Shown: piece by piece, positions 1 to 64,000 of the stretch
How positions within the stretch are numbered: the stretch's first letter is position 1
How the letters are laid out: each line of letters starts with the position of its first letter
DNA from: a virus
Reading direction: 5' to 3' (one strand)
IMG/VR virus record: IMGVR_UViG_3300025151_000018
Span: 1-64,000 of that record
DNA: 64,000 nucleotides
Translations under genes and position numbers: made by a program
Notes under the pieces: generated by a model
The model's input: the letters and a program-made list of their open reading frames with translations, nothing else
Database searches by the model: none
Told to the model about the DNA's origin: nothing

Positions 1-44
1 CACTAAATGTTGCGAGGTCAGGTAATGAAACACATGATTGTGTT

Positions 45-3000
45 ATGCTGACTAATGATATTGATGAAGTCAAAGGCTATCTTGAACACAAATTGACCGA
101 TGAACAATTGGCTCAATTGAAGCCCGGACAATACCATGTGAACACAAACTATGAAGATACATCAGGCAATCAGGTTCTATTTGCGGTATGGCTAACTGAT
201 TATGATATGCCAGACCATGTAATTGAGGCTATCAATGGCTACATTCACTTCAAGAAGTTGCTTGAGCAATCTATTGAATCAAGGAATAATGATGATGATG
301 ACGATCTTGAAGAAGCCGATGAGGGTGAAGATATTATTGAGCCTGTATTGACCGAATTGGAGATTATTGAGTCAGAGTTTGAAGAAGATATATTTGATGA
401 GATTGTTGAAGATATTGAGGCTGATGAAGAAGTAGTTGAAGAGCCTGAAACTGATGAAGAATGCAATCATATTCATTGCGCCTATTGCCATTTGGATAAC
501 TGTTGCACTTGTGAAGAATGCTACATTGAGCCAGAGGTCAAAGAAGAAGAGCCAGAGGCCAAAAGAAGCCGTAAAGATATGGATGATAGAGTAGCAGATC
601 TTGAAAGGGCAGTTAATGCACTATTCTTTGATGACCTTGACATTCAAGGTGTTAATAATCCAGCAAGGATAACTGTATTGATTGCTGATATTGCTAATCA
701 CATGGGTTGCTCTGTTGATACTGTCAAGAGGGTGCTTGAACACATGGCGCATACCATTCACATGAATTTGAATAATTACAATCATCAAAATGGTAATGTG
801 TGGCATGATGATAATGGTGAATGGACTACCATAGAATGGCTACCAGAGCATGAATTAGACTATCAGGATAGAATTGTAGTCAAGTGCCAAAGAAGCCCAA
901 CAGGTCGCTTCAAGAGGCATACAGACATTGAGTTTAGAGTCATGGAGTTTAATCATGAAGTTGGATTGTTAGGTGCTAAAACACTACGAGATTATACCAA
1001 TGCACCTTCAAATGAAATATGGGGTCTTGAATCGATCTATCTTGAGAAGTTTCCACCTATGCCATGTCCTAAATGTGGCGAGAAGTTGAGTCAAGGTTCA
1101 TGGCATATTACTGATAGAGGTCAAGGTAATTCTAAGGCTTCAACCGATGGTAATGAAAGACCATTGCGTAATGATGGACTACAACCATTCATTCAAGTCA
1201 ATGTAGGCATTTCATGCTATAACTATGAATGTGATTATGAAGGATTAACTGCTACTAAGAAAATTGACTTAACCGATGTTATTGAGGCTACAATTCAATC
1301 TCAAGGACATGAAGATTACAAAGTTGTAGGCTACAATCCTGATGACATGGATATGACTCAATTCTATGAGGCTGACAATGGATATACCAGATATGGTAAA
1401 GAGCCTATTACAGAGGATTTAGAGGCTATTACAGAGGATTCTAATGATGCTGATGAGGTTGATATTACTCAATGGTATGAATGTCCTAACTGTAATCGCA
1501 ATACTGCCATACCTGTTGAGAATGGTGTTGATTATTGTAGCCATGATATTTGCTCATGGGTTGAAACTGATTGCTCTGTTTGCTTTGAATCAATGGGTGA
1601 ATGTGTATGCCCTGATGATGATGACGATCATGATGATGATGGAGGCATTACAGAGGATTCTAATGATGATGATGGTGGAGATACACCATCAGGTCTTGAG
1701 CGAATCTTTACGCTCAAAGTTATTGATGATAAATTACATCGCATTGAGGATTCACCAGAGATTGATGATGAATCACCAGAGGCATATCTATTACTTGATT
1801 GGGATAAGAAAATACCATACCAAATCCATAATGCAGGTTGCAACCATAGCAACCTATCCAATAACCATAGAGGTCAAATGGAGATAGTCTGTGAAGGCAC
1901 ATTAGAGGATTGTGTCAAGCATTACTTTGATGTTAATTTCTGTGAGAATGCTGAAACTATGTGGGGTAATGAAGAAGGATTCATGGTTGAGGATTTTGAC
2001 CGATACATGGAGATGACTGTTCAACAATTCAAGAATAGCGATATATGCAAAACTACCGTTCATCTGGGCTATGCACCATGTCTTTCAAGCGATTTCAAAG
2101 CGAGGCTCAAAGTCTTGAAGATCGGTGATGTTAGCGCACAAACATGGCGAGCAACCGCAGTTAGAATAGCAGCGCAAAATAACCCTGTAATTGATGATGA
2201 ATCACCAGAGCCAGAACCTGCTACAAGTGATGAGTATGATTCAAGATACGGTCATTATGCTAAGTGGTCTGTTCTAAGTGCTGATGATTGCACATTTGGT
2301 GTCAAAGCGTGTCGCAGGGTGAACAAGGATGTTGTTGTCATAGGATTATCAGATATAGGCAGCGCAGTATCACTTGAAACTGATGAGGCGGTTCATTACA
2401 TGGTTGCAAAGAATAACAATATGCAATTTGTCATCAATAATCTTGAGGATATGCACATAGACCAAAACGAATGGATCGATGATGATGTATATAGTGAAAA
2501 TAGGCATTGGTTTGGCAAAGTAGTAGCGGTTGGTGGCGATGTAGCAGAGTCTGTATTCAGCAACAAAGGAAGCACATCTATTGCTAAAATAATGGGTGTC
2601 CCGGTTGCTACTATTCATGGAGGATTTCAAGAAACTAATATCTTGAAGGCAACCGCAGCGAATTTAACAAAGACTCATCAAATGTATGACATAGCAAGTG
2701 AAACTGAAACAACCGATGTTATCATTAGACCTATGGCTTGTTCTTTCAATTCTATGCACTATCAATGGGGTCATAACTCCGACCAAAATAATACACTACA
2801 TGACATGGCTAACTTTGATGAAAGAGTATTCAAGAAAATGGTGTCAAACTTGATGAAAGGTGGGAAAAATGCTGGTGATGCTCATGGTTATGATTACTTG
2901 AGGTTCTTTGGCACTATTATTGATGCTAAGTCATTCAAGGAGTTTGCAATCGCATTGAATGGTGCTAAGAGTAATGACTCTGGTGTGTCATTGAGGATTT

Positions 3001-3173
3001 ACAATGCACACTATGATGGTGAATCATCAGGTCATTACTACGGACACAGACTATCTATTGTTGGTAGGAATTGGTCGGCTGACTTCTTCCATCAGGTTAA
3101 GCATAACTCTGTATTGGAGATACCAGAACATAGAGTCTTTGATGCTTCAAATATCTTCTTTGAGGACTGTTGA
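45..3173 (+). CDS. Large acidic multi-zinc-cluster protein with HTH-like segment, function unknown (possibly 5'-partial)
   Basis: A 1042-aa reading frame that I do not recognise as a family. Residues about 80-140 are extremely acidic. A Cys/His cluster starts near residue 140, a CPKC pair lies near 341 with a second C..C about 50 residues on, and a CPNC...C...CSVC group lies near 480-515 followed by an Asp run. Residues about 209-235 (IADIANHMGCSVDTVKRVL) read like a helix-turn-helix. The peptides ITEDSND and DDESPE recur, so part of the protein grew by short duplications. The frame has no stop back to base 1 and no clear ribosome-binding site precedes the ATG at 45, so the gene may begin upstream of the window. 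Zinc clusters plus HTH suggest nucleic-acid binding; the exact role is unknown. Confidence 0.7.
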   Translation: MLTNDIDEVKGYLEHKLTDEQLAQLKPGQYHVNTNYEDTSGNQVLFAVWLTDYDMPDHVIEAINGYIHFKKLLEQSIESRNNDDDDDLEEADEGEDIIEPVLTELEIIESEFEEDIFDEIVEDIEADEEVVEEPETDEECNHIHCAYCHLDNCCTCEECYIEPEVKEEEPEAKRSRKDMDDRVADLERAVNALFFDDLDIQGVNNPARITVLIADIANHMGCSVDTVKRVLEHMAHTIHMNLNNYNHQNGNVWHDDNGEWTTIEWLPEHELDYQDRIVVKCQRSPTGRFKRHTDIEFRVMEFNHEVGLLGAKTLRDYTNAPSNEIWGLESIYLEKFPPMPCPKCGEKLSQGSWHITDRGQGNSKASTDGNERPLRNDGLQPFIQVNVGISCYNYECDYEGLTATKKIDLTDVIEATIQSQGHEDYKVVGYNPDDMDMTQFYEADNGYTRYGKEPITEDLEAITEDSNDADEVDITQWYECPNCNRNTAIPVENGVDYCSHDICSWVETDCSVCFESMGECVCPDDDDDHDDDGGITEDSNDDDGGDTPSGLERIFTLKVIDDKLHRIEDSPEIDDESPEAYLLLDWDKKIPYQIHNAGCNHSNLSNNHRGQMEIVCEGTLEDCVKHYFDVNFCENAETMWGNEEGFMVEDFDRYMEMTVQQFKNSDICKTTVHLGYAPCLSSDFKARLKVLKIGDVSAQTWRATAVRIAAQNNPVIDDESPEPEPATSDEYDSRYGHYAKWSVLSADDCTFGVKACRRVNKDVVVIGLSDIGSAVSLETDEAVHYMVAKNNNMQFVINNLEDMHIDQNEWIDDDVYSENRHWFGKVVAVGGDVAESVFSNKGSTSIAKIMGVPVATIHGGFQETNILKATAANLTKTHQMYDIASETETTDVIIRPMACSFNSMHYQWGHNSDQNNTLHDMANFDERVFKKMVSNLMKGGKNAGDAHGYDYLRFFGTIIDAKSFKEFAIALNGAKSNDSGVSLRIYNAHYDGESSGHYYGHRLSIVGRNWSADFFHQVKHNSVLEIPEHRVFDASNIFFEDC

Positions 3174-3204
3174 AGCACATCAATAGCAACATGGTGTATA
3201 GGAT

Positions 3205-3248
3205 AGGGGATAGAGGCGTGAATACAAATAGTCAAGCCTCTATCCCCT
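3205..3248 (+). promoter_or_regulatory. 13-bp perfect inverted repeat (RNA hairpin) between two genes
   Basis: AGGGGATAGAGGC at 3205-3217 pairs perfectly with GCCTCTATCCCCT at 3236-3248 around an 18-nt loop. It lies 30 nt after the stop of the large acidic gene and ends 19 nt before the next ATG. No T-run follows directly, so it may be a processing or attenuation hairpin rather than a simple terminator. A dyad operator is also possible, but the loop length favours RNA. Confidence 0.55.
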
Positions 3249-3267
3249 TCATACAGGGGAGATTCAA

Positions 3268-3495
3268 ATGGGTGTAAAGGATTGGATATTTGGCAACAAA
3301 GAGCCAGATCTCGCACCCATTACAATTCAGCAGTTTGAGCAATTGCTGATGAAACGCAGGGGTAATACAGGTAATGTCATTCTAAGGATAGGTGATGAAG
3401 AATATGCCCTGCTCAAGAAACAGGATTATCAGGACATCAAAGATCTCTTGACGATCCTAAGAAATCAATTCAAACTCACGGAGGATAGCCGATAA
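3268..3495 (+). CDS. Small conserved-looking protein of unknown function (75 aa)
   Basis: A 75-aa protein with a plausible ribosome-binding site (AGGGGAG) upstream of ATG 3268. The N-terminus (GVKDWIFGN) is followed by an amphipathic helix (ITIQQFEQLLMKRR) and a predicted alpha/beta segment ending in a helix (IKDLLTILRNQFKL). No catalytic or metal motif is visible. It is bracketed by strong hairpins: one just upstream, and one whose left arm overlaps its stop codon. It therefore looks like a separately regulated small transcription unit. No family recognised. Confidence 0.6.
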   Translation: MGVKDWIFGNKEPDLAPITIQQFEQLLMKRRGNTGNVILRIGDEEYALLKKQDYQDIKDLLTILRNQFKLTEDSR

Positions 3496-3550
3496 TGTTC
3501 TCATCATCCCTCAAATTCGGTTCTCAACAACCGGGTATCGGCTATCCTCC
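3480..3550 (+). terminator. Long stem-loop terminator overlapping a stop codon
   Basis: GGAGGATAGCCGATA at 3480-3494 is perfectly complementary to TATCGGCTATCCTCC at 3536-3550 (15 bp). The loop holds a smaller stem (CGGTT...AACCG). The left arm covers the last codons and the stop of the 75-aa gene, and the right arm is followed by ACTTTTAC. Position, stem strength and the T-run suggest transcription termination or 3'-end formation before the promoter at about 3594. Confidence 0.6.
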
Positions 3551-3566
3551 ACTTTTACATTCATCA

Positions 3567-3601
3567 GCGTTTCAGCATGAAACGCATAGAAACTTTATAT
3601 G
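3567..3601 (+). promoter_or_regulatory. Archaeal-type promoter (BRE/TATA) with adjacent 8-bp dyad
   Basis: GAAAC followed by TTTATAT (3589-3600) matches an archaeal BRE plus TATA box. Transcription would start near 3622-3627. Immediately upstream lies a perfect dyad, GCGTTTCA at 3567-3574 and TGAAACGC at 3578-3585, placed where a regulator would contact TFB/TBP. It is the best promoter candidate seen in the early arm and drives the DUF932-like gene. Confidence 0.6.
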
Positions 3602-3718
3602 TTAGCATACCATCTGGGTATGGAGGTCGGAGTTATGCGACCCTATCCGATAGAAGTATTCATATAGACATACTCCTTCGGAACGACTAAGGCGCAGAGC
3701 GCATAAGACAAAGAGGTT
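3602..3718 (+). other. Structured 5' leader of about 95 nt
   Basis: Between the inferred transcription start (about 3625) and the coding start lies non-coding sequence able to fold into at least two stems: GGTCG...CGACC with an 8-nt loop near 3628-3645, and AGTAT...ATACT near 3654-3673. Most genes here have no leader because starts overlap stops, so this one stands out. No known riboswitch or tRNA pattern is recognised. Confidence 0.4.
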
Positions 3719-5467
3719 ATGAAAATGAGCGAGATAATAATGGAGAACAATGAAGGTAATGAGGCTACAAACAAAGACATAGTAGTGGTGGGTAATATCC
3801 ATGCACTATCACAAACCCAGATGTGGGTTGTCTATGATACAGGTGCAACACAACAGGTAATCAAGGCTAACAGAGCAGATATTGGTGCATCAGGATCTCA
3901 AGGTATCGCATTACCTAATGGAGAAGGAAACGAATTGGCATTCTCATTCAAAGCGTGTGAATGTCCTAAGTGTCAAAACAACAACGACAATGTGCAAGAT
4001 GGCATGAATGATGAGGATTTAGATGCTATCAATGCAAGAAGGGTCAAGGTTGATGACGGAGATGACAAATCACACTTCTTCAAATGTTCAATGTGTAATG
4101 GTAAAGGTTCTATTACACAATTACCATCAGGTATGAATCCATTATACCCTGTTGAATTTGATGATATTGTTCAGAGCCTTGCTGATGGTGTAGTGCCAGA
4201 AGCAAGTCAAGTTATGTTCCCTTCTATGCTATCAGGTGGCAGGGCTAATACTGTTGATAATTGGAATGTTCCTATCAAGAGGGTTGATTTAACTGCGCCA
4301 TGTCCGATGACAGGCGAATCAATACCTGTATCACCAGCAATTGTAATGCACTTCAATGAATTGTATGCAAGTGAAACTATGCCTCATGGTATGCAAATTG
4401 GTAAAGCCAGAACAGGTGTATATCGCACAGTCCAACATCAAACTGTTATCATGCCTTGGATTGAGATATGTGAGCGTAATGGCTTAGATTACTCCATCTA
4501 TGGTGCTAATTTCGGTCAAGATGCTATCATGCAAATCAAACTCGTTGAAGGCTCTGATACTACAAAGGCTGACCTAATCAATTCTCTAAAGGCAGAGGGC
4601 ATCTATATGTCATCTGTTGATGAAGAAGGCAACCGAATACCACTATCACAAGACCCACGATCTGTGCTATCCTTTGGTATTCAAATCAAGTCCACATTTG
4701 ATGGTGCTATTACCTTTACAGGTGTCTGTGAAAGGCTTGCTTGCACTAATGGTATGATTGCTAAAGAAATGATGGCTCTCGCTGCTATTAACCACAAGAA
4801 TGGCTCTATTGACAAGATTAACTTTGGTGCTATGGCTAAGATTGTCCTTGATGCTGCTATGGCTCTATGGGATGAAATGTTCATGGTTGAGCAAATGAAT
4901 TTCATCAGTCTAACAGACAATGATGTTGAAAGAATTGCTTTACTCCTTGAAGCCGAGAAACTACTTGTAATGCCTAAACTCGGCAAGCAAGGTCAATTGA
5001 CAGGTGGCAGAGTATTCAGGGCTATGGTTGAAGGTTGGGCGCACCCAGAGCGTGAATTTGTAGCAGTTGGTGGCGACAACCCCGGTGAAATCAAATCCTT
5101 GAATCACCTATACAATGTCTATACAGGTATCTATACTCATCAGCAAGGCACTAATGATAAGTTTGGCTCTGTAAGTGGTGGTAAAGCCATTGGACTTGAT
5201 GCTACTACTAAGAATCTCAAGAAGGTTCATTCAGTCCTTAGAGATGTTCAACAATCAGCAATTACCGCATACAACAACAGATCTCAAGATGAGCAATCTA
5301 TGACTCTGAAAGAATATGTCGCAGCATTCGGTATTCCTATGCTTGAAGAAATGCCTCAATTAGATGAGGGCGGTTGGTTGCCAACAATCCACTACCTTGA
5401 TACTGATGGAAACGCAGAGAAGAGCCACAAATTGAATATGCACTACCATGCACCATTGGTGGCTTGA
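3719..5467 (+). CDS. DUF932-like phage/plasmid protein with zinc-finger insertion
   Basis: A 582-aa protein. The segment FTGVCERLACTNGMIAKEM, about two thirds along, resembles the conserved core of the DUF932 phage/plasmid-like family (ERLxCxNG), whose biochemical role is not established. An N-terminal insertion carries CECPKC and CSMCNGKG about 40 residues apart, a DnaJ-like pair of CxxC knuckles expected to bind zinc. It has its own TATA promoter and structured leader, suggesting strong early expression. Two ATGs (3719, 3725) are possible; spacing from AGAGG favours 3725. It is followed, after 31 nt with a good ribosome-binding site, by the next gene. Related proteins are common in phages next to replication genes. 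Confidence 0.6.
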   Translation: MKMSEIIMENNEGNEATNKDIVVVGNIHALSQTQMWVVYDTGATQQVIKANRADIGASGSQGIALPNGEGNELAFSFKACECPKCQNNNDNVQDGMNDEDLDAINARRVKVDDGDDKSHFFKCSMCNGKGSITQLPSGMNPLYPVEFDDIVQSLADGVVPEASQVMFPSMLSGGRANTVDNWNVPIKRVDLTAPCPMTGESIPVSPAIVMHFNELYASETMPHGMQIGKARTGVYRTVQHQTVIMPWIEICERNGLDYSIYGANFGQDAIMQIKLVEGSDTTKADLINSLKAEGIYMSSVDEEGNRIPLSQDPRSVLSFGIQIKSTFDGAITFTGVCERLACTNGMIAKEMMALAAINHKNGSIDKINFGAMAKIVLDAAMALWDEMFMVEQMNFISLTDNDVERIALLLEAEKLLVMPKLGKQGQLTGGRVFRAMVEGWAHPEREFVAVGGDNPGEIKSLNHLYNVYTGIYTHQQGTNDKFGSVSGGKAIGLDATTKNLKKVHSVLRDVQQSAITAYNNRSQDEQSMTLKEYVAAFGIPMLEEMPQLDEGGWLPTIHYLDTDGNAEKSHKLNMHYHAPLVA

Positions 5468-5498
5468 ACGGGCTTAGAGGTCAAAGGAGAAGGTAATT

Positions 5499-6035
5499 AT
5501 GGCTATATCTAATGAAGAGCCGAGAATCCCTGTGGAGGTAGTATTCCGCATAGGTGAGAATCCTATGCGTGGTGCTATCACAGGTATGATTGCTCAAAGA
5601 ATTGAAGATAGTTTAGTTGATCCTGTGTATGCAATTATGCCATACTCTGATATTACTAATGCTGGTTGGAAACAGGCTGACATGGTTAGATGCTTTATTG
5701 CTGATGAGAATGGCATTGAAGAAGTGGCGGTTGAATGGACTACAATAGTGCGTGATACTACCCCTGCTACCCCAGAGCAATATGCTGGCTTAGAAGGCTA
5801 TCTTAGAGAGCATGGATGGGATATTACACCTATCAATGCTAATCAAGTCGATCATGCTACTCGCAAGATGGTTAAGAAAAAGAATCCTCAACCAGATAAT
5901 AATTTATTCAGCGATTCATCACAAAATGTTGAGGTAATCACAGAGGAATTTGAGATTACTCTTGATATTGTCAATGATGATATTGATTCTCAATCTGGCA
6001 TTGATAGTGATAAATTCAAGGAGGATTGGGCTTGA
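5499..6035 (+). CDS. Hypothetical protein (178 aa)
   Basis: The start at 5499 is preceded by AAGGAGAAGG, a strong ribosome-binding site. The first about 85 residues look like a compact beta-rich domain (EVVFRIGENPMRGAITGMI, then a WKQADMVRCFI strand). The next stretch is basic (RKMVKKKNPQ), and the C-terminus is acidic and probably disordered. It overlaps the downstream zinc-ribbon gene by 4 nt if that begins at TTG 6032. No family is recognised. It sits first in a run of small early genes. Confidence 0.6.
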   Translation: MAISNEEPRIPVEVVFRIGENPMRGAITGMIAQRIEDSLVDPVYAIMPYSDITNAGWKQADMVRCFIADENGIEEVAVEWTTIVRDTTPATPEQYAGLEGYLREHGWDITPINANQVDHATRKMVKKKNPQPDNNLFSDSSQNVEVITEEFEITLDIVNDDIDSQSGIDSDKFKEDWA

Positions 6036-6232
6036 GCAGCAGGGCAGACCACAGAACAGGTAAAACCACCTTTAGACAAAGAGATGGTATTTCACAGGTG
6101 TTTTGTTATGAATGTAGCACATTATTCAAGTCGCTTGATGGTTCACCATTAGGTCATACAGTTAGAACCTGCTTGAGATGTGGTGCTGAAACCAGCCATG
6201 AGATCCCAGAGGGCTTAGGTGAGGAAGAATGA
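6032..6232 (+). CDS. Small zinc-ribbon protein (66 aa)
   Basis: Contains CYEC and CLRC separated by about 24 residues, a typical zinc-ribbon pair. The N-terminus is basic (SRADHRTGKTTFRQRD) and the C-terminus acidic. There is no ATG. TTG at 6032 overlaps the preceding TGA and lies 6 nt after AAGGAGGA; TTG at 6026 is possible but too close to that site. Overlaps the next gene by 4 nt. One of about ten tiny zinc proteins scattered through this arm; likely nucleic-acid or protein binding. Confidence 0.6.
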   Translation: MSSRADHRTGKTTFRQRDGISQVFCYECSTLFKSLDGSPLGHTVRTCLRCGAETSHEIPEGLGEEE

Positions 6233-6489
6233 TTACCTATCAATCAGTTAATCAGGTATTGCTTAACGAGGATAACCCTCTTTATGATATGTTCAACGAG
6301 GAACAATTGTGGTTAGATTTACAGGTTAAAGATGGACTAATTGTTATCATAAGCAATTATCCACACCCTGAAATATCATCATCACAGGCGAGAAAACTCA
6401 AGCAATATCTTGAGCCTCATATTGATTCAATGCCTATTTATTTACCCGGTGGGTTGATTGATCACTACATAGAAGGTGAAGAAAAATGA
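6229..6489 (+). CDS. Hypothetical protein (86 aa)
   Basis: An 86-aa acidic protein linked by 4-nt overlaps to the zinc-ribbon genes on both sides, so it is translated as part of one operon. The middle reads as strand-helix (GLIVIISNYPHPEISSSQARKL). No metal site or known motif is visible. Function unknown. Confidence 0.55.
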   Translation: MITYQSVNQVLLNEDNPLYDMFNEEQLWLDLQVKDGLIVIISNYPHPEISSSQARKLKQYLEPHIDSMPIYLPGGLIDHYIEGEEK

Positions 6490-6626
6490 GTCGTTCCTTG
6501 GTATGTGGAGATTGTGATACACACATGGATTTAATTCATGGAGGCCACATGATGGTTAAGAGCATCTATCATTACTGTTGCCCTGATTGCAAGAAATGGA
6601 CTACGCTTGAAGAAGGTGATGAATAA
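6486..6626 (+). CDS. Mini zinc-ribbon protein (46 aa)
   Basis: ATG overlaps the preceding TGA (ATGA) and the stop TAA overlaps the next ATG (TAATG). The protein carries CGDC and CCPDC about 28 residues apart with a connecting basic/aromatic segment, forming a minimal zinc ribbon. Coding potential is supported by the perfect overlaps and the Cys pairs. Function unknown; probably an adaptor or nucleic-acid binder. Confidence 0.55.
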   Translation: MSRSLVCGDCDTHMDLIHGGHMMVKSIYHYCCPDCKKWTTLEEGDE

Positions 6627-6901
6627 TGTCATCAGGCTTCAATGGTATAGTATTCACTAAGAAGCCACAGAAGCGCAAAGCAAAGGCTCTGTGGAATACT
6701 GTAAGGAGAGTATCAGGTATGCCACCTTCTATGATGGAATACAGACCACCTAACCGATGGCATATTGATGATGATGGAAACAAGATCTGGCGTAAAACTG
6801 CTGAATGGGTGATTCATCATGAAATGGGGAGATTTCTATTCAAGGGTTCAGCCCAGAAAGTAGCAGAGCAAATAGAAACAGAAGGGTTAGAATTAAATTG
6901 A
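6626..6901 (+). CDS. Hypothetical basic protein (91 aa)
   Basis: The start overlaps the previous stop by one base. The protein is basic at the N-terminus (TKKPQKRKAKALW) with several tryptophans (WNTV, RWHIDDDG, KIWRKTAEW, WVIHHEMGRFLF). The RWHIDDDGNKIW segment looks like a beta hairpin. No recognised family. Position within the operon supports it being real. Confidence 0.5.
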   Translation: MSSGFNGIVFTKKPQKRKAKALWNTVRRVSGMPPSMMEYRPPNRWHIDDDGNKIWRKTAEWVIHHEMGRFLFKGSAQKVAEQIETEGLELN

Positions 6902-6933
6902 CTAACTCCTTCGGTTGGTTTGGCGGAATTGCT

Positions 6934-7500
6934 ATGAATATCTTTGTATTATCATTAAGTCCTATCTTGGCTTCAAGGTATATGTGTAATATCCATGTAG
7001 TCAAAATGACTCTTGAGTATATGCAAATGCTCGCTACTGTATTGTATCTGTTAGGTTTTACTGCTGACGATCTCAAGAATGCTGGTATTGTCAATAAGTC
7101 TGGTAATGCCTATTCTAAGACCCATCAGCATCACCCTTGTGTCAAGTGGCTATTAGAATCAGGTGCTAACCGTTTATGGCTCTGTGAGGCTGCTATTGAG
7201 GCAGCAAAGGAGTATGAGCGAAGGAGAGGTAAAGTCCATGCTTGTTATGCACCTATCACTAAAGCAGCGCACTTTATGATCGTCAATGACTTGTTAGAGT
7301 CAGGCGAGCCGACTCCATTTGCTCAAGCCATGCCAGATGAATACAAAGTCAATACAGGTAATCTTGATGATGCAGTTAAGGCATACCGGGCATTCTATGT
7401 TGCCGAGAAGTCTAATCTCAAAGGAAAACCATCTGAATGGTCGTCTATTACAGACCATAAGGTGTCTAAACCTAATTGGTATATGGAGGCTTTAGTATGA
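6934..7500 (+). CDS. Conserved phage-type protein with MNIFVLxxxP N-terminus (function unknown)
   Basis: The N-terminus MNIFVLSLSPILASRYMCN, followed by HVVKMTLEYMQML, then a THxHPC motif and PFAQAMPDEYK near the C-terminus, resembles a family I recall from T4-like and cyanophage genomes whose members begin MNIFxxDxDP with HVVKM. I do not know an established function. The ORF can be extended to TTG 6898, but ATG 6934 restores the family N-terminus and gives 188 aa. The conserved His, Lys and Cys residues suggest a metal or nucleotide site. The stop overlaps the next ATG (ATGA). Confidence 0.6.
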   Translation: MNIFVLSLSPILASRYMCNIHVVKMTLEYMQMLATVLYLLGFTADDLKNAGIVNKSGNAYSKTHQHHPCVKWLLESGANRLWLCEAAIEAAKEYERRRGKVHACYAPITKAAHFMIVNDLLESGEPTPFAQAMPDEYKVNTGNLDDAVKAYRAFYVAEKSNLKGKPSEWSSITDHKVSKPNWYMEALV

Positions 7501-7685
7501 AGGACACATTAAATAGACAAGAGGGTGTCGGAGGCATCATGGCGAAGCCAAAGAAATTGAAATGGTCTGGCAAGAACTGTCCGACTTGTGGTAATAAGAC
7601 TGTAATGTTTCACATTGTTGAAGATGGTATTGAAATGATAGAATGGCATTGCGGTCATCAAAGAGGAATGGGGCGACCTGTATGA
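7497..7685 (+). CDS. Small zinc-ribbon protein (62 aa)
   Basis: Carries NCPTCGNK and, about 25 residues later, WHCGHQRG, giving a CxxC...CxxH zinc site. The start at 7497 overlaps the previous stop; an internal ATG at 7539, preceded by GGTGTCGGAGG, would give 48 aa with the zinc site intact. The stop overlaps the ATG of the helicase gene, implying translational coupling with it. Confidence 0.55.
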   Translation: MKDTLNRQEGVGGIMAKPKKLKWSGKNCPTCGNKTVMFHIVEDGIEMIEWHCGHQRGMGRPV

Positions 7686-9136
7686 GTAAAATAGAGTTAT
7701 ACAATTGGCAAATTGAAGCAGGTGATGCTATTCAAGATAGTATCGATCAAGGTGATGATGGTGCTGCCGTAGCAGCCATCACCGGGTCTGGTAAAACTAT
7801 GGTTGCTATTGAGGATATGAAGAAGTGGGAATTTAGACATCCAACAATTCATTGTCGCTTTACTGTTGTTGTTCCGACAAAGGCTTTGGCTATCCAATGG
7901 CGAGATGAAATGATTGAGCATGGTGTTGCTCAACCAGAAGAAATTGGTCGCATTGGTGGAGGCTCTATCAAAGGGTGGAAAGAAGGAATTAAGCATAAGG
8001 TCAATATCACTACTATTCAATCACTACAAAGAGGAAAGGGTAAATTGCTACAAATACACAATGATGATTATCACTATGTCATTGTTGATGAATGCCACAA
8101 TCTTAGAGGGGCTAAGAATAGAACCGCTTTAGCAGGTATTCGCACAGACTTTGTATTGGGTCTTAGTGCTACTCCACACCCTAATGATGAAGCAAGACAG
8201 ATCGTTGAGCAGGTAATTGGTAAAATTGTTTATTCATATCGTTATGCTCAAGCATTGGCTGACGGTGTTATTCCGCCTTTCGTGCTAAACTGTGTGAGAG
8301 TTAAGATGGATAGTGAGGAAACCAAAGAGGTTGAAAGGCTATCCAGATCTATCAAAAGATGTATGCAAGATGCTGAATACAATACCAGAGAAGAGAGGAA
8401 TAGACTTCATGCTATTGCTCGCAATCTGGGTTCACAAAGAAAGAGGATTCTTAACCGTGTCAAATCCCGTTCCCACATGGCATTGAGGATTATGGCTCAT
8501 CATGGTGATGTTCCCACCTTACTATTCCATGAGTCCACAGAAGATGTTGATAGGTTATCACAAATGACTCCGCATTTGAATGCAGCAGTATATCATAGTA
8601 ATCACCCTTCTAAGGATTCAGAGTTAGAGAGATTCAAGAATAAGGAAACAAACCATCTATACTCATGCCATGCTTTAACAGAGGGCTTCAATGTTCCCTT
8701 TGTTCAAGTGTCTGTAATGATGTCTGGCTCAAATGCACCACTAAGGAGAATACAAACTCTGGGGCGTTCCCTCCGTGGTAAAAGTGATGAGCCTAATCAA
8801 GTGTATTTCCTTTACATCGATCACAGAAAGGACATTGAAGGATTGCACAATCTAATTGAAACTGCTGACCTGCCACCAGAGGTAATCAAGCACTATGAGA
8901 TGACAGAGGATTGGATGAAGGAATTGCCACCACTACCGAGAAGAGAGAAGTGGATTCCTATTTCACCTAAGAATGGTGATGAAAGACCTAAGTGTGATAA
9001 GTGCGGAAGAACCTTCAAAGGTCAGGTTGGATTAAATACTCATCATTGTGTGCCATCCAGAAAGGGTTGGAATTGGGAGAAGAGTCTTGAAGAAGTTAAG
9101 GATATGACTTTTGATGAGTTTATGAGAGGTTTTTGA
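7682..9136 (+). CDS. SF2 helicase/ATPase with C-terminal C2H2-like zinc finger
   Basis: 484 aa from ATG 7682, which overlaps the upstream stop (the longer frame from 7643 is out-of-operon extension). Superfamily 2 motifs: Walker A TGSGKT (34-39), Walker B DECH (136-139), motif III SAT (162-164) and motif VI QTLGRSLRG near 360. This is the RecG/XPB/UvrB-like DEXH type used for duplex unwinding or translocation in viral replication and repair. The last about 50 residues hold CDKCGRTFKGQVGLNTHHC (438-456), a classic finger pattern with Cx2C, Phe, Leu and H-H/C ligands. That fusion is unusual for a viral SF2 helicase. Magroviruses are reported to carry an SF2 helicase. Confidence 0.85.
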   Translation: MSKIELYNWQIEAGDAIQDSIDQGDDGAAVAAITGSGKTMVAIEDMKKWEFRHPTIHCRFTVVVPTKALAIQWRDEMIEHGVAQPEEIGRIGGGSIKGWKEGIKHKVNITTIQSLQRGKGKLLQIHNDDYHYVIVDECHNLRGAKNRTALAGIRTDFVLGLSATPHPNDEARQIVEQVIGKIVYSYRYAQALADGVIPPFVLNCVRVKMDSEETKEVERLSRSIKRCMQDAEYNTREERNRLHAIARNLGSQRKRILNRVKSRSHMALRIMAHHGDVPTLLFHESTEDVDRLSQMTPHLNAAVYHSNHPSKDSELERFKNKETNHLYSCHALTEGFNVPFVQVSVMMSGSNAPLRRIQTLGRSLRGKSDEPNQVYFLYIDHRKDIEGLHNLIETADLPPEVIKHYEMTEDWMKELPPLPRREKWIPISPKNGDERPKCDKCGRTFKGQVGLNTHHCVPSRKGWNWEKSLEEVKDMTFDEFMRGF

Positions 9137-9137
9137 T

Positions 9138-9326
9138 ATGGTATATACTAATGAAAAATGCAGGTTCGGGCATAAGAAATGCACAGGTAAAGCGGAGATA
9201 AAGAACAAACATGGCGTTTATATGTGTAAGGTATGCCATGAAATATGGGTAAAACAACCACCGATTAAAAGAGATAGGCATGGTAATGCTATGCCTGAAT
9301 TTAGAATACACCATTTTAGTTTCTAA
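9138..9326 (+). CDS. Small Cys-rich protein, zinc-ribbon-like (62 aa)
   Basis: Starts 1 nt after the helicase stop. Cysteines at KCRFGHKKC and MCKVCHEIW form a probable zinc knuckle. The C-terminus is basic (IKRDRHGN). No family recognised. Confidence 0.5.
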   Translation: MVYTNEKCRFGHKKCTGKAEIKNKHGVYMCKVCHEIWVKQPPIKRDRHGNAMPEFRIHHFSF

Positions 9327-9367
9327 TTGAGCGTGGCATCATATACTCAAACCACTATCGGTTAATC

Positions 9368-9781
9368 ATGGCGAACAAAATTAACATGGCTAAACTTGAG
9401 AGTCTTGTGAAGAAATACAAGAAAAACACCACAGTATGGAAACATTACAGAGGATCTGGCGGAACAAAAGCAAATGTGCTTTTGGCTTGTGAGGCTCTTA
9501 GAAAGGACTTTACTGCTAAAGATTCTATTGAGGCAAATCCACCTAACTTCGTTAAAGTTGCTAAGAAGGTATTGAACAATCAGGCTATGCCAGATGTTCA
9601 CAAACTTCGTGATAAAGTGCTGGTAAAGATTCAACAGGCTGATAACTTGCAACAAGATCTTGCTAAGAGGTTAGCAGCAGCGCAGGTTGAAAAGAAGGCT
9701 CAACAAGAGAAGTTGAAGGAGATAGAATCATTCTTATCATCGCCACAGGCTAAGAAAATTTCAAAGTGGCTTTCTGAATAG
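9368..9781 (+). CDS. Lysine-rich helical protein (137 aa)
   Basis: A strongly basic protein (KLESLVKKYKKNTTVWK at the N-terminus). Residues 85-130 look like a coiled coil (QQADNLQQDLAKRLAAAQ, EKKAQQEKLKEIE). CATATAC at about 9346-9352 is a weak TATA candidate some 20 nt upstream. Possible DNA-binding or scaffolding role, but nothing diagnostic. Function unknown. Confidence 0.55.
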   Translation: MANKINMAKLESLVKKYKKNTTVWKHYRGSGGTKANVLLACEALRKDFTAKDSIEANPPNFVKVAKKVLNNQAMPDVHKLRDKVLVKIQQADNLQQDLAKRLAAAQVEKKAQQEKLKEIESFLSSPQAKKISKWLSE

Positions 9782-9791
9782 GTGTTTCGGG

Positions 9792-10142
9792 ATGAGTAGC
9801 AAGTTATACTTAGCCTCATACCGGGGCAGGTTCATGGAACAAGAACGGCAGTATAGATACAGAGCCGAATCATGGAAAGAGGTAATGAGAGAGGTAGTCA
9901 TAGACAGAGGCACACTTCTGGGTAGTGCCGAGTTTGAGGAAATGTCTGGTGTTGAAAGAGCCGACAAACTATCTAAGATCGATGATGCACTATCACTATG
10001 CTATGATAACATTCAGAGGTTGGCAAAGAATAGAGATATTGCTATCCCGGTCAAGAGAGGATTCAAGTATCGTTGCAAGAGGATTAGAGAAAAGGTATCT
10101 TCTATGACAGACGATGAGTTAGGAAAGGCAGGTGCTGAATAA
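9792..10142 (+). CDS. Hypothetical helical protein (116 aa)
   Basis: A charged, mostly helical protein rich in Arg and Glu (YRGRFMEQERQYRYRAE, then REKVSSMTDDELGKAG). No metal site. Its stop overlaps the next ATG by one base. Function unknown. Confidence 0.5.
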   Translation: MSSKLYLASYRGRFMEQERQYRYRAESWKEVMREVVIDRGTLLGSAEFEEMSGVERADKLSKIDDALSLCYDNIQRLAKNRDIAIPVKRGFKYRCKRIREKVSSMTDDELGKAGAE

Positions 10143-10432
10143 TGTCGCTTCAACATGGAGTATTATGGGAGGGTGAACATAGTAGGTTCATCATGTCTGT
10201 ATCTGATCCTTATCATTCAGGTTGGTATGATGTATTGATTGAAATTTATGGTGATGAAGCCGATGCTAAGGAACAAGCCGTCAATATACTAAAAGAGGCG
10301 GGATTTTACAGACCGCATGACAATTGGCGAGATTGGGAGAGAGTTGAAGCGACATACATGAAAACACAGGCGGTTTATCATCAAATTAAGGTTAGAAATG
10401 ATACTAAAGTAAAAGGAGATGAAGAGGAATGA
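10142..10432 (+). CDS. Hypothetical protein (96 aa)
   Basis: Mixed alpha/beta character: beta strands in the first 45 residues (GVLWEGEHSRFIMSV, WYDVLIEIYG), then a helix (EADAKEQAVNILKEAG). The stop region overlaps the ATG of the following zinc-ribbon gene by 4 nt. Function unknown. Confidence 0.5.
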   Translation: MSLQHGVLWEGEHSRFIMSVSDPYHSGWYDVLIEIYGDEADAKEQAVNILKEAGFYRPHDNWRDWERVEATYMKTQAVYHQIKVRNDTKVKGDEEE

Positions 10433-10566
10433 GCGAAGATACAATCCCCTGTCCTGATTGTAGTAATGTAATGGTGGAATGGCTTGAAGGAAAGCATCCA
10501 TCTGGTGAAGTAAAGAGGCGAGTTAGATGCAAACAATGTCGGAGATGGAAGTGGTTAGATGAGTAA
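10429..10566 (+). CDS. Mini zinc-ribbon protein (45 aa)
   Basis: The start overlaps the preceding stop (ATGA) and the end overlaps the next gene by 8 nt. CPDC and CKQC flank a basic linker (KHPSGEVKRRVR), a textbook zinc ribbon ending in RRWKWLDE. The arrangement recalls the N-terminal ribbons of TFB/TFS or small transcript-associated proteins, but the specific function is not evident. Confidence 0.6.
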   Translation: MSEDTIPCPDCSNVMVEWLEGKHPSGEVKRRVRCKQCRRWKWLDE

Positions 10567-11239
10567 TGAAATAGAATTGGACTTAGGTAATTTACCACCA
10601 CCGAATGAGCAAGATATTATGTGGGCGTGGCGACTTTGGAATACGCTCGCTATCAAAAGCACAGATGGCGCATTTCACGGTCTAAATAGTGAAGGCGGTA
10701 TATGGGATATGCCCGGTGTTGGTAGGTATAGAAGGACAGGTGCAACAGAATTGACCTTGACTGAAATCCATGCTTCACAAGATACTAATGAGTTAGGTAT
10801 TACAATGTGGAATAGGCATGATTGGATTGTTTTGCTTGCACACCAGATAGGTTGGGTTGTCATATCCGATCAAGTGCAAAAGGCTGATACAGAAGAGGTA
10901 TCACCAGACCAAGACGAGCCACCACTTGCACATATTGGTAATGTGTATGCTTGTCCTTGTGGCATGATTTACTCATTACTCGGTGCAGATCCTGATAGGT
11001 TGCGAATCAAAGTGAATGATGATGGCGATTGTCTAAATCCTCATTGTGATGTGATTGTTCCTTATCCTCATGCGGGTGTTCTAAACTCTGTTGATGATAG
11101 AGCAGTTATTGCTAAGATGCAAGCGCAAGAAGCGATAGTGTCATACGATGAAGAAGAAGGTGCAATCCCTATTCCTATACCAGCAACAGATGATGAAATA
11201 CCCATAGTTGATATTACATTGACATCAGAAGAAGAATAA
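10559..11239 (+). CDS. Hypothetical protein with Cys cluster (226 aa)
   Basis: The N-terminal half is rich in Trp (MWAWRLWNTLA, GGIWDMPG, MWNRHDWIVLLAHQIGW), suggesting a folded domain. The middle carries CPCG and CLNPHC about 25 residues apart, a probable zinc ribbon. The C-terminus is acidic and Pro/Ile-rich. The following gene starts after a TATA-like element, so this may end an operon segment. No family recognised. Confidence 0.55.
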   Translation: MSNEIELDLGNLPPPNEQDIMWAWRLWNTLAIKSTDGAFHGLNSEGGIWDMPGVGRYRRTGATELTLTEIHASQDTNELGITMWNRHDWIVLLAHQIGWVVISDQVQKADTEEVSPDQDEPPLAHIGNVYACPCGMIYSLLGADPDRLRIKVNDDGDCLNPHCDVIVPYPHAGVLNSVDDRAVIAKMQAQEAIVSYDEEEGAIPIPIPATDDEIPIVDITLTSEEE

Positions 11240-11245
11240 CCGTAG

Positions 11246-11254
11246 TTTAATATA
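11246..11254 (+). promoter_or_regulatory. TATA-like element, possible leaderless promoter
   Basis: TTTAATATA lies about 28 nt before ATG 11278, the distance at which archaeal transcription would start at or just before the ATG, giving a leaderless mRNA. No ribosome-binding site precedes that ATG. Confidence 0.35.
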
Positions 11255-11277
11255 GGCTACCCTCTGTGGCTATTGAT

Positions 11278-12075
11278 ATGAGCAAGGCAGATATGACTAC
11301 TTATGTTGAAGGTTTGAATGATGAAGAAATTATGGCATTGGCTGGTGTCGGTTCAGCACTAAAGGTGTTTGGCACAGTCCTTGAAGCGGAATTTGAGAAG
11401 CGTAATGGTGTTCTATTAGATTCCGATAGTCGCAAAGAAAATGATGGCAAACCAAGTCATACTGCCAATCCTGTAATTGATATTGATATTCCCGGTGTGT
11501 CGTCTTTCATGCTAAGACCGACTACATCTAACAACAAAGCCAGAGGCAACGGTTGGGCTAAAGATGTTGGACTATCAGACAAAGTAAAGACAGGCAATGT
11601 GCCTCCGACTTTACTTGCATCTATTCTTGTTGATAAGATTGCTACTATGTTAGGTGGCAACATCAAAGACAGAGCATTGATTGATATTCAAGAGGCTCTT
11701 GCTTCTTGTATGACTATTACTGATGGTAAATTCAAGTTTGATAAGAAGCAAGCCCCGCCATTGAATCACCCTGTTGAGGTTGCTGAATGGTTGGATAAAC
11801 TATCTATGAATTTCATTGGCACTACTGCTGGCGCAAACCATGTCAGCATGGAGGTCATACCTATCCCTCAAGAAACACATTCCCCTGTTGAAGCCCCTGT
11901 TGGTGAAACTGATGAACCAGACCTTTCGTTGGCATCCCATCCCGTCAATGATCATCATGTTGCAGAGGCTACTAACGACCCAGAGGAAGAAAGCCCAGAT
12001 TCACCATCTGGCACTTCCTTCATGGATGCTCAAGTAAATATGCTTCTATTCGGTGGTTATGGTGGTGGAGAATGA
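11278..12075 (+). CDS. Hypothetical protein (265 aa)
   Basis: From ATG 11278 (an in-frame GTG at 11266 is also possible). Residues about 1-40 are helical, a central domain spans about 70-180 (PPTLLASILVDKIATMLGG, DRALIDIQEALASCM), and the C-terminal 80 residues are Pro/Glu/His-rich and probably disordered. The central part is alpha-helical and could be a small DNA- or protein-binding fold. No family recognised. The stop overlaps the next ATG. Confidence 0.55.
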   Translation: MSKADMTTYVEGLNDEEIMALAGVGSALKVFGTVLEAEFEKRNGVLLDSDSRKENDGKPSHTANPVIDIDIPGVSSFMLRPTTSNNKARGNGWAKDVGLSDKVKTGNVPPTLLASILVDKIATMLGGNIKDRALIDIQEALASCMTITDGKFKFDKKQAPPLNHPVEVAEWLDKLSMNFIGTTAGANHVSMEVIPIPQETHSPVEAPVGETDEPDLSLASHPVNDHHVAEATNDPEEESPDSPSGTSFMDAQVNMLLFGGYGGGE

Positions 12076-12242
12076 CTAAGTTGATGTGTGCTTGTTGTGG
12101 TGAACCGCACAGGTTTATTGATGAAGATACTCCCGTTGGGTCAAGACCTTTCTGTTCAGAGAAATGTTGGGCTGAATATAACGGTATGGAGATCAAACCA
12201 GAAGGCTACTATGGGTTTATTCAAAACTTTAGGGGTGCGTGA
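12072..12242 (+). CDS. Small Cys-rich zinc protein (56 aa)
   Basis: ATG overlaps the previous stop. CACC near the N-terminus and FCSEKCWAEY in the middle give a CxxC...CxxxC pattern of the kind seen in MYM/YacG-like zinc fingers (FCSxxC). A reading frame in another phase covers the same DNA as a 5' extension of the next gene, but this phase has the overlapping start and the metal motif. Confidence 0.55.
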   Translation: MTKLMCACCGEPHRFIDEDTPVGSRPFCSEKCWAEYNGMEIKPEGYYGFIQNFRGA

Positions 12243-12243
12243 A

Positions 12244-12552
12244 ATGACCGATGCTAAATACAATCAAGCCCTTCATAGGAAATTAGATACTTCATTCACA
12301 CCGGGTGAAGAATTGCACCTTTTGACACAAGATGCTTACGGCCAGCGTGTGCTGAATATCAGGATATTTAGGGTCGCACCTTCAAGAAGCGGTCATACAG
12401 GTTATACTCAAAGAGGCTTCTATCTAACTAAAGAAGAAGCCACATTACTACGAGATCATCTAAATGATGTATTAGAAATGGATGAAGCATTTGAGCCGAC
12501 CCCATCAGGCATGAAGCCTGTGGGTGATACTCTCAAAGGTGGTGGCGAATGA
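12244..12552 (+). CDS. Hypothetical protein (102 aa)
   Basis: ATG 12244 lies directly after the stop of the zinc protein; an upstream in-frame start at 12088 would overlap that gene entirely and is rejected. The protein is mixed alpha/beta (RVLNIRIFRVAPSRSGHTG then a helix LTKEEATLLRDHL) with a Gly-rich tail. Function unknown; the stop overlaps the next start. Confidence 0.5.
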   Translation: MTDAKYNQALHRKLDTSFTPGEELHLLTQDAYGQRVLNIRIFRVAPSRSGHTGYTQRGFYLTKEEATLLRDHLNDVLEMDEAFEPTPSGMKPVGDTLKGGGE

Positions 12553-12971
12553 TGAGCGATATACCAAGGGCTGGCACTATTGCATGGTATGAATACTATG
12601 CAGGTAAAATCGTTGAGTTAGGCGACCACATAGAATTACCAGAAGAAGTAGTCAATGACGCAATAGAATTGTGGGAAGAAGCGATAGGAACATCACGATC
12701 TCCATTACCATTGGTTGTTGATTGTCTGTATATTTGTGCTAAACTGTCTGGTAATAGAATTAGTATCAAAGCCATGAAGAGGCACACTAAGGAATTGTGG
12801 AGTAAGAGGATTGAGGTATTACCACTTGACAGGCGAAGGAATGAGCGAAGATGGGTATGGAAATTCAAAGACTTCATCATGTCGCTATATCCTGATGAAG
12901 CAGCGTGGGAGGATTTTACCGAAGCGTGGCAAGATAAAGTTGTGGATCCCGAATACTTCAATGAAGAGTAG
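12549..12971 (+). CDS. TFB/TFIIB-like single cyclin-fold protein (140 aa)
   Basis: Residues about 22-80 match the pattern of one cyclin repeat of archaeal TFB: ELGDHIELPEEVVNDAIELW, then SPLPLVVDCLYICAKLSGNR with the hydrophobic Y-x-x-C-K core, then a helix IKAMKRHT. Residues 88-112 are Arg/Trp-rich and basic (LDRRRNERRWVWKF), suitable for DNA contact. Cellular TFB has a zinc ribbon plus two repeats (about 300 aa), so this would be a stripped version with one repeat. It could redirect or block host transcription initiation. The family call rests on pattern recognition only. Confidence 0.45.
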   Translation: MMSDIPRAGTIAWYEYYAGKIVELGDHIELPEEVVNDAIELWEEAIGTSRSPLPLVVDCLYICAKLSGNRISIKAMKRHTKELWSKRIEVLPLDRRRNERRWVWKFKDFIMSLYPDEAAWEDFTEAWQDKVVDPEYFNEE

Positions 12972-12980
12972 TGAAAGGAG

Positions 12981-14432
12981 ATGCAGGTATTGATTGCTAA
13001 GTCCACAGACTTCTCGCACATCGCTGCGAGTTGCCGACAGGCATACAACGGTATCAGGCGACCTGCGATTGTTCTTGAGTCATGTTTCAACATGAACCGC
13101 ACAGAAATGGTTGAATATATACAATTCTTCTATGAAGATGATAGAGTTGAATACAGATTAACCGATGAGGATTTGAGGGAAATCTTCTATCTATTGACAG
13201 ATGTATATCCCGAAGAAGTTGAAGATGATCCTGACTTAGTGCAAATCATATCTAATCTATCAAGAGTAAATGAAACAAAGAGTCCATTTAGTCGCATACA
13301 TTCTCTAATGAAAGGCATACTTGATGCTGATGATAACAGGATAAGAGCCATGCAAATGCGTTCTGTCCTAACCAGACTAACCGCAAGAGATGCCTATTGG
13401 GTCATATTGCGGTTGCAGCGTAAAGCCAATCCATTCAAGCGGAGAGATGTAATAATGGCATTGGCTAATGTATTCAATTTACCAACAACCAGATTACAAA
13501 GAGCATCGGCTTTTATGCAGTTGCCGATGTTAGCGAAGTATTTGATAGAAGGAAAGGAGATACCTTCAACCCCTGCTATTGGTGATAAAATGCTGATGCC
13601 TTTACCTGTTAGGTGGGCTGATGCCAATTTGCCATATACAGATACCTATCTTGAGGTAATCAGGGGCGAGAGGCTAACTTTGCATATTGAGGAAAACCAT
13701 GCTATGCTAAGAGATCCTAATGGTGATGAGGTTGATGAGGACTTAGGAGTATTCACCACAGACTCATTCCCTGATGGTATCTATGTTGTTGAAAGGGTAG
13801 CAGCAGATGATTTCCCAATTAGTGTAGTGGATTATATTCTATCAAAGGACAACATACAGGACTTGACATTTGAGAAGAGAAGAGAGTATCTTGAGGAAAA
13901 CATACCAGATATGTTCATCAAATCTATATCCCATGTCCGTAATCCGTCAGAGATGAAGAGAAAGTGTCCTAAAAATGGCATTGTTCTGTTGCATAATGGT
14001 AGTCAAGTAGTTGATTATACCAATCCCCGTTCAAGTATTGTGCGTTTCAGCACAAAAGCCACAGGAGATGTGTTTAGGCTCATTGGTGGTGTCTGGTTGC
14101 ATATTGAAGGTCGTGGGCTATGCCTTGCAGGTTGGAGAGTCGCAGCGAGAGATGGTGTTGATGGATATTATGAAGTCGGCACAATTAGAGCCGAGCCTGA
14201 TCTTGAAAAGAAGTTAGGTAAAATGACTAAAGATGCTAAGGCGTTAGAAGGAGAGGTAGCACTAATGAAGGGTGCTACATTTGTTCAAGTTGATGTTCAC
14301 TTTACAGATTATGATGATAGAGGTATTGTCATTCAAGGTGTTATTACAGACATAATTGATGATGCAGGTATATCAGATGTAGTGCCTGTTGAAGAAGTTG
14401 AATGGTTGGTGGGTGATGATGGAGAAAGATGA
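12981..14432 (+). CDS. Degenerate ATP-dependent DNA ligase-like protein (catalytic lysine absent)
   Basis: 483 aa. The helical N-terminal half, with a PLPVRWAD segment near residue 205, follows the order of archaeal ATP-dependent ligases (DNA-binding domain then PMLA-like linker). The nucleotidyl-transfer site, normally KYDGER, reads VIRGER at 226-231, so Lys and Asp are replaced by Val and Arg. Later segments keep ligase-like character: DGIYVVE (265-271), VVDYILSKDN (282-291) with FEKRREYLEE (297-306), and NGIVLL (332-337) in place of EGIVxK. It is either an inactivated ligase used for DNA binding or a distant lookalike. ATG directly abuts AAAGGAG; TTG at 12990 would be better spaced. Confidence 0.5.
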   Translation: MQVLIAKSTDFSHIAASCRQAYNGIRRPAIVLESCFNMNRTEMVEYIQFFYEDDRVEYRLTDEDLREIFYLLTDVYPEEVEDDPDLVQIISNLSRVNETKSPFSRIHSLMKGILDADDNRIRAMQMRSVLTRLTARDAYWVILRLQRKANPFKRRDVIMALANVFNLPTTRLQRASAFMQLPMLAKYLIEGKEIPSTPAIGDKMLMPLPVRWADANLPYTDTYLEVIRGERLTLHIEENHAMLRDPNGDEVDEDLGVFTTDSFPDGIYVVERVAADDFPISVVDYILSKDNIQDLTFEKRREYLEENIPDMFIKSISHVRNPSEMKRKCPKNGIVLLHNGSQVVDYTNPRSSIVRFSTKATGDVFRLIGGVWLHIEGRGLCLAGWRVAARDGVDGYYEVGTIRAEPDLEKKLGKMTKDAKALEGEVALMKGATFVQVDVHFTDYDDRGIVIQGVITDIIDDAGISDVVPVEEVEWLVGDDGER

Positions 14433-14781
14433 TTTGACATTGTTGCTTATCGCACAGAATGCTCGCATGAGGATTGCTGCGAGGCTCACAACAAAGCACA
14501 AGACCGGGTATCAAATAAGACCTGAATGTGATTTGTTTGGTCGCAATAAGATACCAGAAGATGCAGTTGAGTTTTTGGCTCGGCAGGGGCTACCAGCACA
14601 GAATAGATATACACAAACCCCACACTTAAACAGGCTATTGCGATTACTCAAACCATATCAGCACTTCACTAAAGATCCGCAGGGATTAAATGATGTGGCT
14701 AATCACATCGGTAGTCTGCGTTCTGTGAAGAACCATGAAGATGTGAAGAAAGTATTGGAGGAATTAGATGCCGTTATTTGA
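14419..14781 (+). CDS. Hypothetical basic protein (120 aa)
   Basis: ATG 14419 follows GGTGGGTGAT and overlaps the ligase-like gene by 14 nt; the longer start at 14389 is unlikely. The protein is Arg/Lys/His-rich and helical (LLLIAQNARMRIAARLTTK, HLNRLLRLLKPYQHF), with no metal site. It overlaps the next gene by 14 nt. Function unknown. Confidence 0.5.
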   Translation: MEKDDLTLLLIAQNARMRIAARLTTKHKTGYQIRPECDLFGRNKIPEDAVEFLARQGLPAQNRYTQTPHLNRLLRLLKPYQHFTKDPQGLNDVANHIGSLRSVKNHEDVKKVLEELDAVI

Positions 14782-15340
14782 TGTAGTCAAGGAGGATATT
14801 GATTTCTTTGAGGCGTGTCCTAATGCAGATCCATATCTTGATAGCGATGAAAAACTAAACTCATTCCATGTCGCCAGAATGTATCTAAAAGAAAGGGATA
14901 GAGTTAGGGTATCTCATGCCATTAACAATGCGAGCATGGGAATGAAGTTTTACATGACTCTCCTAATGAATACGGTTGAGCCACAATATCAGCAGGGAGT
15001 CATGTTCGCAGCGAGAGAGTTGTATAAGAAAGTGCCAGAGGATTTACTATCCTCCGTAATAGCATTCTCACACCCCGGTGGTAGCCATGCAAGAATCAAA
15101 TTCCCAGAGAAATATGACAAAATACCCACGAAACTGTTGGGTGATTTGGGGTTAAGGTCTGATCAATTAAGTTGGTTTTACAGGTTGAGAGAGAACGAAG
15201 CCTTCATTCGGCTGATGGCAGGGAACATTGAACCAAAGCATAGAAAACATATCCCCCTATTTGATACCACACTACTCAAAACTAAGGCTAAAAGCAATAC
15301 TGAAAGCCTGTTTAGTAAGAAATGGGAGGCTAATCAATGA
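14768..15340 (+). CDS. Hypothetical protein (190 aa)
   Basis: A mostly helical, charged protein (FHVARMYLKERDRVRVSHAI, MFAARELYKKVPEDLLSSV). No catalytic motif is apparent. It is the last gene before the promoter in front of the clamp loader and may belong to the preceding operon. Function unknown. Confidence 0.5.
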   Translation: MPLFDVVKEDIDFFEACPNADPYLDSDEKLNSFHVARMYLKERDRVRVSHAINNASMGMKFYMTLLMNTVEPQYQQGVMFAARELYKKVPEDLLSSVIAFSHPGGSHARIKFPEKYDKIPTKLLGDLGLRSDQLSWFYRLRENEAFIRLMAGNIEPKHRKHIPLFDTTLLKTKAKSNTESLFSKKWEANQ

Positions 15341-15349
15341 TGCCGAACC

Positions 15350-15357
15350 TTTTATAC
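15350..15357 (+). promoter_or_regulatory. Archaeal TATA box upstream of the replisome operon
   Basis: CCGAACC followed by TTTTATAC (15350-15357) resembles BRE plus TATA. A start near 15379 would give a 20-nt leader holding GCGGAGG at 15385-15390 before ATG 15399. This would transcribe the clamp-loader to polymerase block. Confidence 0.55.
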
Positions 15358-15398
15358 ACTACTCCCTATTGGCATAGGTGCAAGCGGAGGAATTTGTT

Positions 15399-16358
15399 AT
15401 GAGTCAGTTATGGATTAAACATAGACCAGATACCCTATCACACATGGTGGGGTTAGATAACCTAAAGAAAGATGTTCCCGGTTGGATTGTCTATGAAAAG
15501 AATAACTTTGTCTTGCGTTGTGGTGGTGTTATCTTTTCAGGTAAGCCGGGAACAGGTAAAACAAGTGCAGCGAGAGCGATAGGTAAAGATGCTCTTGGAT
15601 CTGCGTTTGAGGCAAACTACCATGTATTCAATGCCTCTGACGATAGAGGAATACAATTCATTAGAGATAGGCTGAAAGGTTTAGCACAACAGAAGGCTAT
15701 TAACTCCACATTCAAAATTATTAACTTAGATGAAGCCGATGGTTTGACTAAAGATGCACAAGATGCTTTGCGACAAATCATAGAAGAAACTTCATCACAT
15801 ACCCTATGGATTCTAACTTGTAATAGGGTGTCAAAGATTATCCCTGCCTTGAGATCAAGGCTACCGACATACAGTTTCAATCCTCTTGATGAAGATGAAT
15901 CAGAGGCTTTCCTTGCAAGTGTCATTGAAGAAGAAGGGCTACCAGCAAAGTGGGTTGAGGATTTACCTGCTCTTGTTTCTAAGTGCAAGGGTGATATGAG
16001 AGCGTGTCTAAAGACATTACAGATATGCAATCCTGATGAAGATGATGGTCTTAAATCACATCTTAGAGAGGATAATGCACTAATACATGATTTACATCAA
16101 ACGCTAATTCAACAAGACTATGAAAGTAGTCTGTCTATTGCAAATGACATTGTGAAGTCAGGGTTGAACCGTGAAGATATAATTACAGTTTTACATAATT
16201 CATTGTTATTTGAATTTCAAGATGGTGGTTTAGGTATTGCCATTGTATTGAAACGCCTGTTGATATTAGGTCAATGGGCTGCTAAGTCGCCAGATTGGAC
16301 TTCTGGCGATCTCCTATTCCTCCATGCAATGATTGGAGATTATCACAACAGAGGTTGA
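15399..16358 (+). CDS. rfcS: Clamp loader, RFC small-subunit-like AAA+ ATPase
   Basis: 319 aa from ATG 15399 with GCGGAGG 8 nt upstream (the GTG at 15378 is rejected). AAA+ motifs: Walker A GKPGTGKT (48-55), Walker B LDEAD (110-114), sensor 1 in TLWILTCNRVSKI, and SRL near residue 150 in the position of the RFC box/arginine finger. Length matches archaeal RFC small subunits (about 320 aa). It would load the PCNA-like clamp encoded 3 kb downstream; no RFC large subunit is visible, so it may act as a homo-oligomer or with the host subunit. First gene of the replisome block. Magroviruses are described as encoding a clamp loader small subunit. Confidence 0.85.
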   Translation: MSQLWIKHRPDTLSHMVGLDNLKKDVPGWIVYEKNNFVLRCGGVIFSGKPGTGKTSAARAIGKDALGSAFEANYHVFNASDDRGIQFIRDRLKGLAQQKAINSTFKIINLDEADGLTKDAQDALRQIIEETSSHTLWILTCNRVSKIIPALRSRLPTYSFNPLDEDESEAFLASVIEEEGLPAKWVEDLPALVSKCKGDMRACLKTLQICNPDEDDGLKSHLREDNALIHDLHQTLIQQDYESSLSIANDIVKSGLNREDIITVLHNSLLFEFQDGGLGIAIVLKRLLILGQWAAKSPDWTSGDLLFLHAMIGDYHNRG

Positions 16359-16362
16359 TTAA

Positions 16363-17709
16363 ATGAGTAATAGAGATACAGGAAACGAATGTTTAGAAGA
16401 AGCCAAATCCATTCTTGGGTTTGAAGAGATTGACGAAGCAAGCCTTGCATTTGGCTCGTGGATGAAAGAGAATTTCCCAGAGATGTGGGAAGAAGCGGGT
16501 AATACTGCTGCTAACCTTGACGATGAGGATTTCAACCACTTTGCTGATATGTTTGTATGTTCAATTGGAAGAAGCGCAGGTGGATCAGGTGGCGGTAGTG
16601 GCACAGAATGGTCTGGTATGGTTATTGGCTTTGAGCGCAGATTTGACATGATGGAGAAGAAGCGCAACATGGCTATTGATGTGGCTACGGCTGACATAGG
16701 TATGGCTATCAAAAACGGTTTCAATTACAATGGCAAGAAGTGGGGCATTGGGCGTGTCTATCCAGAAGATGGTGTTTGGAAAGTTGAACATTCTCAAGGC
16801 ACATTCATTTCTAAGGAGAAAGCCGATAGTAGTCCTAATTGGCTAATCCCTCTCAACGAGAGAGTTAAGATTGCAATTCTAAAACCAGACAATACTCCCG
16901 GTATGGCGTATGGTGTCAAGTCCGTATGGGTATTTCATGGTAATACACAGGAGAAGTTTTTGTCCGAAGGGCCGAGAACAGTTATCCTTGAAGGTTCATG
17001 GGAGGCAGCAAAGACTGACTTCGATCTATGGCGACCTATCACGGTGCGTGGAGAGATTGATGAAGAAGGTTGGAATGGCTCTGGTGCTACGCTAACAGTT
17101 AGCAATCCAAATGTGGTCTATGGATATGAATGGATCCCAGAAGGAAAGAAGCGAGAAGCAGCAAAGGCACTATTTGCACCAGAACAGTATTTGGCTACAA
17201 CAGGTGATGCTTGTATCAATCTAAAAGATGTCATTGACTACCACGAGGATAACAAGAAACCTGCTTATGTGGATAAGAATGGAGTCCAAAGATACAATGG
17301 TGCATTGGTCTGTGTTGTTGGTGGTGTAATGGATATTAACCACGAGGGTAAAGAAACCCAATGGGATTCAACAGGCAGGGATTTCTATCTATCAATTAGT
17401 AATCAGGTATTGCGAAGGGAAAACCCCAATGCAAGAGTCGGTGTCAAAGTTAGTGGCGTATTGCATGACGACCACCATGCTATGGAGATGAAGAAGAACG
17501 GTGAATGGGTCAAGTTTGCTCGTGGTTCTCGTGTCTGGGTAGTTGGTCGCACTAATGTCTATCAAACCACAGACGGTGAAACAAGAGCCAATGTTGAGGC
17601 AGTTGGTATCTATGCCGTTCCTAAGAAATCTATTCCGTATCAAGAGCCATCGGCTGACTCTAATGATTTAGGCAACCTAAATGGCTTCGGTGTCGGGGGT
17701 GATTATTGA
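16363..17709 (+). CDS. Probable OB-fold single-stranded DNA-binding protein (RPA-like)
   Basis: 448 aa. Residues about 300-420 have the alternating strands of an OB fold (GALVCVVGGVMDI, DFYLSISNQVL, VGVKVSGVLHDD, SRVWVVGRTNVYQTTDGE, RANVEAVGIYAV), as in RPA/SSB proteins. A Gly/Ser-rich linker lies near residues 70-85 and a second beta-rich region at 120-260. The C-terminus is Gly/Asp-rich, as in many SSBs. Placement between clamp loader and RadA/clamp/polymerase fits an SSB. Identification is by fold pattern and context; a divergent replication accessory protein is the alternative. Confidence 0.5.
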   Translation: MSNRDTGNECLEEAKSILGFEEIDEASLAFGSWMKENFPEMWEEAGNTAANLDDEDFNHFADMFVCSIGRSAGGSGGGSGTEWSGMVIGFERRFDMMEKKRNMAIDVATADIGMAIKNGFNYNGKKWGIGRVYPEDGVWKVEHSQGTFISKEKADSSPNWLIPLNERVKIAILKPDNTPGMAYGVKSVWVFHGNTQEKFLSEGPRTVILEGSWEAAKTDFDLWRPITVRGEIDEEGWNGSGATLTVSNPNVVYGYEWIPEGKKREAAKALFAPEQYLATTGDACINLKDVIDYHEDNKKPAYVDKNGVQRYNGALVCVVGGVMDINHEGKETQWDSTGRDFYLSISNQVLRRENPNARVGVKVSGVLHDDHHAMEMKKNGEWVKFARGSRVWVVGRTNVYQTTDGETRANVEAVGIYAVPKKSIPYQEPSADSNDLGNLNGFGVGGDY

Positions 17710-18908
17710 TGGGAACAGGATTCTTAGACGGATTTGAGCCAAAGAAGGGTAATTTTGAACCAGAGCCAAAGGGCAAAGGAAAGAAGGCTTCTAAGGCTAA
17801 GACAAAGCCAAATACCACTAAGGTAGTTGAAGAGCCTGTTGTTCAAGGAACACAGGTTGTTGATGATTCATTTGATGCTGACAATGCAAGAGAAGCAAAA
17901 GCCTTGCAACCAGATCCTATCGTTGAAGAACCTAAGCAACAAAAGACTCAAGCATTACCTAATGCTAATTCCGCTATTCAGCGTATGATTGCATCAGCAA
18001 GAGTCCAAATGCCAGCAAAGCACAATTATGTCCTTGCAGGTATCGCTGGCCCACCTAAGTCTGGTAAAAGCGGTGGTGTCCTTGATAGCCGAACCAAAGA
18101 GGAAATCAAGAACGGTGCTGAAATAGCACACCTTGACTTTGATATGGGTGGTCTATCAACAGTAGCAGCGCACCATAGCGACAGTCCGGGCATTCTTGTA
18201 TTCAACCCTTGGGAGTTTAATTATGACTCTGAAACAAATGATTCTTATGATTTCCCTGCTACATACACAAAGACAATCAATCTATTGAAAGGTCTGTTAG
18301 AGCAGGTTGAGTATCAAAGAGCATACTATTCCGAACATGGTAAAATGCCTAAGCCTTATCTCAAAACTGTGGTGTTTGATGGTGCAGATCAATGGTTGCA
18401 CATCTGTGAAACAGTAATGAAGATTGAGGACTTAGAGTTGGGTGCTGATGGTCTTGATGCAGCAGTATATCTCCGTCAGCATGAGAAGGGTGATGCTAAG
18501 AAAAAGAGCGTTAGCCGATTCAATTGGAATCTAAGGACTATCAGATACCAAACTGCCATTCACCTATTGCGTGAGTTGTGCCGATTGGGTGTGCATTGTT
18601 ATGTTATCACACACATGAAACCCGGTTATGACTCATCAGGTAATGAGGTCGCAGGTGCTGATAAACCTAAGTGGCATTCCGATACAGAGGGTCAATTACA
18701 ACAGGTCATCTATACCGAATTAGAAGAAGAGCGTAATGAATTGGGCGAATTAACAGGTGTTGTCAAAGCATACGGTGTTGTTGTTGCTAACCGCACCAGC
18801 CTTGCATCACCAGAGCGTTTCCTTATCTTTGAGCGTAATTCCGATGGTGGAGTATGGCATGGTTGGCCGGGTATTGCAGAGGGCGACTTTACAGGGGGTG
18901 TTGAATGA
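17709..18908 (+). CDS. RadA/RecA-like P-loop ATPase
   Basis: 399 aa from ATG 17709, overlapping the preceding stop. The N-terminal 90 residues are Lys/Pro-rich and disordered-looking. Walker A is GPPKSGKS (114-121) and Walker B is TVVFDGADQW with Asp224. This matches the RecA-like/AAA_24 ATPases found in phages and in magroviruses as RadA-like. A helix-hairpin-helix domain of true RadA is not seen. Likely roles are recombination or recombination-dependent replication. It lies directly upstream of the sliding clamp gene with a 4-nt overlap. Confidence 0.65.
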   Translation: MGTGFLDGFEPKKGNFEPEPKGKGKKASKAKTKPNTTKVVEEPVVQGTQVVDDSFDADNAREAKALQPDPIVEEPKQQKTQALPNANSAIQRMIASARVQMPAKHNYVLAGIAGPPKSGKSGGVLDSRTKEEIKNGAEIAHLDFDMGGLSTVAAHHSDSPGILVFNPWEFNYDSETNDSYDFPATYTKTINLLKGLLEQVEYQRAYYSEHGKMPKPYLKTVVFDGADQWLHICETVMKIEDLELGADGLDAAVYLRQHEKGDAKKKSVSRFNWNLRTIRYQTAIHLLRELCRLGVHCYVITHMKPGYDSSGNEVAGADKPKWHSDTEGQLQQVIYTELEEERNELGELTGVVKAYGVVVANRTSLASPERFLIFERNSDGGVWHGWPGIAEGDFTGGVE

Positions 18909-19699
18909 TGACTAAGATGAGCGTAAATCAAGGTCTATTCCTAAACTTCCTTAGAGGCTTCGCAGGTATGGAGGATATTGTCATTACAGTATCAGAAGAA
19001 GGCTATCGTGCATCAGGCACTATGGAACGATCATACTATGTTGAAAAGTGGGTTGAATACAGAGATGGTGAATCTTGTGATGAAGCAGGTAGTATTACTA
19101 TCGGTCAATTAGAATTGTTCAAAGCACTTGTAGCAAGTTGTGGCACAGGCATTATGTCTATTTCACAAGATTATGATACTATCCGTGTCCGTAGCGAAGA
19201 AGCCGACTTTACCATTCCGACAATAGCGGAGGCTAACTCTCAACAGGGTGTTGAAGTTGTAGCCGATATGGTAAAACTGTCAAGTGCTGACAATTGGGAT
19301 AAGTTTGGCGAAGCCGACATTCAATTCAATTCAACCTATGAAGCGGATAAGTTTCAGCAATTGAAGAATGCAGGTAAAGCAATCCAAACAGGTGCATTGT
19401 ATTCCGTTGAAATACAACAGGACAATACATTGTTGCTAACTGTTGTTCGTGATCAGATACGCTTCTCGGTGGATTTAGATGCCGATGAATTTTCAGTCTT
19501 TGAAGCAGGGGAGAATGTAATCCTCTGGTTCGGAAAGTGGCTTATGGATGCTCTCAAGGCTATGCCGGGTAAGGGAACAGTCCGTGTGCTTGGTGGTGCT
19601 GATGCACCATTGATAATCAAGCATGAAGCCCCAGACAATGAAGCATGGGGAACACTATGCGTCATTGCACCCCGGCAAGAGTCGGGGGATAATGCGTGA
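18905..19699 (+). CDS. pcn: Sliding clamp, PCNA-like
   Basis: 264 aa, close to the usual 245-265 aa of archaeal PCNA. The C-terminal strand pattern (PLIIKHEAPDNEAWGTLCVI then APR) matches the PCNA end, where PLxI...LAPR is conserved. Two topologically similar halves are suggested by repeated strand runs. It would tether the polymerase encoded next; start and stop overlap the neighbours by 4 nt on both sides. Three proteins of this window end in QxxLF and the polymerase in PLF, possible docking peptides for this clamp. Confidence 0.75.
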   Translation: MMTKMSVNQGLFLNFLRGFAGMEDIVITVSEEGYRASGTMERSYYVEKWVEYRDGESCDEAGSITIGQLELFKALVASCGTGIMSISQDYDTIRVRSEEADFTIPTIAEANSQQGVEVVADMVKLSSADNWDKFGEADIQFNSTYEADKFQQLKNAGKAIQTGALYSVEIQQDNTLLLTVVRDQIRFSVDLDADEFSVFEAGENVILWFGKWLMDALKAMPGKGTVRVLGGADAPLIIKHEAPDNEAWGTLCVIAPRQESGDNA

Positions 19700-22044
19700 T
19701 TATTGAGGCACTTGAACAAGATACATCAATGGATATTTTTCTCCGCTTTCGTGATGAAACGGGGAATGTGATGGAGAAAATTGTTGAGAAGGTTGAACCG
19801 TATTTCTATGTCCGTATGGAGGACATTGATGACATATTGCAGAGGTTTGAAACATCAGGATTGCAATATGGAGTTGGTTATGAAACAGGTGGCTATTGGG
19901 CTTTCAATCCCGATGACCCTGAAAACCCTATTGAATTGATGATGATTACTTGCAGTAAAACTTCTGATGTTAGAAGGCTGCGAGATTTGGCTATGGAATC
20001 ATGGGAGGCTGATGTTGATTTCAAGGACAGGTATCTTATTGACAATGTTCCCTTAGAAGATATGCCAAATTGGTATGACTACATGGTTAGAGCAGGTGGC
20101 TTCGATCTTGAATGGAATAGAGATGAAGAAATAACTGCTATGGGTTTCACCACAAATGGTGAACAAGTCCATCAATGGGCTTGGCATCCTAATTTACCAC
20201 AAATCAATCGGTCATGGATTCAACCATATTGCTTCTTCTTTGAAAATGAAAAAGAAATGCTCATTCATTTTGCTGATTACTTCTCGGACTTAGATCCAGA
20301 CATCATCACAACATGGGCGGGTAATCGTGCTGATTGGCCTATGATATACAAGCGATACAGGTTTCATGAATTAGATTTGGATTGGTTATCTTCAATACCT
20401 AACAGACAATCTGGTATGACTCCACCAATGAAGCCATTACCGAGAGATGGTTCATATCAAGAAGGCACACAAGTTGTGTTAGGTCGCTTAACATTAGATT
20501 TGGCTGACAGGAATCATGGCTTTGAGCGTGTATGGAAAGATAGTGGCAACGGTCAATTAGGAGATAGAAGATTGGGTTCTGTTGCTAAAGAAGCATTCCC
20601 CGATAATCCCGAATGGTGGAAAGTGGATTTTGAGAATGACCCAGAGTTAGAAGGTAAATGCGATAACCACCACGATCTATGGCTACACCACTTCAACAAA
20701 TTCCTTCAATACCATAGGGGAGATGTGCTACTAACAGATAGGTTAGACCGAGCATATCATGTTGGGAGATTCTTTAGTGCTTTACAGGCGGTTTGTGGCG
20801 TATCATACAAATCTGTATTTACAGTTAGTAAATTCGCCAGAGGTCAATTGCGAAGGCGAGCCAAATACAAAGCCCCATCAGCAAATTACAATTTACAGAA
20901 GCAAGGCTATCCCGGTGGCTTTGTATCAAAACCAAAAGGTGGTCGGCATCACAATGTAGCGGTTCTTGATTACAGAGCCATGTATGCTGAAATACAGAGG
21001 GGAGGAAATATCAGTCCTGAAACAAGAAGGAATGCACCGGGCAAAGACATCAAGCAATTACCCAACGGAACATATTGGTATCAAGGTAAAGTCGGCATAT
21101 TGCCACAGTTGCAAATGGATTTAGCCGATGCTCGCAATAAAGCGAAGGCGGAGATGAAGAAGCATGAGGCAAGTAGCAACGAGTATGCAGGTTTCAATGC
21201 TTTGCAGTTGGCGTATAAGAGAGCAGCAGCGAGTTGCTATGGTCTGATGGGTATGGAGGGCAACGGTGAATCCGATATGGTAGTTGCATCAACAATCACA
21301 TTCATGGGGCGTAGCCTTGTTGAGAGGTTAATGGAAATATGCGGTGAAATGGGTTATGAGCCACTTGCGGGTCATACGGATAGCGCATACATCGGCATAG
21401 GCGATGCTGACGGTGATAAAATTGCTAAGGAATTAACCAAGCGCATACAAGAGGAATATGACTCTGATCGGTTCGTTGTTGAGTTTGAGAAACTAATGAG
21501 GTCATGGGTCGCAGCGAATGATAAGAAGAATAGAAACTTCGGTTGGTGCATACACCCAAAAGAAGGATTACATTGCACAGGTTTTGAATTGAAGAAAAGT
21601 AATGCAGCATCCATCACAAAGCGTGTGCAAGAAGAAGCATTCATTTCATTGTGTCGTGATGATGGCGACAGAAAAGCGATTGATGATATTGTATTCGGTG
21701 CTATTGATGAAGTGAAGAATGGCAACATTAGCGTTGATGAAATCACAATGTGGGGCAGGTTAAGTAAAGATCCAGAGAAGTATGGTAATGGAAACTTCTG
21801 GGGTGCAGCAGCCAAATACAACAAAAGGAATGATAACAAATTCAAATCGGGTGATAGCGTTCCTCACATTTACACCACAAAAGGCATAGAAGCATATCAA
21901 ACAGATGAAGATGCTAAGAAATTGCGAGTTGATTGGACTACTGTTATATCTAATCAAATTATAGCCCCTGTTGCGCTCATTTACGATGCAATGGGATGGT
22001 CGCAACCAGACGCATCGGGGGCGAGAGCCAAGCCATTATTTTAG
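19696..22044 (+). CDS. polB: Family B DNA polymerase
   Basis: 782 aa, starting at GTG 19696 that overlaps the clamp stop (GTGA) after GGGGGA. Exonuclease I motif FDLEW (136-140); an exonuclease II candidate GNRADWPMI near 210. Polymerase motif A is LDYRAMY with Asp425, motif B is KRAAASCYG (508-516), and motif C is HTDS (560-563). The usual DTDS first Asp is His560 here, while Asp562 is kept. Length agrees with archaeal PolB. The C-terminus ends KPLF, resembling the tails of the three methyltransferases. The replicative polymerase of the virus. Confidence 0.9.
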   Translation: MIIEALEQDTSMDIFLRFRDETGNVMEKIVEKVEPYFYVRMEDIDDILQRFETSGLQYGVGYETGGYWAFNPDDPENPIELMMITCSKTSDVRRLRDLAMESWEADVDFKDRYLIDNVPLEDMPNWYDYMVRAGGFDLEWNRDEEITAMGFTTNGEQVHQWAWHPNLPQINRSWIQPYCFFFENEKEMLIHFADYFSDLDPDIITTWAGNRADWPMIYKRYRFHELDLDWLSSIPNRQSGMTPPMKPLPRDGSYQEGTQVVLGRLTLDLADRNHGFERVWKDSGNGQLGDRRLGSVAKEAFPDNPEWWKVDFENDPELEGKCDNHHDLWLHHFNKFLQYHRGDVLLTDRLDRAYHVGRFFSALQAVCGVSYKSVFTVSKFARGQLRRRAKYKAPSANYNLQKQGYPGGFVSKPKGGRHHNVAVLDYRAMYAEIQRGGNISPETRRNAPGKDIKQLPNGTYWYQGKVGILPQLQMDLADARNKAKAEMKKHEASSNEYAGFNALQLAYKRAAASCYGLMGMEGNGESDMVVASTITFMGRSLVERLMEICGEMGYEPLAGHTDSAYIGIGDADGDKIAKELTKRIQEEYDSDRFVVEFEKLMRSWVAANDKKNRNFGWCIHPKEGLHCTGFELKKSNAASITKRVQEEAFISLCRDDGDRKAIDDIVFGAIDEVKNGNISVDEITMWGRLSKDPEKYGNGNFWGAAAKYNKRNDNKFKSGDSVPHIYTTKGIEAYQTDEDAKKLRVDWTTVISNQIIAPVALIYDAMGWSQPDASGARAKPLF

Positions 22045-22052
22045 GTGATATT

Positions 22053-22991
22053 ATGATTACACACAAGCCTCCGAAAGCATATCCAATACCAAACCATGAG
22101 GGTCTATTCTCATGTTATGATTGGCATCCAGACATGGCTGACAATATACTACCCAGAATGAGCAAATCATCTGTTATGTCGGACTTCGGCTTCTGTCAGC
22201 AACAGTATGGAATCAAGAGAATCATTGGTATGAAAGAGCCACAGAACGATGCTATGATTAGAGGAACGAATGTTCACGACTCGCTTGAGTATTTCTATGA
22301 TAATGTGGATATTGAGAAGGCTTCTGATATGGATCAAGAACAGTTGCGGATTTACTTCAAGAGTTGCTTTGGCAAACCAGAAAACGCAAGAGAGCCACAG
22401 GAAATGTGGCATTTAGATGAGGACTTGCATATTGACAGGTTATGTGAAGCAGAGGTTCAGCGTTTCATGGTATGCGACCCACAATACTTCTTGCCAACGG
22501 GCAACGAGTTAGAAGTGGATTTGGTTCACGAGATAGAAGTGGATGGCATACCACAAAAGATACATTTCAACGGATTTATTGACAGAGTATTCACTAATCC
22601 TGATGGGTCGCTTCATATCCATGAATTGAAAACAGGTAAATGGCTCAAGAATGGTAAAGTCAGCAAAATCAAAGAGGAAACTATGCGAAAGGAAATGGCG
22701 TTCTATGTTTGGCTTCTAAACAAGACCGACCCATCATTGAGGATTACTCATTGGGGTTGGGATCATACAGGTGGTGATGAGATATTCCGCCATGTTGAAC
22801 CATGCAGGGTTGAAGAAATCCAGAAGATGATTGCACAAATGCAAGACTGTGTTAGAAAGCATAGGAAATACAAGGGAGATGGCGACCTTTCACCGTTCAA
22901 CCTGTTAAATCCGGGCGCACAGTTTAGGATATGCGATCCTTGGTGTGCGGTCAAAGAGTTTTGTCCGAGATATGCGGAGGCTGAAATATGA
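22053..22991 (+). CDS. Cas4/RecB-like PD-(D/E)XK nuclease with Fe-S cysteines
   Basis: 312 aa from ATG 22053, preceded by AGGTGAT (the ATG at 21996 lies inside the polymerase gene). Nuclease core: Asp177 in NGFIDRV, and E191-x-K193 in HELKTGK, the RecB/Cas4 pattern. GTNVHDSLEYF gives the upstream His. Cys48 plus Cys294, Cys298 and Cys304 at the C-terminus form the split four-cysteine cluster of Cas4/AddB. A 5' or 3' single-strand exonuclease used in recombination or end processing is expected. The stop overlaps the methyltransferase ATG. Confidence 0.75.
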   Translation: MITHKPPKAYPIPNHEGLFSCYDWHPDMADNILPRMSKSSVMSDFGFCQQQYGIKRIIGMKEPQNDAMIRGTNVHDSLEYFYDNVDIEKASDMDQEQLRIYFKSCFGKPENAREPQEMWHLDEDLHIDRLCEAEVQRFMVCDPQYFLPTGNELEVDLVHEIEVDGIPQKIHFNGFIDRVFTNPDGSLHIHELKTGKWLKNGKVSKIKEETMRKEMAFYVWLLNKTDPSLRITHWGWDHTGGDEIFRHVEPCRVEEIQKMIAQMQDCVRKHRKYKGDGDLSPFNLLNPGAQFRICDPWCAVKEFCPRYAEAEI

Positions 22992-24301
22992 AGGATTTGC
23001 AGGTTTTGATTGGAGATTGTAAGGAAACGCTAAGGCAGTTGCCAGACAAAAGCGTTCACACTTGTATAACATCACCACCGTATTACGGATTAAGGGATTA
23101 CGGAACGGCTGAATGGGAGGGTGGAGATCCTGATTGCGAGCATTCAATCAGCCACTTTACAGACCCAAAGAAGCCAAATGTGGATAGGCCATCACGAAAG
23201 CCAGAGGATAGGAAGGTTTGCAACAAGTGTGGTGCTATCAGAACCGACAGTCAAATTGGTTTAGAAGATACCCCAGAGGAATTTATTGAAAACTTAGTTG
23301 AAGTATTCCGAGAGGTTAAGCGTGTATTGCGTGATGATGGCACACTATGGTTGAATTTAGGCGATACCTATTGGGGCGGTAAAGGCGCAAGCGGTCAAAT
23401 ATCAGCCGATAAGCAAGAAGCCAGAACAAATACAATAAGCACAAAGCATTCTCATGTCGGTGGTTCTAAACAAACAAGGCCGACAGATAGGACACACGGT
23501 ATCATCAAACCGAAGGATTTGATTGGCATACCTTGGATGGTTGCCCTTGCACTAAGGGCTGATGGTTGGTATTTGCGACAGGATATAATCTGGCAAAAAC
23601 CAAACCCCATGCCTGAATCTGTTAAAGATAGATGCACAAAGGCACATGAATACATTTTCTTACTATCCAAATCTAAGAAATACTACTACGATCATGAAGC
23701 AGTAAAACAGAGGACACAAGATACGGTTCAAGGTAAAAGAGGTCAAACGACATTCAGAAACAAAACCGAATCTATGCTAAAAGACAGGACTTGGGAACAT
23801 CATTACTCCGTATTTGGGAAACGCAATAGGCATTCAGTATGGAAAGTGCCTGTTAGACCGTTTAAGGAGGCACACTTTGCAGTATATCCACCAGAATTGA
23901 TTGAGCCTTGCATACTCGCTGGAACATCAGCAAAGGGTTGTTGTTCCGAATGTGGAGAACCATATAAGAGGTTGATTGAAACTAAGCGACCACCGACAAG
24001 ACAGGTAAATGCAAGGGATGTTCCCGGTCAAGAAAGGCATGGTTCTCTCGGTGTTGAAAGATTTGACGAGCCTATCAAGACTACAACAATTGGTTGGGAA
24101 TTAAGTTGTGATTGTAATGCTGATATTGTGCCATGCACAGTTTTAGATCCGTTTGGTGGCTCTGGAACAACCGCAGCAGTTGCACTAAAACACCAGCGAC
24201 AAGCGATATTGTGTGAGTTAAATGAAGATTATGTTGATATTCAACCATTAAGAATTGAAAAGATTAGTGGCAGAGTTGAGGGGCAACAGACATTGTTTTG
24301 A
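22988..24301 (+). CDS. DNA methyltransferase, beta class (SPPY; probable N4-cytosine or N6-adenine)
   Basis: 437 aa. Motif IV SPPY at 29-32 precedes the SAM-binding motif DPFGGSG at 387-393, the order of beta-class amino-methyltransferases; SPPY is typical of N4-cytosine enzymes but also occurs in N6-adenine ones. Two zinc knuckles lie in between: CEHS...CNKCG near residues 53-80 and CCSECGEPY near 320. It has no cognate restriction gene nearby, so it is an orphan that probably protects viral DNA. The C-terminus ends QQTLF, a QxxLF tail shared with the other two methyltransferases. Confidence 0.85.
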   Translation: MKDLQVLIGDCKETLRQLPDKSVHTCITSPPYYGLRDYGTAEWEGGDPDCEHSISHFTDPKKPNVDRPSRKPEDRKVCNKCGAIRTDSQIGLEDTPEEFIENLVEVFREVKRVLRDDGTLWLNLGDTYWGGKGASGQISADKQEARTNTISTKHSHVGGSKQTRPTDRTHGIIKPKDLIGIPWMVALALRADGWYLRQDIIWQKPNPMPESVKDRCTKAHEYIFLLSKSKKYYYDHEAVKQRTQDTVQGKRGQTTFRNKTESMLKDRTWEHHYSVFGKRNRHSVWKVPVRPFKEAHFAVYPPELIEPCILAGTSAKGCCSECGEPYKRLIETKRPPTRQVNARDVPGQERHGSLGVERFDEPIKTTTIGWELSCDCNADIVPCTVLDPFGGSGTTAAVALKHQRQAILCELNEDYVDIQPLRIEKISGRVEGQQTLF

Positions 24302-24310
24302 GGGGTAATT

Positions 24311-24553
24311 ATGGCGAGAGAATTTGCAGACGATGTGTATAACCCACAATTCTCCTATGATAGATCATGGGCGAGTATTGAGGATATGCTTGAAAAAGCC
24401 GAGAGAAAACAGAATAAACATTACATGGCTATGCAGGGTTGTAAAAAGAGCGAGCGTATGTTTCACATGAGAAACTACAAGGCTCTTGAGGGCGTTGTCA
24501 AGTCATTGAGATGGGTGCTTGGAGATAAAGACATAGAACATCCGTTGGAGTAG
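24311..24553 (+). CDS. Hypothetical small protein (80 aa)
   Basis: 80 aa, starting 9 nt after the first methyltransferase, with GGGGTAATT before ATG. It is helical and Arg/Lys/Glu-rich (IEDMLEKAERKQNKHYMAMQ). It sits between two methyltransferase genes. No motif; function unknown. Confidence 0.5.
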   Translation: MAREFADDVYNPQFSYDRSWASIEDMLEKAERKQNKHYMAMQGCKKSERMFHMRNYKALEGVVKSLRWVLGDKDIEHPLE

Positions 24554-24560
24554 TGATAGA

Positions 24561-25715
24561 ATGACATACGAATTGATACATGGCGATTGCATCAAGGTTC
24601 TCCGTGAAATGGAGGACAATAGTGTTGATGCAGTTGCCAGCGACCCTCCGTATGGCATTGAGTTTATGGCTAAGAAATGGGATTATGATGTGCCTTCTGT
24701 TGAAATGTGGAAAGAATGCTTTAGGGTATTAAAGCCCGGAGGCTATTTACTATCCTTTGCGGGTTCACGCACATATCACCGTATGGCGGTGAACATTGAA
24801 GATGCAGGGTTTGAAATCCGTGATCAGATAATGTGGATTTACGGGTCTGGTTTTCCGAAAAGCCTCAATCTCAAAGATGATTGGGAGGGTTGGGGAACGG
24901 CTCTTAAACCAGCGCACGAGCCTATTGTAGTCGCTCGCAAGCCCTTCAAGGGAACAGTAGCCGAGAATGTGCTTGAGCATGGAACAGGGGCTTTGAACAT
25001 TGACGGTTGCAGAGTTGGTAATTTGGTTCAAGATACTTCAAGGAACGGGCGTAGTAAAGAAGTCCATGCTACTACTGTGTTTCAGGCTCGTTTGGGTGAA
25101 GAAGTTGATGGCAAAATTACAGTTGGTCGCTGGCCTTCTAACATTATTTTTGATGAAGAAGCGGGTGCTATGCTTGACGAACAAAGTGGAACGAGCAAAT
25201 CAACCGTTAGGCCACCAACAGGTAAAGGAATACTTGACCCAGATAAAGGTTGGAATAACAATTCAATGACAGACAAAACCATACGGGGCTTCAACGATTC
25301 TGGGGGCGCATCACGATTCTTTTACTGTGCTAAAGCGAGCAAACAGGAGAGAGATTTGGGCTTAGAATCATTTGAAGATGGCAAATCAAGAAAGTGGCGT
25401 GATGATAAGGGTATGAAATATACAGGTAGCGGTAATTTACGAGATGAAACAGGGAAAAACATACACCCAACAGTCAAGCCTGTTGCCTTGATGAAATACC
25501 TATGCCGACTCATCACACCACCTAACGGTGTTGTCCTTGACCCATTCATGGGATCTGGCACAACGGGCATAGCAGCAGCCACAGAAGGTTTCAATTTTAT
25601 TGGTATAGAGCGTGAAGAAGAATACATTGAGATTGCTCGCCATAGAATAGCACATTGGGTTGAAGAAAAAGAAGAAGTCCTTAGAGAAAAGAGAAGGCAA
25701 ACTACACTATTTTGA
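24561..25715 (+). CDS. DNA N6-adenine methyltransferase, beta class (DPPY)
   Basis: 384 aa. DPPY at 28-31, then a conserved target region (WKECFRVLKPGGYLLSFAG), HPTVKP near 312, and SAM motif DPFMGSG at 327-333, in beta-class order. DPPY indicates N6-adenine methylation. The middle (GALNIDGCRV, RWPSNIIFDEEA, GGASRFFYCAKAS) matches widespread phage orphan methyltransferases. Ends RRQTTLF, a QxxLF tail. No restriction partner visible. Confidence 0.9.
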   Translation: MTYELIHGDCIKVLREMEDNSVDAVASDPPYGIEFMAKKWDYDVPSVEMWKECFRVLKPGGYLLSFAGSRTYHRMAVNIEDAGFEIRDQIMWIYGSGFPKSLNLKDDWEGWGTALKPAHEPIVVARKPFKGTVAENVLEHGTGALNIDGCRVGNLVQDTSRNGRSKEVHATTVFQARLGEEVDGKITVGRWPSNIIFDEEAGAMLDEQSGTSKSTVRPPTGKGILDPDKGWNNNSMTDKTIRGFNDSGGASRFFYCAKASKQERDLGLESFEDGKSRKWRDDKGMKYTGSGNLRDETGKNIHPTVKPVALMKYLCRLITPPNGVVLDPFMGSGTTGIAAATEGFNFIGIEREEEYIEIARHRIAHWVEEKEEVLREKRRQTTLF

Positions 25716-25724
25716 GGCGATAAC

Positions 25725-26789
25725 ATGACGGCACACATCTTTAGGCATTTTCCCAGAGAAGTGGATATGCGTAAGCGTAAGGTGGTGCATTCAATGGAGG
25801 AATTGCAGCAGTATGTTTCCGCTACCAATGGCGGTGATAATCTAACTACTACTGTGTATGGGTTTAGAGATCTCAAGCCAAGCGGTCATAGAGGCGAATA
25901 CAATACCGCAATCATACCGCACTTTGTCATAGACATGGATTATGAGAGGGCTATGTCAAACCGCACAATGGAGGAAGCGGGAGAAAGAACCCTCCATGAA
26001 GTGAACATGGTTCATCAGCATTTGTTGTCAAACGATTGGAAACACGCCATGTTCTTTACAGGTGGCGGGGTGCATATCTGGGTCAATCTTGACAGGACAT
26101 ACTACCCTGTTGGTTCAGAGATGTCCGACATATTGGTTGCGGGTCGCAAGATGATAACCAAGTGGGTCAAACAATGGGATTTGACTACATTAGACCCCGT
26201 TGTGTCGTTTAGACCAGACAGGCACATTCGCATTCCTAACACATTCAATTTCAAGCGTGGGCTATGGGGTATGCCTCTATCCACAGAGGACTTGACAGGC
26301 GGTTGGAAAACCATCATCAAGAGGGCTAATCACCCACATGGAGGCATGAAGATATATGGGTCAAACGGGCTTGAGATGGAGGTATTGAAGCGTGATCCGA
26401 GCAAGCCGTTTGAAGCAGAGGAAATAGACTTGAAGATGGAAAAGGTTGGCTCTATCTCTGTTTTACCATGTCTTGCTAACGCAGCCTGTGAAGTGGGTGG
26501 CAACCCACCGCATGAGGCTCGTGTGTATCTAACAATGTATCTTCAAGATAGGCTACGGTCATTCGCAAGACCGCCATCATCTTCATCGGTATCTAAAGAT
26601 AGTATCAAGAAATCAATTATTGCATTCATTAGAGATTTGAATTGGTCTGATTTTAATGACGAAACCACCACAAATCAAGTCAATCATGCAGTTGATAGGC
26701 AATACCTATCACCGTCATGTCGGACTCTTTATGAGAAGGGTTATTGTCTGGGGAAATGTCCTATGTATGATGGAAGCGGGGGTGTCTAA
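25725..26789 (+). CDS. Archaeo-eukaryotic primase (PriS-like) with C-terminal Cys cluster
   Basis: 354 aa. AEP motif I is IDMD with Asp70 and Asp72, motif II GGGVHIW (113-119) matches sGxxxHxW, and motif III lies in LDPVVSFRPDRHIRIP, with FNFKRGLWG following. The last about 30 residues hold CRTLYEKGYCLGKC, three cysteines in a pattern recalling the Fe-S or PriCT region of primase large subunits. It would make RNA or DNA primers for the viral fork, in a single chain. Magroviruses are reported to carry such a primase. Confidence 0.85.
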   Translation: MTAHIFRHFPREVDMRKRKVVHSMEELQQYVSATNGGDNLTTTVYGFRDLKPSGHRGEYNTAIIPHFVIDMDYERAMSNRTMEEAGERTLHEVNMVHQHLLSNDWKHAMFFTGGGVHIWVNLDRTYYPVGSEMSDILVAGRKMITKWVKQWDLTTLDPVVSFRPDRHIRIPNTFNFKRGLWGMPLSTEDLTGGWKTIIKRANHPHGGMKIYGSNGLEMEVLKRDPSKPFEAEEIDLKMEKVGSISVLPCLANAACEVGGNPPHEARVYLTMYLQDRLRSFARPPSSSSVSKDSIKKSIIAFIRDLNWSDFNDETTTNQVNHAVDRQYLSPSCRTLYEKGYCLGKCPMYDGSGGV

Positions 26790-26791
26790 TT

Positions 26792-26896
26792 ATGAGTAAA
26801 AAATCCAATTGGAAAATCAATTTTTCAATTGAAAAAATCATTGTCAATGGAAATGAAAATCCAATTGAAAAAACACAGGTGATAAAATGCGATTGA
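26792..26896 (+). CDS. Possible very short ORF overlapping a palindrome cluster (34 aa)
   Basis: Begins after the primase stop and ends in TGA overlapping the next ATG. The product is Lys/Asn/Ile-rich with no motif. The DNA is dominated by palindromes, so it may be non-coding with an accidental frame. Included because of the operon-like overlap with the following gene. Confidence 0.25.
   Translation: MSKKSNWKINFSIEKIIVNGNENPIEKTQVIKCD
26804..26867. repeat. Cluster of CAATTG palindromes, including a 16-bp perfect palindrome
   Basis: TCCAATTGGA at 26804-26813 is a 10-bp palindrome, TTTTTCAATTGAAAAA at 26821-26836 is a perfect 16-bp palindrome, and a third CAATTG lies at 26862-26867 inside CCAATTGAAAAAA. 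The stretch is much richer in A+T than its surroundings and lies between primase and nuclease genes. It could be a replication origin element, an operator or a methylation site; nothing proves which. Confidence 0.45.
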
Positions 26897-27006
26897 CTAT
26901 AACTTTTTGCCAGAAGAAGGGGTGTAATAACATCATTAGATCAGGATTTAGATTTTGCCACAAGGCTAATTGTGGCAAGACAGAAGAAGTATCGGAGGAA
27001 GAATAG
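26887..27006 (+). CDS. Mini zinc-ribbon protein (39 aa)
   Basis: ATG overlaps the previous TGA, and its TAG directly precedes the next ATG. The protein has CQKKGC and CHKANC, a CxxxxC pair twice, and an acidic tail. Likely a small zinc knuckle; shortest of the zinc-ribbon series in this arm. Confidence 0.45.
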   Translation: MRLTITFCQKKGCNNIIRSGFRFCHKANCGKTEEVSEEE

Positions 27007-27324
27007 ATGACAGATGAATTAGAGAAAATAAGGGCAGAGAAATTAGCAGCGTTGGGTCAAAAGATTAACGATGTTGAGAAGGACTTTGAAGATATACAGG
27101 CGTTGAAGAATGAATTTACATGGGCTGACTTTGGCTATGACGAACCCGAATGGGGCGTTAGAGAAAGTCAAGATGTTCCTAACGCATTTGAAGTATGTCA
27201 AAAGCGACAGGTGGTTGCATTGACACAATCCCTTGAATGGGGTATGTTGGTGTCTGATCTGCTTAACAGGGCTAAACTTGAGGAATTGATTATGACAAGG
27301 GGGGCTAACAATGACGAAAACTGA
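27007..27324 (+). CDS. Hypothetical helical protein (105 aa)
   Basis: Starts directly after the preceding stop with GGAGGAAG upstream. The N-terminal 45 residues look like an amphipathic coiled coil (LEKIRAEKLAALGQKINDVE). The rest is acidic with tryptophans. Overlaps the next gene by 14 nt. Function unknown. Confidence 0.5.
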   Translation: MTDELEKIRAEKLAALGQKINDVEKDFEDIQALKNEFTWADFGYDEPEWGVRESQDVPNAFEVCQKRQVVALTQSLEWGMLVSDLLNRAKLEELIMTRGANNDEN

Positions 27325-27676
27325 ACCAGATACATGGGTATTCACTTGTCCTGACGGCAACGAGTATCATGTTGGCGACATCATACCTATGCACAGAGCA
27401 GCCGAAGGTATCATCTTCGGTGAAGAAGTTGTTAGAATAGCCTGTCCGGGTTTTCCCGGTGCTACCGTAATCAATGAAATTACAGGTGAGAGTATAGAAA
27501 TACCTGCCATACCCCCAAGTAAAGATTGCTTCTTTGTTGGCCCTGAATCACAGGGTTGGCGTTGGCAGTATGCAAGAAGTGCAATCATGCACCACAAAGC
27601 GCATGAGGCATTTGAACAGAAGCAGTTGTTGAAGGCTCTGGGTAATTTAGATGAGGAAGGTGTGCAAGATGAATAA
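27311..27676 (+). CDS. Hypothetical protein (121 aa)
   Basis: The N-terminus (WVFTCPDGNEYHVGDIIPMH) resembles a small beta domain. A hydrophobic Pro/Gly-rich region (GFPGATVINEITGE) follows, then a helical C-terminus. It overlaps the ERCC4 nuclease gene by 8 nt, implying coupled translation. No family recognised. Confidence 0.5.
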   Translation: MTKTEPDTWVFTCPDGNEYHVGDIIPMHRAAEGIIFGEEVVRIACPGFPGATVINEITGESIEIPAIPPSKDCFFVGPESQGWRWQYARSAIMHHKAHEAFEQKQLLKALGNLDEEGVQDE

Positions 27677-28373
27677 GATTCTATTTATTGATAACAGAGA
27701 ACGGTCTGGTCTTGAGGCTTTGGTGAAGAAACACGCAGAAAAGGCTAAGATTGAATGGGAAACCAAACAGAACCTAATCACAGACTATTGCTACGGTCAG
27801 GTTGCTATTGAAGCAAAGACCATGCAAGATTACTTTCAATCACTACAAAGCGGTCATTTACAATCACAATTAGAGAACATGGATGATAACTTCAACCATG
27901 TAATCTTGGTTATTCACGGAACAATAGACAAGTATGTGCGTCAAATGCGAAAGCGGGGTAATAGGACACCATACTCAAGGATTGAAGCCATGTTCATCGG
28001 CTCGTTAGCCAGATTTGATGTGGACTTTGACATTACTATCATGCACTTTGATACTACTTCGGCAGCAGCCCGATGGATTGTCAAGCGTTGTGAGAAAGAC
28101 GGCACACTTGGTAGCGCATCAACCTTTAGGCGCATGAGGCGAACCACAAGCGAAGATCTAAGAATTGATGGTCTAAGGGCTATGGGTTGCAGCGAGGCTA
28201 TTGCTAAGAAACTGATTGCTGAATTTGGCTCTCTTATGGAGATAGGTTCGGCTTCTGTCAAGGAATTGATGAAGATAGAAGGCGTTGGTAAAATAAGAGC
28301 GAAGGCAATCACAGAGGCACTAAATAGTGAGAGTCCTGTGATAAAGGAGAAGGTAAAGATCACATCAGCATAA
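27669..28373 (+). CDS. ERCC4/XPF-type structure-specific nuclease with helix-hairpin-helix
   Basis: 234 aa from ATG 27669. The N-terminus has D8-N-R-E11, and E48-A-K50 with D54 in VAIEAKTMQDYF matches the ERCC4 motif, whose canonical form is ERKxxxD; the Arg is replaced by Ala. The C-terminal about 60 residues hold tandem HhH turns (LRAMGCSEAIAKKLIAEFG, then LMKIEGVGKIRAKAI). Family members cut branched or flap DNA at repair and recombination intermediates. Size matches archaeal XPF/Hef C-terminal halves without the helicase domain. Magroviruses are described with such a nuclease. Confidence 0.85.
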   Translation: MNKILFIDNRERSGLEALVKKHAEKAKIEWETKQNLITDYCYGQVAIEAKTMQDYFQSLQSGHLQSQLENMDDNFNHVILVIHGTIDKYVRQMRKRGNRTPYSRIEAMFIGSLARFDVDFDITIMHFDTTSAAARWIVKRCEKDGTLGSASTFRRMRRTTSEDLRIDGLRAMGCSEAIAKKLIAEFGSLMEIGSASVKELMKIEGVGKIRAKAITEALNSESPVIKEKVKITSA

Positions 28374-28418
28374 ATGCTTATGTAAAGGAATATGTTGGGT
28401 AAAAATCCGAGGGGTGAA

Positions 28419-29987
28419 ATGATGGCAATAGAGATGAATGCGGGGTTAAATAGTATAACAAACACACAGAGAAAATGGTCTGATTATGCAGTTGTGAACG
28501 GTAATCAAACAGGTTCACAATTCATTAGAGGCTACATTGAGCGATTCAATACGGTATCATTTTTCAATGAATACGCAGGGCTTCTATCATACTTCTTTGC
28601 TATGGGTCAATTGGCTGCGCCATTTGTCCGTATTCCTATTCACGGAACATACATAGATTGCAGGGTTCACACATATTGGATTCAGCAATCAAGGACAGGT
28701 AAATCAATCGCATGGGAATTTACAGACAGACTGTTAGAGAAACTTGACATCTCTTCTGACTCATTTACGGCAGGTTCAGACGCAAGACTAATCGGAACAA
28801 TAGACAGGCAACCTGTTTTAGATGACAATGGGCGACCAACAGGTGAATACAATGACATTGTTGTTGAGGGGCTTCTAAATGGCTACAAAACACTACTGTT
28901 TGACGAGGCTTCTATTCTATTGAATGATGCAAAGGCACACTTCTCGGATAAGATTCTATACTTGCAACAGGCTATGGCCCCGTTAGGGTCAAGAACCAAT
29001 GTATTGGTTAAGCACTTGGTTGGTGGTTCTGTTAGGACTCCTTCTGGTGTTTCATTGTGGATGACTACATTCCCACCAAAAGACATTATGGATCATGTGC
29101 TTGACAAAGGTTTCTTTCAGCGTGTATTCCTATTTCAAAACGATGTATCTCTTGAGCAAAGACAGACAACAAGCGAACACCGTATGTCTGGTGCATACCG
29201 AAGGGTGTCAAACACTATCATGGATTATGAAACACTTGCCGATTATATGCAAGAATGTGTTGATTTGGTTAGAGAGCGACTATGGGATGCTATGGGGCTT
29301 GAAGTGGAACATGAAGAAGTTAGAGAGCGAAATGAAGATGGTGAATTAACAGGACAGATTATCACCGTTCCTGTATCAAGAGAAGTCCAATGGAATAACA
29401 TGAGCGCAGGGGCAAAAGAAGATGCTGCTATGGAACACGCTTATGATATATTCTCGGTATCACCGGGTTATGAGGCAGCCGTTCTAAATGCGGTTGATGA
29501 TTACTATGGTTTAGTCCATAGTGTATCAAGCGAAACCATTAGAGAAACCGCTATGACATTCGTTCCTAACATTGAAAACTACACACTTATCTTCTCTAAC
29601 TTGATTGCCATTACAATGAAATCATCTGTAATCACAGAGGATCATGTGATGATGGCAAGTGAAATCATCTATGATAATATGCACAATCTAATCATCTGGC
29701 TTGAACAGAAACAGAATTTCAAGGACAAAAAGCGACTTGCTGGTGAAAGAGCAGCATGGATGCAAGCATTCAACCAATTACAGAAGTTTGTTGATGAAAA
29801 AGACGGAAAGGAGAAGGTTAAGCAAACCGAGTTGTTAGCGACATACGCAGCACAACAAAGTATTGCCAACATTACGGCACAGAGGCGATTCAAAGCCCTT
29901 AGAGATGGGGGTCAGGCTATCGTTAGTCGTGCAGGTAGCGAGAACGGTGGTTGGAGAAACTATGTTATGTTCACATGGGGTGGTTAA
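28419..29987 (+). CDS. AAA+/MCM-like P-loop helicase
   Basis: 522 aa from ATG 28419, preceded by GAGGGGTG (28392 is an upstream in-frame ATG). Walker A SRTGKS ends at Ser96, Walker B LLFDEAS has Asp162, sensor 1 lies in SLWMTTFP, and an arginine finger candidate is KGFFQRVFLF. The last 60 residues look like a winged helix (TELLATYAAQQSIANITAQR). Together these suggest a replicative helicase of the MCM or DUF3987-like ATPase type. A TATA-like ATGCTTATGT sits upstream at about 28376-28385. It would complete the replication set; exact family is uncertain. Confidence 0.65.
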   Translation: MMAIEMNAGLNSITNTQRKWSDYAVVNGNQTGSQFIRGYIERFNTVSFFNEYAGLLSYFFAMGQLAAPFVRIPIHGTYIDCRVHTYWIQQSRTGKSIAWEFTDRLLEKLDISSDSFTAGSDARLIGTIDRQPVLDDNGRPTGEYNDIVVEGLLNGYKTLLFDEASILLNDAKAHFSDKILYLQQAMAPLGSRTNVLVKHLVGGSVRTPSGVSLWMTTFPPKDIMDHVLDKGFFQRVFLFQNDVSLEQRQTTSEHRMSGAYRRVSNTIMDYETLADYMQECVDLVRERLWDAMGLEVEHEEVRERNEDGELTGQIITVPVSREVQWNNMSAGAKEDAAMEHAYDIFSVSPGYEAAVLNAVDDYYGLVHSVSSETIRETAMTFVPNIENYTLIFSNLIAITMKSSVITEDHVMMASEIIYDNMHNLIIWLEQKQNFKDKKRLAGERAAWMQAFNQLQKFVDEKDGKEKVKQTELLATYAAQQSIANITAQRRFKALRDGGQAIVSRAGSENGGWRNYVMFTWGG

Positions 29988-30155
29988 GTGGGAATAAATT
30001 GCTGGTTTTGTGGTGGTAAAATGATATGGCAATCAGATGCAAATTATGATGAGGTATTTGCCGAAGGTGATGGGGTAGTAGCATTTCTAACCTGTTCATC
30101 ATGTAATGCCGAAGCAACATTTTCATTGAAGGAAGGAGATGAAGGTAATGATTAA
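29988..30155 (+). CDS. Mini zinc-ribbon protein (55 aa)
   Basis: GTG directly follows the helicase stop. CWFCGG and TCSSCNAE about 33 residues apart flank an acidic loop, forming a minimal zinc ribbon. The last codons overlap the next gene, whose ribosome-binding site (GGAGATGAAGG) lies inside this frame. Confidence 0.55.
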   Translation: MGINCWFCGGKMIWQSDANYDEVFAEGDGVVAFLTCSSCNAEATFSLKEGDEGND

Positions 30156-30738
30156 AGGAATAGCAGTAATTTACAATACAGACATAAACGATGAGTTTGA
30201 TGTTGAGCGAAAGATAAGAATGATAGCAGTATGTAATGATAGAAATGATGTTATGTTGTTTGCTGACTTTGATGAAGAATTAGGTGCTATCAACCGAAAG
30301 ACTGTTGGTTGTCATGTTTATGATCTTGGTGAATGCCAATGGAAAGATGAGTTTGGTAATGCCGATATATCAACACTAATTGGTTATGATTTGCATGATA
30401 CTCTAAACGGCAACACCTTTGACATTCTCCATGAGGTTAAGAAAGTTAGTGCCGATTATTTACAAAACAACGGCAAAAGGTTTGCACTTGAGGATTTACT
30501 TAGGTGGAATGGGATAAGAAGCAAGCCTATGATGTTGCTTGATAACATTAGAAAGGAAATGGCATACAAGAAAGGTGCTTTACACAAGGTAGCCAAAGTA
30601 GCAATCAATGAAGCAAAGATGTGCCTCAAATTATATCAGAAAGTAATCAAGACCAAGAAAGTTAGGTTTTTAGACGCTAATACAGGAAAGAAACCAGCCT
30701 GTGTTGTCAGTTGGGGTGAGTTTGGTGAGGAAGAATGA
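30148..30738 (+). CDS. Hypothetical protein, possible degenerate RNase H-fold exonuclease (196 aa)
   Basis: Starts at ATG 30148 (or 30139). The series IGYDLHDTLNGNTFDILHEV, GKRFALEDLLRWNGI and, near residue 155, KVAINEAKMCLKLYQKV resembles the last two motifs of DnaQ/RNase H-type 3'-5' exonucleases (FNxxFD, then a C-terminal YxxxD helix). The first acidic motif is not clear and several catalytic acids seem absent, so nuclease activity is doubtful. This is inference from local patterns only. Confidence 0.35.
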   Translation: MIKGIAVIYNTDINDEFDVERKIRMIAVCNDRNDVMLFADFDEELGAINRKTVGCHVYDLGECQWKDEFGNADISTLIGYDLHDTLNGNTFDILHEVKKVSADYLQNNGKRFALEDLLRWNGIRSKPMMLLDNIRKEMAYKKGALHKVAKVAINEAKMCLKLYQKVIKTKKVRFLDANTGKKPACVVSWGEFGEEE

Positions 30739-30905
30739 GCAAACCAGACAAGGGAGTCGGACAAGTCCGAAAAATGTTCATACCATGTCCTTATTGCGAC
30801 AAGTGGGCTTGTGTCAGACATCTCGTTTGCCATCATTGCGAAACCCCCTTGCTACCAAAGGACTTGGATCCATACAGAGAAGAAGTCAGCACCAGAAGGT
30901 GGTAA
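30735..30905 (+). CDS. Mini zinc-ribbon protein (56 aa)
   Basis: The start overlaps the previous stop (ATGA). CPYCDKWAC and CHHCETP form a zinc ribbon in a basic, Arg-rich protein ending in VSTRRW. Closely followed by another tiny zinc-ribbon gene. Confidence 0.55.
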   Translation: MSKPDKGVGQVRKMFIPCPYCDKWACVRHLVCHHCETPLLPKDLDPYREEVSTRRW

Positions 30906-30906
30906 A

Positions 30907-31044
30907 ATGAGTATGTGCAAGGAATGCGGTCATGCGATTAGTGTGAGGAATACAAGAACATCAAGAAGCAAAAGAGAAAGCATTTGCGGTAAATGTTATC
31001 TGCATCGTAAGGCGAAAGAGAGAAAACTCAAGGGTTTGGCTTAG
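30907..31044 (+). CDS. Mini zinc-ribbon protein (45 aa), last gene of the + arm
   Basis: MCKECGHAI and ICGKCYLH, about 25 residues apart, form a zinc ribbon joined by a very basic Arg/Ser linker (RNTRTSRSKRES) and a basic tail, suggesting nucleic-acid binding. The start at 30907 lies 1 nt after the preceding stop; longer upstream starts in this frame would cover that gene. Its TAG overlaps the stop of the oppositely oriented methyltransferase gene by 4 nt. Confidence 0.55.
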   Translation: MSMCKECGHAISVRNTRTSRSKRESICGKCYLHRKAKERKLKGLA

Positions 31045-32333
31045 AATAGCCTTCTTTGCATTTCCGACATATCAACAGTATTTGGGAAATTTCTCAAACC
31101 AATCATCTCAACCTTTGCTTCTTTGTTGCCTTTTGGTTTCCTAAGCCAAGGGTGTATTGTCATATCAGCATCTTGTGCAGCATCTATGAGATTATACATA
31201 GGTTCACCGTCTTTGTCATACATATAGTTGGAATAAATGACCGGGCCTTCTAACTCTGACGCTATACGCAGGGTATCTCTTTGCAAATCATCAAAGGTCT
31301 TGCCCTGCAATTGCTCTGCCGAACCGCCATAAGAAATATCTCTCCCCTGATATGGTGGATCTAGATAGGTAGTGTGCTGCGGTGTCAAAAACTCTGATGT
31401 TTGTCTTAAATCACCTGTGTGTATATCAACATCTTTCAATCTGGCAGCATAAGGGTCAAGGTTGATTGAGCCAACATCGTGTGGCATATATCTAACGCTT
31501 GAACTTCTAAATGAGCCTTCTGCATTAGGTATCTTGATTTTCCCCTCTGTGTATGGAACGGCAGGTTTTTCACCCCAATCTTCATAGGAAAACATACCAT
31601 CTCTGTATTGAAGGTTTGAACCAACCAGCAAATGAGCAAGCCTCATCAAATCATCATCGTCTAATTTTTCACCCATCACATCTCTCCGATAGCGTATTTC
31701 ATTCAATTCATTCATCATACGCACTTGATCATCATAATCTTGGGCTATATTCACATCACCCATGCCCTGTTGTAGTTGTGTCATAAGATTCGTCATATCT
31801 GGGTTAATATCGCCATATAGACCCCTCCCCTGATTCATTCCCAAAATGTATGAACCACTACCACCGAATAATTCAGCAGGTATCTTATCTTTACCAGCCA
31901 TTTGTGATAAGGCTCTCAATTGTGGTGCTATTTGCGTTTTGCCACCAATCCAATTGACTACCGTTGGCAACATCTCGGTTTCAGGGTTTGTAAAACCGGG
32001 TAAAGATGCAAAGATTTTGTTGTAATCTCCACCCGCCTTTCTCGCTCTCGCCATTTCAGCCCACGGCTTACCCCTTCTTTTGCCACCATCACCAAAATTT
32101 AACTCTGGTAAAATACCCGTAGTTGAAGTTTTGTTGGCCTTTGCGCTATTGTATCGTTCTAAAATATCCTTAATCATGGGGTCTATCTCGTCAATACTCT
32201 CGTATTCTTTCCCTCTGAAACTAATACTTTTCATCAGATCCCACGCATGTTGGGCTGCACGATCATGGGATATAACACCACGCACATTATTCCCTCCGAT
32301 GCCAATGCCGTGATAGACCACCATGCTCGGCAT
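31041..32333 (-). CDS. Dam-type (D12 class) DNA N6-adenine methyltransferase with N-terminal extension
   Basis: 430 aa. D12-class motifs: NWIGGKTQI (128-135, the FxGxK-like motif), ELFGGSGSY (154-162), GDINPDM (174-180) and catalytic DPPY at 325-328. The core starts near residue 120; the first about 115 residues form an extra basic segment (GGKRRGKPWAEMARARK) not typical of Dam enzymes. It is the last gene of the virion operon, far from the two early methyltransferases, so it would act late, perhaps before or during packaging. Ends QRRLF, the QxxLF tail. ATG 32333 or 32324. Confidence 0.85.
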   Translation of the reverse strand: MPSMVVYHGIGIGGNNVRGVISHDRAAQHAWDLMKSISFRGKEYESIDEIDPMIKDILERYNSAKANKTSTTGILPELNFGDGGKRRGKPWAEMARARKAGGDYNKIFASLPGFTNPETEMLPTVVNWIGGKTQIAPQLRALSQMAGKDKIPAELFGGSGSYILGMNQGRGLYGDINPDMTNLMTQLQQGMGDVNIAQDYDDQVRMMNELNEIRYRRDVMGEKLDDDDLMRLAHLLVGSNLQYRDGMFSYEDWGEKPAVPYTEGKIKIPNAEGSFRSSSVRYMPHDVGSINLDPYAARLKDVDIHTGDLRQTSEFLTPQHTTYLDPPYQGRDISYGGSAEQLQGKTFDDLQRDTLRIASELEGPVIYSNYMYDKDGEPMYNLIDAAQDADMTIHPWLRKPKGNKEAKVEMIGLRNFPNTVDMSEMQRRLF

Positions 32334-32475
32334 CCATCATTAAGTCCATATCGTTCTCAATAGGCTCTATGTCCTCCGAAAAATCAAACTTAATGGTTAG
32401 TGCATAAAGGTATAATGCAACCGAAAAGATTATAATACATATAAGCACCGAGAGCGCACCGAAAATTGAAATCAT
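32287..32475 (-). CDS. Small single-span membrane protein (62 aa)
   Basis: Residues 3-28 form a continuous hydrophobic segment (FGALSVLICIIIFSVALYLY), followed by an acidic tail and a basic C-terminus; no cleavable signal is obvious. It overlaps the next gene by 47 nt. Size, membrane span and place near the end of the virion operon would suit a holin-like or membrane-anchored exit protein, but nothing proves that. Confidence 0.45.
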   Translation of the reverse strand: MISIFGALSVLICIIIFSVALYLYALTIKFDFSEDIEPIENDMDLMMDAEHGGLSRHWHRRE

Positions 32476-32747
32476 CTGCTTCTCGCCACCCTTTTACCAC
32501 CTGCACCTAACTGCCTCCGCATCTTAGGTCTTGCACCAGAGCCACTACCCCTGACTTTAGATCGTTTGTATCTGTTAGCGGTTCGCTTACTCTTGTTCTT
32601 GCGTGATACTCCCCACGCCCTACGCTTGGCTTGACGCTCGGCTCTCCCTGCTAAGTTGTTCTTAGTGTAGCCTCTAAATTCGCCCTTCAATACTCCCCAA
32701 CCCGCAGCGATTGCTCGCTCTTCAACTTGGGTCGGGCTTTGCGCCAT
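32472..32747 (-). CDS. Small very basic protein (91 aa)
   Basis: About a third of the residues are Arg or Lys, with runs such as RKNKSKRTANRYKRSKVRG and a Gly-rich, basic tail. The N-terminus is helical and less charged. Likely nucleic-acid binding, perhaps packaged with the genome. It overlaps the genes on both sides. No family recognised. Confidence 0.5.
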   Translation of the reverse strand: MAQSPTQVEERAIAAGWGVLKGEFRGYTKNNLAGRAERQAKRRAWGVSRKNKSKRTANRYKRSKVRGSGSGARPKMRRQLGAGGKRVARSR

Positions 32748-32914
32748 ATACTACCGCAAGACGGACATTCCCATAAAAATATCCTTTCCCTACTACCCGC
32801 ATAGAAGCCATTTATGCGTAAAGCAAGGACATCCGACTTGCAACTCGGACATGATTGCTCAACCTTGTCTTGATACTTCTTGCTCTTCAAACCAATCAAA
32901 TCTAAATCAGTCAT
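32687..32914 (-). CDS. Zinc-ribbon protein (75 aa)
   Basis: ATG 32914 starts 1 nt after the stop of the upstream 400-aa gene; the longer frame reaches into that gene and is rejected. CPSCKSD and CPSCGSIW, about 30 residues apart, form a zinc ribbon; the C-terminus is basic (RKARPKLKSE). It overlaps the next gene by 61 nt in another frame. Function unknown. Confidence 0.5.
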   Translation of the reverse strand: MTDLDLIGLKSKKYQDKVEQSCPSCKSDVLALRINGFYAGSRERIFLWECPSCGSIWRKARPKLKSEQSLRVGEY

Positions 32915-32915
32915 A

Positions 32916-34118
32916 TCAGAACCCCGAATGCGTGTAATAAAACCTAACATGACCGGGTGGATTGATGGGTGCTGCTGGATTAACATAGGGATTAGTCTTT
33001 GTTGTAGCCAAATCAATCATGGTGATTACATTTCCAGCGACTGTAAAATCAACACCCTCATATAAATTTACACTAACATCCATTCCAGAGTCAAACCATG
33101 TCGCCACGATTAGGTGTGCTGAACCCGCAACAGGGTTTATTGGATCAGGAACTTCTGTCGGTAGTGGTTGAAAGTGTAGTTGTATCGGACCCGGTCCTGC
33201 ATAGGGATAGGTTTCTATTGATTGACGGTGAACAGGTGTCAATTGATATGCACCACCTGCCCCCGCACCTACTGCTGCATCTGATTGATAGAATAGATGT
33301 GTTTGACCTTCACCGTGATGTATGCCACTTGTAGCCACTATCGCAGGGCTATACCCTTCAGGGTTTCTTGTATAGAATATACCCAACCCAGATGTGGGTA
33401 ATGAACCCGCACCCAAAGCAGGGCTTGTGATTAGATTGTTAATTGGGTCTGTTCCATCACCAGAAGCATTTACCATAGCGGTCAATGGGTATGGCCCGCC
33501 ACGCATGAATACTCTCTTGTCCTCAACAGAGGCTACAACGGGTGCTGAACCACCATAGGTGATTCTCATAGCAGCAAGGATAACAGATTGTTTCACTAAC
33601 TGTGATGATGGCATTTGTGGGTATTGCCCTCCGCCTGTATTGACCTTTTGACCGCATACCAATCCAATGTTATTTGTCGCTGCACCCAACTCTGGATCGA
33701 CTATAACAAGCACCCAACATTCCTCATTCAATGCACTTGGCAATCCCGCAACACCCAAAGGATTGAAGCGAGCGTTGTATAATCCAGCAGTATCAACATC
33801 AAGTGATGATGCCGAGCCTACTGTGTAATACATTCCATCTAATGCTACTATACCTGCATCAACAAAGAATGATTTTGTGCCACTTGTGTTCTTTCTCACA
33901 CAACAATTACCAGAGATAGGGTTATTACGATCAGAACCACCAGAGTCCTGTGAATAGTTATTCAAGTTTAGGGGTATGACACCATTCAACAACCCTCTTT
34001 CTGTAAAGTTGGTTAATGTTGCCGTTGAGAGAACATCACTATCACGCAATCCATCGGATTGCCATGTAGCACCTGTCGCAGTTTTCTCATGCCCTTCATT
34101 TAGTCCTGTTGTTCCCAT
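32916..34118 (-). CDS. Virion/tail-tip structural protein (400 aa), function unknown
   Basis: A beta-rich, Gly/Pro/Asn-rich protein without membrane segments; low charge and many short strands are typical of receptor-binding or baseplate proteins. The central part (ECWVLVIVDPELGAATNNIG) reads as a jelly-roll-like strand series. It lies immediately after the hub and fibre genes. No enzymatic motif or named family recognised. Confidence 0.5.
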   Translation of the reverse strand: MGTTGLNEGHEKTATGATWQSDGLRDSDVLSTATLTNFTERGLLNGVIPLNLNNYSQDSGGSDRNNPISGNCCVRKNTSGTKSFFVDAGIVALDGMYYTVGSASSLDVDTAGLYNARFNPLGVAGLPSALNEECWVLVIVDPELGAATNNIGLVCGQKVNTGGGQYPQMPSSQLVKQSVILAAMRITYGGSAPVVASVEDKRVFMRGGPYPLTAMVNASGDGTDPINNLITSPALGAGSLPTSGLGIFYTRNPEGYSPAIVATSGIHHGEGQTHLFYQSDAAVGAGAGGAYQLTPVHRQSIETYPYAGPGPIQLHFQPLPTEVPDPINPVAGSAHLIVATWFDSGMDVSVNLYEGVDFTVAGNVITMIDLATTKTNPYVNPAAPINPPGHVRFYYTHSGF

Positions 34119-34459
34119 TACCGTATCTCCATTACAATATCCACACGCACTTCATTGGTTGCATTCTTGCTAATCGGGTGAAATGAAGTCCGATAGGCAG
34201 GGCTATCCAATATGGTAGCCCCATGCACCGACACTTCTTTGATGTCCTTTGCACTAATTAAACTTGTATCAAATGTAGCACTAATTGAGATGGTTCTGTC
34301 ATCTATTCTCTGTATGATTGGTGTTGTTGTCATAGCAGCAGCACCAACACCACCGTCTTTGCTTGATGCCGAACCACCTGTTGTGCCGAGAGTCATTTGT
34401 TTTACAAGTGTTTGAAGGTGTGTAGCCAACTGTGCTTTTATTCCATCCAAAACAGGCAT
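34118..34459 (-). CDS. Small tail-associated protein (113 aa)
   Basis: A helical N-terminus (LDGIKAQLATHLQTLVKQM), a Gly/Ala-rich linker, then beta strands (TISISATFDTSLISA, VSVHGATIL). The stop overlaps the next ATG by one base. Place between the giant hub protein and a tail-tip protein supports a minor tail role. No family recognised. Confidence 0.45.
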   Translation of the reverse strand: MPVLDGIKAQLATHLQTLVKQMTLGTTGGSASSKDGGVGAAAMTTTPIIQRIDDRTISISATFDTSLISAKDIKEVSVHGATILDSPAYRTSFHPISKNATNEVRVDIVMEIR

Positions 34460-37400
34460 CTAACTCACCCCGTAAAATACGGACTTTGATTGCCCTACGG
34501 GTTGCCCCCTCTTATGGATAACCCTTATTTCAGCACCATTCGGCACTAATACTGCGTTGTTCGCAATGAGCGTGATAGTATTTGCTGACAATGCACCCGG
34601 TCCAACCACACCAACATGAAGCCATTGATCGTAATCTGTCGCAGCACCTGATGATGTAGTGGCAGCGACCCTAACCTCTATGGAGTCGCCATTTGCAATA
34701 CGGTATCTTGAGTCAAGCGTTCCTACCGCTATTGTGGTGGTGCTACCTGCGGGGTGATCTGCGGTTGAATATACTCCTGTGCGACCACCGCTAACACCTA
34801 TGTTTCCTAACGGGCGACCCAGATTTGTAGTGGCATTGGTTCTCCAACCCGCCCCCAGAGCCATGCTACTGTTGTTATTCATTCTAACAACAACACGAGA
34901 TGATGCAAGCACCCGCACAGGTGCGGAGAAAATCAAATCAATCAAGTCCTCAAGTGTGGTGGCATCTGTGCTACTTGTTTCTGCTGATGCTGATTGCAGG
35001 TCAGCGATTAAACCCTCTATGCCCTTATCATATTGACCTATCACCAGATTTGTTAGACCTGTTGTGAAATTGGTGTATGTTTCAAAGACGGCAAACTCTC
35101 CCTTGATGCCCTCCATGACAAAATCAACACCGATAATATCACCCGGCTCAATATCCTGTGCTTTTGCCAGCCCTTCAACACGAAGTATAGAAGAACCTTG
35201 TTCAGTCCTTCTCATCAATCTCTTTGCAAGTTTCAATCCTTCTTTCTTGCTCTTTAAGCCCGGTAGCGTTTGTATTAGTGTGCGCTCTAAGCCTTCTCCG
35301 CCCTTGCCACCCATCTTTTTGATGTGTTCCATGTCTTTGACTTCGGCTATCACAGTTTCATTCTCGGCAACTGTGTCGCCATGTATGATAATGTGGTTTG
35401 CCCTCTCCATCATAGCACTAACTTCAATCAACTGTGGTGCGCTACTTGAACCGACCCTACGATCAGAGAGGGAGAATGCTTCTTCTGTGTAAAGAAGGAC
35501 TCCACCATCACCAATTACTAATTGGCGACCATCCATTTGTGAAAAGTGTCTTAACAAGTCCATGATAAACAGACCCTTGCCTGTCCTATTGACGAATGAA
35601 TCACTATGTTGCATTGTGTTATGGAGAGATGGGTGTCCTCCGAGCATTGACAATAGAGATGTTTTACCATAAGGCTCAAAGCCCATAGAAATAAAGATTG
35701 GATCGGGGTGTATTACTTCAACCGCTTCTTTGTATGTTTCATAATTCACCAAATCAGCACCAGATATATTGTGCGTAATGTCGTTAAGCAACATCAAAGC
35801 AGCGTCAGTAGTCCTAACACCGACAGAAATGTTGTGTCCTAACCTTATCCCCTCAATAGTCATACCAGAATTGGATAGTGTGTTTTGTTGAAGGTTTCTA
35901 AAAATCAAGTTGTTGTTTTTATCTTTACCAGCAATTCTCCACTTCTTATTTTTACCATCATACAAGTAATGTGGCGTAGTAGCATCTTTAATTGTATTGC
36001 CATCAACATAGACTTCATTCAAACCACCCGTTCCGGGTTTGTTGATGTATGACAGACTACCCCCTGTTTCACCGTCTGTTATGGTGTAGCGTTGGGCTGA
36101 AAGCATACTAAAATCACTTGGATCATAATGCCCTAATCCCCGATAGGAGATATTAGGTGCATACTCAACACTATCATTAGGTGATGTGCCATCCCATTTG
36201 TCTGTATGATAAGATGCAACGGTCATAGCATTATCAACAAGAGAAGGAACAATCACCAACTTCTGTGATACCGAATGGATATTGTTTTTGGTTGATTTGT
36301 ATGTGTTATCCGTTCCCCTTAGCATTGTGTCTTGGGCTATTTCAATTAAAACCGTAGCGGAGAATCTAATTGAAGTGGGTGAGGGGAATGCTACAATCGT
36401 TCCGACTACCCCGTTCCTTGTGCGTATGACTTCGCCAATAGAGAATACTTCGCTTGGGAATTGTTGTCCTACATTCGGTGTTCCCGAACCTGACGACCAA
36501 TTTGCACCAACACCTGTTAGTGTATCTGTTGAACCTGCTGCTACGGTTGCACCTGCATATATTGAAACCCCTGTTCCCATATTTTTACCCGGTCTAACTG
36601 TCATGCCAACAAGATCAGTATCTAATGACAAATCCCCTGTTGCTGGTGGTGCGCTTGGATTAAGATAGAATGTGGTTCTCGTTTTATTACTGTATGTGAA
36701 TTGCCCTGACTTGCCTATAACAATTAGTGTTCCCGAAGGAGGGAAACCGCTTGTATCTTCAACTTCAATGTAGCCACCAAAAGGCGAAAGTGGTGGTTGC
36801 GGTGCTGACTTGACAATCTTGCTACTAACACCTAACACAGTCAATGCAGTTGGGGTTTGCTTCTTGATTGCTACATTATTCTTTGCTGCCATAGCAAACG
36901 GTCTTGTAATCTCTGCGTGATTTGCTTCACTTTGCGATACTTCTTCGCCACCGCCCGGATGTGTTGATTGAGAATACCTTGCATCTGTATCAGCGTGTAT
37001 TATTCCTTGCCCGTCAGTCCGTGAAGCATCGGATTTGAAATGTTGTAGCATATTCGCTGATGGTATTAGATGCCAAACCACATCACGGTTGTTTGCATCA
37101 GGCCAATCAATTCTAACACCGCCCGAATTTAGGCTACTTATTGGAATCATAGGCGAAGTGCGTTCCTCATTCAACTCAAATATACCATATCTGTTATCCC
37201 TATGGAAATGCCCTGCATTGCCAACCTTAGCATTCGGGCCTAACAACCAGCCATCTGGGTGCTGGATCGAATTGCTCTGCCCTCCTGAAAATGCAGTTAT
37301 CTTTAACGGTCTAACCGCCCTAACAACATAGTCCACATATTTTCTAACATTTTGACCTGCCTCTGATGACAAAGGATCGAATGAATGATGTTGGCTCAAG

Positions 37401-40400
37401 GCTTGTGAATCATAATCATCACGGTTAAGATATGTTTTACGGAGAATAAATACACCACCCCACGCTGGTAAATCACCGCTACCACGAACCGCCCATGTAT
37501 CTATCATGGTATAATCTGGATTGTTTAGCATCTTTGACACTTCTCCACCAGCCAAAGCCCCATGACTTGAAGTTGTATGTAAATTGAAAATTGGTTTGTG
37601 AACAGGTTGATTTATCAAATTCCGCCCATAGGGTTGGTCGCTAATTGATGTGCCATACACATCTGTTGCAGTTGTCGCTACTGCATCATACGGTTTTCTT
37701 GATTCATTGAATTTGGTTTTCCTGTATTTGCTGACATAAGACGGGAGAACGGGGAATTGCTGACCTACAATCAAATCTGTATGTAAAGAAGCAGCCTTTG
37801 TGCTTGTAATGATATACTCTTTCTCTTGCCCTGTCCTTTTCATTGAATGGGGTTCTGTTATTAGCCCCAATCTTGGCGACATATCCGATTGCACTTGTCT
37901 ATGATCAGCAATTTCTGATAATGGTATAGGGAATACCCCTCTAACTGTTGCCGATGTAGTATCTTTCATATCAATTTCTCGCCCCCAACCATGAGATGGG
38001 AAATGGTGTTGCCTGTCATCATGTATGAAATCTGTATTTGTTGATGAGGGTAGTGTAGTGCCTGTGAAAACATCAACAGGGTGTGCGTTTAGGTGCAGGT
38101 TATTCCCTTTCTGGTGAATGAAGTTAGTCGCTGGACTCGCTGAAAACTGTGTAGTTTGTGTCAAAGCATCAACAGAATCCTTTGCTTTCACCGCATCACC
38201 TGTATGGTGATTCAAATCAACAATTGGGTCAGAACCTTTGTTCAATGTCTTAGCAGTAAGCAAAGGTGCGTTTGTTTCCGTTGGCGAAATGCTTGTGAAA
38301 TCGGTCTTAACAGACTCCACTACCCCTGCTGGCATAGCCTTATGACTAACCAGACCTATACTCTCATCTTGTAATACTCTCCCCATTCCTACTTCCTTTT
38401 CACCTTTAGCCCAAGGTTCATTAGAGAGTCTTAGGTAATCCTCACCTGCTGAATGGCTTGTCAATACCATACCAACAGGGGTAGTCCTTTCAACACCCGC
38501 ATAACCTCTCGGCCATAGCCAATCAGCACCATCGTCAATTGTCGGTAGTTTTTGCATGGTATCATGCACACCACCATCAAAGCGAGCAGATCTGGTGATA
38601 GCCTGTTGTGCGGTGTTGCTTGCTGCTGATTGTGCAGGGTCGCCAGCGAGCATATTCAAAGCATCACTTGCCCCTCTCATACCCCATGCTCTAACAGGTA
38701 GCCTACGGCTGAAATCTATTGCCGACATTGGTGATGTAATAGTATAAATCATGTCATAAATTCGGTTAGAAGCATTCTGGTGCAACACAACTTCTTCATA
38801 ACCTACTGTTGGTGTCAAACCATCTCCTATTCCCTCTCCCCTTGATAGCCTCTCAATAGGTATTCCTAACAACGGTATTTGATATTTACTTGGTAGCCTT
38901 AGTGTTCCGTGTGCCTCTCTAACAGTAGTATGCCCCATCAATACAGAACCTGCTGCTCTTAGGCCATGTGTTGTGCCATGACCCCCTGCGTTTAGCCCAT
39001 TGTAGCCATACTGTTGAAGCCATTGGAATACATACATTCTTTCAAATGGTAATGACTTTTCATCTCCATCACTATATCCAATTGTTGTGTGTGATACCTT
39101 TGCATTTCTCAACAACAAGTCCTTAGTAGCGGGGTAATTTGTTGCACCCGGCATACCTGACGCTCGGTATCTCATAGTCATGTATTGCTCACGGCTCGTG
39201 CCGAGTAATGCAGGGTGTGAATACTCGGCTAACCATGTGCAAAGGAAAGCGTCAGGCATTGCGTTTGAGTTGGTATCTTCTGCCTTTGCTAAAGCCAAAT
39301 CTTTGTTTGGCATTAGTAATGGACTACCCTCAAAGTCGGAGGCTGCTGATAACGCACCACCATGAATTGGTTTAGGCGCACTTGCCTTGTTGGTTAATTG
39401 AGGATCGTGCGATAGTAATGGTGGTGTTGTTGCCAATTCTGTCGCAACTCTGGGTTGAGTCCAACCCTGTGGCATACCCTTTGTTGCTAAATATGTATGA
39501 GCAGCAGTAATTGTTCCTAAATACTGTGTCGGATATGGCCGACCACCCATTAGTTTGTATTGACCTATGAAGAAACCGTTTATTGCAAATTCTTCACCTG
39601 CGTTATATGCCCCATTGACGATTTTGTTGCTCGCCAAATCAAATGCAACAGGCGCACCATGACCTGAAAGCGGTGTTGAATATGTTGCAACATCATCCAT
39701 GCCGAGTAAAGATGGTTTGTATGTTGTTGCGTCAGCATCAACAAAGTGCGATTGTTCATAACTGCCAAATGGCATAGTATGCTCTTGACCCGGTGCAAAT
39801 AGTATTTCTGGCTCTTGTCTTGGTCTGCCTGAATAAAATTCATGGTGGAAAGCGTTTGAACCATAGGCTACTTCTTCACAAGGGAATCCGTCAGCCGAGA
39901 ATGAGCCTGTTGAATGGTTGTAAGCATTCAATTTTGTTTCAAGTGTATCAAGATAATATCTGGTTGTAGTTTGAGATGGCTCAAGGTTTTGGAAACCCCA
40001 ATGCTTATGCTCTGTTTCAGCCTCAAACATGAGGGAATACGCTGACCCATGTGAACGGTGTAATTGTCGCCTCAAGGACTTCGGTGTTCCTCTCATAGTC
40101 ATGGGAGATACAAATGAATGCCCCTGCCTACCAAATCTAATCCTATGATGTGGTATTATGGTGGCTGATGGCATACCGTTTGTAGTTTCAGTAAGCACAG
40201 AACCCCGTTCAACATGATCAGACAGACGGTGCGCTGCGAACAGTCTGGTTGTTCCGCTTGGCACAGAACCTACTGTGTTATTCAAGTCCAAACCAAACTG
40301 TGATTCTAATGTGTCATGCAAAATACGCACAGGATGGAAATGTAATACTCTGTCATGTGTGTCAAATTGCGTGGCTTCACCCGGATTACTATCTAATGTG

Positions 40401-43400
40401 GTGTCAAGGTTCTGTTCAACTATTCCGTTCTTTTGCATATTCGGTGCAGTTAAGCCACCCATACCCCATGTTGTATTTCTAAACGCTTGCACCCGATCAT
40501 GACCGCTTCGCACCAAAATGTTGCCCGGTATTTCATCGGCACTTGGTAATGAAATGCGGAGATTTGGGGATAAACCGCTACCAGCATAAGATGGCTCGGT
40601 AGTTTCTAATCCTGTTTCGGGATCTAAACGATTTGAAGGCATCGTGTAATCTTTAATTACTGTGCCAAACGGAGAACCCCCCTCTAAAATCAAGGCGTTG
40701 CCGTTGTCATCAACGACTTCTAAATTATCCCAAACCCTTTCTTCATTGCTTATTGTTAGACCAGATACCCTCTCTGTGTTGTAATTTCTAACCGTTCTAT
40801 ATCCTCTTGCCATTGTGGTTATATCAGTTGCTGAACCTGCGGTTGCATACTGTGCGATTGCGTTATTCAAATCGGTTGTGCCATTATCTATCTCTGTGAT
40901 TTGTGCCAAATGACTGATAGGTGCGCCACCATGTGCAATTTCATAGATTTCATTTGGCTGATATTCAGCGAACCTTGTGGTCGCTCGCATACCATTTTCA
41001 AACGCTATATCCCATTTGTTTTCTGATGGTGCATAGAATAACTCATCACCGTTGTTTAATTGAACGGCATTGTTAGCCGTCAAGGTGATAGTTGTAGCCG
41101 ATCTTGCTAACTTTTCAGCAGCAGGGATAGTTGTTCCAGCAAAACTAATGAATTGAAATCCATCATCAAACATTTTCCCGTAGCCGTAGTATGTTCCATC
41201 AGAACCATACAAATTAAGCCCAAACCATTGGGTATATGGGCTTGCGTATGCGAATAACTCTTGCGCTGCGGTGGCTTTTGTCGCCATAGCCTCAAAACCA
41301 TGTATGCTTATGGATTTAGCAAAGGTGTTGTCAGGCGTTCCCGTTCCATCAGCAAAGACCTGTGCGGATTCGGGGTCATTCACCCGAACATTGTGTGGTG
41401 CGGGAGAGTTTGCATCAACAAAGGTTAATTTTTGCCCTGCGTCAAAGTCGGCTTGGGTGTAATCAGAATAATTTGATGTTGAGCCATTGAAAAGACCACT
41501 TCCGGGTCTTGAAGAATCGCTTTCCCTTCGGACAAATAGCGCAACCTCTCCACCATCAATAGATTGTCCTGTATTCCCTGCAAACGCATTACCGGGTGTA
41601 TCAAATCTAATTGCTTTGGGAGATAATGTCTTTGCAGCCATTACAAAAGGCGTTGTGGGTATTGTTGGCGCACCACCACTAATATCAACCTTAATTGTAT
41701 TAGCCTCGTTATCAATTTCTGAAATGAATTTGCCCGTTCCTACTCCTATTCCACCGCTAAAATACGCCAATTCATCTCCAACGACTAAGAATCTTGAGGG
41801 TGCGTCATCTAATGTTAATACACCGTCTGTGAAGAAGGTCGCATCATTTGTGCAATTAAGGGCAACACCCGGATGTGAAGTGCTTGTAAATGCGTTTGCA
41901 TCAGTAAAGTCTGGTCTAAGACATTTGACATAAGGTGTTGATGCAACTGTGCCTATTTCCGTATCACCATCAGTTTGATAGTATATCTTATCTCCAAGCA
42001 CGAGTTTTTGTGATGGGTCGCCACTTGTAATCTCAAGGAAACCTGCACCATATTGAACGGCTGACCCGTTCCTTGTGTATGTTAGTCCACACGACCTCAA
42101 TCTCGGTCCGTTTGCCAATATACTGAAATTGTTAGCCGAAGGATTATGCGCTGCGCCATTGGGTGTTAGTTGTTGTAATGTTTGAAATGAAGATACCGTT
42201 CCAACTTCTTGTTTGTTGCTATTGTATATTTTGCTACCTACTTCAAAATTCAAACCAAAGTCTGTATCTGGTGTCAAAACCTTAACAGTAGTAGTAGTGC
42301 CAGCACCTTCATTACCACCCGTAAATACATTAGAACCAGATTGTGATGCACCTTGATCAGAAGTGATAAAGCACCCAGATTCGTATGGCCCCATTCCATC
42401 TAATTCTGTTCCATGTTCAACACTTTCAACAGGCATGAGTTTTGTTGCGTCTGTATATCTGTTTGACTTTTCAGGGGCTACATTACTCATTACGCTCGGT
42501 CCATCAAACACCATATCGGGCGGTGGCATTGGTTGTATTAAGCAAGAGTTTAGTCCTTCAATAGAAAAACGAGAAAAGCCACGATTTTTAGAAAAACTAC
42601 TACCTGTTGTAGCATCTTTCTTTGGCTTGCCCCCTCGTGATTCGTGATTAAGCGCAGGTAATCCCATGTTGCCACCATCCATAGGCTTTGCAGTTAGATA
42701 CCATGTCGGCAAGTCCACACCAAGACCTTGAATGATAGGGCCACCATTTGCTGACCCCCAATAACCACCGTTAGAAGGAACATCACCCTCCCATGATACA
42801 ACTACTGTGTGTTGTTCTTCTGTTTCGTTTTGAATAGTGATGATTTCATTTACCGCAATATCTCCACTACTTGCACTATCCGCAGTAATGGTGAAGTCCA
42901 CAAAATATGTAGCAGATCCTAAGATGTTTTCTCCGACAACCTTGTAGCCATCGTATTCTAACACCCTTACCACAGAGCCATTGTCGTAATGCAATATACC
43001 TTTCTTTGGTATATCAGTTGGGTGATGGTGCAAACAATGACCGCCTGTTGTATTACCAGAATGCGGTGCGCTGAAATCGCTCGCCATCATCAACCTAACA
43101 AAAGGGTGTCCTGTCAATGGATAAGTCCAATCACCGACTCCCGCATTGAGAACAGAATACACTTTACCTTGATAGGTCTTAGCCCCAGACATTTTCACAT
43201 ACCTTGCTTTGAGATACCTGTTTCTCCCATGTAGCCCGATTTGGTGATCTCGGCTTGAGTTAATTGCTGATGCAATCATTCTTGTCGCTTCTTCTGTGCC
43301 TAAATCGTATGTCAAGATAGGCAAAGTCGGAACGGTAATCCTTGATTGAATGTTAGCCTGTGCTGCCCTTTTCAAATCCACGACTACAAAGTTAGTGCCA

Positions 43401-43633
43401 TCGGCAGGTGTAATAGATGTAGCATCACCTGCCTGTGGTGTTCTAATTAGCAGGTGAAAACCTTGCTGGCCTCCACCAGCAGCCCATGTGCTATCAACCG
43501 CATCTTCATAGGCGGTGTCTGGATAGGTAAAGTGCATACTAAAATAGCCACTTTTTGGCTTGCCCTGATCTGTGCCGAGAGCGACATTAGCCGAAGCAAA
43601 TCTTTGTTGAGGGAAAACTGTCTTACTAACCAT
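34460..43633 (-). CDS. Giant tail/baseplate hub protein (3057 aa)
   Basis: The longest gene of the window (9.2 kb). Most of the chain is low-charge, beta-rich and His/Gly/Asn-rich without transmembrane spans. Near residues 2650-2920 a hub-like region appears: GKGLFIMDLLRHFSQMDGR, then MMERANHIIIHGD, LIQTLPGLKSKKEGLKLAKR, ILRVEGLAKAQDIEPGDIIG, a pattern I associate with phage tail hub proteins of the gp27/gpD type. The last 130 residues form a beta-rich tail with strands such as SSRVVVRMNNNSSMALG. ATG directly follows the stop of the previous gene. Placement after the tape measure fits a tail tip assembly. Function of the long N-terminal part is unknown. Confidence 0.65.
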   Translation of the reverse strand: MVSKTVFPQQRFASANVALGTDQGKPKSGYFSMHFTYPDTAYEDAVDSTWAAGGGQQGFHLLIRTPQAGDATSITPADGTNFVVVDLKRAAQANIQSRITVPTLPILTYDLGTEEATRMIASAINSSRDHQIGLHGRNRYLKARYVKMSGAKTYQGKVYSVLNAGVGDWTYPLTGHPFVRLMMASDFSAPHSGNTTGGHCLHHHPTDIPKKGILHYDNGSVVRVLEYDGYKVVGENILGSATYFVDFTITADSASSGDIAVNEIITIQNETEEQHTVVVSWEGDVPSNGGYWGSANGGPIIQGLGVDLPTWYLTAKPMDGGNMGLPALNHESRGGKPKKDATTGSSFSKNRGFSRFSIEGLNSCLIQPMPPPDMVFDGPSVMSNVAPEKSNRYTDATKLMPVESVEHGTELDGMGPYESGCFITSDQGASQSGSNVFTGGNEGAGTTTTVKVLTPDTDFGLNFEVGSKIYNSNKQEVGTVSSFQTLQQLTPNGAAHNPSANNFSILANGPRLRSCGLTYTRNGSAVQYGAGFLEITSGDPSQKLVLGDKIYYQTDGDTEIGTVASTPYVKCLRPDFTDANAFTSTSHPGVALNCTNDATFFTDGVLTLDDAPSRFLVVGDELAYFSGGIGVGTGKFISEIDNEANTIKVDISGGAPTIPTTPFVMAAKTLSPKAIRFDTPGNAFAGNTGQSIDGGEVALFVRRESDSSRPGSGLFNGSTSNYSDYTQADFDAGQKLTFVDANSPAPHNVRVNDPESAQVFADGTGTPDNTFAKSISIHGFEAMATKATAAQELFAYASPYTQWFGLNLYGSDGTYYGYGKMFDDGFQFISFAGTTIPAAEKLARSATTITLTANNAVQLNNGDELFYAPSENKWDIAFENGMRATTRFAEYQPNEIYEIAHGGAPISHLAQITEIDNGTTDLNNAIAQYATAGSATDITTMARGYRTVRNYNTERVSGLTISNEERVWDNLEVVDDNGNALILEGGSPFGTVIKDYTMPSNRLDPETGLETTEPSYAGSGLSPNLRISLPSADEIPGNILVRSGHDRVQAFRNTTWGMGGLTAPNMQKNGIVEQNLDTTLDSNPGEATQFDTHDRVLHFHPVRILHDTLESQFGLDLNNTVGSVPSGTTRLFAAHRLSDHVERGSVLTETTNGMPSATIIPHHRIRFGRQGHSFVSPMTMRGTPKSLRRQLHRSHGSAYSLMFEAETEHKHWGFQNLEPSQTTTRYYLDTLETKLNAYNHSTGSFSADGFPCEEVAYGSNAFHHEFYSGRPRQEPEILFAPGQEHTMPFGSYEQSHFVDADATTYKPSLLGMDDVATYSTPLSGHGAPVAFDLASNKIVNGAYNAGEEFAINGFFIGQYKLMGGRPYPTQYLGTITAAHTYLATKGMPQGWTQPRVATELATTPPLLSHDPQLTNKASAPKPIHGGALSAASDFEGSPLLMPNKDLALAKAEDTNSNAMPDAFLCTWLAEYSHPALLGTSREQYMTMRYRASGMPGATNYPATKDLLLRNAKVSHTTIGYSDGDEKSLPFERMYVFQWLQQYGYNGLNAGGHGTTHGLRAAGSVLMGHTTVREAHGTLRLPSKYQIPLLGIPIERLSRGEGIGDGLTPTVGYEEVVLHQNASNRIYDMIYTITSPMSAIDFSRRLPVRAWGMRGASDALNMLAGDPAQSAASNTAQQAITRSARFDGGVHDTMQKLPTIDDGADWLWPRGYAGVERTTPVGMVLTSHSAGEDYLRLSNEPWAKGEKEVGMGRVLQDESIGLVSHKAMPAGVVESVKTDFTSISPTETNAPLLTAKTLNKGSDPIVDLNHHTGDAVKAKDSVDALTQTTQFSASPATNFIHQKGNNLHLNAHPVDVFTGTTLPSSTNTDFIHDDRQHHFPSHGWGREIDMKDTTSATVRGVFPIPLSEIADHRQVQSDMSPRLGLITEPHSMKRTGQEKEYIITSTKAASLHTDLIVGQQFPVLPSYVSKYRKTKFNESRKPYDAVATTATDVYGTSISDQPYGRNLINQPVHKPIFNLHTTSSHGALAGGEVSKMLNNPDYTMIDTWAVRGSGDLPAWGGVFILRKTYLNRDDYDSQALSQHHSFDPLSSEAGQNVRKYVDYVVRAVRPLKITAFSGGQSNSIQHPDGWLLGPNAKVGNAGHFHRDNRYGIFELNEERTSPMIPISSLNSGGVRIDWPDANNRDVVWHLIPSANMLQHFKSDASRTDGQGIIHADTDARYSQSTHPGGGEEVSQSEANHAEITRPFAMAAKNNVAIKKQTPTALTVLGVSSKIVKSAPQPPLSPFGGYIEVEDTSGFPPSGTLIVIGKSGQFTYSNKTRTTFYLNPSAPPATGDLSLDTDLVGMTVRPGKNMGTGVSIYAGATVAAGSTDTLTGVGANWSSGSGTPNVGQQFPSEVFSIGEVIRTRNGVVGTIVAFPSPTSIRFSATVLIEIAQDTMLRGTDNTYKSTKNNIHSVSQKLVIVPSLVDNAMTVASYHTDKWDGTSPNDSVEYAPNISYRGLGHYDPSDFSMLSAQRYTITDGETGGSLSYINKPGTGGLNEVYVDGNTIKDATTPHYLYDGKNKKWRIAGKDKNNNLIFRNLQQNTLSNSGMTIEGIRLGHNISVGVRTTDAALMLLNDITHNISGADLVNYETYKEAVEVIHPDPIFISMGFEPYGKTSLLSMLGGHPSLHNTMQHSDSFVNRTGKGLFIMDLLRHFSQMDGRQLVIGDGGVLLYTEEAFSLSDRRVGSSSAPQLIEVSAMMERANHIIIHGDTVAENETVIAEVKDMEHIKKMGGKGGEGLERTLIQTLPGLKSKKEGLKLAKRLMRRTEQGSSILRVEGLAKAQDIEPGDIIGVDFVMEGIKGEFAVFETYTNFTTGLTNLVIGQYDKGIEGLIADLQSASAETSSTDATTLEDLIDLIFSAPVRVLASSRVVVRMNNNSSMALGAGWRTNATTNLGRPLGNIGVSGGRTGVYSTADHPAGSTTTIAVGTLDSRYRIANGDSIEVRVAATTSSGAATDYDQWLHVGVVGPGALSANTITLIANNAVLVPNGAEIRVIHKRGQPVGQSKSVFYGVS

Positions 43634-46600
43634 TCAAACCCCCCAATTTTTCTGTCCTATTGTCATGGCTTCTTCAACCGATAGAGCCTTCACCCATAAT
43701 CCTAACTCTGCTAACTGCCCCTTGAAATAGGTTCTTGCACGAGATGTTAATGAACCAGCCGTCTGTGAACCACCTTGACTGTTTAGATTGTTGTTGCCGT
43801 ATTGTAATTGTGCAACAGTCCAAAAACCTCCCTGTATTGTAGTGTTATCCGCCAATTCTTTGATTGAACCCCATAGGCCACTTGGTGATATTACCATTGG
43901 CACACCATGCAGGGCAGCACCGATTACAATTTGCCCTTGATACCTACCATAATATGTGCTTCCACTTGCTAACGGATTTGCATTCGTTCCTGTTCCAAGA
44001 CCTTTAGCGAGTCTTGGCATTCCTACTTGACCCCCCAAATATGTTGCATCATTGTTAAGTGGGTATGTGTTAAACGATCCACCGTATAGATAATCACCTG
44101 CGGTTTCTGTGTTTGGCATAGGCACACCATTGTCATAGATAATAGGTGTTCCATCAAGTGGTTTAACCACAGTAATTTGCCTCCAAGCATCTTTTACTGC
44201 CACACCATTCGCCCATGTCGCATGATATTCTCCTGACGCAGCACTATTCTTATGATGGACTACAATTCTATAATCAAATTGTGCATTAGCATCACCAACT
44301 GCCGTCATACCATATTGCCTTGATAAAATTGACACACCCCAAGGTGCGCCATTGTTGTCAATACCATGCAATACAGGCCCGTTTCCATATCCCGATAGTT
44401 GCCATGTGGTATCGGTTGCGTTTGATGGTTTGAAACAGAAGGTGATACTCCAAGGCCCTTGAGCAAGAATATCCCCTGCTCTTGGGGGTATAGTCGGAAC
44501 AGGGTATGACATGGCAGAGGACTTTGTTGGTATTTTTGATAGCGATATTGCCTTATGACCCGAACCGCCCATATCCCAATGAATACCTCTTGCTGATATG
44601 TCGCCTTCTGGCTCTGTTCCAGAGCCTTTGTATAGTGGCTTACCAACTGCCGATGCCTCATTATCCCCTAATAGTATAGAAAAACCTAATGTGCCATTAT
44701 TGAGCAAATCATTTGTAAAATCACCAATCATACCCAATTGCAATCCATATTTGTTTTCAACAGGGCGCATCACAGGTAAAGAACCGGGTGGATCATCTCC
44801 ATAATCAGGCCCACCGTTGCCATCGGGGTCGCCAATGTATGGCAATCCATCATTGTTGAAACGGACATAGGCAATACAATCATCATCTTTGTAGTGCATT
44901 CCCGCATAGGAGTTTGCCTTCGCAGTATCTTGATTGTTTAATTTTGTGAAGTCTAAAACTGCTGCTGATTTTTGTATTTCCTCAACATTTTGCAACCCGC
45001 TATATCCTGTTGGCCCTTTAGAATAATGGTGTGTATAGAAGTCAGAATAATCATTGTCTGTTCCATCACTAACATCAAATGTGATACCTGTATGTCCTCC
45101 ACCAAAGAATAAGATGCCATGAGCGTCAATCATTGGCGATAGTAGTTGGATTTCAACACGCTGATACCTACCATCTTTGTCATAAAACAAATCCTTGAAT
45201 TTTTCTTTGAGTTTTGAGTCATAAGGCTGAACATCCTCTAACGCAGCACAAGCACCCGGTCCAGATACTTTGCAAAATGGTGCGCTAAATGTGCTTACGC
45301 CACCAAAAGTTGCAAGGTGCTTGCCATCAACAAGAATTAGTCCACGCCTATCAAATTGGTTAATGTGGTTCGCTCGGTTCAGCATTTCTAAAATATCCCT
45401 ATCCACCCAAAGCGTAGCCTGTGTATCAGGATCGTAGTCTGGTAGTAATTCAGCCGATGCAGTTGGATTTATTGCATTGTATCTTGGGTTCTTTACTGTA
45501 AAGAATGTCAATTCTTGCCCTATTCCCTCATACAACCGTAGTTTGTTGTCTTGCGTTTCAACAGAACCAACAACCGCACCTGTAAATGTGGTAATAGGAA
45601 CATGAGTTTCACCGTCAGCACCTATTGGTAGTGGTGCAGGGAATGAATTGATTTGATAGGAACGGCTATTTGTAGTCAGCAGCCCACCGCTACCAATTGC
45701 CTGTTGCGGTCTATACCCATAGGGGCTATTGTTGTTGAACCATATAGCGAAGTTTCGTGATGAAGCACCGGGTATTGTGCTATGAATAACGATAGTCATT
45801 CCCGATTCACCATCTCTGCTTTCCACTTCTTTACCCTCAAATGCTCTAACATAGCCCATGTGTGAACCTGTATCTGTGCTTGATGTAGCATAGAAATCAT
45901 CATTTGGCATGGCACTATACGATTGAGCAAATAGTGCAGGTGGATTGAAAGCACTACCTCCATTTGTGTTAGTAGCATTAGGGTGCGCTGCTTGATTGAT
46001 TAGCCTAATGACTTCATTTATGCCTTGATTGAAATCATCAACATTTGTTGCTACTTCACCAAAGTTAATGTGCATTTTTTGCACATGGTCTAAAGTTAGG
46101 TTATCGTTCTTCTTGCCCTTTAGACCAAGATAACTCGGTATCAATTCAATGGGCGGTCTTAATGGCATATCGTCAGCACCGTAGTAGTAGTGCATAGGGT
46201 CTAACTGCATACCCTCCATGCTCGGCCCATCTTTGATTAGTATTGTATTAGAGTCTTTAGGATCGAGCATGACTCTGGCTTTGCCATCGTTGCCAAGCCT
46301 CATGCCAAATAACATCTCAACACTTCTCCCAATTTTCTTCACCAAAGACAGAGCATCGGTTGTGCCAACATCAAATCTCAAATCATCTAAATTCCATGCC
46401 GTTTGCGCCCCTGTTTGAAATGAAGCACCTGTCAGCCACCCGCCCATGACAACAGGCAATCCACTTGAAATGAAATGACCGACAAAGTTTGATTGCGTTG
46501 GATCGGCTGATGATGTATTGTCTAATGGATTGTGAAATGCACCATAATAGAGTCTGTGTGAATTACCAACAATAGCAACCTTGTGTATGAAAAGGCGTAT

Positions 46601-49546
46601 GCCCCAATCACCGAGTATTCCTTCGCCTACGGTCACAATAAACCCTTTACCATCTGGTTCAGGAACGAGAGATGGGTTCTGTGTCAAAGTCCATTCGGCA
46701 TCACCACCATTGTATTCCAAGCCCCCTGCGACCTGCAACGGGTCTTGAAATGCGGGTGATGTGATTGAATAAGAACCGCCTCCTGTCGGTGTTGTGTATT
46801 TTTGACCGCCTTCTTGAATAAACGGCAAGACACTATCAACTTCAATATAGGAAAGGCCGTTTTGCCAATCTGTAATGTTTGCAGATCCAGCAGCCACAGT
46901 TGATTCGGTTGCCGACCAAGACGCTGACGGTTTAGTGTATGTTGCTGCGTTTTCTCTAAAGCATCTAAATGCCTTGATGCCCTTGTTTGTCTGTGCAATG
47001 TAATCATTAACTCTAATTGCCGATATATTGGAGTCAAGCCCCCAATCTATCGCATATTTACTCTCTTGATGTTGCATCTGTGGGCGATTAGCAGCCGTCA
47101 TAGTAGCATCAATAACCATCTCAAGTGCATTTGAAGCAGGGAGAGGGCTATTCTTGTTTTTACTACTAATCAACCGTTTTTGTGTATCAAAAAACATAGA
47201 TGGGAATATGGGAATCTCAACCAATGCACGAGTTGAGGCATAATAGGTTGAAGTTTGCTTGTCATTTCTAACCGATGGGTTGTTTGCGCTCATTATCACA
47301 TCTTTCCAACCAGAAAGGTGCGGGTTTTCCTTGCGTATGGCTTTAATGTCAATGCCACCTTGCCCTAAACCACCCATTGTTAGGCTAACAACAGGGCTAC
47401 CTATGTCGCCAATCTCTTTCATTGGTGAACCTTCGGCTAAATTGAAATCACGATTAGAAACAGAGTCAGCAATATCTCTAACCAGAGATCTGCCACGCAA
47501 TAAGACACCATTTACCTCTCCTTCTTCACCGCCTGTCGGCACTATTTCCTCAACTCTGCCACGCAACATCATCAATTCAACATTACAACGGTGATATTTT
47601 GTTGGTTCATCTTCCTTAGATTTCAATGTTGATAGTGTGTTGGTTCGGCTTCTTTGTTTAGGGTGAATTAGTAGTAAATGTCTGTCATTCATCACCAAAT
47701 TGTCAATAACATCAAACTGTTCTAACACAACAGGCTCAACATTCGGCAATGTTTTTCTAACAGGTTGCCCCCATTGATTATCCACCATTGTCGGTGTTGT
47801 TGCCTTTCCTTCTTTCTGTTTGATGTCAATACTTAGAGTATGATATGCCCCTTCACTTTGCTTAACGGGGCTTCTGGTGTTAGATAGTGCAATTGGCAAC
47901 CCCATAGGTCGGTTGCTTTCAAGTCCTTCTCCTGTGTATGATGCCAATTGACCTCCAAATGCAACCCCTCTTGGTGTTGATTCTATGTTAATGAATGGTG
48001 ATTGTGTAGTTTCTCCTGTTGGGTTGATTAGCAACTCGTTTGATTGTATTGGCTTGTTTATGTCCTTTGTTGGTATAGAAATAAGACCACCGGGTGCGTT
48101 AATCTTCAACGGTGAAGGCTGCGCCCCCGGTAAGGCTGAATTTCCGTATGGCTTTCTTAACCAATCCGCCAAACTTCTTAGCGTTCCGTCTGGATCATAA
48201 TAGAATGTATTTGCATCGGGCATTGTCTTTTCAACTACAAGCCACCCAGACCCATCAAACTCCCATTGTTCGGAGTTTGGACTATTAAAAGACATTTCAG
48301 ACCATTTGTTCTGTGCAGTATCTGTTAAACCATCATGGCTTCCTACACCAGACCCTTTTCTTGTTCCGCCCATCACTTCTCCTGTTAAGTCAATGGCATT
48401 GTAATAGACTAAAACCTTAGACGGACCACCTGCTTGTTGAAGAATAAACGGTGTTTCTATGGTGGCAATTCTGGATTCTTTTTCGGGAGATAAATGTCTA
48501 ATGTAATTCCTGTTGGTGGGTCTAATGCCATTTGTATAATCAAAATGGGCTTCATGCTCTAAATCCAATCCTTTAAGCGCAAACGGTCTAATGTCATCAA
48601 CCCTAATTGATATTATCGTTTCAGCCATAGAACCATCATTGTCAGCAAGAATAACTTTACTGTATGATTTGCCCTGTTGAGATATGATTGCACTTACCTT
48701 ATTTGTAGTCGCCAAATCTTCATATTGACTAATTGTTGATTGTGTTATGGTTTGTAGCCCTTCTCCTTGATACACCGTTTGAGTTATGTCGGCTTTATCA
48801 TTAGTTTCAACCAAACTCCCTACTCCCATATCCTCAAACTTAGCCTCAAACCGATCAGAAATACCTTGCACCGTTTTTGATACATTACTCTCTATTGGGT
48901 TTGGTAATTTTTTGAGGAAGAAGTGTCCTTCAACCTTATTGTATGATGTGAAACCGCACATTGAGGGGTATATTGTATCTGGCTCAAGTAGCATATTTTG
49001 ATTAGCATACGCATTCATTCCAACATAAGATGCTTGTGGGCCTGTTCCCGGTGCAGGGCCAGCAGGTGCGCCACCACCACCACCGCCACCACTTGGAGTA
49101 TATACTCCCGTATTGATTGCAATATCAAATTCATTTGCAGTAAATCCAAATATCTGTTCTAAATGCGCTACATTCCAATTGGCTTTACTAACACAACCTG
49201 TTCCACCCCACCATGTTGGATCCCAAGCCTGTCCTGTTGAAGCATAATTTACTTCATCGGGCTGACATAGGAATGAAGATTGCCCTATACAATATCTTTC
49301 AATGAACATTTGGATTTGACCCGGTGGCAATCCCAAGCCATTAAACATATACGCAATCATTGCCCCTATACAATCTCCCAACTCTTGCCAAGTGTTAGTA
49401 ATGTGAGGATGTCCTATTGCGTTCCAATCAATTGGTGTGGCATAACCAGAACCTACAAACAAAAAGGCTCTGGGGGCGTAATCTATTTGCATTTGAAATG
49501 CAGTTGGCCCTATCGCAATCAATTCAGCCTCGGTAATAGCCGACAT
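43634..49546 (-). CDS. Large tail-tip/fibre protein with C-terminal LamG-like domain (1970 aa)
   Basis: From ATG 49546 (TTG one codon earlier is in frame). Near residue 155 a Gly run (TPSGGGGGGGAPAGPAP) separates an N-terminal domain with several Cys (QSSFLCQPDE, GTGCVSK) from the main body. A middle region (GRSVEMLFGMRLGNDGKARV) resembles tail hub segments. The last about 250 residues show a concanavalin/LamG-like sandwich: GPWSITFCFKPSNATDTTW, YRIVVHH, WRQITVVKPLDG, and FKGQLAELGLWVKALSVEEA, the pattern of glycan-binding modules. Probable receptor binding at the tail tip. Confidence 0.65.
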   Translation of the reverse strand: MSAITEAELIAIGPTAFQMQIDYAPRAFLFVGSGYATPIDWNAIGHPHITNTWQELGDCIGAMIAYMFNGLGLPPGQIQMFIERYCIGQSSFLCQPDEVNYASTGQAWDPTWWGGTGCVSKANWNVAHLEQIFGFTANEFDIAINTGVYTPSGGGGGGGAPAGPAPGTGPQASYVGMNAYANQNMLLEPDTIYPSMCGFTSYNKVEGHFFLKKLPNPIESNVSKTVQGISDRFEAKFEDMGVGSLVETNDKADITQTVYQGEGLQTITQSTISQYEDLATTNKVSAIISQQGKSYSKVILADNDGSMAETIISIRVDDIRPFALKGLDLEHEAHFDYTNGIRPTNRNYIRHLSPEKESRIATIETPFILQQAGGPSKVLVYYNAIDLTGEVMGGTRKGSGVGSHDGLTDTAQNKWSEMSFNSPNSEQWEFDGSGWLVVEKTMPDANTFYYDPDGTLRSLADWLRKPYGNSALPGAQPSPLKINAPGGLISIPTKDINKPIQSNELLINPTGETTQSPFINIESTPRGVAFGGQLASYTGEGLESNRPMGLPIALSNTRSPVKQSEGAYHTLSIDIKQKEGKATTPTMVDNQWGQPVRKTLPNVEPVVLEQFDVIDNLVMNDRHLLLIHPKQRSRTNTLSTLKSKEDEPTKYHRCNVELMMLRGRVEEIVPTGGEEGEVNGVLLRGRSLVRDIADSVSNRDFNLAEGSPMKEIGDIGSPVVSLTMGGLGQGGIDIKAIRKENPHLSGWKDVIMSANNPSVRNDKQTSTYYASTRALVEIPIFPSMFFDTQKRLISSKNKNSPLPASNALEMVIDATMTAANRPQMQHQESKYAIDWGLDSNISAIRVNDYIAQTNKGIKAFRCFRENAATYTKPSASWSATESTVAAGSANITDWQNGLSYIEVDSVLPFIQEGGQKYTTPTGGGSYSITSPAFQDPLQVAGGLEYNGGDAEWTLTQNPSLVPEPDGKGFIVTVGEGILGDWGIRLFIHKVAIVGNSHRLYYGAFHNPLDNTSSADPTQSNFVGHFISSGLPVVMGGWLTGASFQTGAQTAWNLDDLRFDVGTTDALSLVKKIGRSVEMLFGMRLGNDGKARVMLDPKDSNTILIKDGPSMEGMQLDPMHYYYGADDMPLRPPIELIPSYLGLKGKKNDNLTLDHVQKMHINFGEVATNVDDFNQGINEVIRLINQAAHPNATNTNGGSAFNPPALFAQSYSAMPNDDFYATSSTDTGSHMGYVRAFEGKEVESRDGESGMTIVIHSTIPGASSRNFAIWFNNNSPYGYRPQQAIGSGGLLTTNSRSYQINSFPAPLPIGADGETHVPITTFTGAVVGSVETQDNKLRLYEGIGQELTFFTVKNPRYNAINPTASAELLPDYDPDTQATLWVDRDILEMLNRANHINQFDRRGLILVDGKHLATFGGVSTFSAPFCKVSGPGACAALEDVQPYDSKLKEKFKDLFYDKDGRYQRVEIQLLSPMIDAHGILFFGGGHTGITFDVSDGTDNDYSDFYTHHYSKGPTGYSGLQNVEEIQKSAAVLDFTKLNNQDTAKANSYAGMHYKDDDCIAYVRFNNDGLPYIGDPDGNGGPDYGDDPPGSLPVMRPVENKYGLQLGMIGDFTNDLLNNGTLGFSILLGDNEASAVGKPLYKGSGTEPEGDISARGIHWDMGGSGHKAISLSKIPTKSSAMSYPVPTIPPRAGDILAQGPWSITFCFKPSNATDTTWQLSGYGNGPVLHGIDNNGAPWGVSILSRQYGMTAVGDANAQFDYRIVVHHKNSAASGEYHATWANGVAVKDAWRQITVVKPLDGTPIIYDNGVPMPNTETAGDYLYGGSFNTYPLNNDATYLGGQVGMPRLAKGLGTGTNANPLASGSTYYGRYQGQIVIGAALHGVPMVISPSGLWGSIKELADNTTIQGGFWTVAQLQYGNNNLNSQGGSQTAGSLTSRARTYFKGQLAELGLWVKALSVEEAMTIGQKNWGV

Positions 49547-52353
49547 CAAATATCAACTCCGTATTTATCTTCAAGGTGTTGTAGCACTATTTCATCTTGC
49601 TGATCTGTCATGCGTTTAGGGAATACCATAATCTCATGCACTATGAAACCGGGCGGTGCTAAGTCTGTCAAGGTCGGTGTCGGACCGGAATGTAGCATTT
49701 TACCAAACATTTCAAATCCAGAATCTATTGGATTCGCATGATCGAACATCAATGGCGAAGTTGGTGTATATCCGTTTATGTTAGTATGTCCTTTAGCAAA
49801 GGAAAGACCCGATTTGAACATACCATATTCAATCATGTTATTGCTCTGGTCTATTCTAATTGACAGTATATGAGGGTCGCCTTCTGTTGGTTTTACACTT
49901 GCGATAGGGCTACCTATGCCATCAACATCAACTGAAAACTGTGTGCCAGCCGTATTGATTCTAATGTCTATGTTTTGATTACCTGCACTATGAAGAAGCG
50001 GGAAAGAGTTTGACCCATCATACTTTGGAGTTATGACATAATAGAAAGTCCAATTACCATCAGTAGCATCTTCACCATTTATTGTTGAAATAGGCGAACC
50101 TGTGCTTGGGTCTAAGTTGAATGGCATTGGAGTTATCCCATTTACCGTTGGGATTCTAACTGTTGTTCCATTTACAAACGATGAGCCACCATAATAGAAT
50201 TGCCCTGCTGGATAACTCGGTGCTACTGTCGGTGATGAAATTGTCGGTGAACCACCCGGCAAGTTTGACGGCCCATGAGTTTGATACAGACTTCTAATGG
50301 CTTCTAACCCCGATCTGCCTCTAACATTATCGCACACCTTCTTGAATTTCCAACCATCTCCCCAACCAAATAACGCATAATTTTCGTCAGATGTTAATTG
50401 TGTTGATGGTGCTTTATTTCTCCACCAATGAACAACCATTCCATCAAATTTAGCGATTTGACCGTTTGCTTGGTATAATGTATTGAAGTCATTTGCATCA
50501 TACCATAATGCCAAATCCTCAACAAACGGTGGTTGTTCAGCCAATGACTGTGATGGTTGCCCCTGTGCAAACATATTGTTGGCTAATCGTGATTTGGGTG
50601 CAAACCAATAGGCATGGTTGCCATTACCACTAACATCACTAAATCTTTGCGATTGCGTGAACCTTGCCCTTGTGTATTGTCCTCTTGGTCTTGTTAATTG
50701 CCCTGCGACAGAGGCATCGGTTTGCTCTGTGCCGGGGTCTATCGTTAAATCTCCATTTCCTAACACAAACCACACAGGAGTATCATCGGGGTGTTCAAAC
50801 AAGAACCCCTGTGTTTTAGGCTCATTTGCTACTAAACCTGTTGCGGGGTCAGATGATAGAATTGTGCTTTGTATGACGACACATGGTGGCCTATTGACAT
50901 AGCCACCTAACACATCACCAGCATTGTATGACTCATTGAAATTAAATTCTGGCCCTAAACCATAACCACCCGCCAAACCACCCTTGAAATCTATTGCTAC
51001 AATACGGACTCTTTCTATTGGGTTAGACATAGGATCTAAGTTAATCGCACCTGCGGTGTAAATGTCGTCATTCACCGTATCTGTCTGTGAAGCAAGAGGG
51101 CTTCTGTGTGTTCCTGTTATTGGGGATGTTCCTGATGCGTTAATTACTGCGTTTAATGGTGAAATGTGGATAGCCTTGTCAAAGTATGATGCCTTTGTCA
51201 ATTCATTTGACAAATCAAGAATACCAGACTCCCACCACGATTGCAACGGCAATTCTTCAACAGGGATATTTAGAAGATAAGATGCTAATTTTTCATAAGC
51301 CGAAGGTTGCCTTGGGTCAATAGGACTTTCTAAAGAATCTCTGATTCTAAACCAACCATATTGATTACCTGCTGATAATGTTAGTGGATCAGCAGCACCT
51401 GCAACGGTAGCACCCGATGGTGCTATGCTATTGAAGTCATAACCCAAACAAACCATAGGTAAAGGCATCAACCCCTCTGATTTTTCACGCACCGCACCAT
51501 CTTTACCAGATGATGGGTGCAATGGGTTTTTGTTGTTATAGAAATACACTTCTGGTATATCTATTTCATCTTCAAAATTCCATAGACCTGCGGTTTCGCT
51601 TGTTTTTGTTAGTGGTCTTAGCATTGGATCTATGACTCCCCTACTAACCCTAACGCTTTCTATTACGCCTCTAAATTCTCCACCCATGCCACCTATGAAT
51701 ACATCAGATGAAAATGAACGGACAATCCTATCCTCTCCGCCAAAATCAATTTCGCCAACTAAATCCATGTTAATGTATATTCTCATTTTTTGGCGGGTGA
51801 ATTGTGCATTTACATACAACAATTCTCTTTGAGGGAGAGTCAAATCCTCTGGTCTATACTTTGAATATGATTCATTCATCCCATCTATAACCATAGCACC
51901 TGAATATACATCATATTTATTGGCATTGGTGCTACCGAATGCGGGGTATGATGTGGTTGAAACAACCCTCTGGCTTTCTTCTTCTCCGTTTGGTGATAAA
52001 GTATGCACATCAAAGATGGCTCGCCCTTTATTTCTAACATCACCCACCTTCAAGGTATAGCAATTGGGTTTGTGTAATACAACACCACCCATGTCAGGAA
52101 TAATGTATGCTTCAATAGTGAATGCACCTATCATGTTATTCAATGTATTACCCTCATTAGGAATGTGATACATACCTATTTTGGTTTGATTGCTCTCATA
52201 ACTCTGTGTTGCATTTGCAGCCCCTGTTTTTTCTGGGTGATCAGGTGAAAACATATCAACACCAGACTCTGCAAAAGAGCCTGTTGGCACTACCATCCCA
52301 TCAGTATAACCATTTAGGCGAACCGCTTGTGAAAAATGAGAGCGAATAGGCAA
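49546..52353 (-). CDS. Tail protein with two LamG-like domains (935 aa)
   Basis: Two concanavalin-like segments are visible. The first, at about 70-240, includes IGAFTIEAYIIPDMGGVV, FTRQKMRIYINMDLVGEIDF and EFRGVIESVRVSRGVIDP. The second, from about 630 to the end, includes LALWYDANDF, WTFYYVITPKYDGSNSF, and IVHEIMVFPKRMTDQQDEIV. Such domains bind glycans or structural partners. It lies between the distal tail gene and the fibre genes. The stop overlaps the next ATG. Confidence 0.65.
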   Translation of the reverse strand: MPIRSHFSQAVRLNGYTDGMVVPTGSFAESGVDMFSPDHPEKTGAANATQSYESNQTKIGMYHIPNEGNTLNNMIGAFTIEAYIIPDMGGVVLHKPNCYTLKVGDVRNKGRAIFDVHTLSPNGEEESQRVVSTTSYPAFGSTNANKYDVYSGAMVIDGMNESYSKYRPEDLTLPQRELLYVNAQFTRQKMRIYINMDLVGEIDFGGEDRIVRSFSSDVFIGGMGGEFRGVIESVRVSRGVIDPMLRPLTKTSETAGLWNFEDEIDIPEVYFYNNKNPLHPSSGKDGAVREKSEGLMPLPMVCLGYDFNSIAPSGATVAGAADPLTLSAGNQYGWFRIRDSLESPIDPRQPSAYEKLASYLLNIPVEELPLQSWWESGILDLSNELTKASYFDKAIHISPLNAVINASGTSPITGTHRSPLASQTDTVNDDIYTAGAINLDPMSNPIERVRIVAIDFKGGLAGGYGLGPEFNFNESYNAGDVLGGYVNRPPCVVIQSTILSSDPATGLVANEPKTQGFLFEHPDDTPVWFVLGNGDLTIDPGTEQTDASVAGQLTRPRGQYTRARFTQSQRFSDVSGNGNHAYWFAPKSRLANNMFAQGQPSQSLAEQPPFVEDLALWYDANDFNTLYQANGQIAKFDGMVVHWWRNKAPSTQLTSDENYALFGWGDGWKFKKVCDNVRGRSGLEAIRSLYQTHGPSNLPGGSPTISSPTVAPSYPAGQFYYGGSSFVNGTTVRIPTVNGITPMPFNLDPSTGSPISTINGEDATDGNWTFYYVITPKYDGSNSFPLLHSAGNQNIDIRINTAGTQFSVDVDGIGSPIASVKPTEGDPHILSIRIDQSNNMIEYGMFKSGLSFAKGHTNINGYTPTSPLMFDHANPIDSGFEMFGKMLHSGPTPTLTDLAPPGFIVHEIMVFPKRMTDQQDEIVLQHLEDKYGVDI

Positions 52354-52357
52354 TGTA

Positions 52358-53614
52358 TCACAATCCTATGAGTTGTTCACAACAATTGAACCCTAAACTG
52401 TAAGTCCAAACAGAATCACCCGCTTGGTATGCAGGTTCAAATGTTTGAATTACACCAGATATAGCCACACCTTGCCGTAAGAACGGGTTAGGTCGGCTAA
52501 CATCACCGTTGCTATCAATCTCAACAGGGTCAAACGGTTCTAAATTGCTTTCCGATGGCATACTAACTCCCGGTCCTGATGGTATGATGAATTGCCTAAT
52601 TACTTCATCAGCACCCGTTGCCGTAATCATTGACTCATACGGTATTCTCATACCAACAATGTATTTTCTAACCGACTCCGCACCATCAATTCGTAGTAAT
52701 TTAGACAAATCAAAAGATGATAGTGCATCGGGCAACTCAATCAAGTCGCCTGTGAATGACTGTGGTGAAAAGAATCCACCCCCTGCTGAAACATTGACTG
52801 TCATATCAATTAGGTCTTGCAGTTTATCGCCCTTGCTTTTACGGCTACCTTCAACTCCCCCTGTGAAGTTTGAAATGAAGAACGGATTAGTCCAATCTCC
52901 TGTTGTTAGGTTTCCATGTCCTGACTTTACAATCCTAACATTACCATCGGCACTTCTTGTTATGTTTTCAAGAATTAGTTTCTCGTTCATTGGTGTGCCT
53001 ATGCCTTGTGATAGCGCACTTGTTGTTGCTGATCCTGTTGTTAATGTAATGTTAAAAAGTGATGTTGTCGCTTCTGTTGAAGAATTAACTCGGACAAGTG
53101 CAGCAGAGAAAGCGTTGTTAATTTGGGTCGCTATATCCCCTGTATGGTTAATTGTTCCTGTCAAATTGACGGGAATTATACTCTGTGCTGCTACTGTGGC
53201 TGCTGGCGGTGCGCTTTGGGAGTAAAAGATAAGCGTAATGTCCTCCCCAAGACCTGCTGATACCTGACCTGCTGATTGAAATTTGATAGTTTTACCATGT
53301 AATGCTGATACAATCTTTGCTATTGTGTCATTACCTATTGCCTTCTGTTGTTCAAACCAATTGGTAGCAATTGTAGTGGCACGAGATAGGTCTAACGCTG
53401 CTGACGCACCTGCTGCACCAGAGATATTGTCGTCATCTGTTAAAATGCCATTAACACCAATACTAACCATTGCTGCGTTTGTATCAAAACCGAGTCGCAT
53501 ACCCGCTAACGGAGGCGACCACACCGATGCACTTCTTGTGATAGAGAAGTTAATCGTTTCAGCCTCTAATTCAATAACCTGTCCGTCTTTGCGAATCAAC
53601 TGTATCATTGGCAT
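52358..53614 (-). CDS. Distal tail/baseplate protein (418 aa)
   Basis: Encoded right after the tape measure, where the distal tail protein of siphoviruses usually lies. The N-terminus (MIQLIRKDGQVIELEAETIN, SITRSASVWS) starts as a beta-rich domain, with an Ala/Ser-rich central insertion and a C-terminus (DSVWTYSLGFNCCEQLIGL) returning to strands. No membrane segment. The distal tail assignment rests on position and fold type. Confidence 0.5.
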   Translation of the reverse strand: MPMIQLIRKDGQVIELEAETINFSITRSASVWSPPLAGMRLGFDTNAAMVSIGVNGILTDDDNISGAAGASAALDLSRATTIATNWFEQQKAIGNDTIAKIVSALHGKTIKFQSAGQVSAGLGEDITLIFYSQSAPPAATVAAQSIIPVNLTGTINHTGDIATQINNAFSAALVRVNSSTEATTSLFNITLTTGSATTSALSQGIGTPMNEKLILENITRSADGNVRIVKSGHGNLTTGDWTNPFFISNFTGGVEGSRKSKGDKLQDLIDMTVNVSAGGGFFSPQSFTGDLIELPDALSSFDLSKLLRIDGAESVRKYIVGMRIPYESMITATGADEVIRQFIIPSGPGVSMPSESNLEPFDPVEIDSNGDVSRPNPFLRQGVAISGVIQTFEPAYQAGDSVWTYSLGFNCCEQLIGL

Positions 53615-53617
53615 TCA

Positions 53618-55348
53618 TTAGACCCCCCTTGTATAACTGCCACCACGAGATCGTGTTCGCATGACCCTCGCAACTTCTTCTGAAATCTGTCTTGCTAACT
53701 TGCGACCATCACCGTTAGCACCATTAACTGTGATATTGATGTTGGTGTCGCCACCACCCCCGCCAGCCATACCCTTCATTACCACAGGAATACTGCGACC
53801 ATCAGGCAATGGCACTATCGCTTCTGTGCCATGCAATTCAACAGGGTAGCCAGACTGTGGCCCTGATGCAATACCACCCTTCTTGAATTTCCATGATTTG
53901 TAATTGATTGTTGGTATATTAACACCGGGTATCTTGTTTGCTAATTTGATACCTGCGTTGATACCTTTCCATAGTGGTGATGTGAAATCAATCAAAGCAT
54001 TGACGGCTTTCGCTGCAAATCCTTTCATTCTATCCCAACCTTTACCCCACATGCCGACAATACCATTCCACAATTCTTTCGCTTTCTCTGTATTTCCTGT
54101 CAAAAGAGCCATAACTATTCTTGATACTCTGATAACAGTCCTAACGATTAGCAAGATCGGTGTTAGAATAAAGCCAAGTGCGTTTAGCAAATACATCCAA
54201 TACGGTTTGATATATGGATAAATCCAACCTATTATCTTGATTACAATACCTATGATGAATCCAGCGACATGAAGTATAACACCGATAAATTCACCAGCCC
54301 ACGCAATTAACTCGCCTAAGAACTCAAATATACCAGAACTAACCAAGAAGTCAAGCAGTATATTCCACCATTCCATAATTTCATTCACTATATCATCAAA
54401 GGTCACGCCCATATCATCAAATGCACCTGTTATGTTGTCAAATACGGCAACAACGCCATCCCAAATAGACATAACTGCATCAACTATTGCTTGCACTATA
54501 CCTGCTTCAACAATAGCGGTAATCAAACCAAATATCATCTCATAAATCATATTGTAGTATGTGAAGAACAATTCAACAACTGCGGTCATGCCATCAGTAA
54601 TGCCACCAAAGAATGATTCAGAGTCAATTTCTGGTAGCACTACATTTGCCTTGAGAGTTTCCCAAAGACCAGACATTCTTCCGGTTTGGTTGTCAAATAA
54701 ATCTCCCATACCTGTCGTTGCTGCTGAAAACACCGGGCCAAATGTTTCGCTTGCTTTAGTGCCAATACTACCTAAGCCACCCTTTATCTTATCAAACGGT
54801 ATTTTGTCTAAAGCACCCTTTACCTTATCAACGGCTGATTGAACAAAGCCAAAGGCATCACCAACCACAGGTAAATCTTCAAGCCAAGCCCGAAGTTTCC
54901 CACCCCCTTGATCTAACGATGCAACAAGAATCATCAACACCGCACTAAATGAAAATATCAAACCAACCATCGTCAATACTGTGCCAACAATGCCCGTTAG
55001 CAGTTTTTTGAACATACCAGCAGTAGCCACAACAGGGGTCAAGACCGCACCAAAAACACCAACAGTCTTTACAAAAGTGTTGAGGGTTTTATCAGCAGCA
55101 CCGCTTTTCTTGTCAAGATGTTCCATTGATTGCACACCAGCATCACCCGATGAGATAAATTTGCTCTTTACGCTCTCTAATGAGAACCCTAATTTGATGT
55201 ATGTATCATACAAAGGACCGAGAAACTTCATCATTACACGATGCTTATCTGGTAATATGGTTAATTGATCGCCATACTGTTGCAGGGTCTTGATATGTTC
55301 AGCGAACTGATAGTCCATACCAGCAATAGTTTTGCCACCCTTAGCCAT
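53618..55348 (-). CDS. Tail tape measure protein (576 aa)
   Basis: A helical N-terminus, then several hydrophobic segments (ILTPVVATAGMF-like region around residues 95-150, MIYEMIFGLITAIVEAGI near 260, and a long block near 345-400), then a Gly-rich C-terminus with GGIASGPQSGYPVELHGTEA and VPLPDGR, a signature of tape measure proteins. Length sets tail length: at about 0.15 nm per residue the tail would be near 85 nm. ATG overlaps the stop of the chaperone frameshift frame. N-terminus MAKGGKTIAG. Confidence 0.85.
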   Translation of the reverse strand: MAKGGKTIAGMDYQFAEHIKTLQQYGDQLTILPDKHRVMMKFLGPLYDTYIKLGFSLESVKSKFISSGDAGVQSMEHLDKKSGAADKTLNTFVKTVGVFGAVLTPVVATAGMFKKLLTGIVGTVLTMVGLIFSFSAVLMILVASLDQGGGKLRAWLEDLPVVGDAFGFVQSAVDKVKGALDKIPFDKIKGGLGSIGTKASETFGPVFSAATTGMGDLFDNQTGRMSGLWETLKANVVLPEIDSESFFGGITDGMTAVVELFFTYYNMIYEMIFGLITAIVEAGIVQAIVDAVMSIWDGVVAVFDNITGAFDDMGVTFDDIVNEIMEWWNILLDFLVSSGIFEFLGELIAWAGEFIGVILHVAGFIIGIVIKIIGWIYPYIKPYWMYLLNALGFILTPILLIVRTVIRVSRIVMALLTGNTEKAKELWNGIVGMWGKGWDRMKGFAAKAVNALIDFTSPLWKGINAGIKLANKIPGVNIPTINYKSWKFKKGGIASGPQSGYPVELHGTEAIVPLPDGRSIPVVMKGMAGGGGGDTNINITVNGANGDGRKLARQISEEVARVMRTRSRGGSYTRGV

Positions 55349-56041
55349 TATCTTTCAACCTCGCATTCATCTTCTCAAAGAAATCAGTATCGCTTGTAGT
55401 CTTAACTGCTCTCCCCTTTGTAGCACCCATATCTTGTTCACGCTTCAATTTATCCAACATTTCAGCCTCTTTTTCCCGATATGCGGTCATCATTAGATAA
55501 TCCAAGATGACCCGTTCAGGGGGTTGGCTATCCCAAGCGTGGGGAGGACACTTGAAAAACTGTCCTAAGAAAAATGTGATAATAGACTGACCTAAGTATG
55601 TTGCTTTGCCTATGGGTATGTCTATATCGCCCTCTCCGTCATAGGAAATGAATGCTTCTATGTCGTCAAGGGTTATGCCAAAGGGCCTGTAATTCCACCT
55701 TGCATTCCCTCCATGAGAGTATCAAACGATGGCAACAATTTCTGTATTTCCTGTGCAATCTCTGGTTTTAGAGTCAGCAATTGCTTTGCGGTTAGAGATG
55801 GTTCTGACTTAGTGATGCACTTAGTGAATACAAACTTCCAAAATCCACCAAAATCAATTTGGGGAATCATATTACCATCACCGTCATTCTTCAAACCGAC
55901 AAATTGACTTAGTGCCTCTTGCCTTTCAATCCAAGTTAGATCCTTTATCCATACGGATAATTCACCAAACTCGGTGTCAATAGTGTGTTGCTCTGAATTA
56001 TTGTCAATTAGTAAATCATTCACTTGTGCTTTCTCCGCCAT
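55341..56041 (-). CDS. Tail assembly chaperone, long form by -1 frameshift (gpG-T-like, 233 aa)
   Basis: The short chaperone frame ends in TAA at 55675-55673. Directly before it, the minus strand reads C CCT TTG, a canonical X XXY YYZ slippery heptamer, and the -1 frame then stays open for 112 codons (GITLDDIEAFISYDGEGD to ARLKDNG) until TAA at 55343-55341, which overlaps the tape measure ATG. The extension has no plausible start of its own near its beginning. Layout and size match lambda gpG/gpGT, where the long form binds the tape measure. Whether the shift happens is untested. Confidence 0.7.
55673..56041 (-). CDS. Tail assembly chaperone, short form (gpG-like, 122 aa)
   Basis: ATG 56041 with AAGGTGAAGG upstream gives 122 aa; GTG 56050 is also in frame. 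Acidic, with a helical C-terminal half (AKQLLTLKPEIAQEIQKLL) and DLTWIERQEALSQFVG in the middle. Such proteins are made in excess of the frameshifted form and keep the tape measure soluble. It sits between the tail tube protein and the tape measure, the classic place. Confidence 0.75.
   Translation of the reverse strand: MAEKAQVNDLLIDNNSEQHTIDTEFGELSVWIKDLTWIERQEALSQFVGLKNDGDGNMIPQIDFGGFWKFVFTKCITKSEPSLTAKQLLTLKPEIAQEIQKLLPSFDTLMEGMQGGITGPLA
55679..55685 (-). promoter_or_regulatory. Slippery heptamer CCCTTTG for -1 frameshifting
   Basis: On the minus strand the 0-frame reads GGC CCT TTG GCA TAA. Both tRNAs can re-pair after slipping back (CCC, TTT). The stop codon lies 3 nt further, the typical distance for phage tail chaperone shift sites. 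Confidence 0.65.
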
Positions 56042-56402
56042 TACCTTCACCTTCTTCTGTGGTTGGCTCTGCTACTGCTTCTTCAACCACTTCAACCTCT
56101 GGTGCGGTTAAGCGAGCCAACAGGTCAGCCTTTGTGCCTGTTGTCGCTAAACCTCTTGTGCTGCATTCAACTTGCAATTCTGTCTTATTCATGTCCTCAA
56201 AGGACTTTGGTTCAACAGGTGCGGGTGCATCCACAGGTGTTTCAGGTGTCGGGGTCGGAGAAGGCTCAAGGATTGCTTCACGGACAACAACAATACCTGC
56301 ACTACTTAGTCCAGCACCTTCAATAATGCCTTTCTCTGTAATAGTCCAATCTAATGCTGCTCTTGTTCCGTTAATTTCCACATGCCCTGTTAGCCTTGCC
56401 AT
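56016..56402 (-). CDS. Small structural protein with SAP-like motif (128 aa)
   Basis: The N-terminal 45 residues form strands (LTGHVEINGTRAALDWTITE). A Pro/Thr-rich linker follows, then MNKTELQVECSTRGLATTGT-KADLLARL (71-98), a SAP-type helix-extended loop-helix used for DNA or protein binding. The C-terminus is acidic. It overlaps the chaperone gene by 26 nt. Probably a minor tail protein. Confidence 0.5.
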   Translation of the reverse strand: MARLTGHVEINGTRAALDWTITEKGIIEGAGLSSAGIVVVREAILEPSPTPTPETPVDAPAPVEPKSFEDMNKTELQVECSTRGLATTGTKADLLARLTAPEVEVVEEAVAEPTTEEGEGNGGESTSE

Positions 56403-56449
56403 TCATATCACCCCTGTCATCTATATCTAATAAACTTAATTCACTAATT

Positions 56450-56899
56450 CTAATTCCATACCGTTGATTCGCCATCTTCATCATAAGACCAACCGGGTTC
56501 ATTCCAACATTCTTGGCATAGACCATTACGGCATTCCGCCTGTTGTTCACAGTCATTACACCAATCATCTTCAATTTCCCATTTTAAGGCTTCTTCCGGC
56601 CAGCCATCTTCATCATCATCTGGCTCTCGTAGCATATCCGCACCCGGTCCTGCTTTCATGCGTTGTGATAATTCTTCGTAGTTATCCATCCATGAACCAA
56701 CGATAGCCTGTGCTTCTCGCTTATCAATACCTATTTTTTCCAATTCCATTGGCGCACCGAACATATTGATGCGCCCAGATGCTTGCAGATCAAAGAGAAG
56801 TTGATACCATCTATCCCATTCAGGGTTAATAGGTGTGTTTTTCAAAATAGACCACCCACGAGAAAGTGCCTTCTTCAAAACATCTGTGTCTTTCATCAT
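56450..56899 (-). CDS. Tail-region protein with C-terminal zinc knuckle (149 aa)
   Basis: Residues 1-90 are helical (KKALSRGWSILKN, AQAIVGSWMDNYEELSQRM), then CNDCEQQAECRNGLCQECW gives four or five Cys in a zinc-knuckle arrangement, ending in an acidic tail. It lies between the tail tube and chaperone genes. Possible morphogenesis factor; not recognised. Confidence 0.5.
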   Translation of the reverse strand: MMKDTDVLKKALSRGWSILKNTPINPEWDRWYQLLFDLQASGRINMFGAPMELEKIGIDKREAQAIVGSWMDNYEELSQRMKAGPGADMLREPDDDEDGWPEEALKWEIEDDWCNDCEQQAECRNGLCQECWNEPGWSYDEDGESTVWN

Positions 56900-56906
56900 C
56901 AATCCC

Positions 56907-59159
56907 TCAATAAATAAAGTATGGGCTTGTTTCTGTCGCCTTCATGTGCCTAATTGCAAACTCAACCTCTGCGGTCACAGGCCCTTTGTCATCGGGCAAC
57001 GGGTGATTAGCCTTCAATACAGTATAGTCCTCAATTGTGATGAGAGCATTCTGGCGTGTGCTTGCCGAACCCGGTTTGAATAGTGTCATAGTAATGTCGT
57101 TAGTGTTGATGTGGTGCTTTCTCTGTCGCAATTCATCAAACCATCGGCTATCTTCAACTAATGCACTAAACTTGAATGTGTATTCTCTTGCTGCCTCTGT
57201 GATTTCAGAAGAGTATTGTGTTGCAGCCTCTTGCACCTGATCGCCAGCAGCATAACTGCCGTCTGTTCCTTTGATATACCATCGGGCGGTGTTAGAGTTG
57301 CTAATACCCAATTCAGCACTAATAGCCCTTAGCAAAGGTGCGCCAAAGGCTTGCATACTCACATGCTGAAACAAATACGGCTTCTCGCCATTTACTGCGA
57401 TACCAGACACCCTGCGATTTACATGGGTGTTTGCAGTATTTTCAAACATACGGTGCGGATTGATGAATGTATCTTGAGTATCACTATACATTCGCCCTGC
57501 TTCATAATCTCCGCTAATCTTTACTTCACCTTCGCTATCGGCTTTGAATGTGAAAGCATTGATTTTACAACCAGAATACACCCTTAGCATTTGATTAGCA
57601 CCGGGTGTAGTGTCTGTGGATCTAAATGATTGCTCAATACTAAATGTTGGCAAGTATGAATAGCCAAAGAAGTTATGCTCAACACCATACTTCAACTCGT
57701 TTGTAGTGTCAATGATGGCAGGTGAACCTCTCTCCCATGTTGTTCCGTTGGTGGTGTCATAGGTGTATGCCATTCTTTCAACACCACATGATGTAGCGGT
57801 GTGTCCGAATAGGAATGGTTCTTCAACATAAACATAAGCAGCATCACCGCCAGCAGCCGTTCCAACCGCCAAAATCCTACGGATTTCATGCTTGTTTAGT
57901 GTTGGTGCGCTAACATCAGCACCGGGAATTTGAACGGTATCTTTGTCAAAGATTTGTATGTATTCCCCTGCGGTAAATTTGGCTGCGATTGTTGCGCCCA
58001 AGTTTATTCTCAAATCACCTGCAACTACATCGGCAGCAGGGCCAGCGAGAATGTGAATAGGAACATTGACTGTTTGCGCTCTTGCTAATGCGCCAGAATC
58101 TATGTCTGTGCAACCTGTAAATTCAGCAGCACCGCCATAAGCACCGTAATGTCCGAGCAATGGTAGCCCATCTGTTGAAAGAACCTTGAATATGCCACCA
58201 CCTGTCGCTACGACATCAAAGTTAGCGGTTGCAGTATCTGTGGTTGTAATTGCTAATAGTGTATCAGCAACGCTCAAAGAACCTATCAATACATCTTTAT
58301 CAACTGTGCTACCCAATCCTGTAAGTGTTGAAAATCCTGTTGGTGAATCATTTGTTGTTGTTGTAATGGTGGTATCAATTGTGTTTGTTCCAAATTCCTG
58401 TGCTGCAAGGTTTTTACTTGTTTGACCGTCTTTCAAGTTTAATGGTAAAGCACCCAAGATTGTATTGGCTGATGAAACATGAGAGTATTCACCCATGCCC
58501 TTTGCAGTATGTCCTCCAAGAGCGTATTTCATAAATCTCAAAGAATGTGCGTTTAGATCGTATGCACCACCACCAAGTGTTTCCTTGCCACTTGTTAGGA
58601 CATTGACATCACGCCCCATGCCTACAATGTGTTGCTTTCTAACATCAATCTCGGACTCTGGTAATGAGAATGAGTTAAGCAATCCTAAGAATTGGTCGGC
58701 TTTGATTCGCTCGCTTGTGCCAGCAGCACAGTCAGAGTCAAAGGTTGGCATACGCAATCCATTGATTACAAAGTAATCGTCAGCGTGTCCGGGGTTGTCA
58801 GCCGATACAAGTCTTGGTTGAATTGTAATTGTTGTGTCATCATTTGCCGTGATAGTGAAACTTCTGTATGTTGAAGCGTAATTATCATTTGCATGGTTTT
58901 GGGAAGCATAAAAGCGAAGTGAAGCACCAACAAGCATATTGTTTGGCACTTTCATCTTTCCATCGGTATGAACCCAATACATACCTTCACCGATTGTGAT
59001 TGTTGATGTGTTTGCGGTTGGCCCTACTTTGGTAGTTTTCCACCCATCGGTTGCGGTTGTTCCATCAACCCATGTTCCTGTTCCTTGTCCTACTAATCCT
59101 GTTTCCTTCGCCATAGAAACTTCGGCTAAATCTCCCTTGAATACTTGGTTTGTCGGCAT
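56907..59159 (-). CDS. Major tail tube protein with large insertion (750 aa)
   Basis: Position just before the chaperone and tape measure fits the major tail protein. Ends resemble tube folds: FSLPESEIDVRKQHIVGMGR near residue 160, NAFTFKADSEGEVKISGDYE near 545, and DDKGPVTAEVEFAIRHMK at the C-terminus. Typical tube proteins are 150-400 aa. Here a Thr/Gly/Ala-rich region (about 240-470) looks inserted and could project from the tail surface. No sheath gene is visible beside it, supporting a non-contractile tail. Confidence 0.65.
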   Translation of the reverse strand: MPTNQVFKGDLAEVSMAKETGLVGQGTGTWVDGTTATDGWKTTKVGPTANTSTITIGEGMYWVHTDGKMKVPNNMLVGASLRFYASQNHANDNYASTYRSFTITANDDTTITIQPRLVSADNPGHADDYFVINGLRMPTFDSDCAAGTSERIKADQFLGLLNSFSLPESEIDVRKQHIVGMGRDVNVLTSGKETLGGGAYDLNAHSLRFMKYALGGHTAKGMGEYSHVSSANTILGALPLNLKDGQTSKNLAAQEFGTNTIDTTITTTTNDSPTGFSTLTGLGSTVDKDVLIGSLSVADTLLAITTTDTATANFDVVATGGGIFKVLSTDGLPLLGHYGAYGGAAEFTGCTDIDSGALARAQTVNVPIHILAGPAADVVAGDLRINLGATIAAKFTAGEYIQIFDKDTVQIPGADVSAPTLNKHEIRRILAVGTAAGGDAAYVYVEEPFLFGHTATSCGVERMAYTYDTTNGTTWERGSPAIIDTTNELKYGVEHNFFGYSYLPTFSIEQSFRSTDTTPGANQMLRVYSGCKINAFTFKADSEGEVKISGDYEAGRMYSDTQDTFINPHRMFENTANTHVNRRVSGIAVNGEKPYLFQHVSMQAFGAPLLRAISAELGISNSNTARWYIKGTDGSYAAGDQVQEAATQYSSEITEAAREYTFKFSALVEDSRWFDELRQRKHHINTNDITMTLFKPGSASTRQNALITIEDYTVLKANHPLPDDKGPVTAEVEFAIRHMKATETSPYFIY

Positions 59160-59170
59160 CTTTCATCATC

Positions 59171-59602
59171 TCATATTGCGGGGAGGGGTTGTGCAAAAAT
59201 CACTATTTCGGCTTGCATTGTGTAGCGGAATAGCCTCTTACTACGGTCAGACAAGTCGGTTCGGGTCTTGAAGATTGCCCTATCAAAGTTAGATCCATCA
59301 CCCTTTCTGTGCTTGTGCAGTATTCTCCGCACTTCATCACGAAGCGCACTTAGACGGCTTCTCCCCTTCACCGTTCTAATATCAATTGTTAGATTGACAT
59401 GGATATTGACAAAATCAAATAGCAACTCTGGTTGTGCTTCATTGTGTGCAGTTTCAAAGACTCGGATAATGTCATGATCTTGCAAACGGGTTCGCTTTCC
59501 TTCGCCAGACTCTAATGTTGCTATGTCTAAAATTGAGGGTTTTGGAGATACATTCCATTCCCTGTTAAGCAAATTAACAATAGAATCAATTGCATCAGTC
59601 AT
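59171..59602 (-). CDS. Tail terminator/completion-like protein (143 aa)
   Basis: Size, alpha/beta pattern (MTDAIDSIVNLLNREWN helix, then FDFVNIHVNLTIDIRTV strands, then helix SALRDEVRRILHK, then strands TMQAEIVIFAQ) and location just before the tail tube gene suit a tail terminator of the gpU/gp10-type. The link is by context and fold order only. Overlaps the upstream gene by 4 nt. Confidence 0.5.
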   Translation of the reverse strand: MTDAIDSIVNLLNREWNVSPKPSILDIATLESGEGKRTRLQDHDIIRVFETAHNEAQPELLFDFVNIHVNLTIDIRTVKGRSRLSALRDEVRRILHKHRKGDGSNFDRAIFKTRTDLSDRSKRLFRYTMQAEIVIFAQPLPAI

Positions 59603-59868
59603 TCTTTGAAAACCCCCGTTAATTTTGCTTGCGCTTGCGCTACATCTAATGCGAAGGGGCTATTCTCTTTATGCTTATTCATTATTTCGGCTAATTCACC
59701 CTCATCAAGAGGTATGTTATCTTCCTCTGCCATATTTTGCTCTTGAATCATAAGAGCCTCTAAGTGATTTGGTTCTGCGTCTTGTTGCTTGGCTACTGCT
59801 GCTTTGTATTCCTCAAGTGCCTTTGTCTTAGACTCAAAGACTTTCAACACTTCTGGTATATCCATCAT
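59599..59868 (-). CDS. Small acidic helical protein (89 aa)
   Basis: Coiled-coil-like (VLKVFESKTKALEEYKAAVA) with a second helix carrying ELAEIMNKHKE. It overlaps both neighbours by 4 nt. It may be a head-tail joining or scaffold-type protein; not recognised. Confidence 0.45.
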   Translation of the reverse strand: MMDIPEVLKVFESKTKALEEYKAAVAKQQDAEPNHLEALMIQEQNMAEEDNIPLDEGELAEIMNKHKENSPFALDVAQAQAKLTGVFKE

Positions 59869-60050
59869 TTGTCGCCTCTCATTTCCTCTATTCCAGCATC
59901 AACGGCTCGCTTTTTGCCATCACAATCACGGCAAAACTGTCCTGTTGATTTAGAACCAGACCAAATAACACCGTATTTGTCGCAATCGCTACAATGATCT
60001 ATGATTTTACCTGATGGTAATTGTTGTCTTTGTGGTGCTTTCTCAACCAT
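59865..60050 (-). CDS. Small zinc-ribbon protein (61 aa)
   Basis: CSDCDKYG and CRDCDGKK, about 21 residues apart, form a zinc ribbon with basic flanks. It sits in the head-tail joining region of the virion operon, overlapping the next gene by 4 nt. Function unknown. Confidence 0.5.
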   Translation of the reverse strand: MVEKAPQRQQLPSGKIIDHCSDCDKYGVIWSGSKSTGQFCRDCDGKKRAVDAGIEEMRGDK

Positions 60051-60054
60051 TTTA

Positions 60055-61671
60055 TCAGCCTCCCATTCCCGCTACTACAATGCTCTCTTGAAACGGCACG
60101 AGAAGTTTGGCAACCTCTGCCTCTAACTTCTGGTGCTTAGATGCCAAGTCCACATTTTGTGTTCCTTCGGGGAATAATACAGAATAATCATCGGACATGA
60201 GAATATCCATGACTACCAATTTAGTGCAAGCATCTTCAATGCTCTTATCAACATACCTTTCACCGTAAATGTAAGCCATTCTTAGCGAATGGTTCTCAAA
60301 GAATGGATATTCATTGTTAAACAGTATTTGACCGTTCTCTTCAATAGACCACCACGATCTTTGTCGCTCTTCATCATCAATATCACACAAAAAGCGAACC
60401 TGCTTCAAAGTAGCACCTATGGTTAGTGATGTGGTAAAACTCCCTTCTTCATCACTAATCACGGTGAAAGTGTTGCCGACTCGGTTGCATAGCGCAATCC
60501 TGTTTGTAGTGCCATCTTGAATAAATACCAGACCATATCCATTGGTAAAGTGGCTGGCGTTATTAACCGTAAATGATGTAATAGGCGTTCCTGTTGTGCC
60601 ATCAACAGTCGCTTCGCAAGTAGTATGAAGATTCTTAATGAAATTGATAGCACCGTTATCACTAATTGCTATTGTTGCATTCTTTCCACCCTCTGTGCTA
60701 CGCATAGATGAAACCTCAACCACACCATCACCCATATCGCTATTGCCAAGTGCCATAAACTCGTGATTAACATTTAGTGTTGCTGATGACGATGTTGCAG
60801 TTTCAACGGTCAAACTGCCTATCTGTATTGCTGATTTATTAAAATCAGGGTCTTGGTTGATTAGTGCTGCGATATTTTCAGCCGTTGATTTGTGATCAAA
60901 CTGCGACCTCCACTTAGTTTGAGCGTCATCTCCCTCTGTCAATTTAGCCACACCATTTGCACCCGGACATAGGTAAATGCTCTTGCCACTTAATGCGGTA
61001 TGATCCATGATGCGGAATGCAGCACGAGCAGCAGCCATTTCACGGTAGTAATCACCTTGCCATGCACCCATCTTTAGAATGCGTTGAATAGCCCCATGCT
61101 TGACAAATACTGCACCAACATAGTCGGTATAGTATCGCCTTCGGTATGGTTTGAATGTTGTGAAGTTTAGGTATTCCTCTGATACAAGTCGTGGTCGCCA
61201 AGCGTGTCGGGTCACGGTATCAATGTAATCTTGCCTAATCTTGATTAAATGCTCAACATGACTCTTTTTGACACCACGCTCATTACTGTTAGTAAATGCT
61301 GATTTGTGTTGAATGTATGCGTTATTTGCAGTAGTAAATGACTCCGAACCTTCTTTTGCTGCGATAAGATATATTTGACCTGCCGACCCTACTGATGCCG
61401 TTGATGTGATTGTGTATGTCTTGCCAATAGCATCGGCATCATCATACACCAATATGTTATCAGTAGCCTCATAGCCCCATCTCCTAAAGTCAGCACCAGA
61501 TATGGGGAATTTAATATCACTACCATCAATTACACTATCACCTGCTAATGTGATAGGATCGGGTAATGGTAATTGAAGATACTCGCTAACCTTTTGCACC
61601 GTTGTATAAACCAATTCATCAGGGTATAACGGTGCATTTGGTCTATGTCCGGGTGAGAATGTGCGTGGCAT
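60055..61671 (-). CDS. Probable head-tail connector/adaptor (538 aa)
   Basis: The N-terminus VYTTVQKVSEYLQLPLPDP and the C-terminal helices (YIYGERYVDKSIEDACTKLV, then VLFPEG) resemble the two ends of gp6/gp15-like head-tail connectors, which are about 100-150 aa. A beta-rich stretch of roughly 300 residues (Thr/Ser/Asn-rich) appears inserted between them. The order connector, terminator, tail tube, chaperone and tape measure agrees with phage maps. ATG overlaps the upstream stop. Confidence 0.55.
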   Translation of the reverse strand: MPRTFSPGHRPNAPLYPDELVYTTVQKVSEYLQLPLPDPITLAGDSVIDGSDIKFPISGADFRRWGYEATDNILVYDDADAIGKTYTITSTASVGSAGQIYLIAAKEGSESFTTANNAYIQHKSAFTNSNERGVKKSHVEHLIKIRQDYIDTVTRHAWRPRLVSEEYLNFTTFKPYRRRYYTDYVGAVFVKHGAIQRILKMGAWQGDYYREMAAARAAFRIMDHTALSGKSIYLCPGANGVAKLTEGDDAQTKWRSQFDHKSTAENIAALINQDPDFNKSAIQIGSLTVETATSSSATLNVNHEFMALGNSDMGDGVVEVSSMRSTEGGKNATIAISDNGAINFIKNLHTTCEATVDGTTGTPITSFTVNNASHFTNGYGLVFIQDGTTNRIALCNRVGNTFTVISDEEGSFTTSLTIGATLKQVRFLCDIDDEERQRSWWSIEENGQILFNNEYPFFENHSLRMAYIYGERYVDKSIEDACTKLVVMDILMSDDYSVLFPEGTQNVDLASKHQKLEAEVAKLLVPFQESIVVAGMGG

Positions 61672-61997
61672 TAGCGACCACCCCTGCTATGTGAGCCGAG
61701 ATTGTAGTGCATAGCATCACCACACACGCCACACTTTGGAGTCCAACAGAAATGCAAAGCACCACAGGATAGGCATCTTGTGCCAGCACCTATGTTTTGT
61801 ATGTTCTTTCGCTCGCTCTTTCGCATTCGCACCCTTGTTTTTGTAGCGTTCTTCATGTTCTCCTTAGAAAACGGAGAATCATCTTCGGCTATTGAAGATT
61901 GACGGGCGTTTGCAATTTCCGCCATTCGGACTTTGCGCCTTCTTTGAATGTCATAAGACTCTTCAAAGTCAAGATTTTCAACTTTCATCCGAGCCAT
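61671..61997 (-). CDS. Basic zinc-ribbon protein (108 aa)
   Basis: The N-terminal two thirds are basic and helical (DIQRRRKVRMAEIANARQ, KTRVRMRKSERKN). The C-terminus holds CLSCGALHFCWTPKCGVCG, five cysteines that would bind one or two zinc ions. It may bind DNA or be a head-associated factor. Not recognised. Confidence 0.5.
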   Translation of the reverse strand: MARMKVENLDFEESYDIQRRRKVRMAEIANARQSSIAEDDSPFSKENMKNATKTRVRMRKSERKNIQNIGAGTRCLSCGALHFCWTPKCGVCGDAMHYNLGSHSRGGR

Positions 61998-62024
61998 TTA
62001 TTGCCACCCCGTAAGGCGACAACC

Positions 62025-62354
62025 TCATGCCCTGCGCCCAACTACTGTTAGGTAAATTGTGTGTGTTGAAAGGTTTGTTCCATCACCAACGGCATCCAGA
62101 GCAGCACCATCAGCACCTGCTTCAAAAGCCAATAGCAACTCATTATCTCGGTCATATTGCCAAACATATCCTGTTCCGCCACCGTCAAGTGTGATTGTTT
62201 CCATGATTGGGATTGAGCATAATTCACTTAGTTTCAAATCTTCACCTGCTGCCAGCCATGAGTCGTCTGGGGTGATCTTGAATGTTGCGGTGATACGGCT
62301 ACCTTGAACCGAGTTTCTTCCTTCTTGTGATACTGTCAATGCCATGTCGCTCAT
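62025..62354 (-). CDS. Small beta-rich virion protein, decoration-like (109 aa)
   Basis: A sequence of short strands (MALTVSQEGRNSVQGSRITA, METITLDGGGTGYVWQYDRD, THTIYLTVVGRRA) without charges of an enzyme. Together with the two similar-sized beta proteins upstream it looks like head decoration or head fibre material. A weak TATA-like ACTTATGAATA lies about 25 nt upstream. Confidence 0.45.
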   Translation of the reverse strand: MSDMALTVSQEGRNSVQGSRITATFKITPDDSWLAAGEDLKLSELCSIPIMETITLDGGGTGYVWQYDRDNELLLAFEAGADGAALDAVGDGTNLSTHTIYLTVVGRRA

Positions 62355-62388
62355 TCCCTGTGTATGTGTCCTTATTCATAAGTATTGC

Positions 62389-62976
62389 TCAAGAATACAA
62401 AATTGTTAGCCTAATTTTACCTGTGTCAGCAGCCCATGCGGTTGAAGTTTCTAACTTGAAATTGACTGTTCCACAAACTCTTCCGGTCCAAGGTTGATTC
62501 TTATCAATTGGTATTTGAGTGTTTGATGGATCGCCAATCTTTGGTGTGGCTGGTGTTGAATGTGAACTTCGCCCTACGCTAACTGATAGCGAATGTTCCA
62601 TACTACCCGCACCTTCTTGGGTTGCGCCTTCGGTTGTTTGAAATTGATAGAAGCCTCTTCCGCCAGATTTGTTTGTAAAATCTAACTCGGTAATTGGGTT
62701 GCAGTAATTTATTGGATCTCCGCCCAATTTACCGTAATCTCCACATTGTATCGCCAAAGACCCATGTGTAGTTTGGGTGTCTGTGTTTGTTGCCAATTTA
62801 CTAATAGATGTATCTAACCAGACATTGTGAATTTCGCCATTCATTTGAATTGCTGCGGTTATTTGAGTTTGACCTGCAAGATCAGCAGCGTCATACTCAA
62901 ACACAATGCGATTAACTCTGGTGCGTGAACCGTATCGGCCTTCACCATCTTCAATGCTATGTGCTATGATAGGCAT
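62389..62976 (-). CDS. Beta-rich virion protein (195 aa)
   Basis: Low-charge, Thr/Gly/Ser-rich (VNRIVFEYDAADLAGQTQIT, GSMEHSLSVSVGRSSHST) and ending in IRLTILYS. The 127-aa protein encoded further upstream ends in FRLTLLYN, so these two may share a C-terminal fold and be paralogues or co-assembling decoration proteins. ATG overlaps the upstream stop. Confidence 0.45.
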   Translation of the reverse strand: MPIIAHSIEDGEGRYGSRTRVNRIVFEYDAADLAGQTQITAAIQMNGEIHNVWLDTSISKLATNTDTQTTHGSLAIQCGDYGKLGGDPINYCNPITELDFTNKSGGRGFYQFQTTEGATQEGAGSMEHSLSVSVGRSSHSTPATPKIGDPSNTQIPIDKNQPWTGRVCGTVNFKLETSTAWAADTGKIRLTILYS

Positions 62977-63413
62977 TATTGTTCACCCTCGCCACTATCT
63001 TCGGTAGCGGGGTTCATCAAAGCCTCTGCTCTTGCAGTTAGTGAAGCCTTAGTTGCGGTGCGTGGCACACTTTCGCCACGAGCCTTGAACCACTTTACCA
63101 TTTCATTACGAGTCCAATTAGGGTCAAATGCAACTTCTTCAACAGTTTCCTCAACCACTTCTGGTGCAGGTTCTTCAACAACTACTTCTTCAACAACAGG
63201 TTCTTCAATGGCTTTTGCCATTTCTTTTGCCTGTGCCACAGGTTTGTCATCAAGGACAACCCAAATCTTAGAAGTGTCATTCTTGAACATCTCAACCAGA
63301 TCTGCTGGTATGTCATGTTGAATCCTTTGCCGAGTCCAGCCGTATCGCACACCGTTAATGCTTGATGTGTATTCAACATAAGACCTGTTGCCTACATATT
63401 GAATGCTAACCAT
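62976..63413 (-). CDS. Structural protein with acidic linker and SAP/HeH-like end (145 aa)
   Basis: Residues 1-55 form strands and are basic (SIQYVGNRSYVEYTSSI, VRYGWTRQR). A Glu/Val/Pro-rich linker (70-95) follows, then TRNEMVKWFKARGESVPRTA with TKASLTARAEAL (101-132), a SAP/HeH-type helix-loop-helix. Same build as the 128-aa protein at 56016-56402. Short helix-loop-helix domains of this kind are common in head-tail joining genes of phages. Confidence 0.5.
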   Translation of the reverse strand: MVSIQYVGNRSYVEYTSSINGVRYGWTRQRIQHDIPADLVEMFKNDTSKIWVVLDDKPVAQAKEMAKAIEEPVVEEVVVEEPAPEVVEETVEEVAFDPNWTRNEMVKWFKARGESVPRTATKASLTARAEALMNPATEDSGEGEQ

Positions 63414-63426
63414 TCAGTTAGCCCCC

Positions 63427-63810
63427 TCAATTGTATAGCAAGGTCAATCGGAATGTGTCTGTGTTTGTTCCGCCCGGTGAAGTGAAAATGACTCGTGGCC
63501 CTGCATGACGAATGTCAGCAGGTAATTCAAAACCACCAGAGTTGTTCACTACACTAAGGACAGATACTACATTAGAACCTAATACCCCTGCAATCTTTGT
63601 TGCATCAGCCGTATCAGCCAAATCAAGAGTTGTTAGGGTGCTTGCAGCAGTTATTTGAACATCAACTACCAACAGGTTTAGCGCACCTGCTGCTGAATTG
63701 CTACCAATTGGGCTTTGAAGCCAATCTGTGCTTGAAGGGTCAGACCCCGCCCACATTCTTTGATCTAATACTACTGAACATCCTGCTTGTGTCAAATTTC
63801 CGTTTGCCAT
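63427..63810 (-). CDS. Small beta-rich virion protein, decoration-like (127 aa)
   Basis: First complete gene of the virion arm in this window. AGGTGGT precedes ATG 63810 by 3 nt. Beta strands (LLVVDVQITAASTLTTLDL, VVSVLSVVNNSGGFEL) and the end FRLTLLYN resemble the 195-aa protein downstream. Position right after the probable capsid gene suggests capsid decoration. Confidence 0.5.
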   Translation of the reverse strand: MANGNLTQAGCSVVLDQRMWAGSDPSSTDWLQSPIGSNSAAGALNLLVVDVQITAASTLTTLDLADTADATKIAGVLGSNVVSVLSVVNNSGGFELPADIRHAGPRVIFTSPGGTNTDTFRLTLLYN

Positions 63811-63844
63811 ATTACCACCTACTTACTATCTCCTATTTTAACCC

Positions 63845-64000
63845 TCAACTCAAATCACGGATTTTACCGCTTGCTTTGAAGAAAGCACAAATCAATTCAC
63901 CCATAGTGTGAAACATTCCCATTTGACCTAATCGGTTGATACCGAATGGGTCGCCTGTTTCAATTCCAGACTCGTGATACAATGTTGGTTTAGCCGTTGT
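63845..64000 (-). CDS. C-terminus of a virion protein, probably the major capsid protein (partial)
   Basis: A frame entering from the right edge encodes 51 residues ending in TGA at 63847-63845: YHESGIETGDPFGINRLGQM, then a hydrophobic helix-like MFHTMGELICAFFKASGKI. Being immediately upstream of decoration and connector genes, it is likely the HK97-type major capsid protein, but too little is seen to be sure. Confidence 0.45.
   Translation of the reverse strand, partial: TTAKPTLYHESGIETGDPFGINRLGQMGMFHTMGELICAFFKASGKIRDLS

Follow-up and report, generated by a model that had tools for sequence, protein, structure and literature searches.

Short C-terminal tails shared by the DNA polymerase and methyltransferases of different classes in a virus with archaeal-type replication machinery are candidate sliding-clamp-binding peptides

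Family B DNA polymerases (PolB) and clamp loaders bind the sliding clamp in well-studied systems, and we know of no well-studied clamp system in which PolB is not a clamp client. The archaeal and eukaryotic clients of PCNA carry the PIP box (QxxhxxaaX), and those of the bacterial beta-clamp carry the motif QL[SD]LF. Among curated PCNA motifs, 43% lack one of the two PIP aromatics and 10% lack both (PMC6881253). The T4 proteins gp43, gp55, and gp33 have interchangeable C-terminal clamp tails (PMC2988020), so that a viral polymerase and non-replication clients, in this case transcription factors, use a short hydrophobic C-terminal epitope on the clamp gp45. Human DNMT1 carries a PCNA-binding motif (PMC9690074; PMC6881253), and its tethering to a PCNA-type clamp has been proposed to serve methylation of newly replicated DNA (PMC9690074). 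A putative adenine methyltransferase was copurified with NucS and PCNA from extracts of Pyrococcus abyssi (PMC4929162), which may hint at a similar arrangement in cellular archaea. In the literature searched, which was incomplete, no report of viral methyltransferases with clamp-binding tails was found; one magrovirus paper makes no mention of methyltransferases or PCNA.

The virus described here combines a PolB and a PCNA-like clamp with several DNA methyltransferases. The window, meaning the whole stretch of DNA that was analyzed, is the first 64 kb of viral record IMGVR_UViG_3300025151_000018, which totals 100,888 bases. The replication machinery is archaeal-type and is encoded in a module between about 14.8 and 30 kb of the plus strand, together with a PD-(D/E)XK nuclease and an ERCC4 nuclease. 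The third methyltransferase (M3) lies on the minus strand, where the replication side meets the structural module. The genes considered are as follows.

14768..15340, plus strand: likely second clamp-loader subunit (T4 gp62- or RFC1-collar-like), from a helical model and structure matches
15378..16358, plus strand: clamp-loader AAA+ subunit of the RFC small-subunit type (Pfam AAA, 2.2e-15; DNA_pol3_delta2, 1.1e-10)
18905..19699, plus strand: sliding clamp, a divergent PCNA of 264 amino acids, from AlphaFold2, Foldseek, and a profile match to the archaeal PCNA C terminus
19696..22044, plus strand: family B DNA polymerase (PolB), 782 amino acids (Pfam, 7.7e-29)
22988..24301, plus strand: M1, an N4/N6 (PF01555) DNA methyltransferase of 437 amino acids (Pfam, 1.5e-43)
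24561..25715, plus strand: M2, an N4/N6 (PF01555) DNA methyltransferase of 384 amino acids (Pfam, 4.1e-37)
31041..32333, minus strand: M3, a D12-class N6-adenine methyltransferase of 430 amino acids (Pfam PF02086, 2.6e-12)

For the AAA+ loader subunit, the Pfam profile Rep_fac_C scored under its cut-off (0.0056). Outside the window, the record also carries an HMG-CoA-lyase-like gene (90338-91162, plus strand; PF00682, 6.4e-20), a feature reported for Aoguangviridae (PMC10768690).

A sequence-only reading of the window had listed similar C termini for the three methyltransferases and PolB, and direct reading confirms all four.

24284..24298, plus strand: QQTLF tail of M1 (...GQQTLF)
25698..25712, plus strand: QTTLF tail of M2 (...RQTTLF)
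31044..31058, minus strand: QRRLF tail of M3 (...MQRRLF)
22030..22041, plus strand: KPLF end of PolB (...AKPLF)

That reading was also correct that the tail codons differ among the methyltransferases (M1, CAA CAG ACA TTG TTT; M2, CAA ACT ACA CTA TTT; M3, CAA AGA AGG CTA TTC) and that at least two enzyme classes are involved: M1 and M2 match N6_N4_Mtase (149.8 and 128.7 bits against a gathering score of 26.7), and M3 matches MethyltransfD12 (47.5 bits against 22). Its likening of the PolB end to these tails holds for the terminal hydrophobic-aromatic pair and not for the glutamine, which PolB lacks. Among the 94 genes of the whole record (nonoverlapping open reading frames of at least 60 amino acids), LF ends are confined to PolB, M1, M2, and M3, and Q..LF ends to the three methyltransferases. 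The number of Q..LF ends expected from residue frequencies is 0.0096 (probability of three or more, about 1.4e-7), a post hoc statistic that therefore called for an outside test in related viruses. From the sequences and a structural model of the clamp, we consider it likely that these short C-terminal peptides bind the clamp.

The residues of the focal tails mark them as shortened, C-terminal PIP-like peptides that are neither canonical PIP boxes nor canonical beta-clamp motifs. The resemblance to both that had been proposed stands in part. Q1 and the aliphatic L4 of the PIP box are present in the methyltransferase tails, whereas the aromatics of positions 7 and 8 are missing because the tails end at position 5. 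Q1, L4, and F5 of the beta-clamp motif fall in the same register, but its hydrophobic position 2 is occupied by Q, T, or R, and the viral clamp has the size and fold of PCNA. In related viruses, the M1 and M2 proteins carry a single aromatic, at PIP position 7 (LFDW, LFDF, or LLDF), and ends such as QRTLFDW, QKSLFDW, QRSLFDF, and QKTFDDWW connect the focal tails to PIP boxes. By function, the focal tails would compare best with the T4 epitopes and the DNMT1 motif, with differences from each. The T4-type tail differs in sequence (P-SSM4 gp43 ends ...ASLEFLFG), and the clients of the focal virus are DNA-modification enzymes rather than transcription factors. DNMT1 is a single cellular C5 enzyme, whereas several enzyme classes occur here within one virus family that has its own clamp, and the tails are shortened and at the extreme C terminus, unlike the DNMT1 motif. 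In cyanophage P-SSM4, the dam product (L209:1168-2148), a relative of M1, ends in NPLADLLY, loosely like the end of its own gp43, and may carry a parallel T4-type clamp tail.

Searches with PolB, the clamp, and the methyltransferases recovered about 19 related viral contigs, in which PolB was 55 to 80% identical. Gene families were clustered from 15 contigs, the focal one included, and 33 families were present in at least three genomes. A tail was counted when the C terminus matched L[FW], [LFI]xD[FW], [LFI][DE][FW], or WW(N), a pattern drawn up after many ends had been seen, so that the counting by family was not blind; close relationships among some of the 15 contigs also mean that not every count is independent. 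With these limits, all members carried the tail in 4 of the 33 families (PolB, 15/15; N4/N6 methyltransferases, 17/17; D12, 11/11; C5, 3/3), and the tail was absent from 27. The remaining families were partial: 6 of 12 members in the family of the 14768 gene and 1 of 8 in that of the 11266 gene. The latter family (11266-12075), whose function is unassigned, has varied ends (LLFGGYGGGE, ILLFGE, VVLW, and FIDNWGA) and is possibly another clamp client. Only 2 of 98 rarer genes had the tail, one encoding a weakly matching methyltransferase that ends ..PPGRLF (PHROG 757, 0.00024) and the other a PAPS-reductase-like protein. Of 988 genes from phage loci unrelated to these viruses, 11 (1.1%) matched this pattern. 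After sequences at least 80% alike were merged, the tail was present in 25 of 25 methyltransferases, a set made up of those encoded in the replication module or at the M3 slot and the product of one newly found C5 gene.

Alignment of these relatives, the check that the sequence-only reading had proposed, showed the tails to be conserved, more so than the linkers that precede them. Q380 and L383 of M2 are invariant while the preceding residues vary; L429 and F430 of M3 are invariant, and the tail glutamine is kept in its relatives. The M3 relatives were recovered through the PolB neighborhood; an initial scan of viral contigs by sequence alone had found none, and there were none among named phages. 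Ends of M1 relatives include QRTLFDW, QKTFDDWW, and QRSLLDF, and those of PolB relatives are PLF, SLW, ALW, PLW, QEWW, and QDWWN. The polymerase and methyltransferase alphabets overlap (LF, LW, DW, and WW) with no one-to-one match, and strict covariation between the two sets was considered and is not claimed.

Enzymes of different classes can end alike in the same position. In three sister viruses, a C5 methyltransferase (PF00145, 7e-60 to 2e-62) is located before or between the N4/N6 methyltransferases, with which it shares no homology, and these three C5 enzymes end in QKTLW, QKKLW, and QKSLW. A Pfam search of the full records revealed an extra C5 gene in one relative, G006 (PF00145, 2.3e-12), that ends in QTRLF; it was found after the pattern had been written and is the only blind instance. 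The PAPS-reductase-like protein, from sister virus IMGVR_UViG_3300031629_000002 (L091:12299-13258), is encoded directly after PolB and ends in KPKELW. Its best match in a defense library is SspD (PADLOC, 2e-21), a DNA phosphorothioation protein, and its sequence suggests a clamp-tethered DNA phosphorothioation enzyme.

It is very unlikely that the tails are merely inherited pieces of methyltransferase domains, or bacterial beta-clamp motifs acquired by horizontal gene transfer, that have no function on the viral clamp. Some bacterial and phage relatives of M1 do end near QMDVF, QLSLF, QLKLF, or DAPLF, and some of the bacterial ones end in PLF-like or QMDVF-like segments, so the M1 tail could be inherited in part. 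The strict motif occurs in 13 of 74 chromosomal M1 relatives, largely from one Pseudomonas lineage; the corresponding figures are 2 of 250 for other genes and 0.16 for shuffled tails. Among dereplicated viral M1 relatives, 8 of 41 have Q..[LIM][FWL] within the last 24 residues, compared with 0.9 in shuffles; M1-type tails are thus enriched over shuffles but far from universal, so no general rule is claimed. Inheritance leaves unexplained why PolB, the D12 and C5 enzymes, and the SspD-like protein all end alike, and why the tail glutamine and leucine are conserved although the residues before them vary. The LFDW and DDWW extensions, moreover, head toward the PIP form and not the beta-clamp form.

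Clamp binding by the tails can also be judged against proteins expected to contact a clamp. PolB is one such internal control, and PIP-like sequences (QRGLADYV and QSGLAQFM) terminate PolB in the haloviruses HRTV-27 and HGTV-1. The product of 14768-15340 is another, being likely the partner clamp-loader subunit on the basis of its helical model (pLDDT 72). Its structure matches comprised clamp-loader or related AAA+ collar domains in 39 of 42 rows (Z of 5 to 8; best other, 2.4), and its top Foldseek match was T4 gp62, with a weak E value of 0.23. The family often ends in GALF, ATLW, or GFLW in relatives, and the focal protein has a comparable stretch close to its terminus.

15305..15325, plus strand: near-terminal SLFSKKW of the 14768-15340 protein, from an alignment in which relatives have TLFSGEW and SLFDGDW

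Relatives of this protein also share an N-terminal M-x-L-F/Y-(D/E) motif (MPLFDVV, MNLFEDE, MALFEDE, and MMLYDET), which is possibly a second clamp contact.

The methyltransferases without the tail are informative. The sole complete tailless N4/N6 methyltransferase in the group examined (G005, L229:1435-2856, 473 amino acids) carries a fused Mrr restriction-nuclease domain, so its C terminus is occupied. Within the structural module, four of five D12-like proteins have no tail. With the fused and structural-module enzymes mostly tailless, the tail is not general to the methyltransferases of these viruses and accompanies the replication module. Nor is it general to archaeal viruses, since the methyltransferases read in HRTV-27 and HGTV-1 have no such tails. 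An 808-amino-acid focal protein encoded outside the window (record 91134-93560, minus strand) has an ambiguous end, RQLDDF. It combines a weak D12 methyltransferase domain (Pfam, 2.3e-4; PHROG methyltransferase, 2.3e-16) with a GP88 domain, and the two are separate genes in some relatives.

Short hydrophobic C termini can act as degrons. The tails might accordingly be degradation tags, or they might be virion-packaging signals, given that M3 adjoins the structural module and has a GW-type motif near its N terminus. Either role is highly improbable: the tails are confined to the replisome and DNA-modifying enzymes, the polymerase included, most structural-module methyltransferases lack them, and so do the great majority of conserved families. 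The GW-type motif itself, (A/L)xx(G/A)W(x)(V/I)(L/I)K, recurs near the N terminus of otherwise different late-strand proteins (32472-32747 and 56450-56902 in the window and 84970-85401 and 93553-94245 in the record, all on the minus strand). The similar stretch in M3 has a counterpart at the C terminus of D12-like late proteins of relatives (AFEHGWAVLK), and the motif is possibly a virion or assembly signal.

Clamp binding by the tails requires a suitable clamp, and the earlier claim that the virus encodes its own is borne out by both profile and modeled fold. The 18905-19699 product matched no Pfam or PHROG profile, and a profile built from 13 relatives matches archaeal PCNA (0.00074). Its AlphaFold2 monomer model (264 amino acids, pLDDT 88) resembles PCNA and 9-1-1 subunits (Foldseek, 7.9e-13; Z of about 21; rmsd of about 3 Å over about 230 residues) and identifies the protein, as modeled, as a divergent PCNA with the two-domain PCNA fold. 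In human numbering, the PCNA groove comprises residues 40 to 44, the interdomain connecting loop (IDCL) at 117 to 135, 230 to 235, and 251 to 253 (PMC6881253). The viral DAPL stretch (P235 invariant) and APR stretch (P256 and R257 invariant, A255 nearly so) align to the C-terminal parts of this groove, whereas the interdomain connector, a loop in PCNA, is modeled as a helix at 111 to 128. Of the hydrophobic pocket for LF on which the sequence-only reading depended, the C-terminal elements are therefore kept, and the groove may differ at the connector. The modeled helix may alter the groove and could explain peptides shorter than PIP boxes.

The tails could instead bind host PCNA, or both clamps, for instance so that host forks are methylated or taken over. 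In favor of this, the groove of PCNA is conserved, and PCNA accepts PIP-like peptides whose sequences differ widely (PMC6881253). This possibility is unlikely: a tail of this kind is also present on the viral PolB, whose gene lies next to that of the viral clamp, and a very divergent viral clamp together with tails shorter than canonical archaeal PIPs fits an adapted pair.

Docking on the virus's own clamp would make clients of PolB, the N4/N6, D12, and C5 methyltransferases, the SspD-like enzyme of one relative, and probably one loader subunit. Each client would present a poorly conserved stretch followed by a hydrophobic-aromatic tip, usually with a glutamine three residues before the leucine, and this tip would fit into the peptide groove on the PCNA-like clamp. 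The polymerase and the modification enzymes would share or compete for groove sites. A clamp left behind or passed on would let the methyltransferases act on fresh duplex, and tethering would keep them behind the polymerase, on viral DNA that has just been copied; we propose that both strands would so be methylated before host restriction acts. Such replication-coupled methylation is probably the purpose of the tails, a proposal we hold with somewhat less confidence than clamp binding itself. Whether the peptide also works as a transferable clamp address, such that DNA-modifying enzymes acquired by these viruses receive a minimal C-terminal peptide matched to the viral PCNA whatever their chemistry (N4/N6, N6 of the D12 class, C5, and possibly phosphorothioation), is a more evenly balanced question.

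Timely modification of new viral DNA, ahead of cleavage by host restriction, is usually ascribed to diffusion. The sequence rule described here suggests instead a replisome to which modification is connected by way of the clamp, with the polymerase and unrelated enzymes sharing a docking site. With this rule, a few C-terminal residues would allow clamp clients to be predicted in uncultured viruses, and the principle seen with DNMT1 and PCNA would be extended to viruses. If the address-tag reading is true, self-marking would be a built-in step of viral replication.
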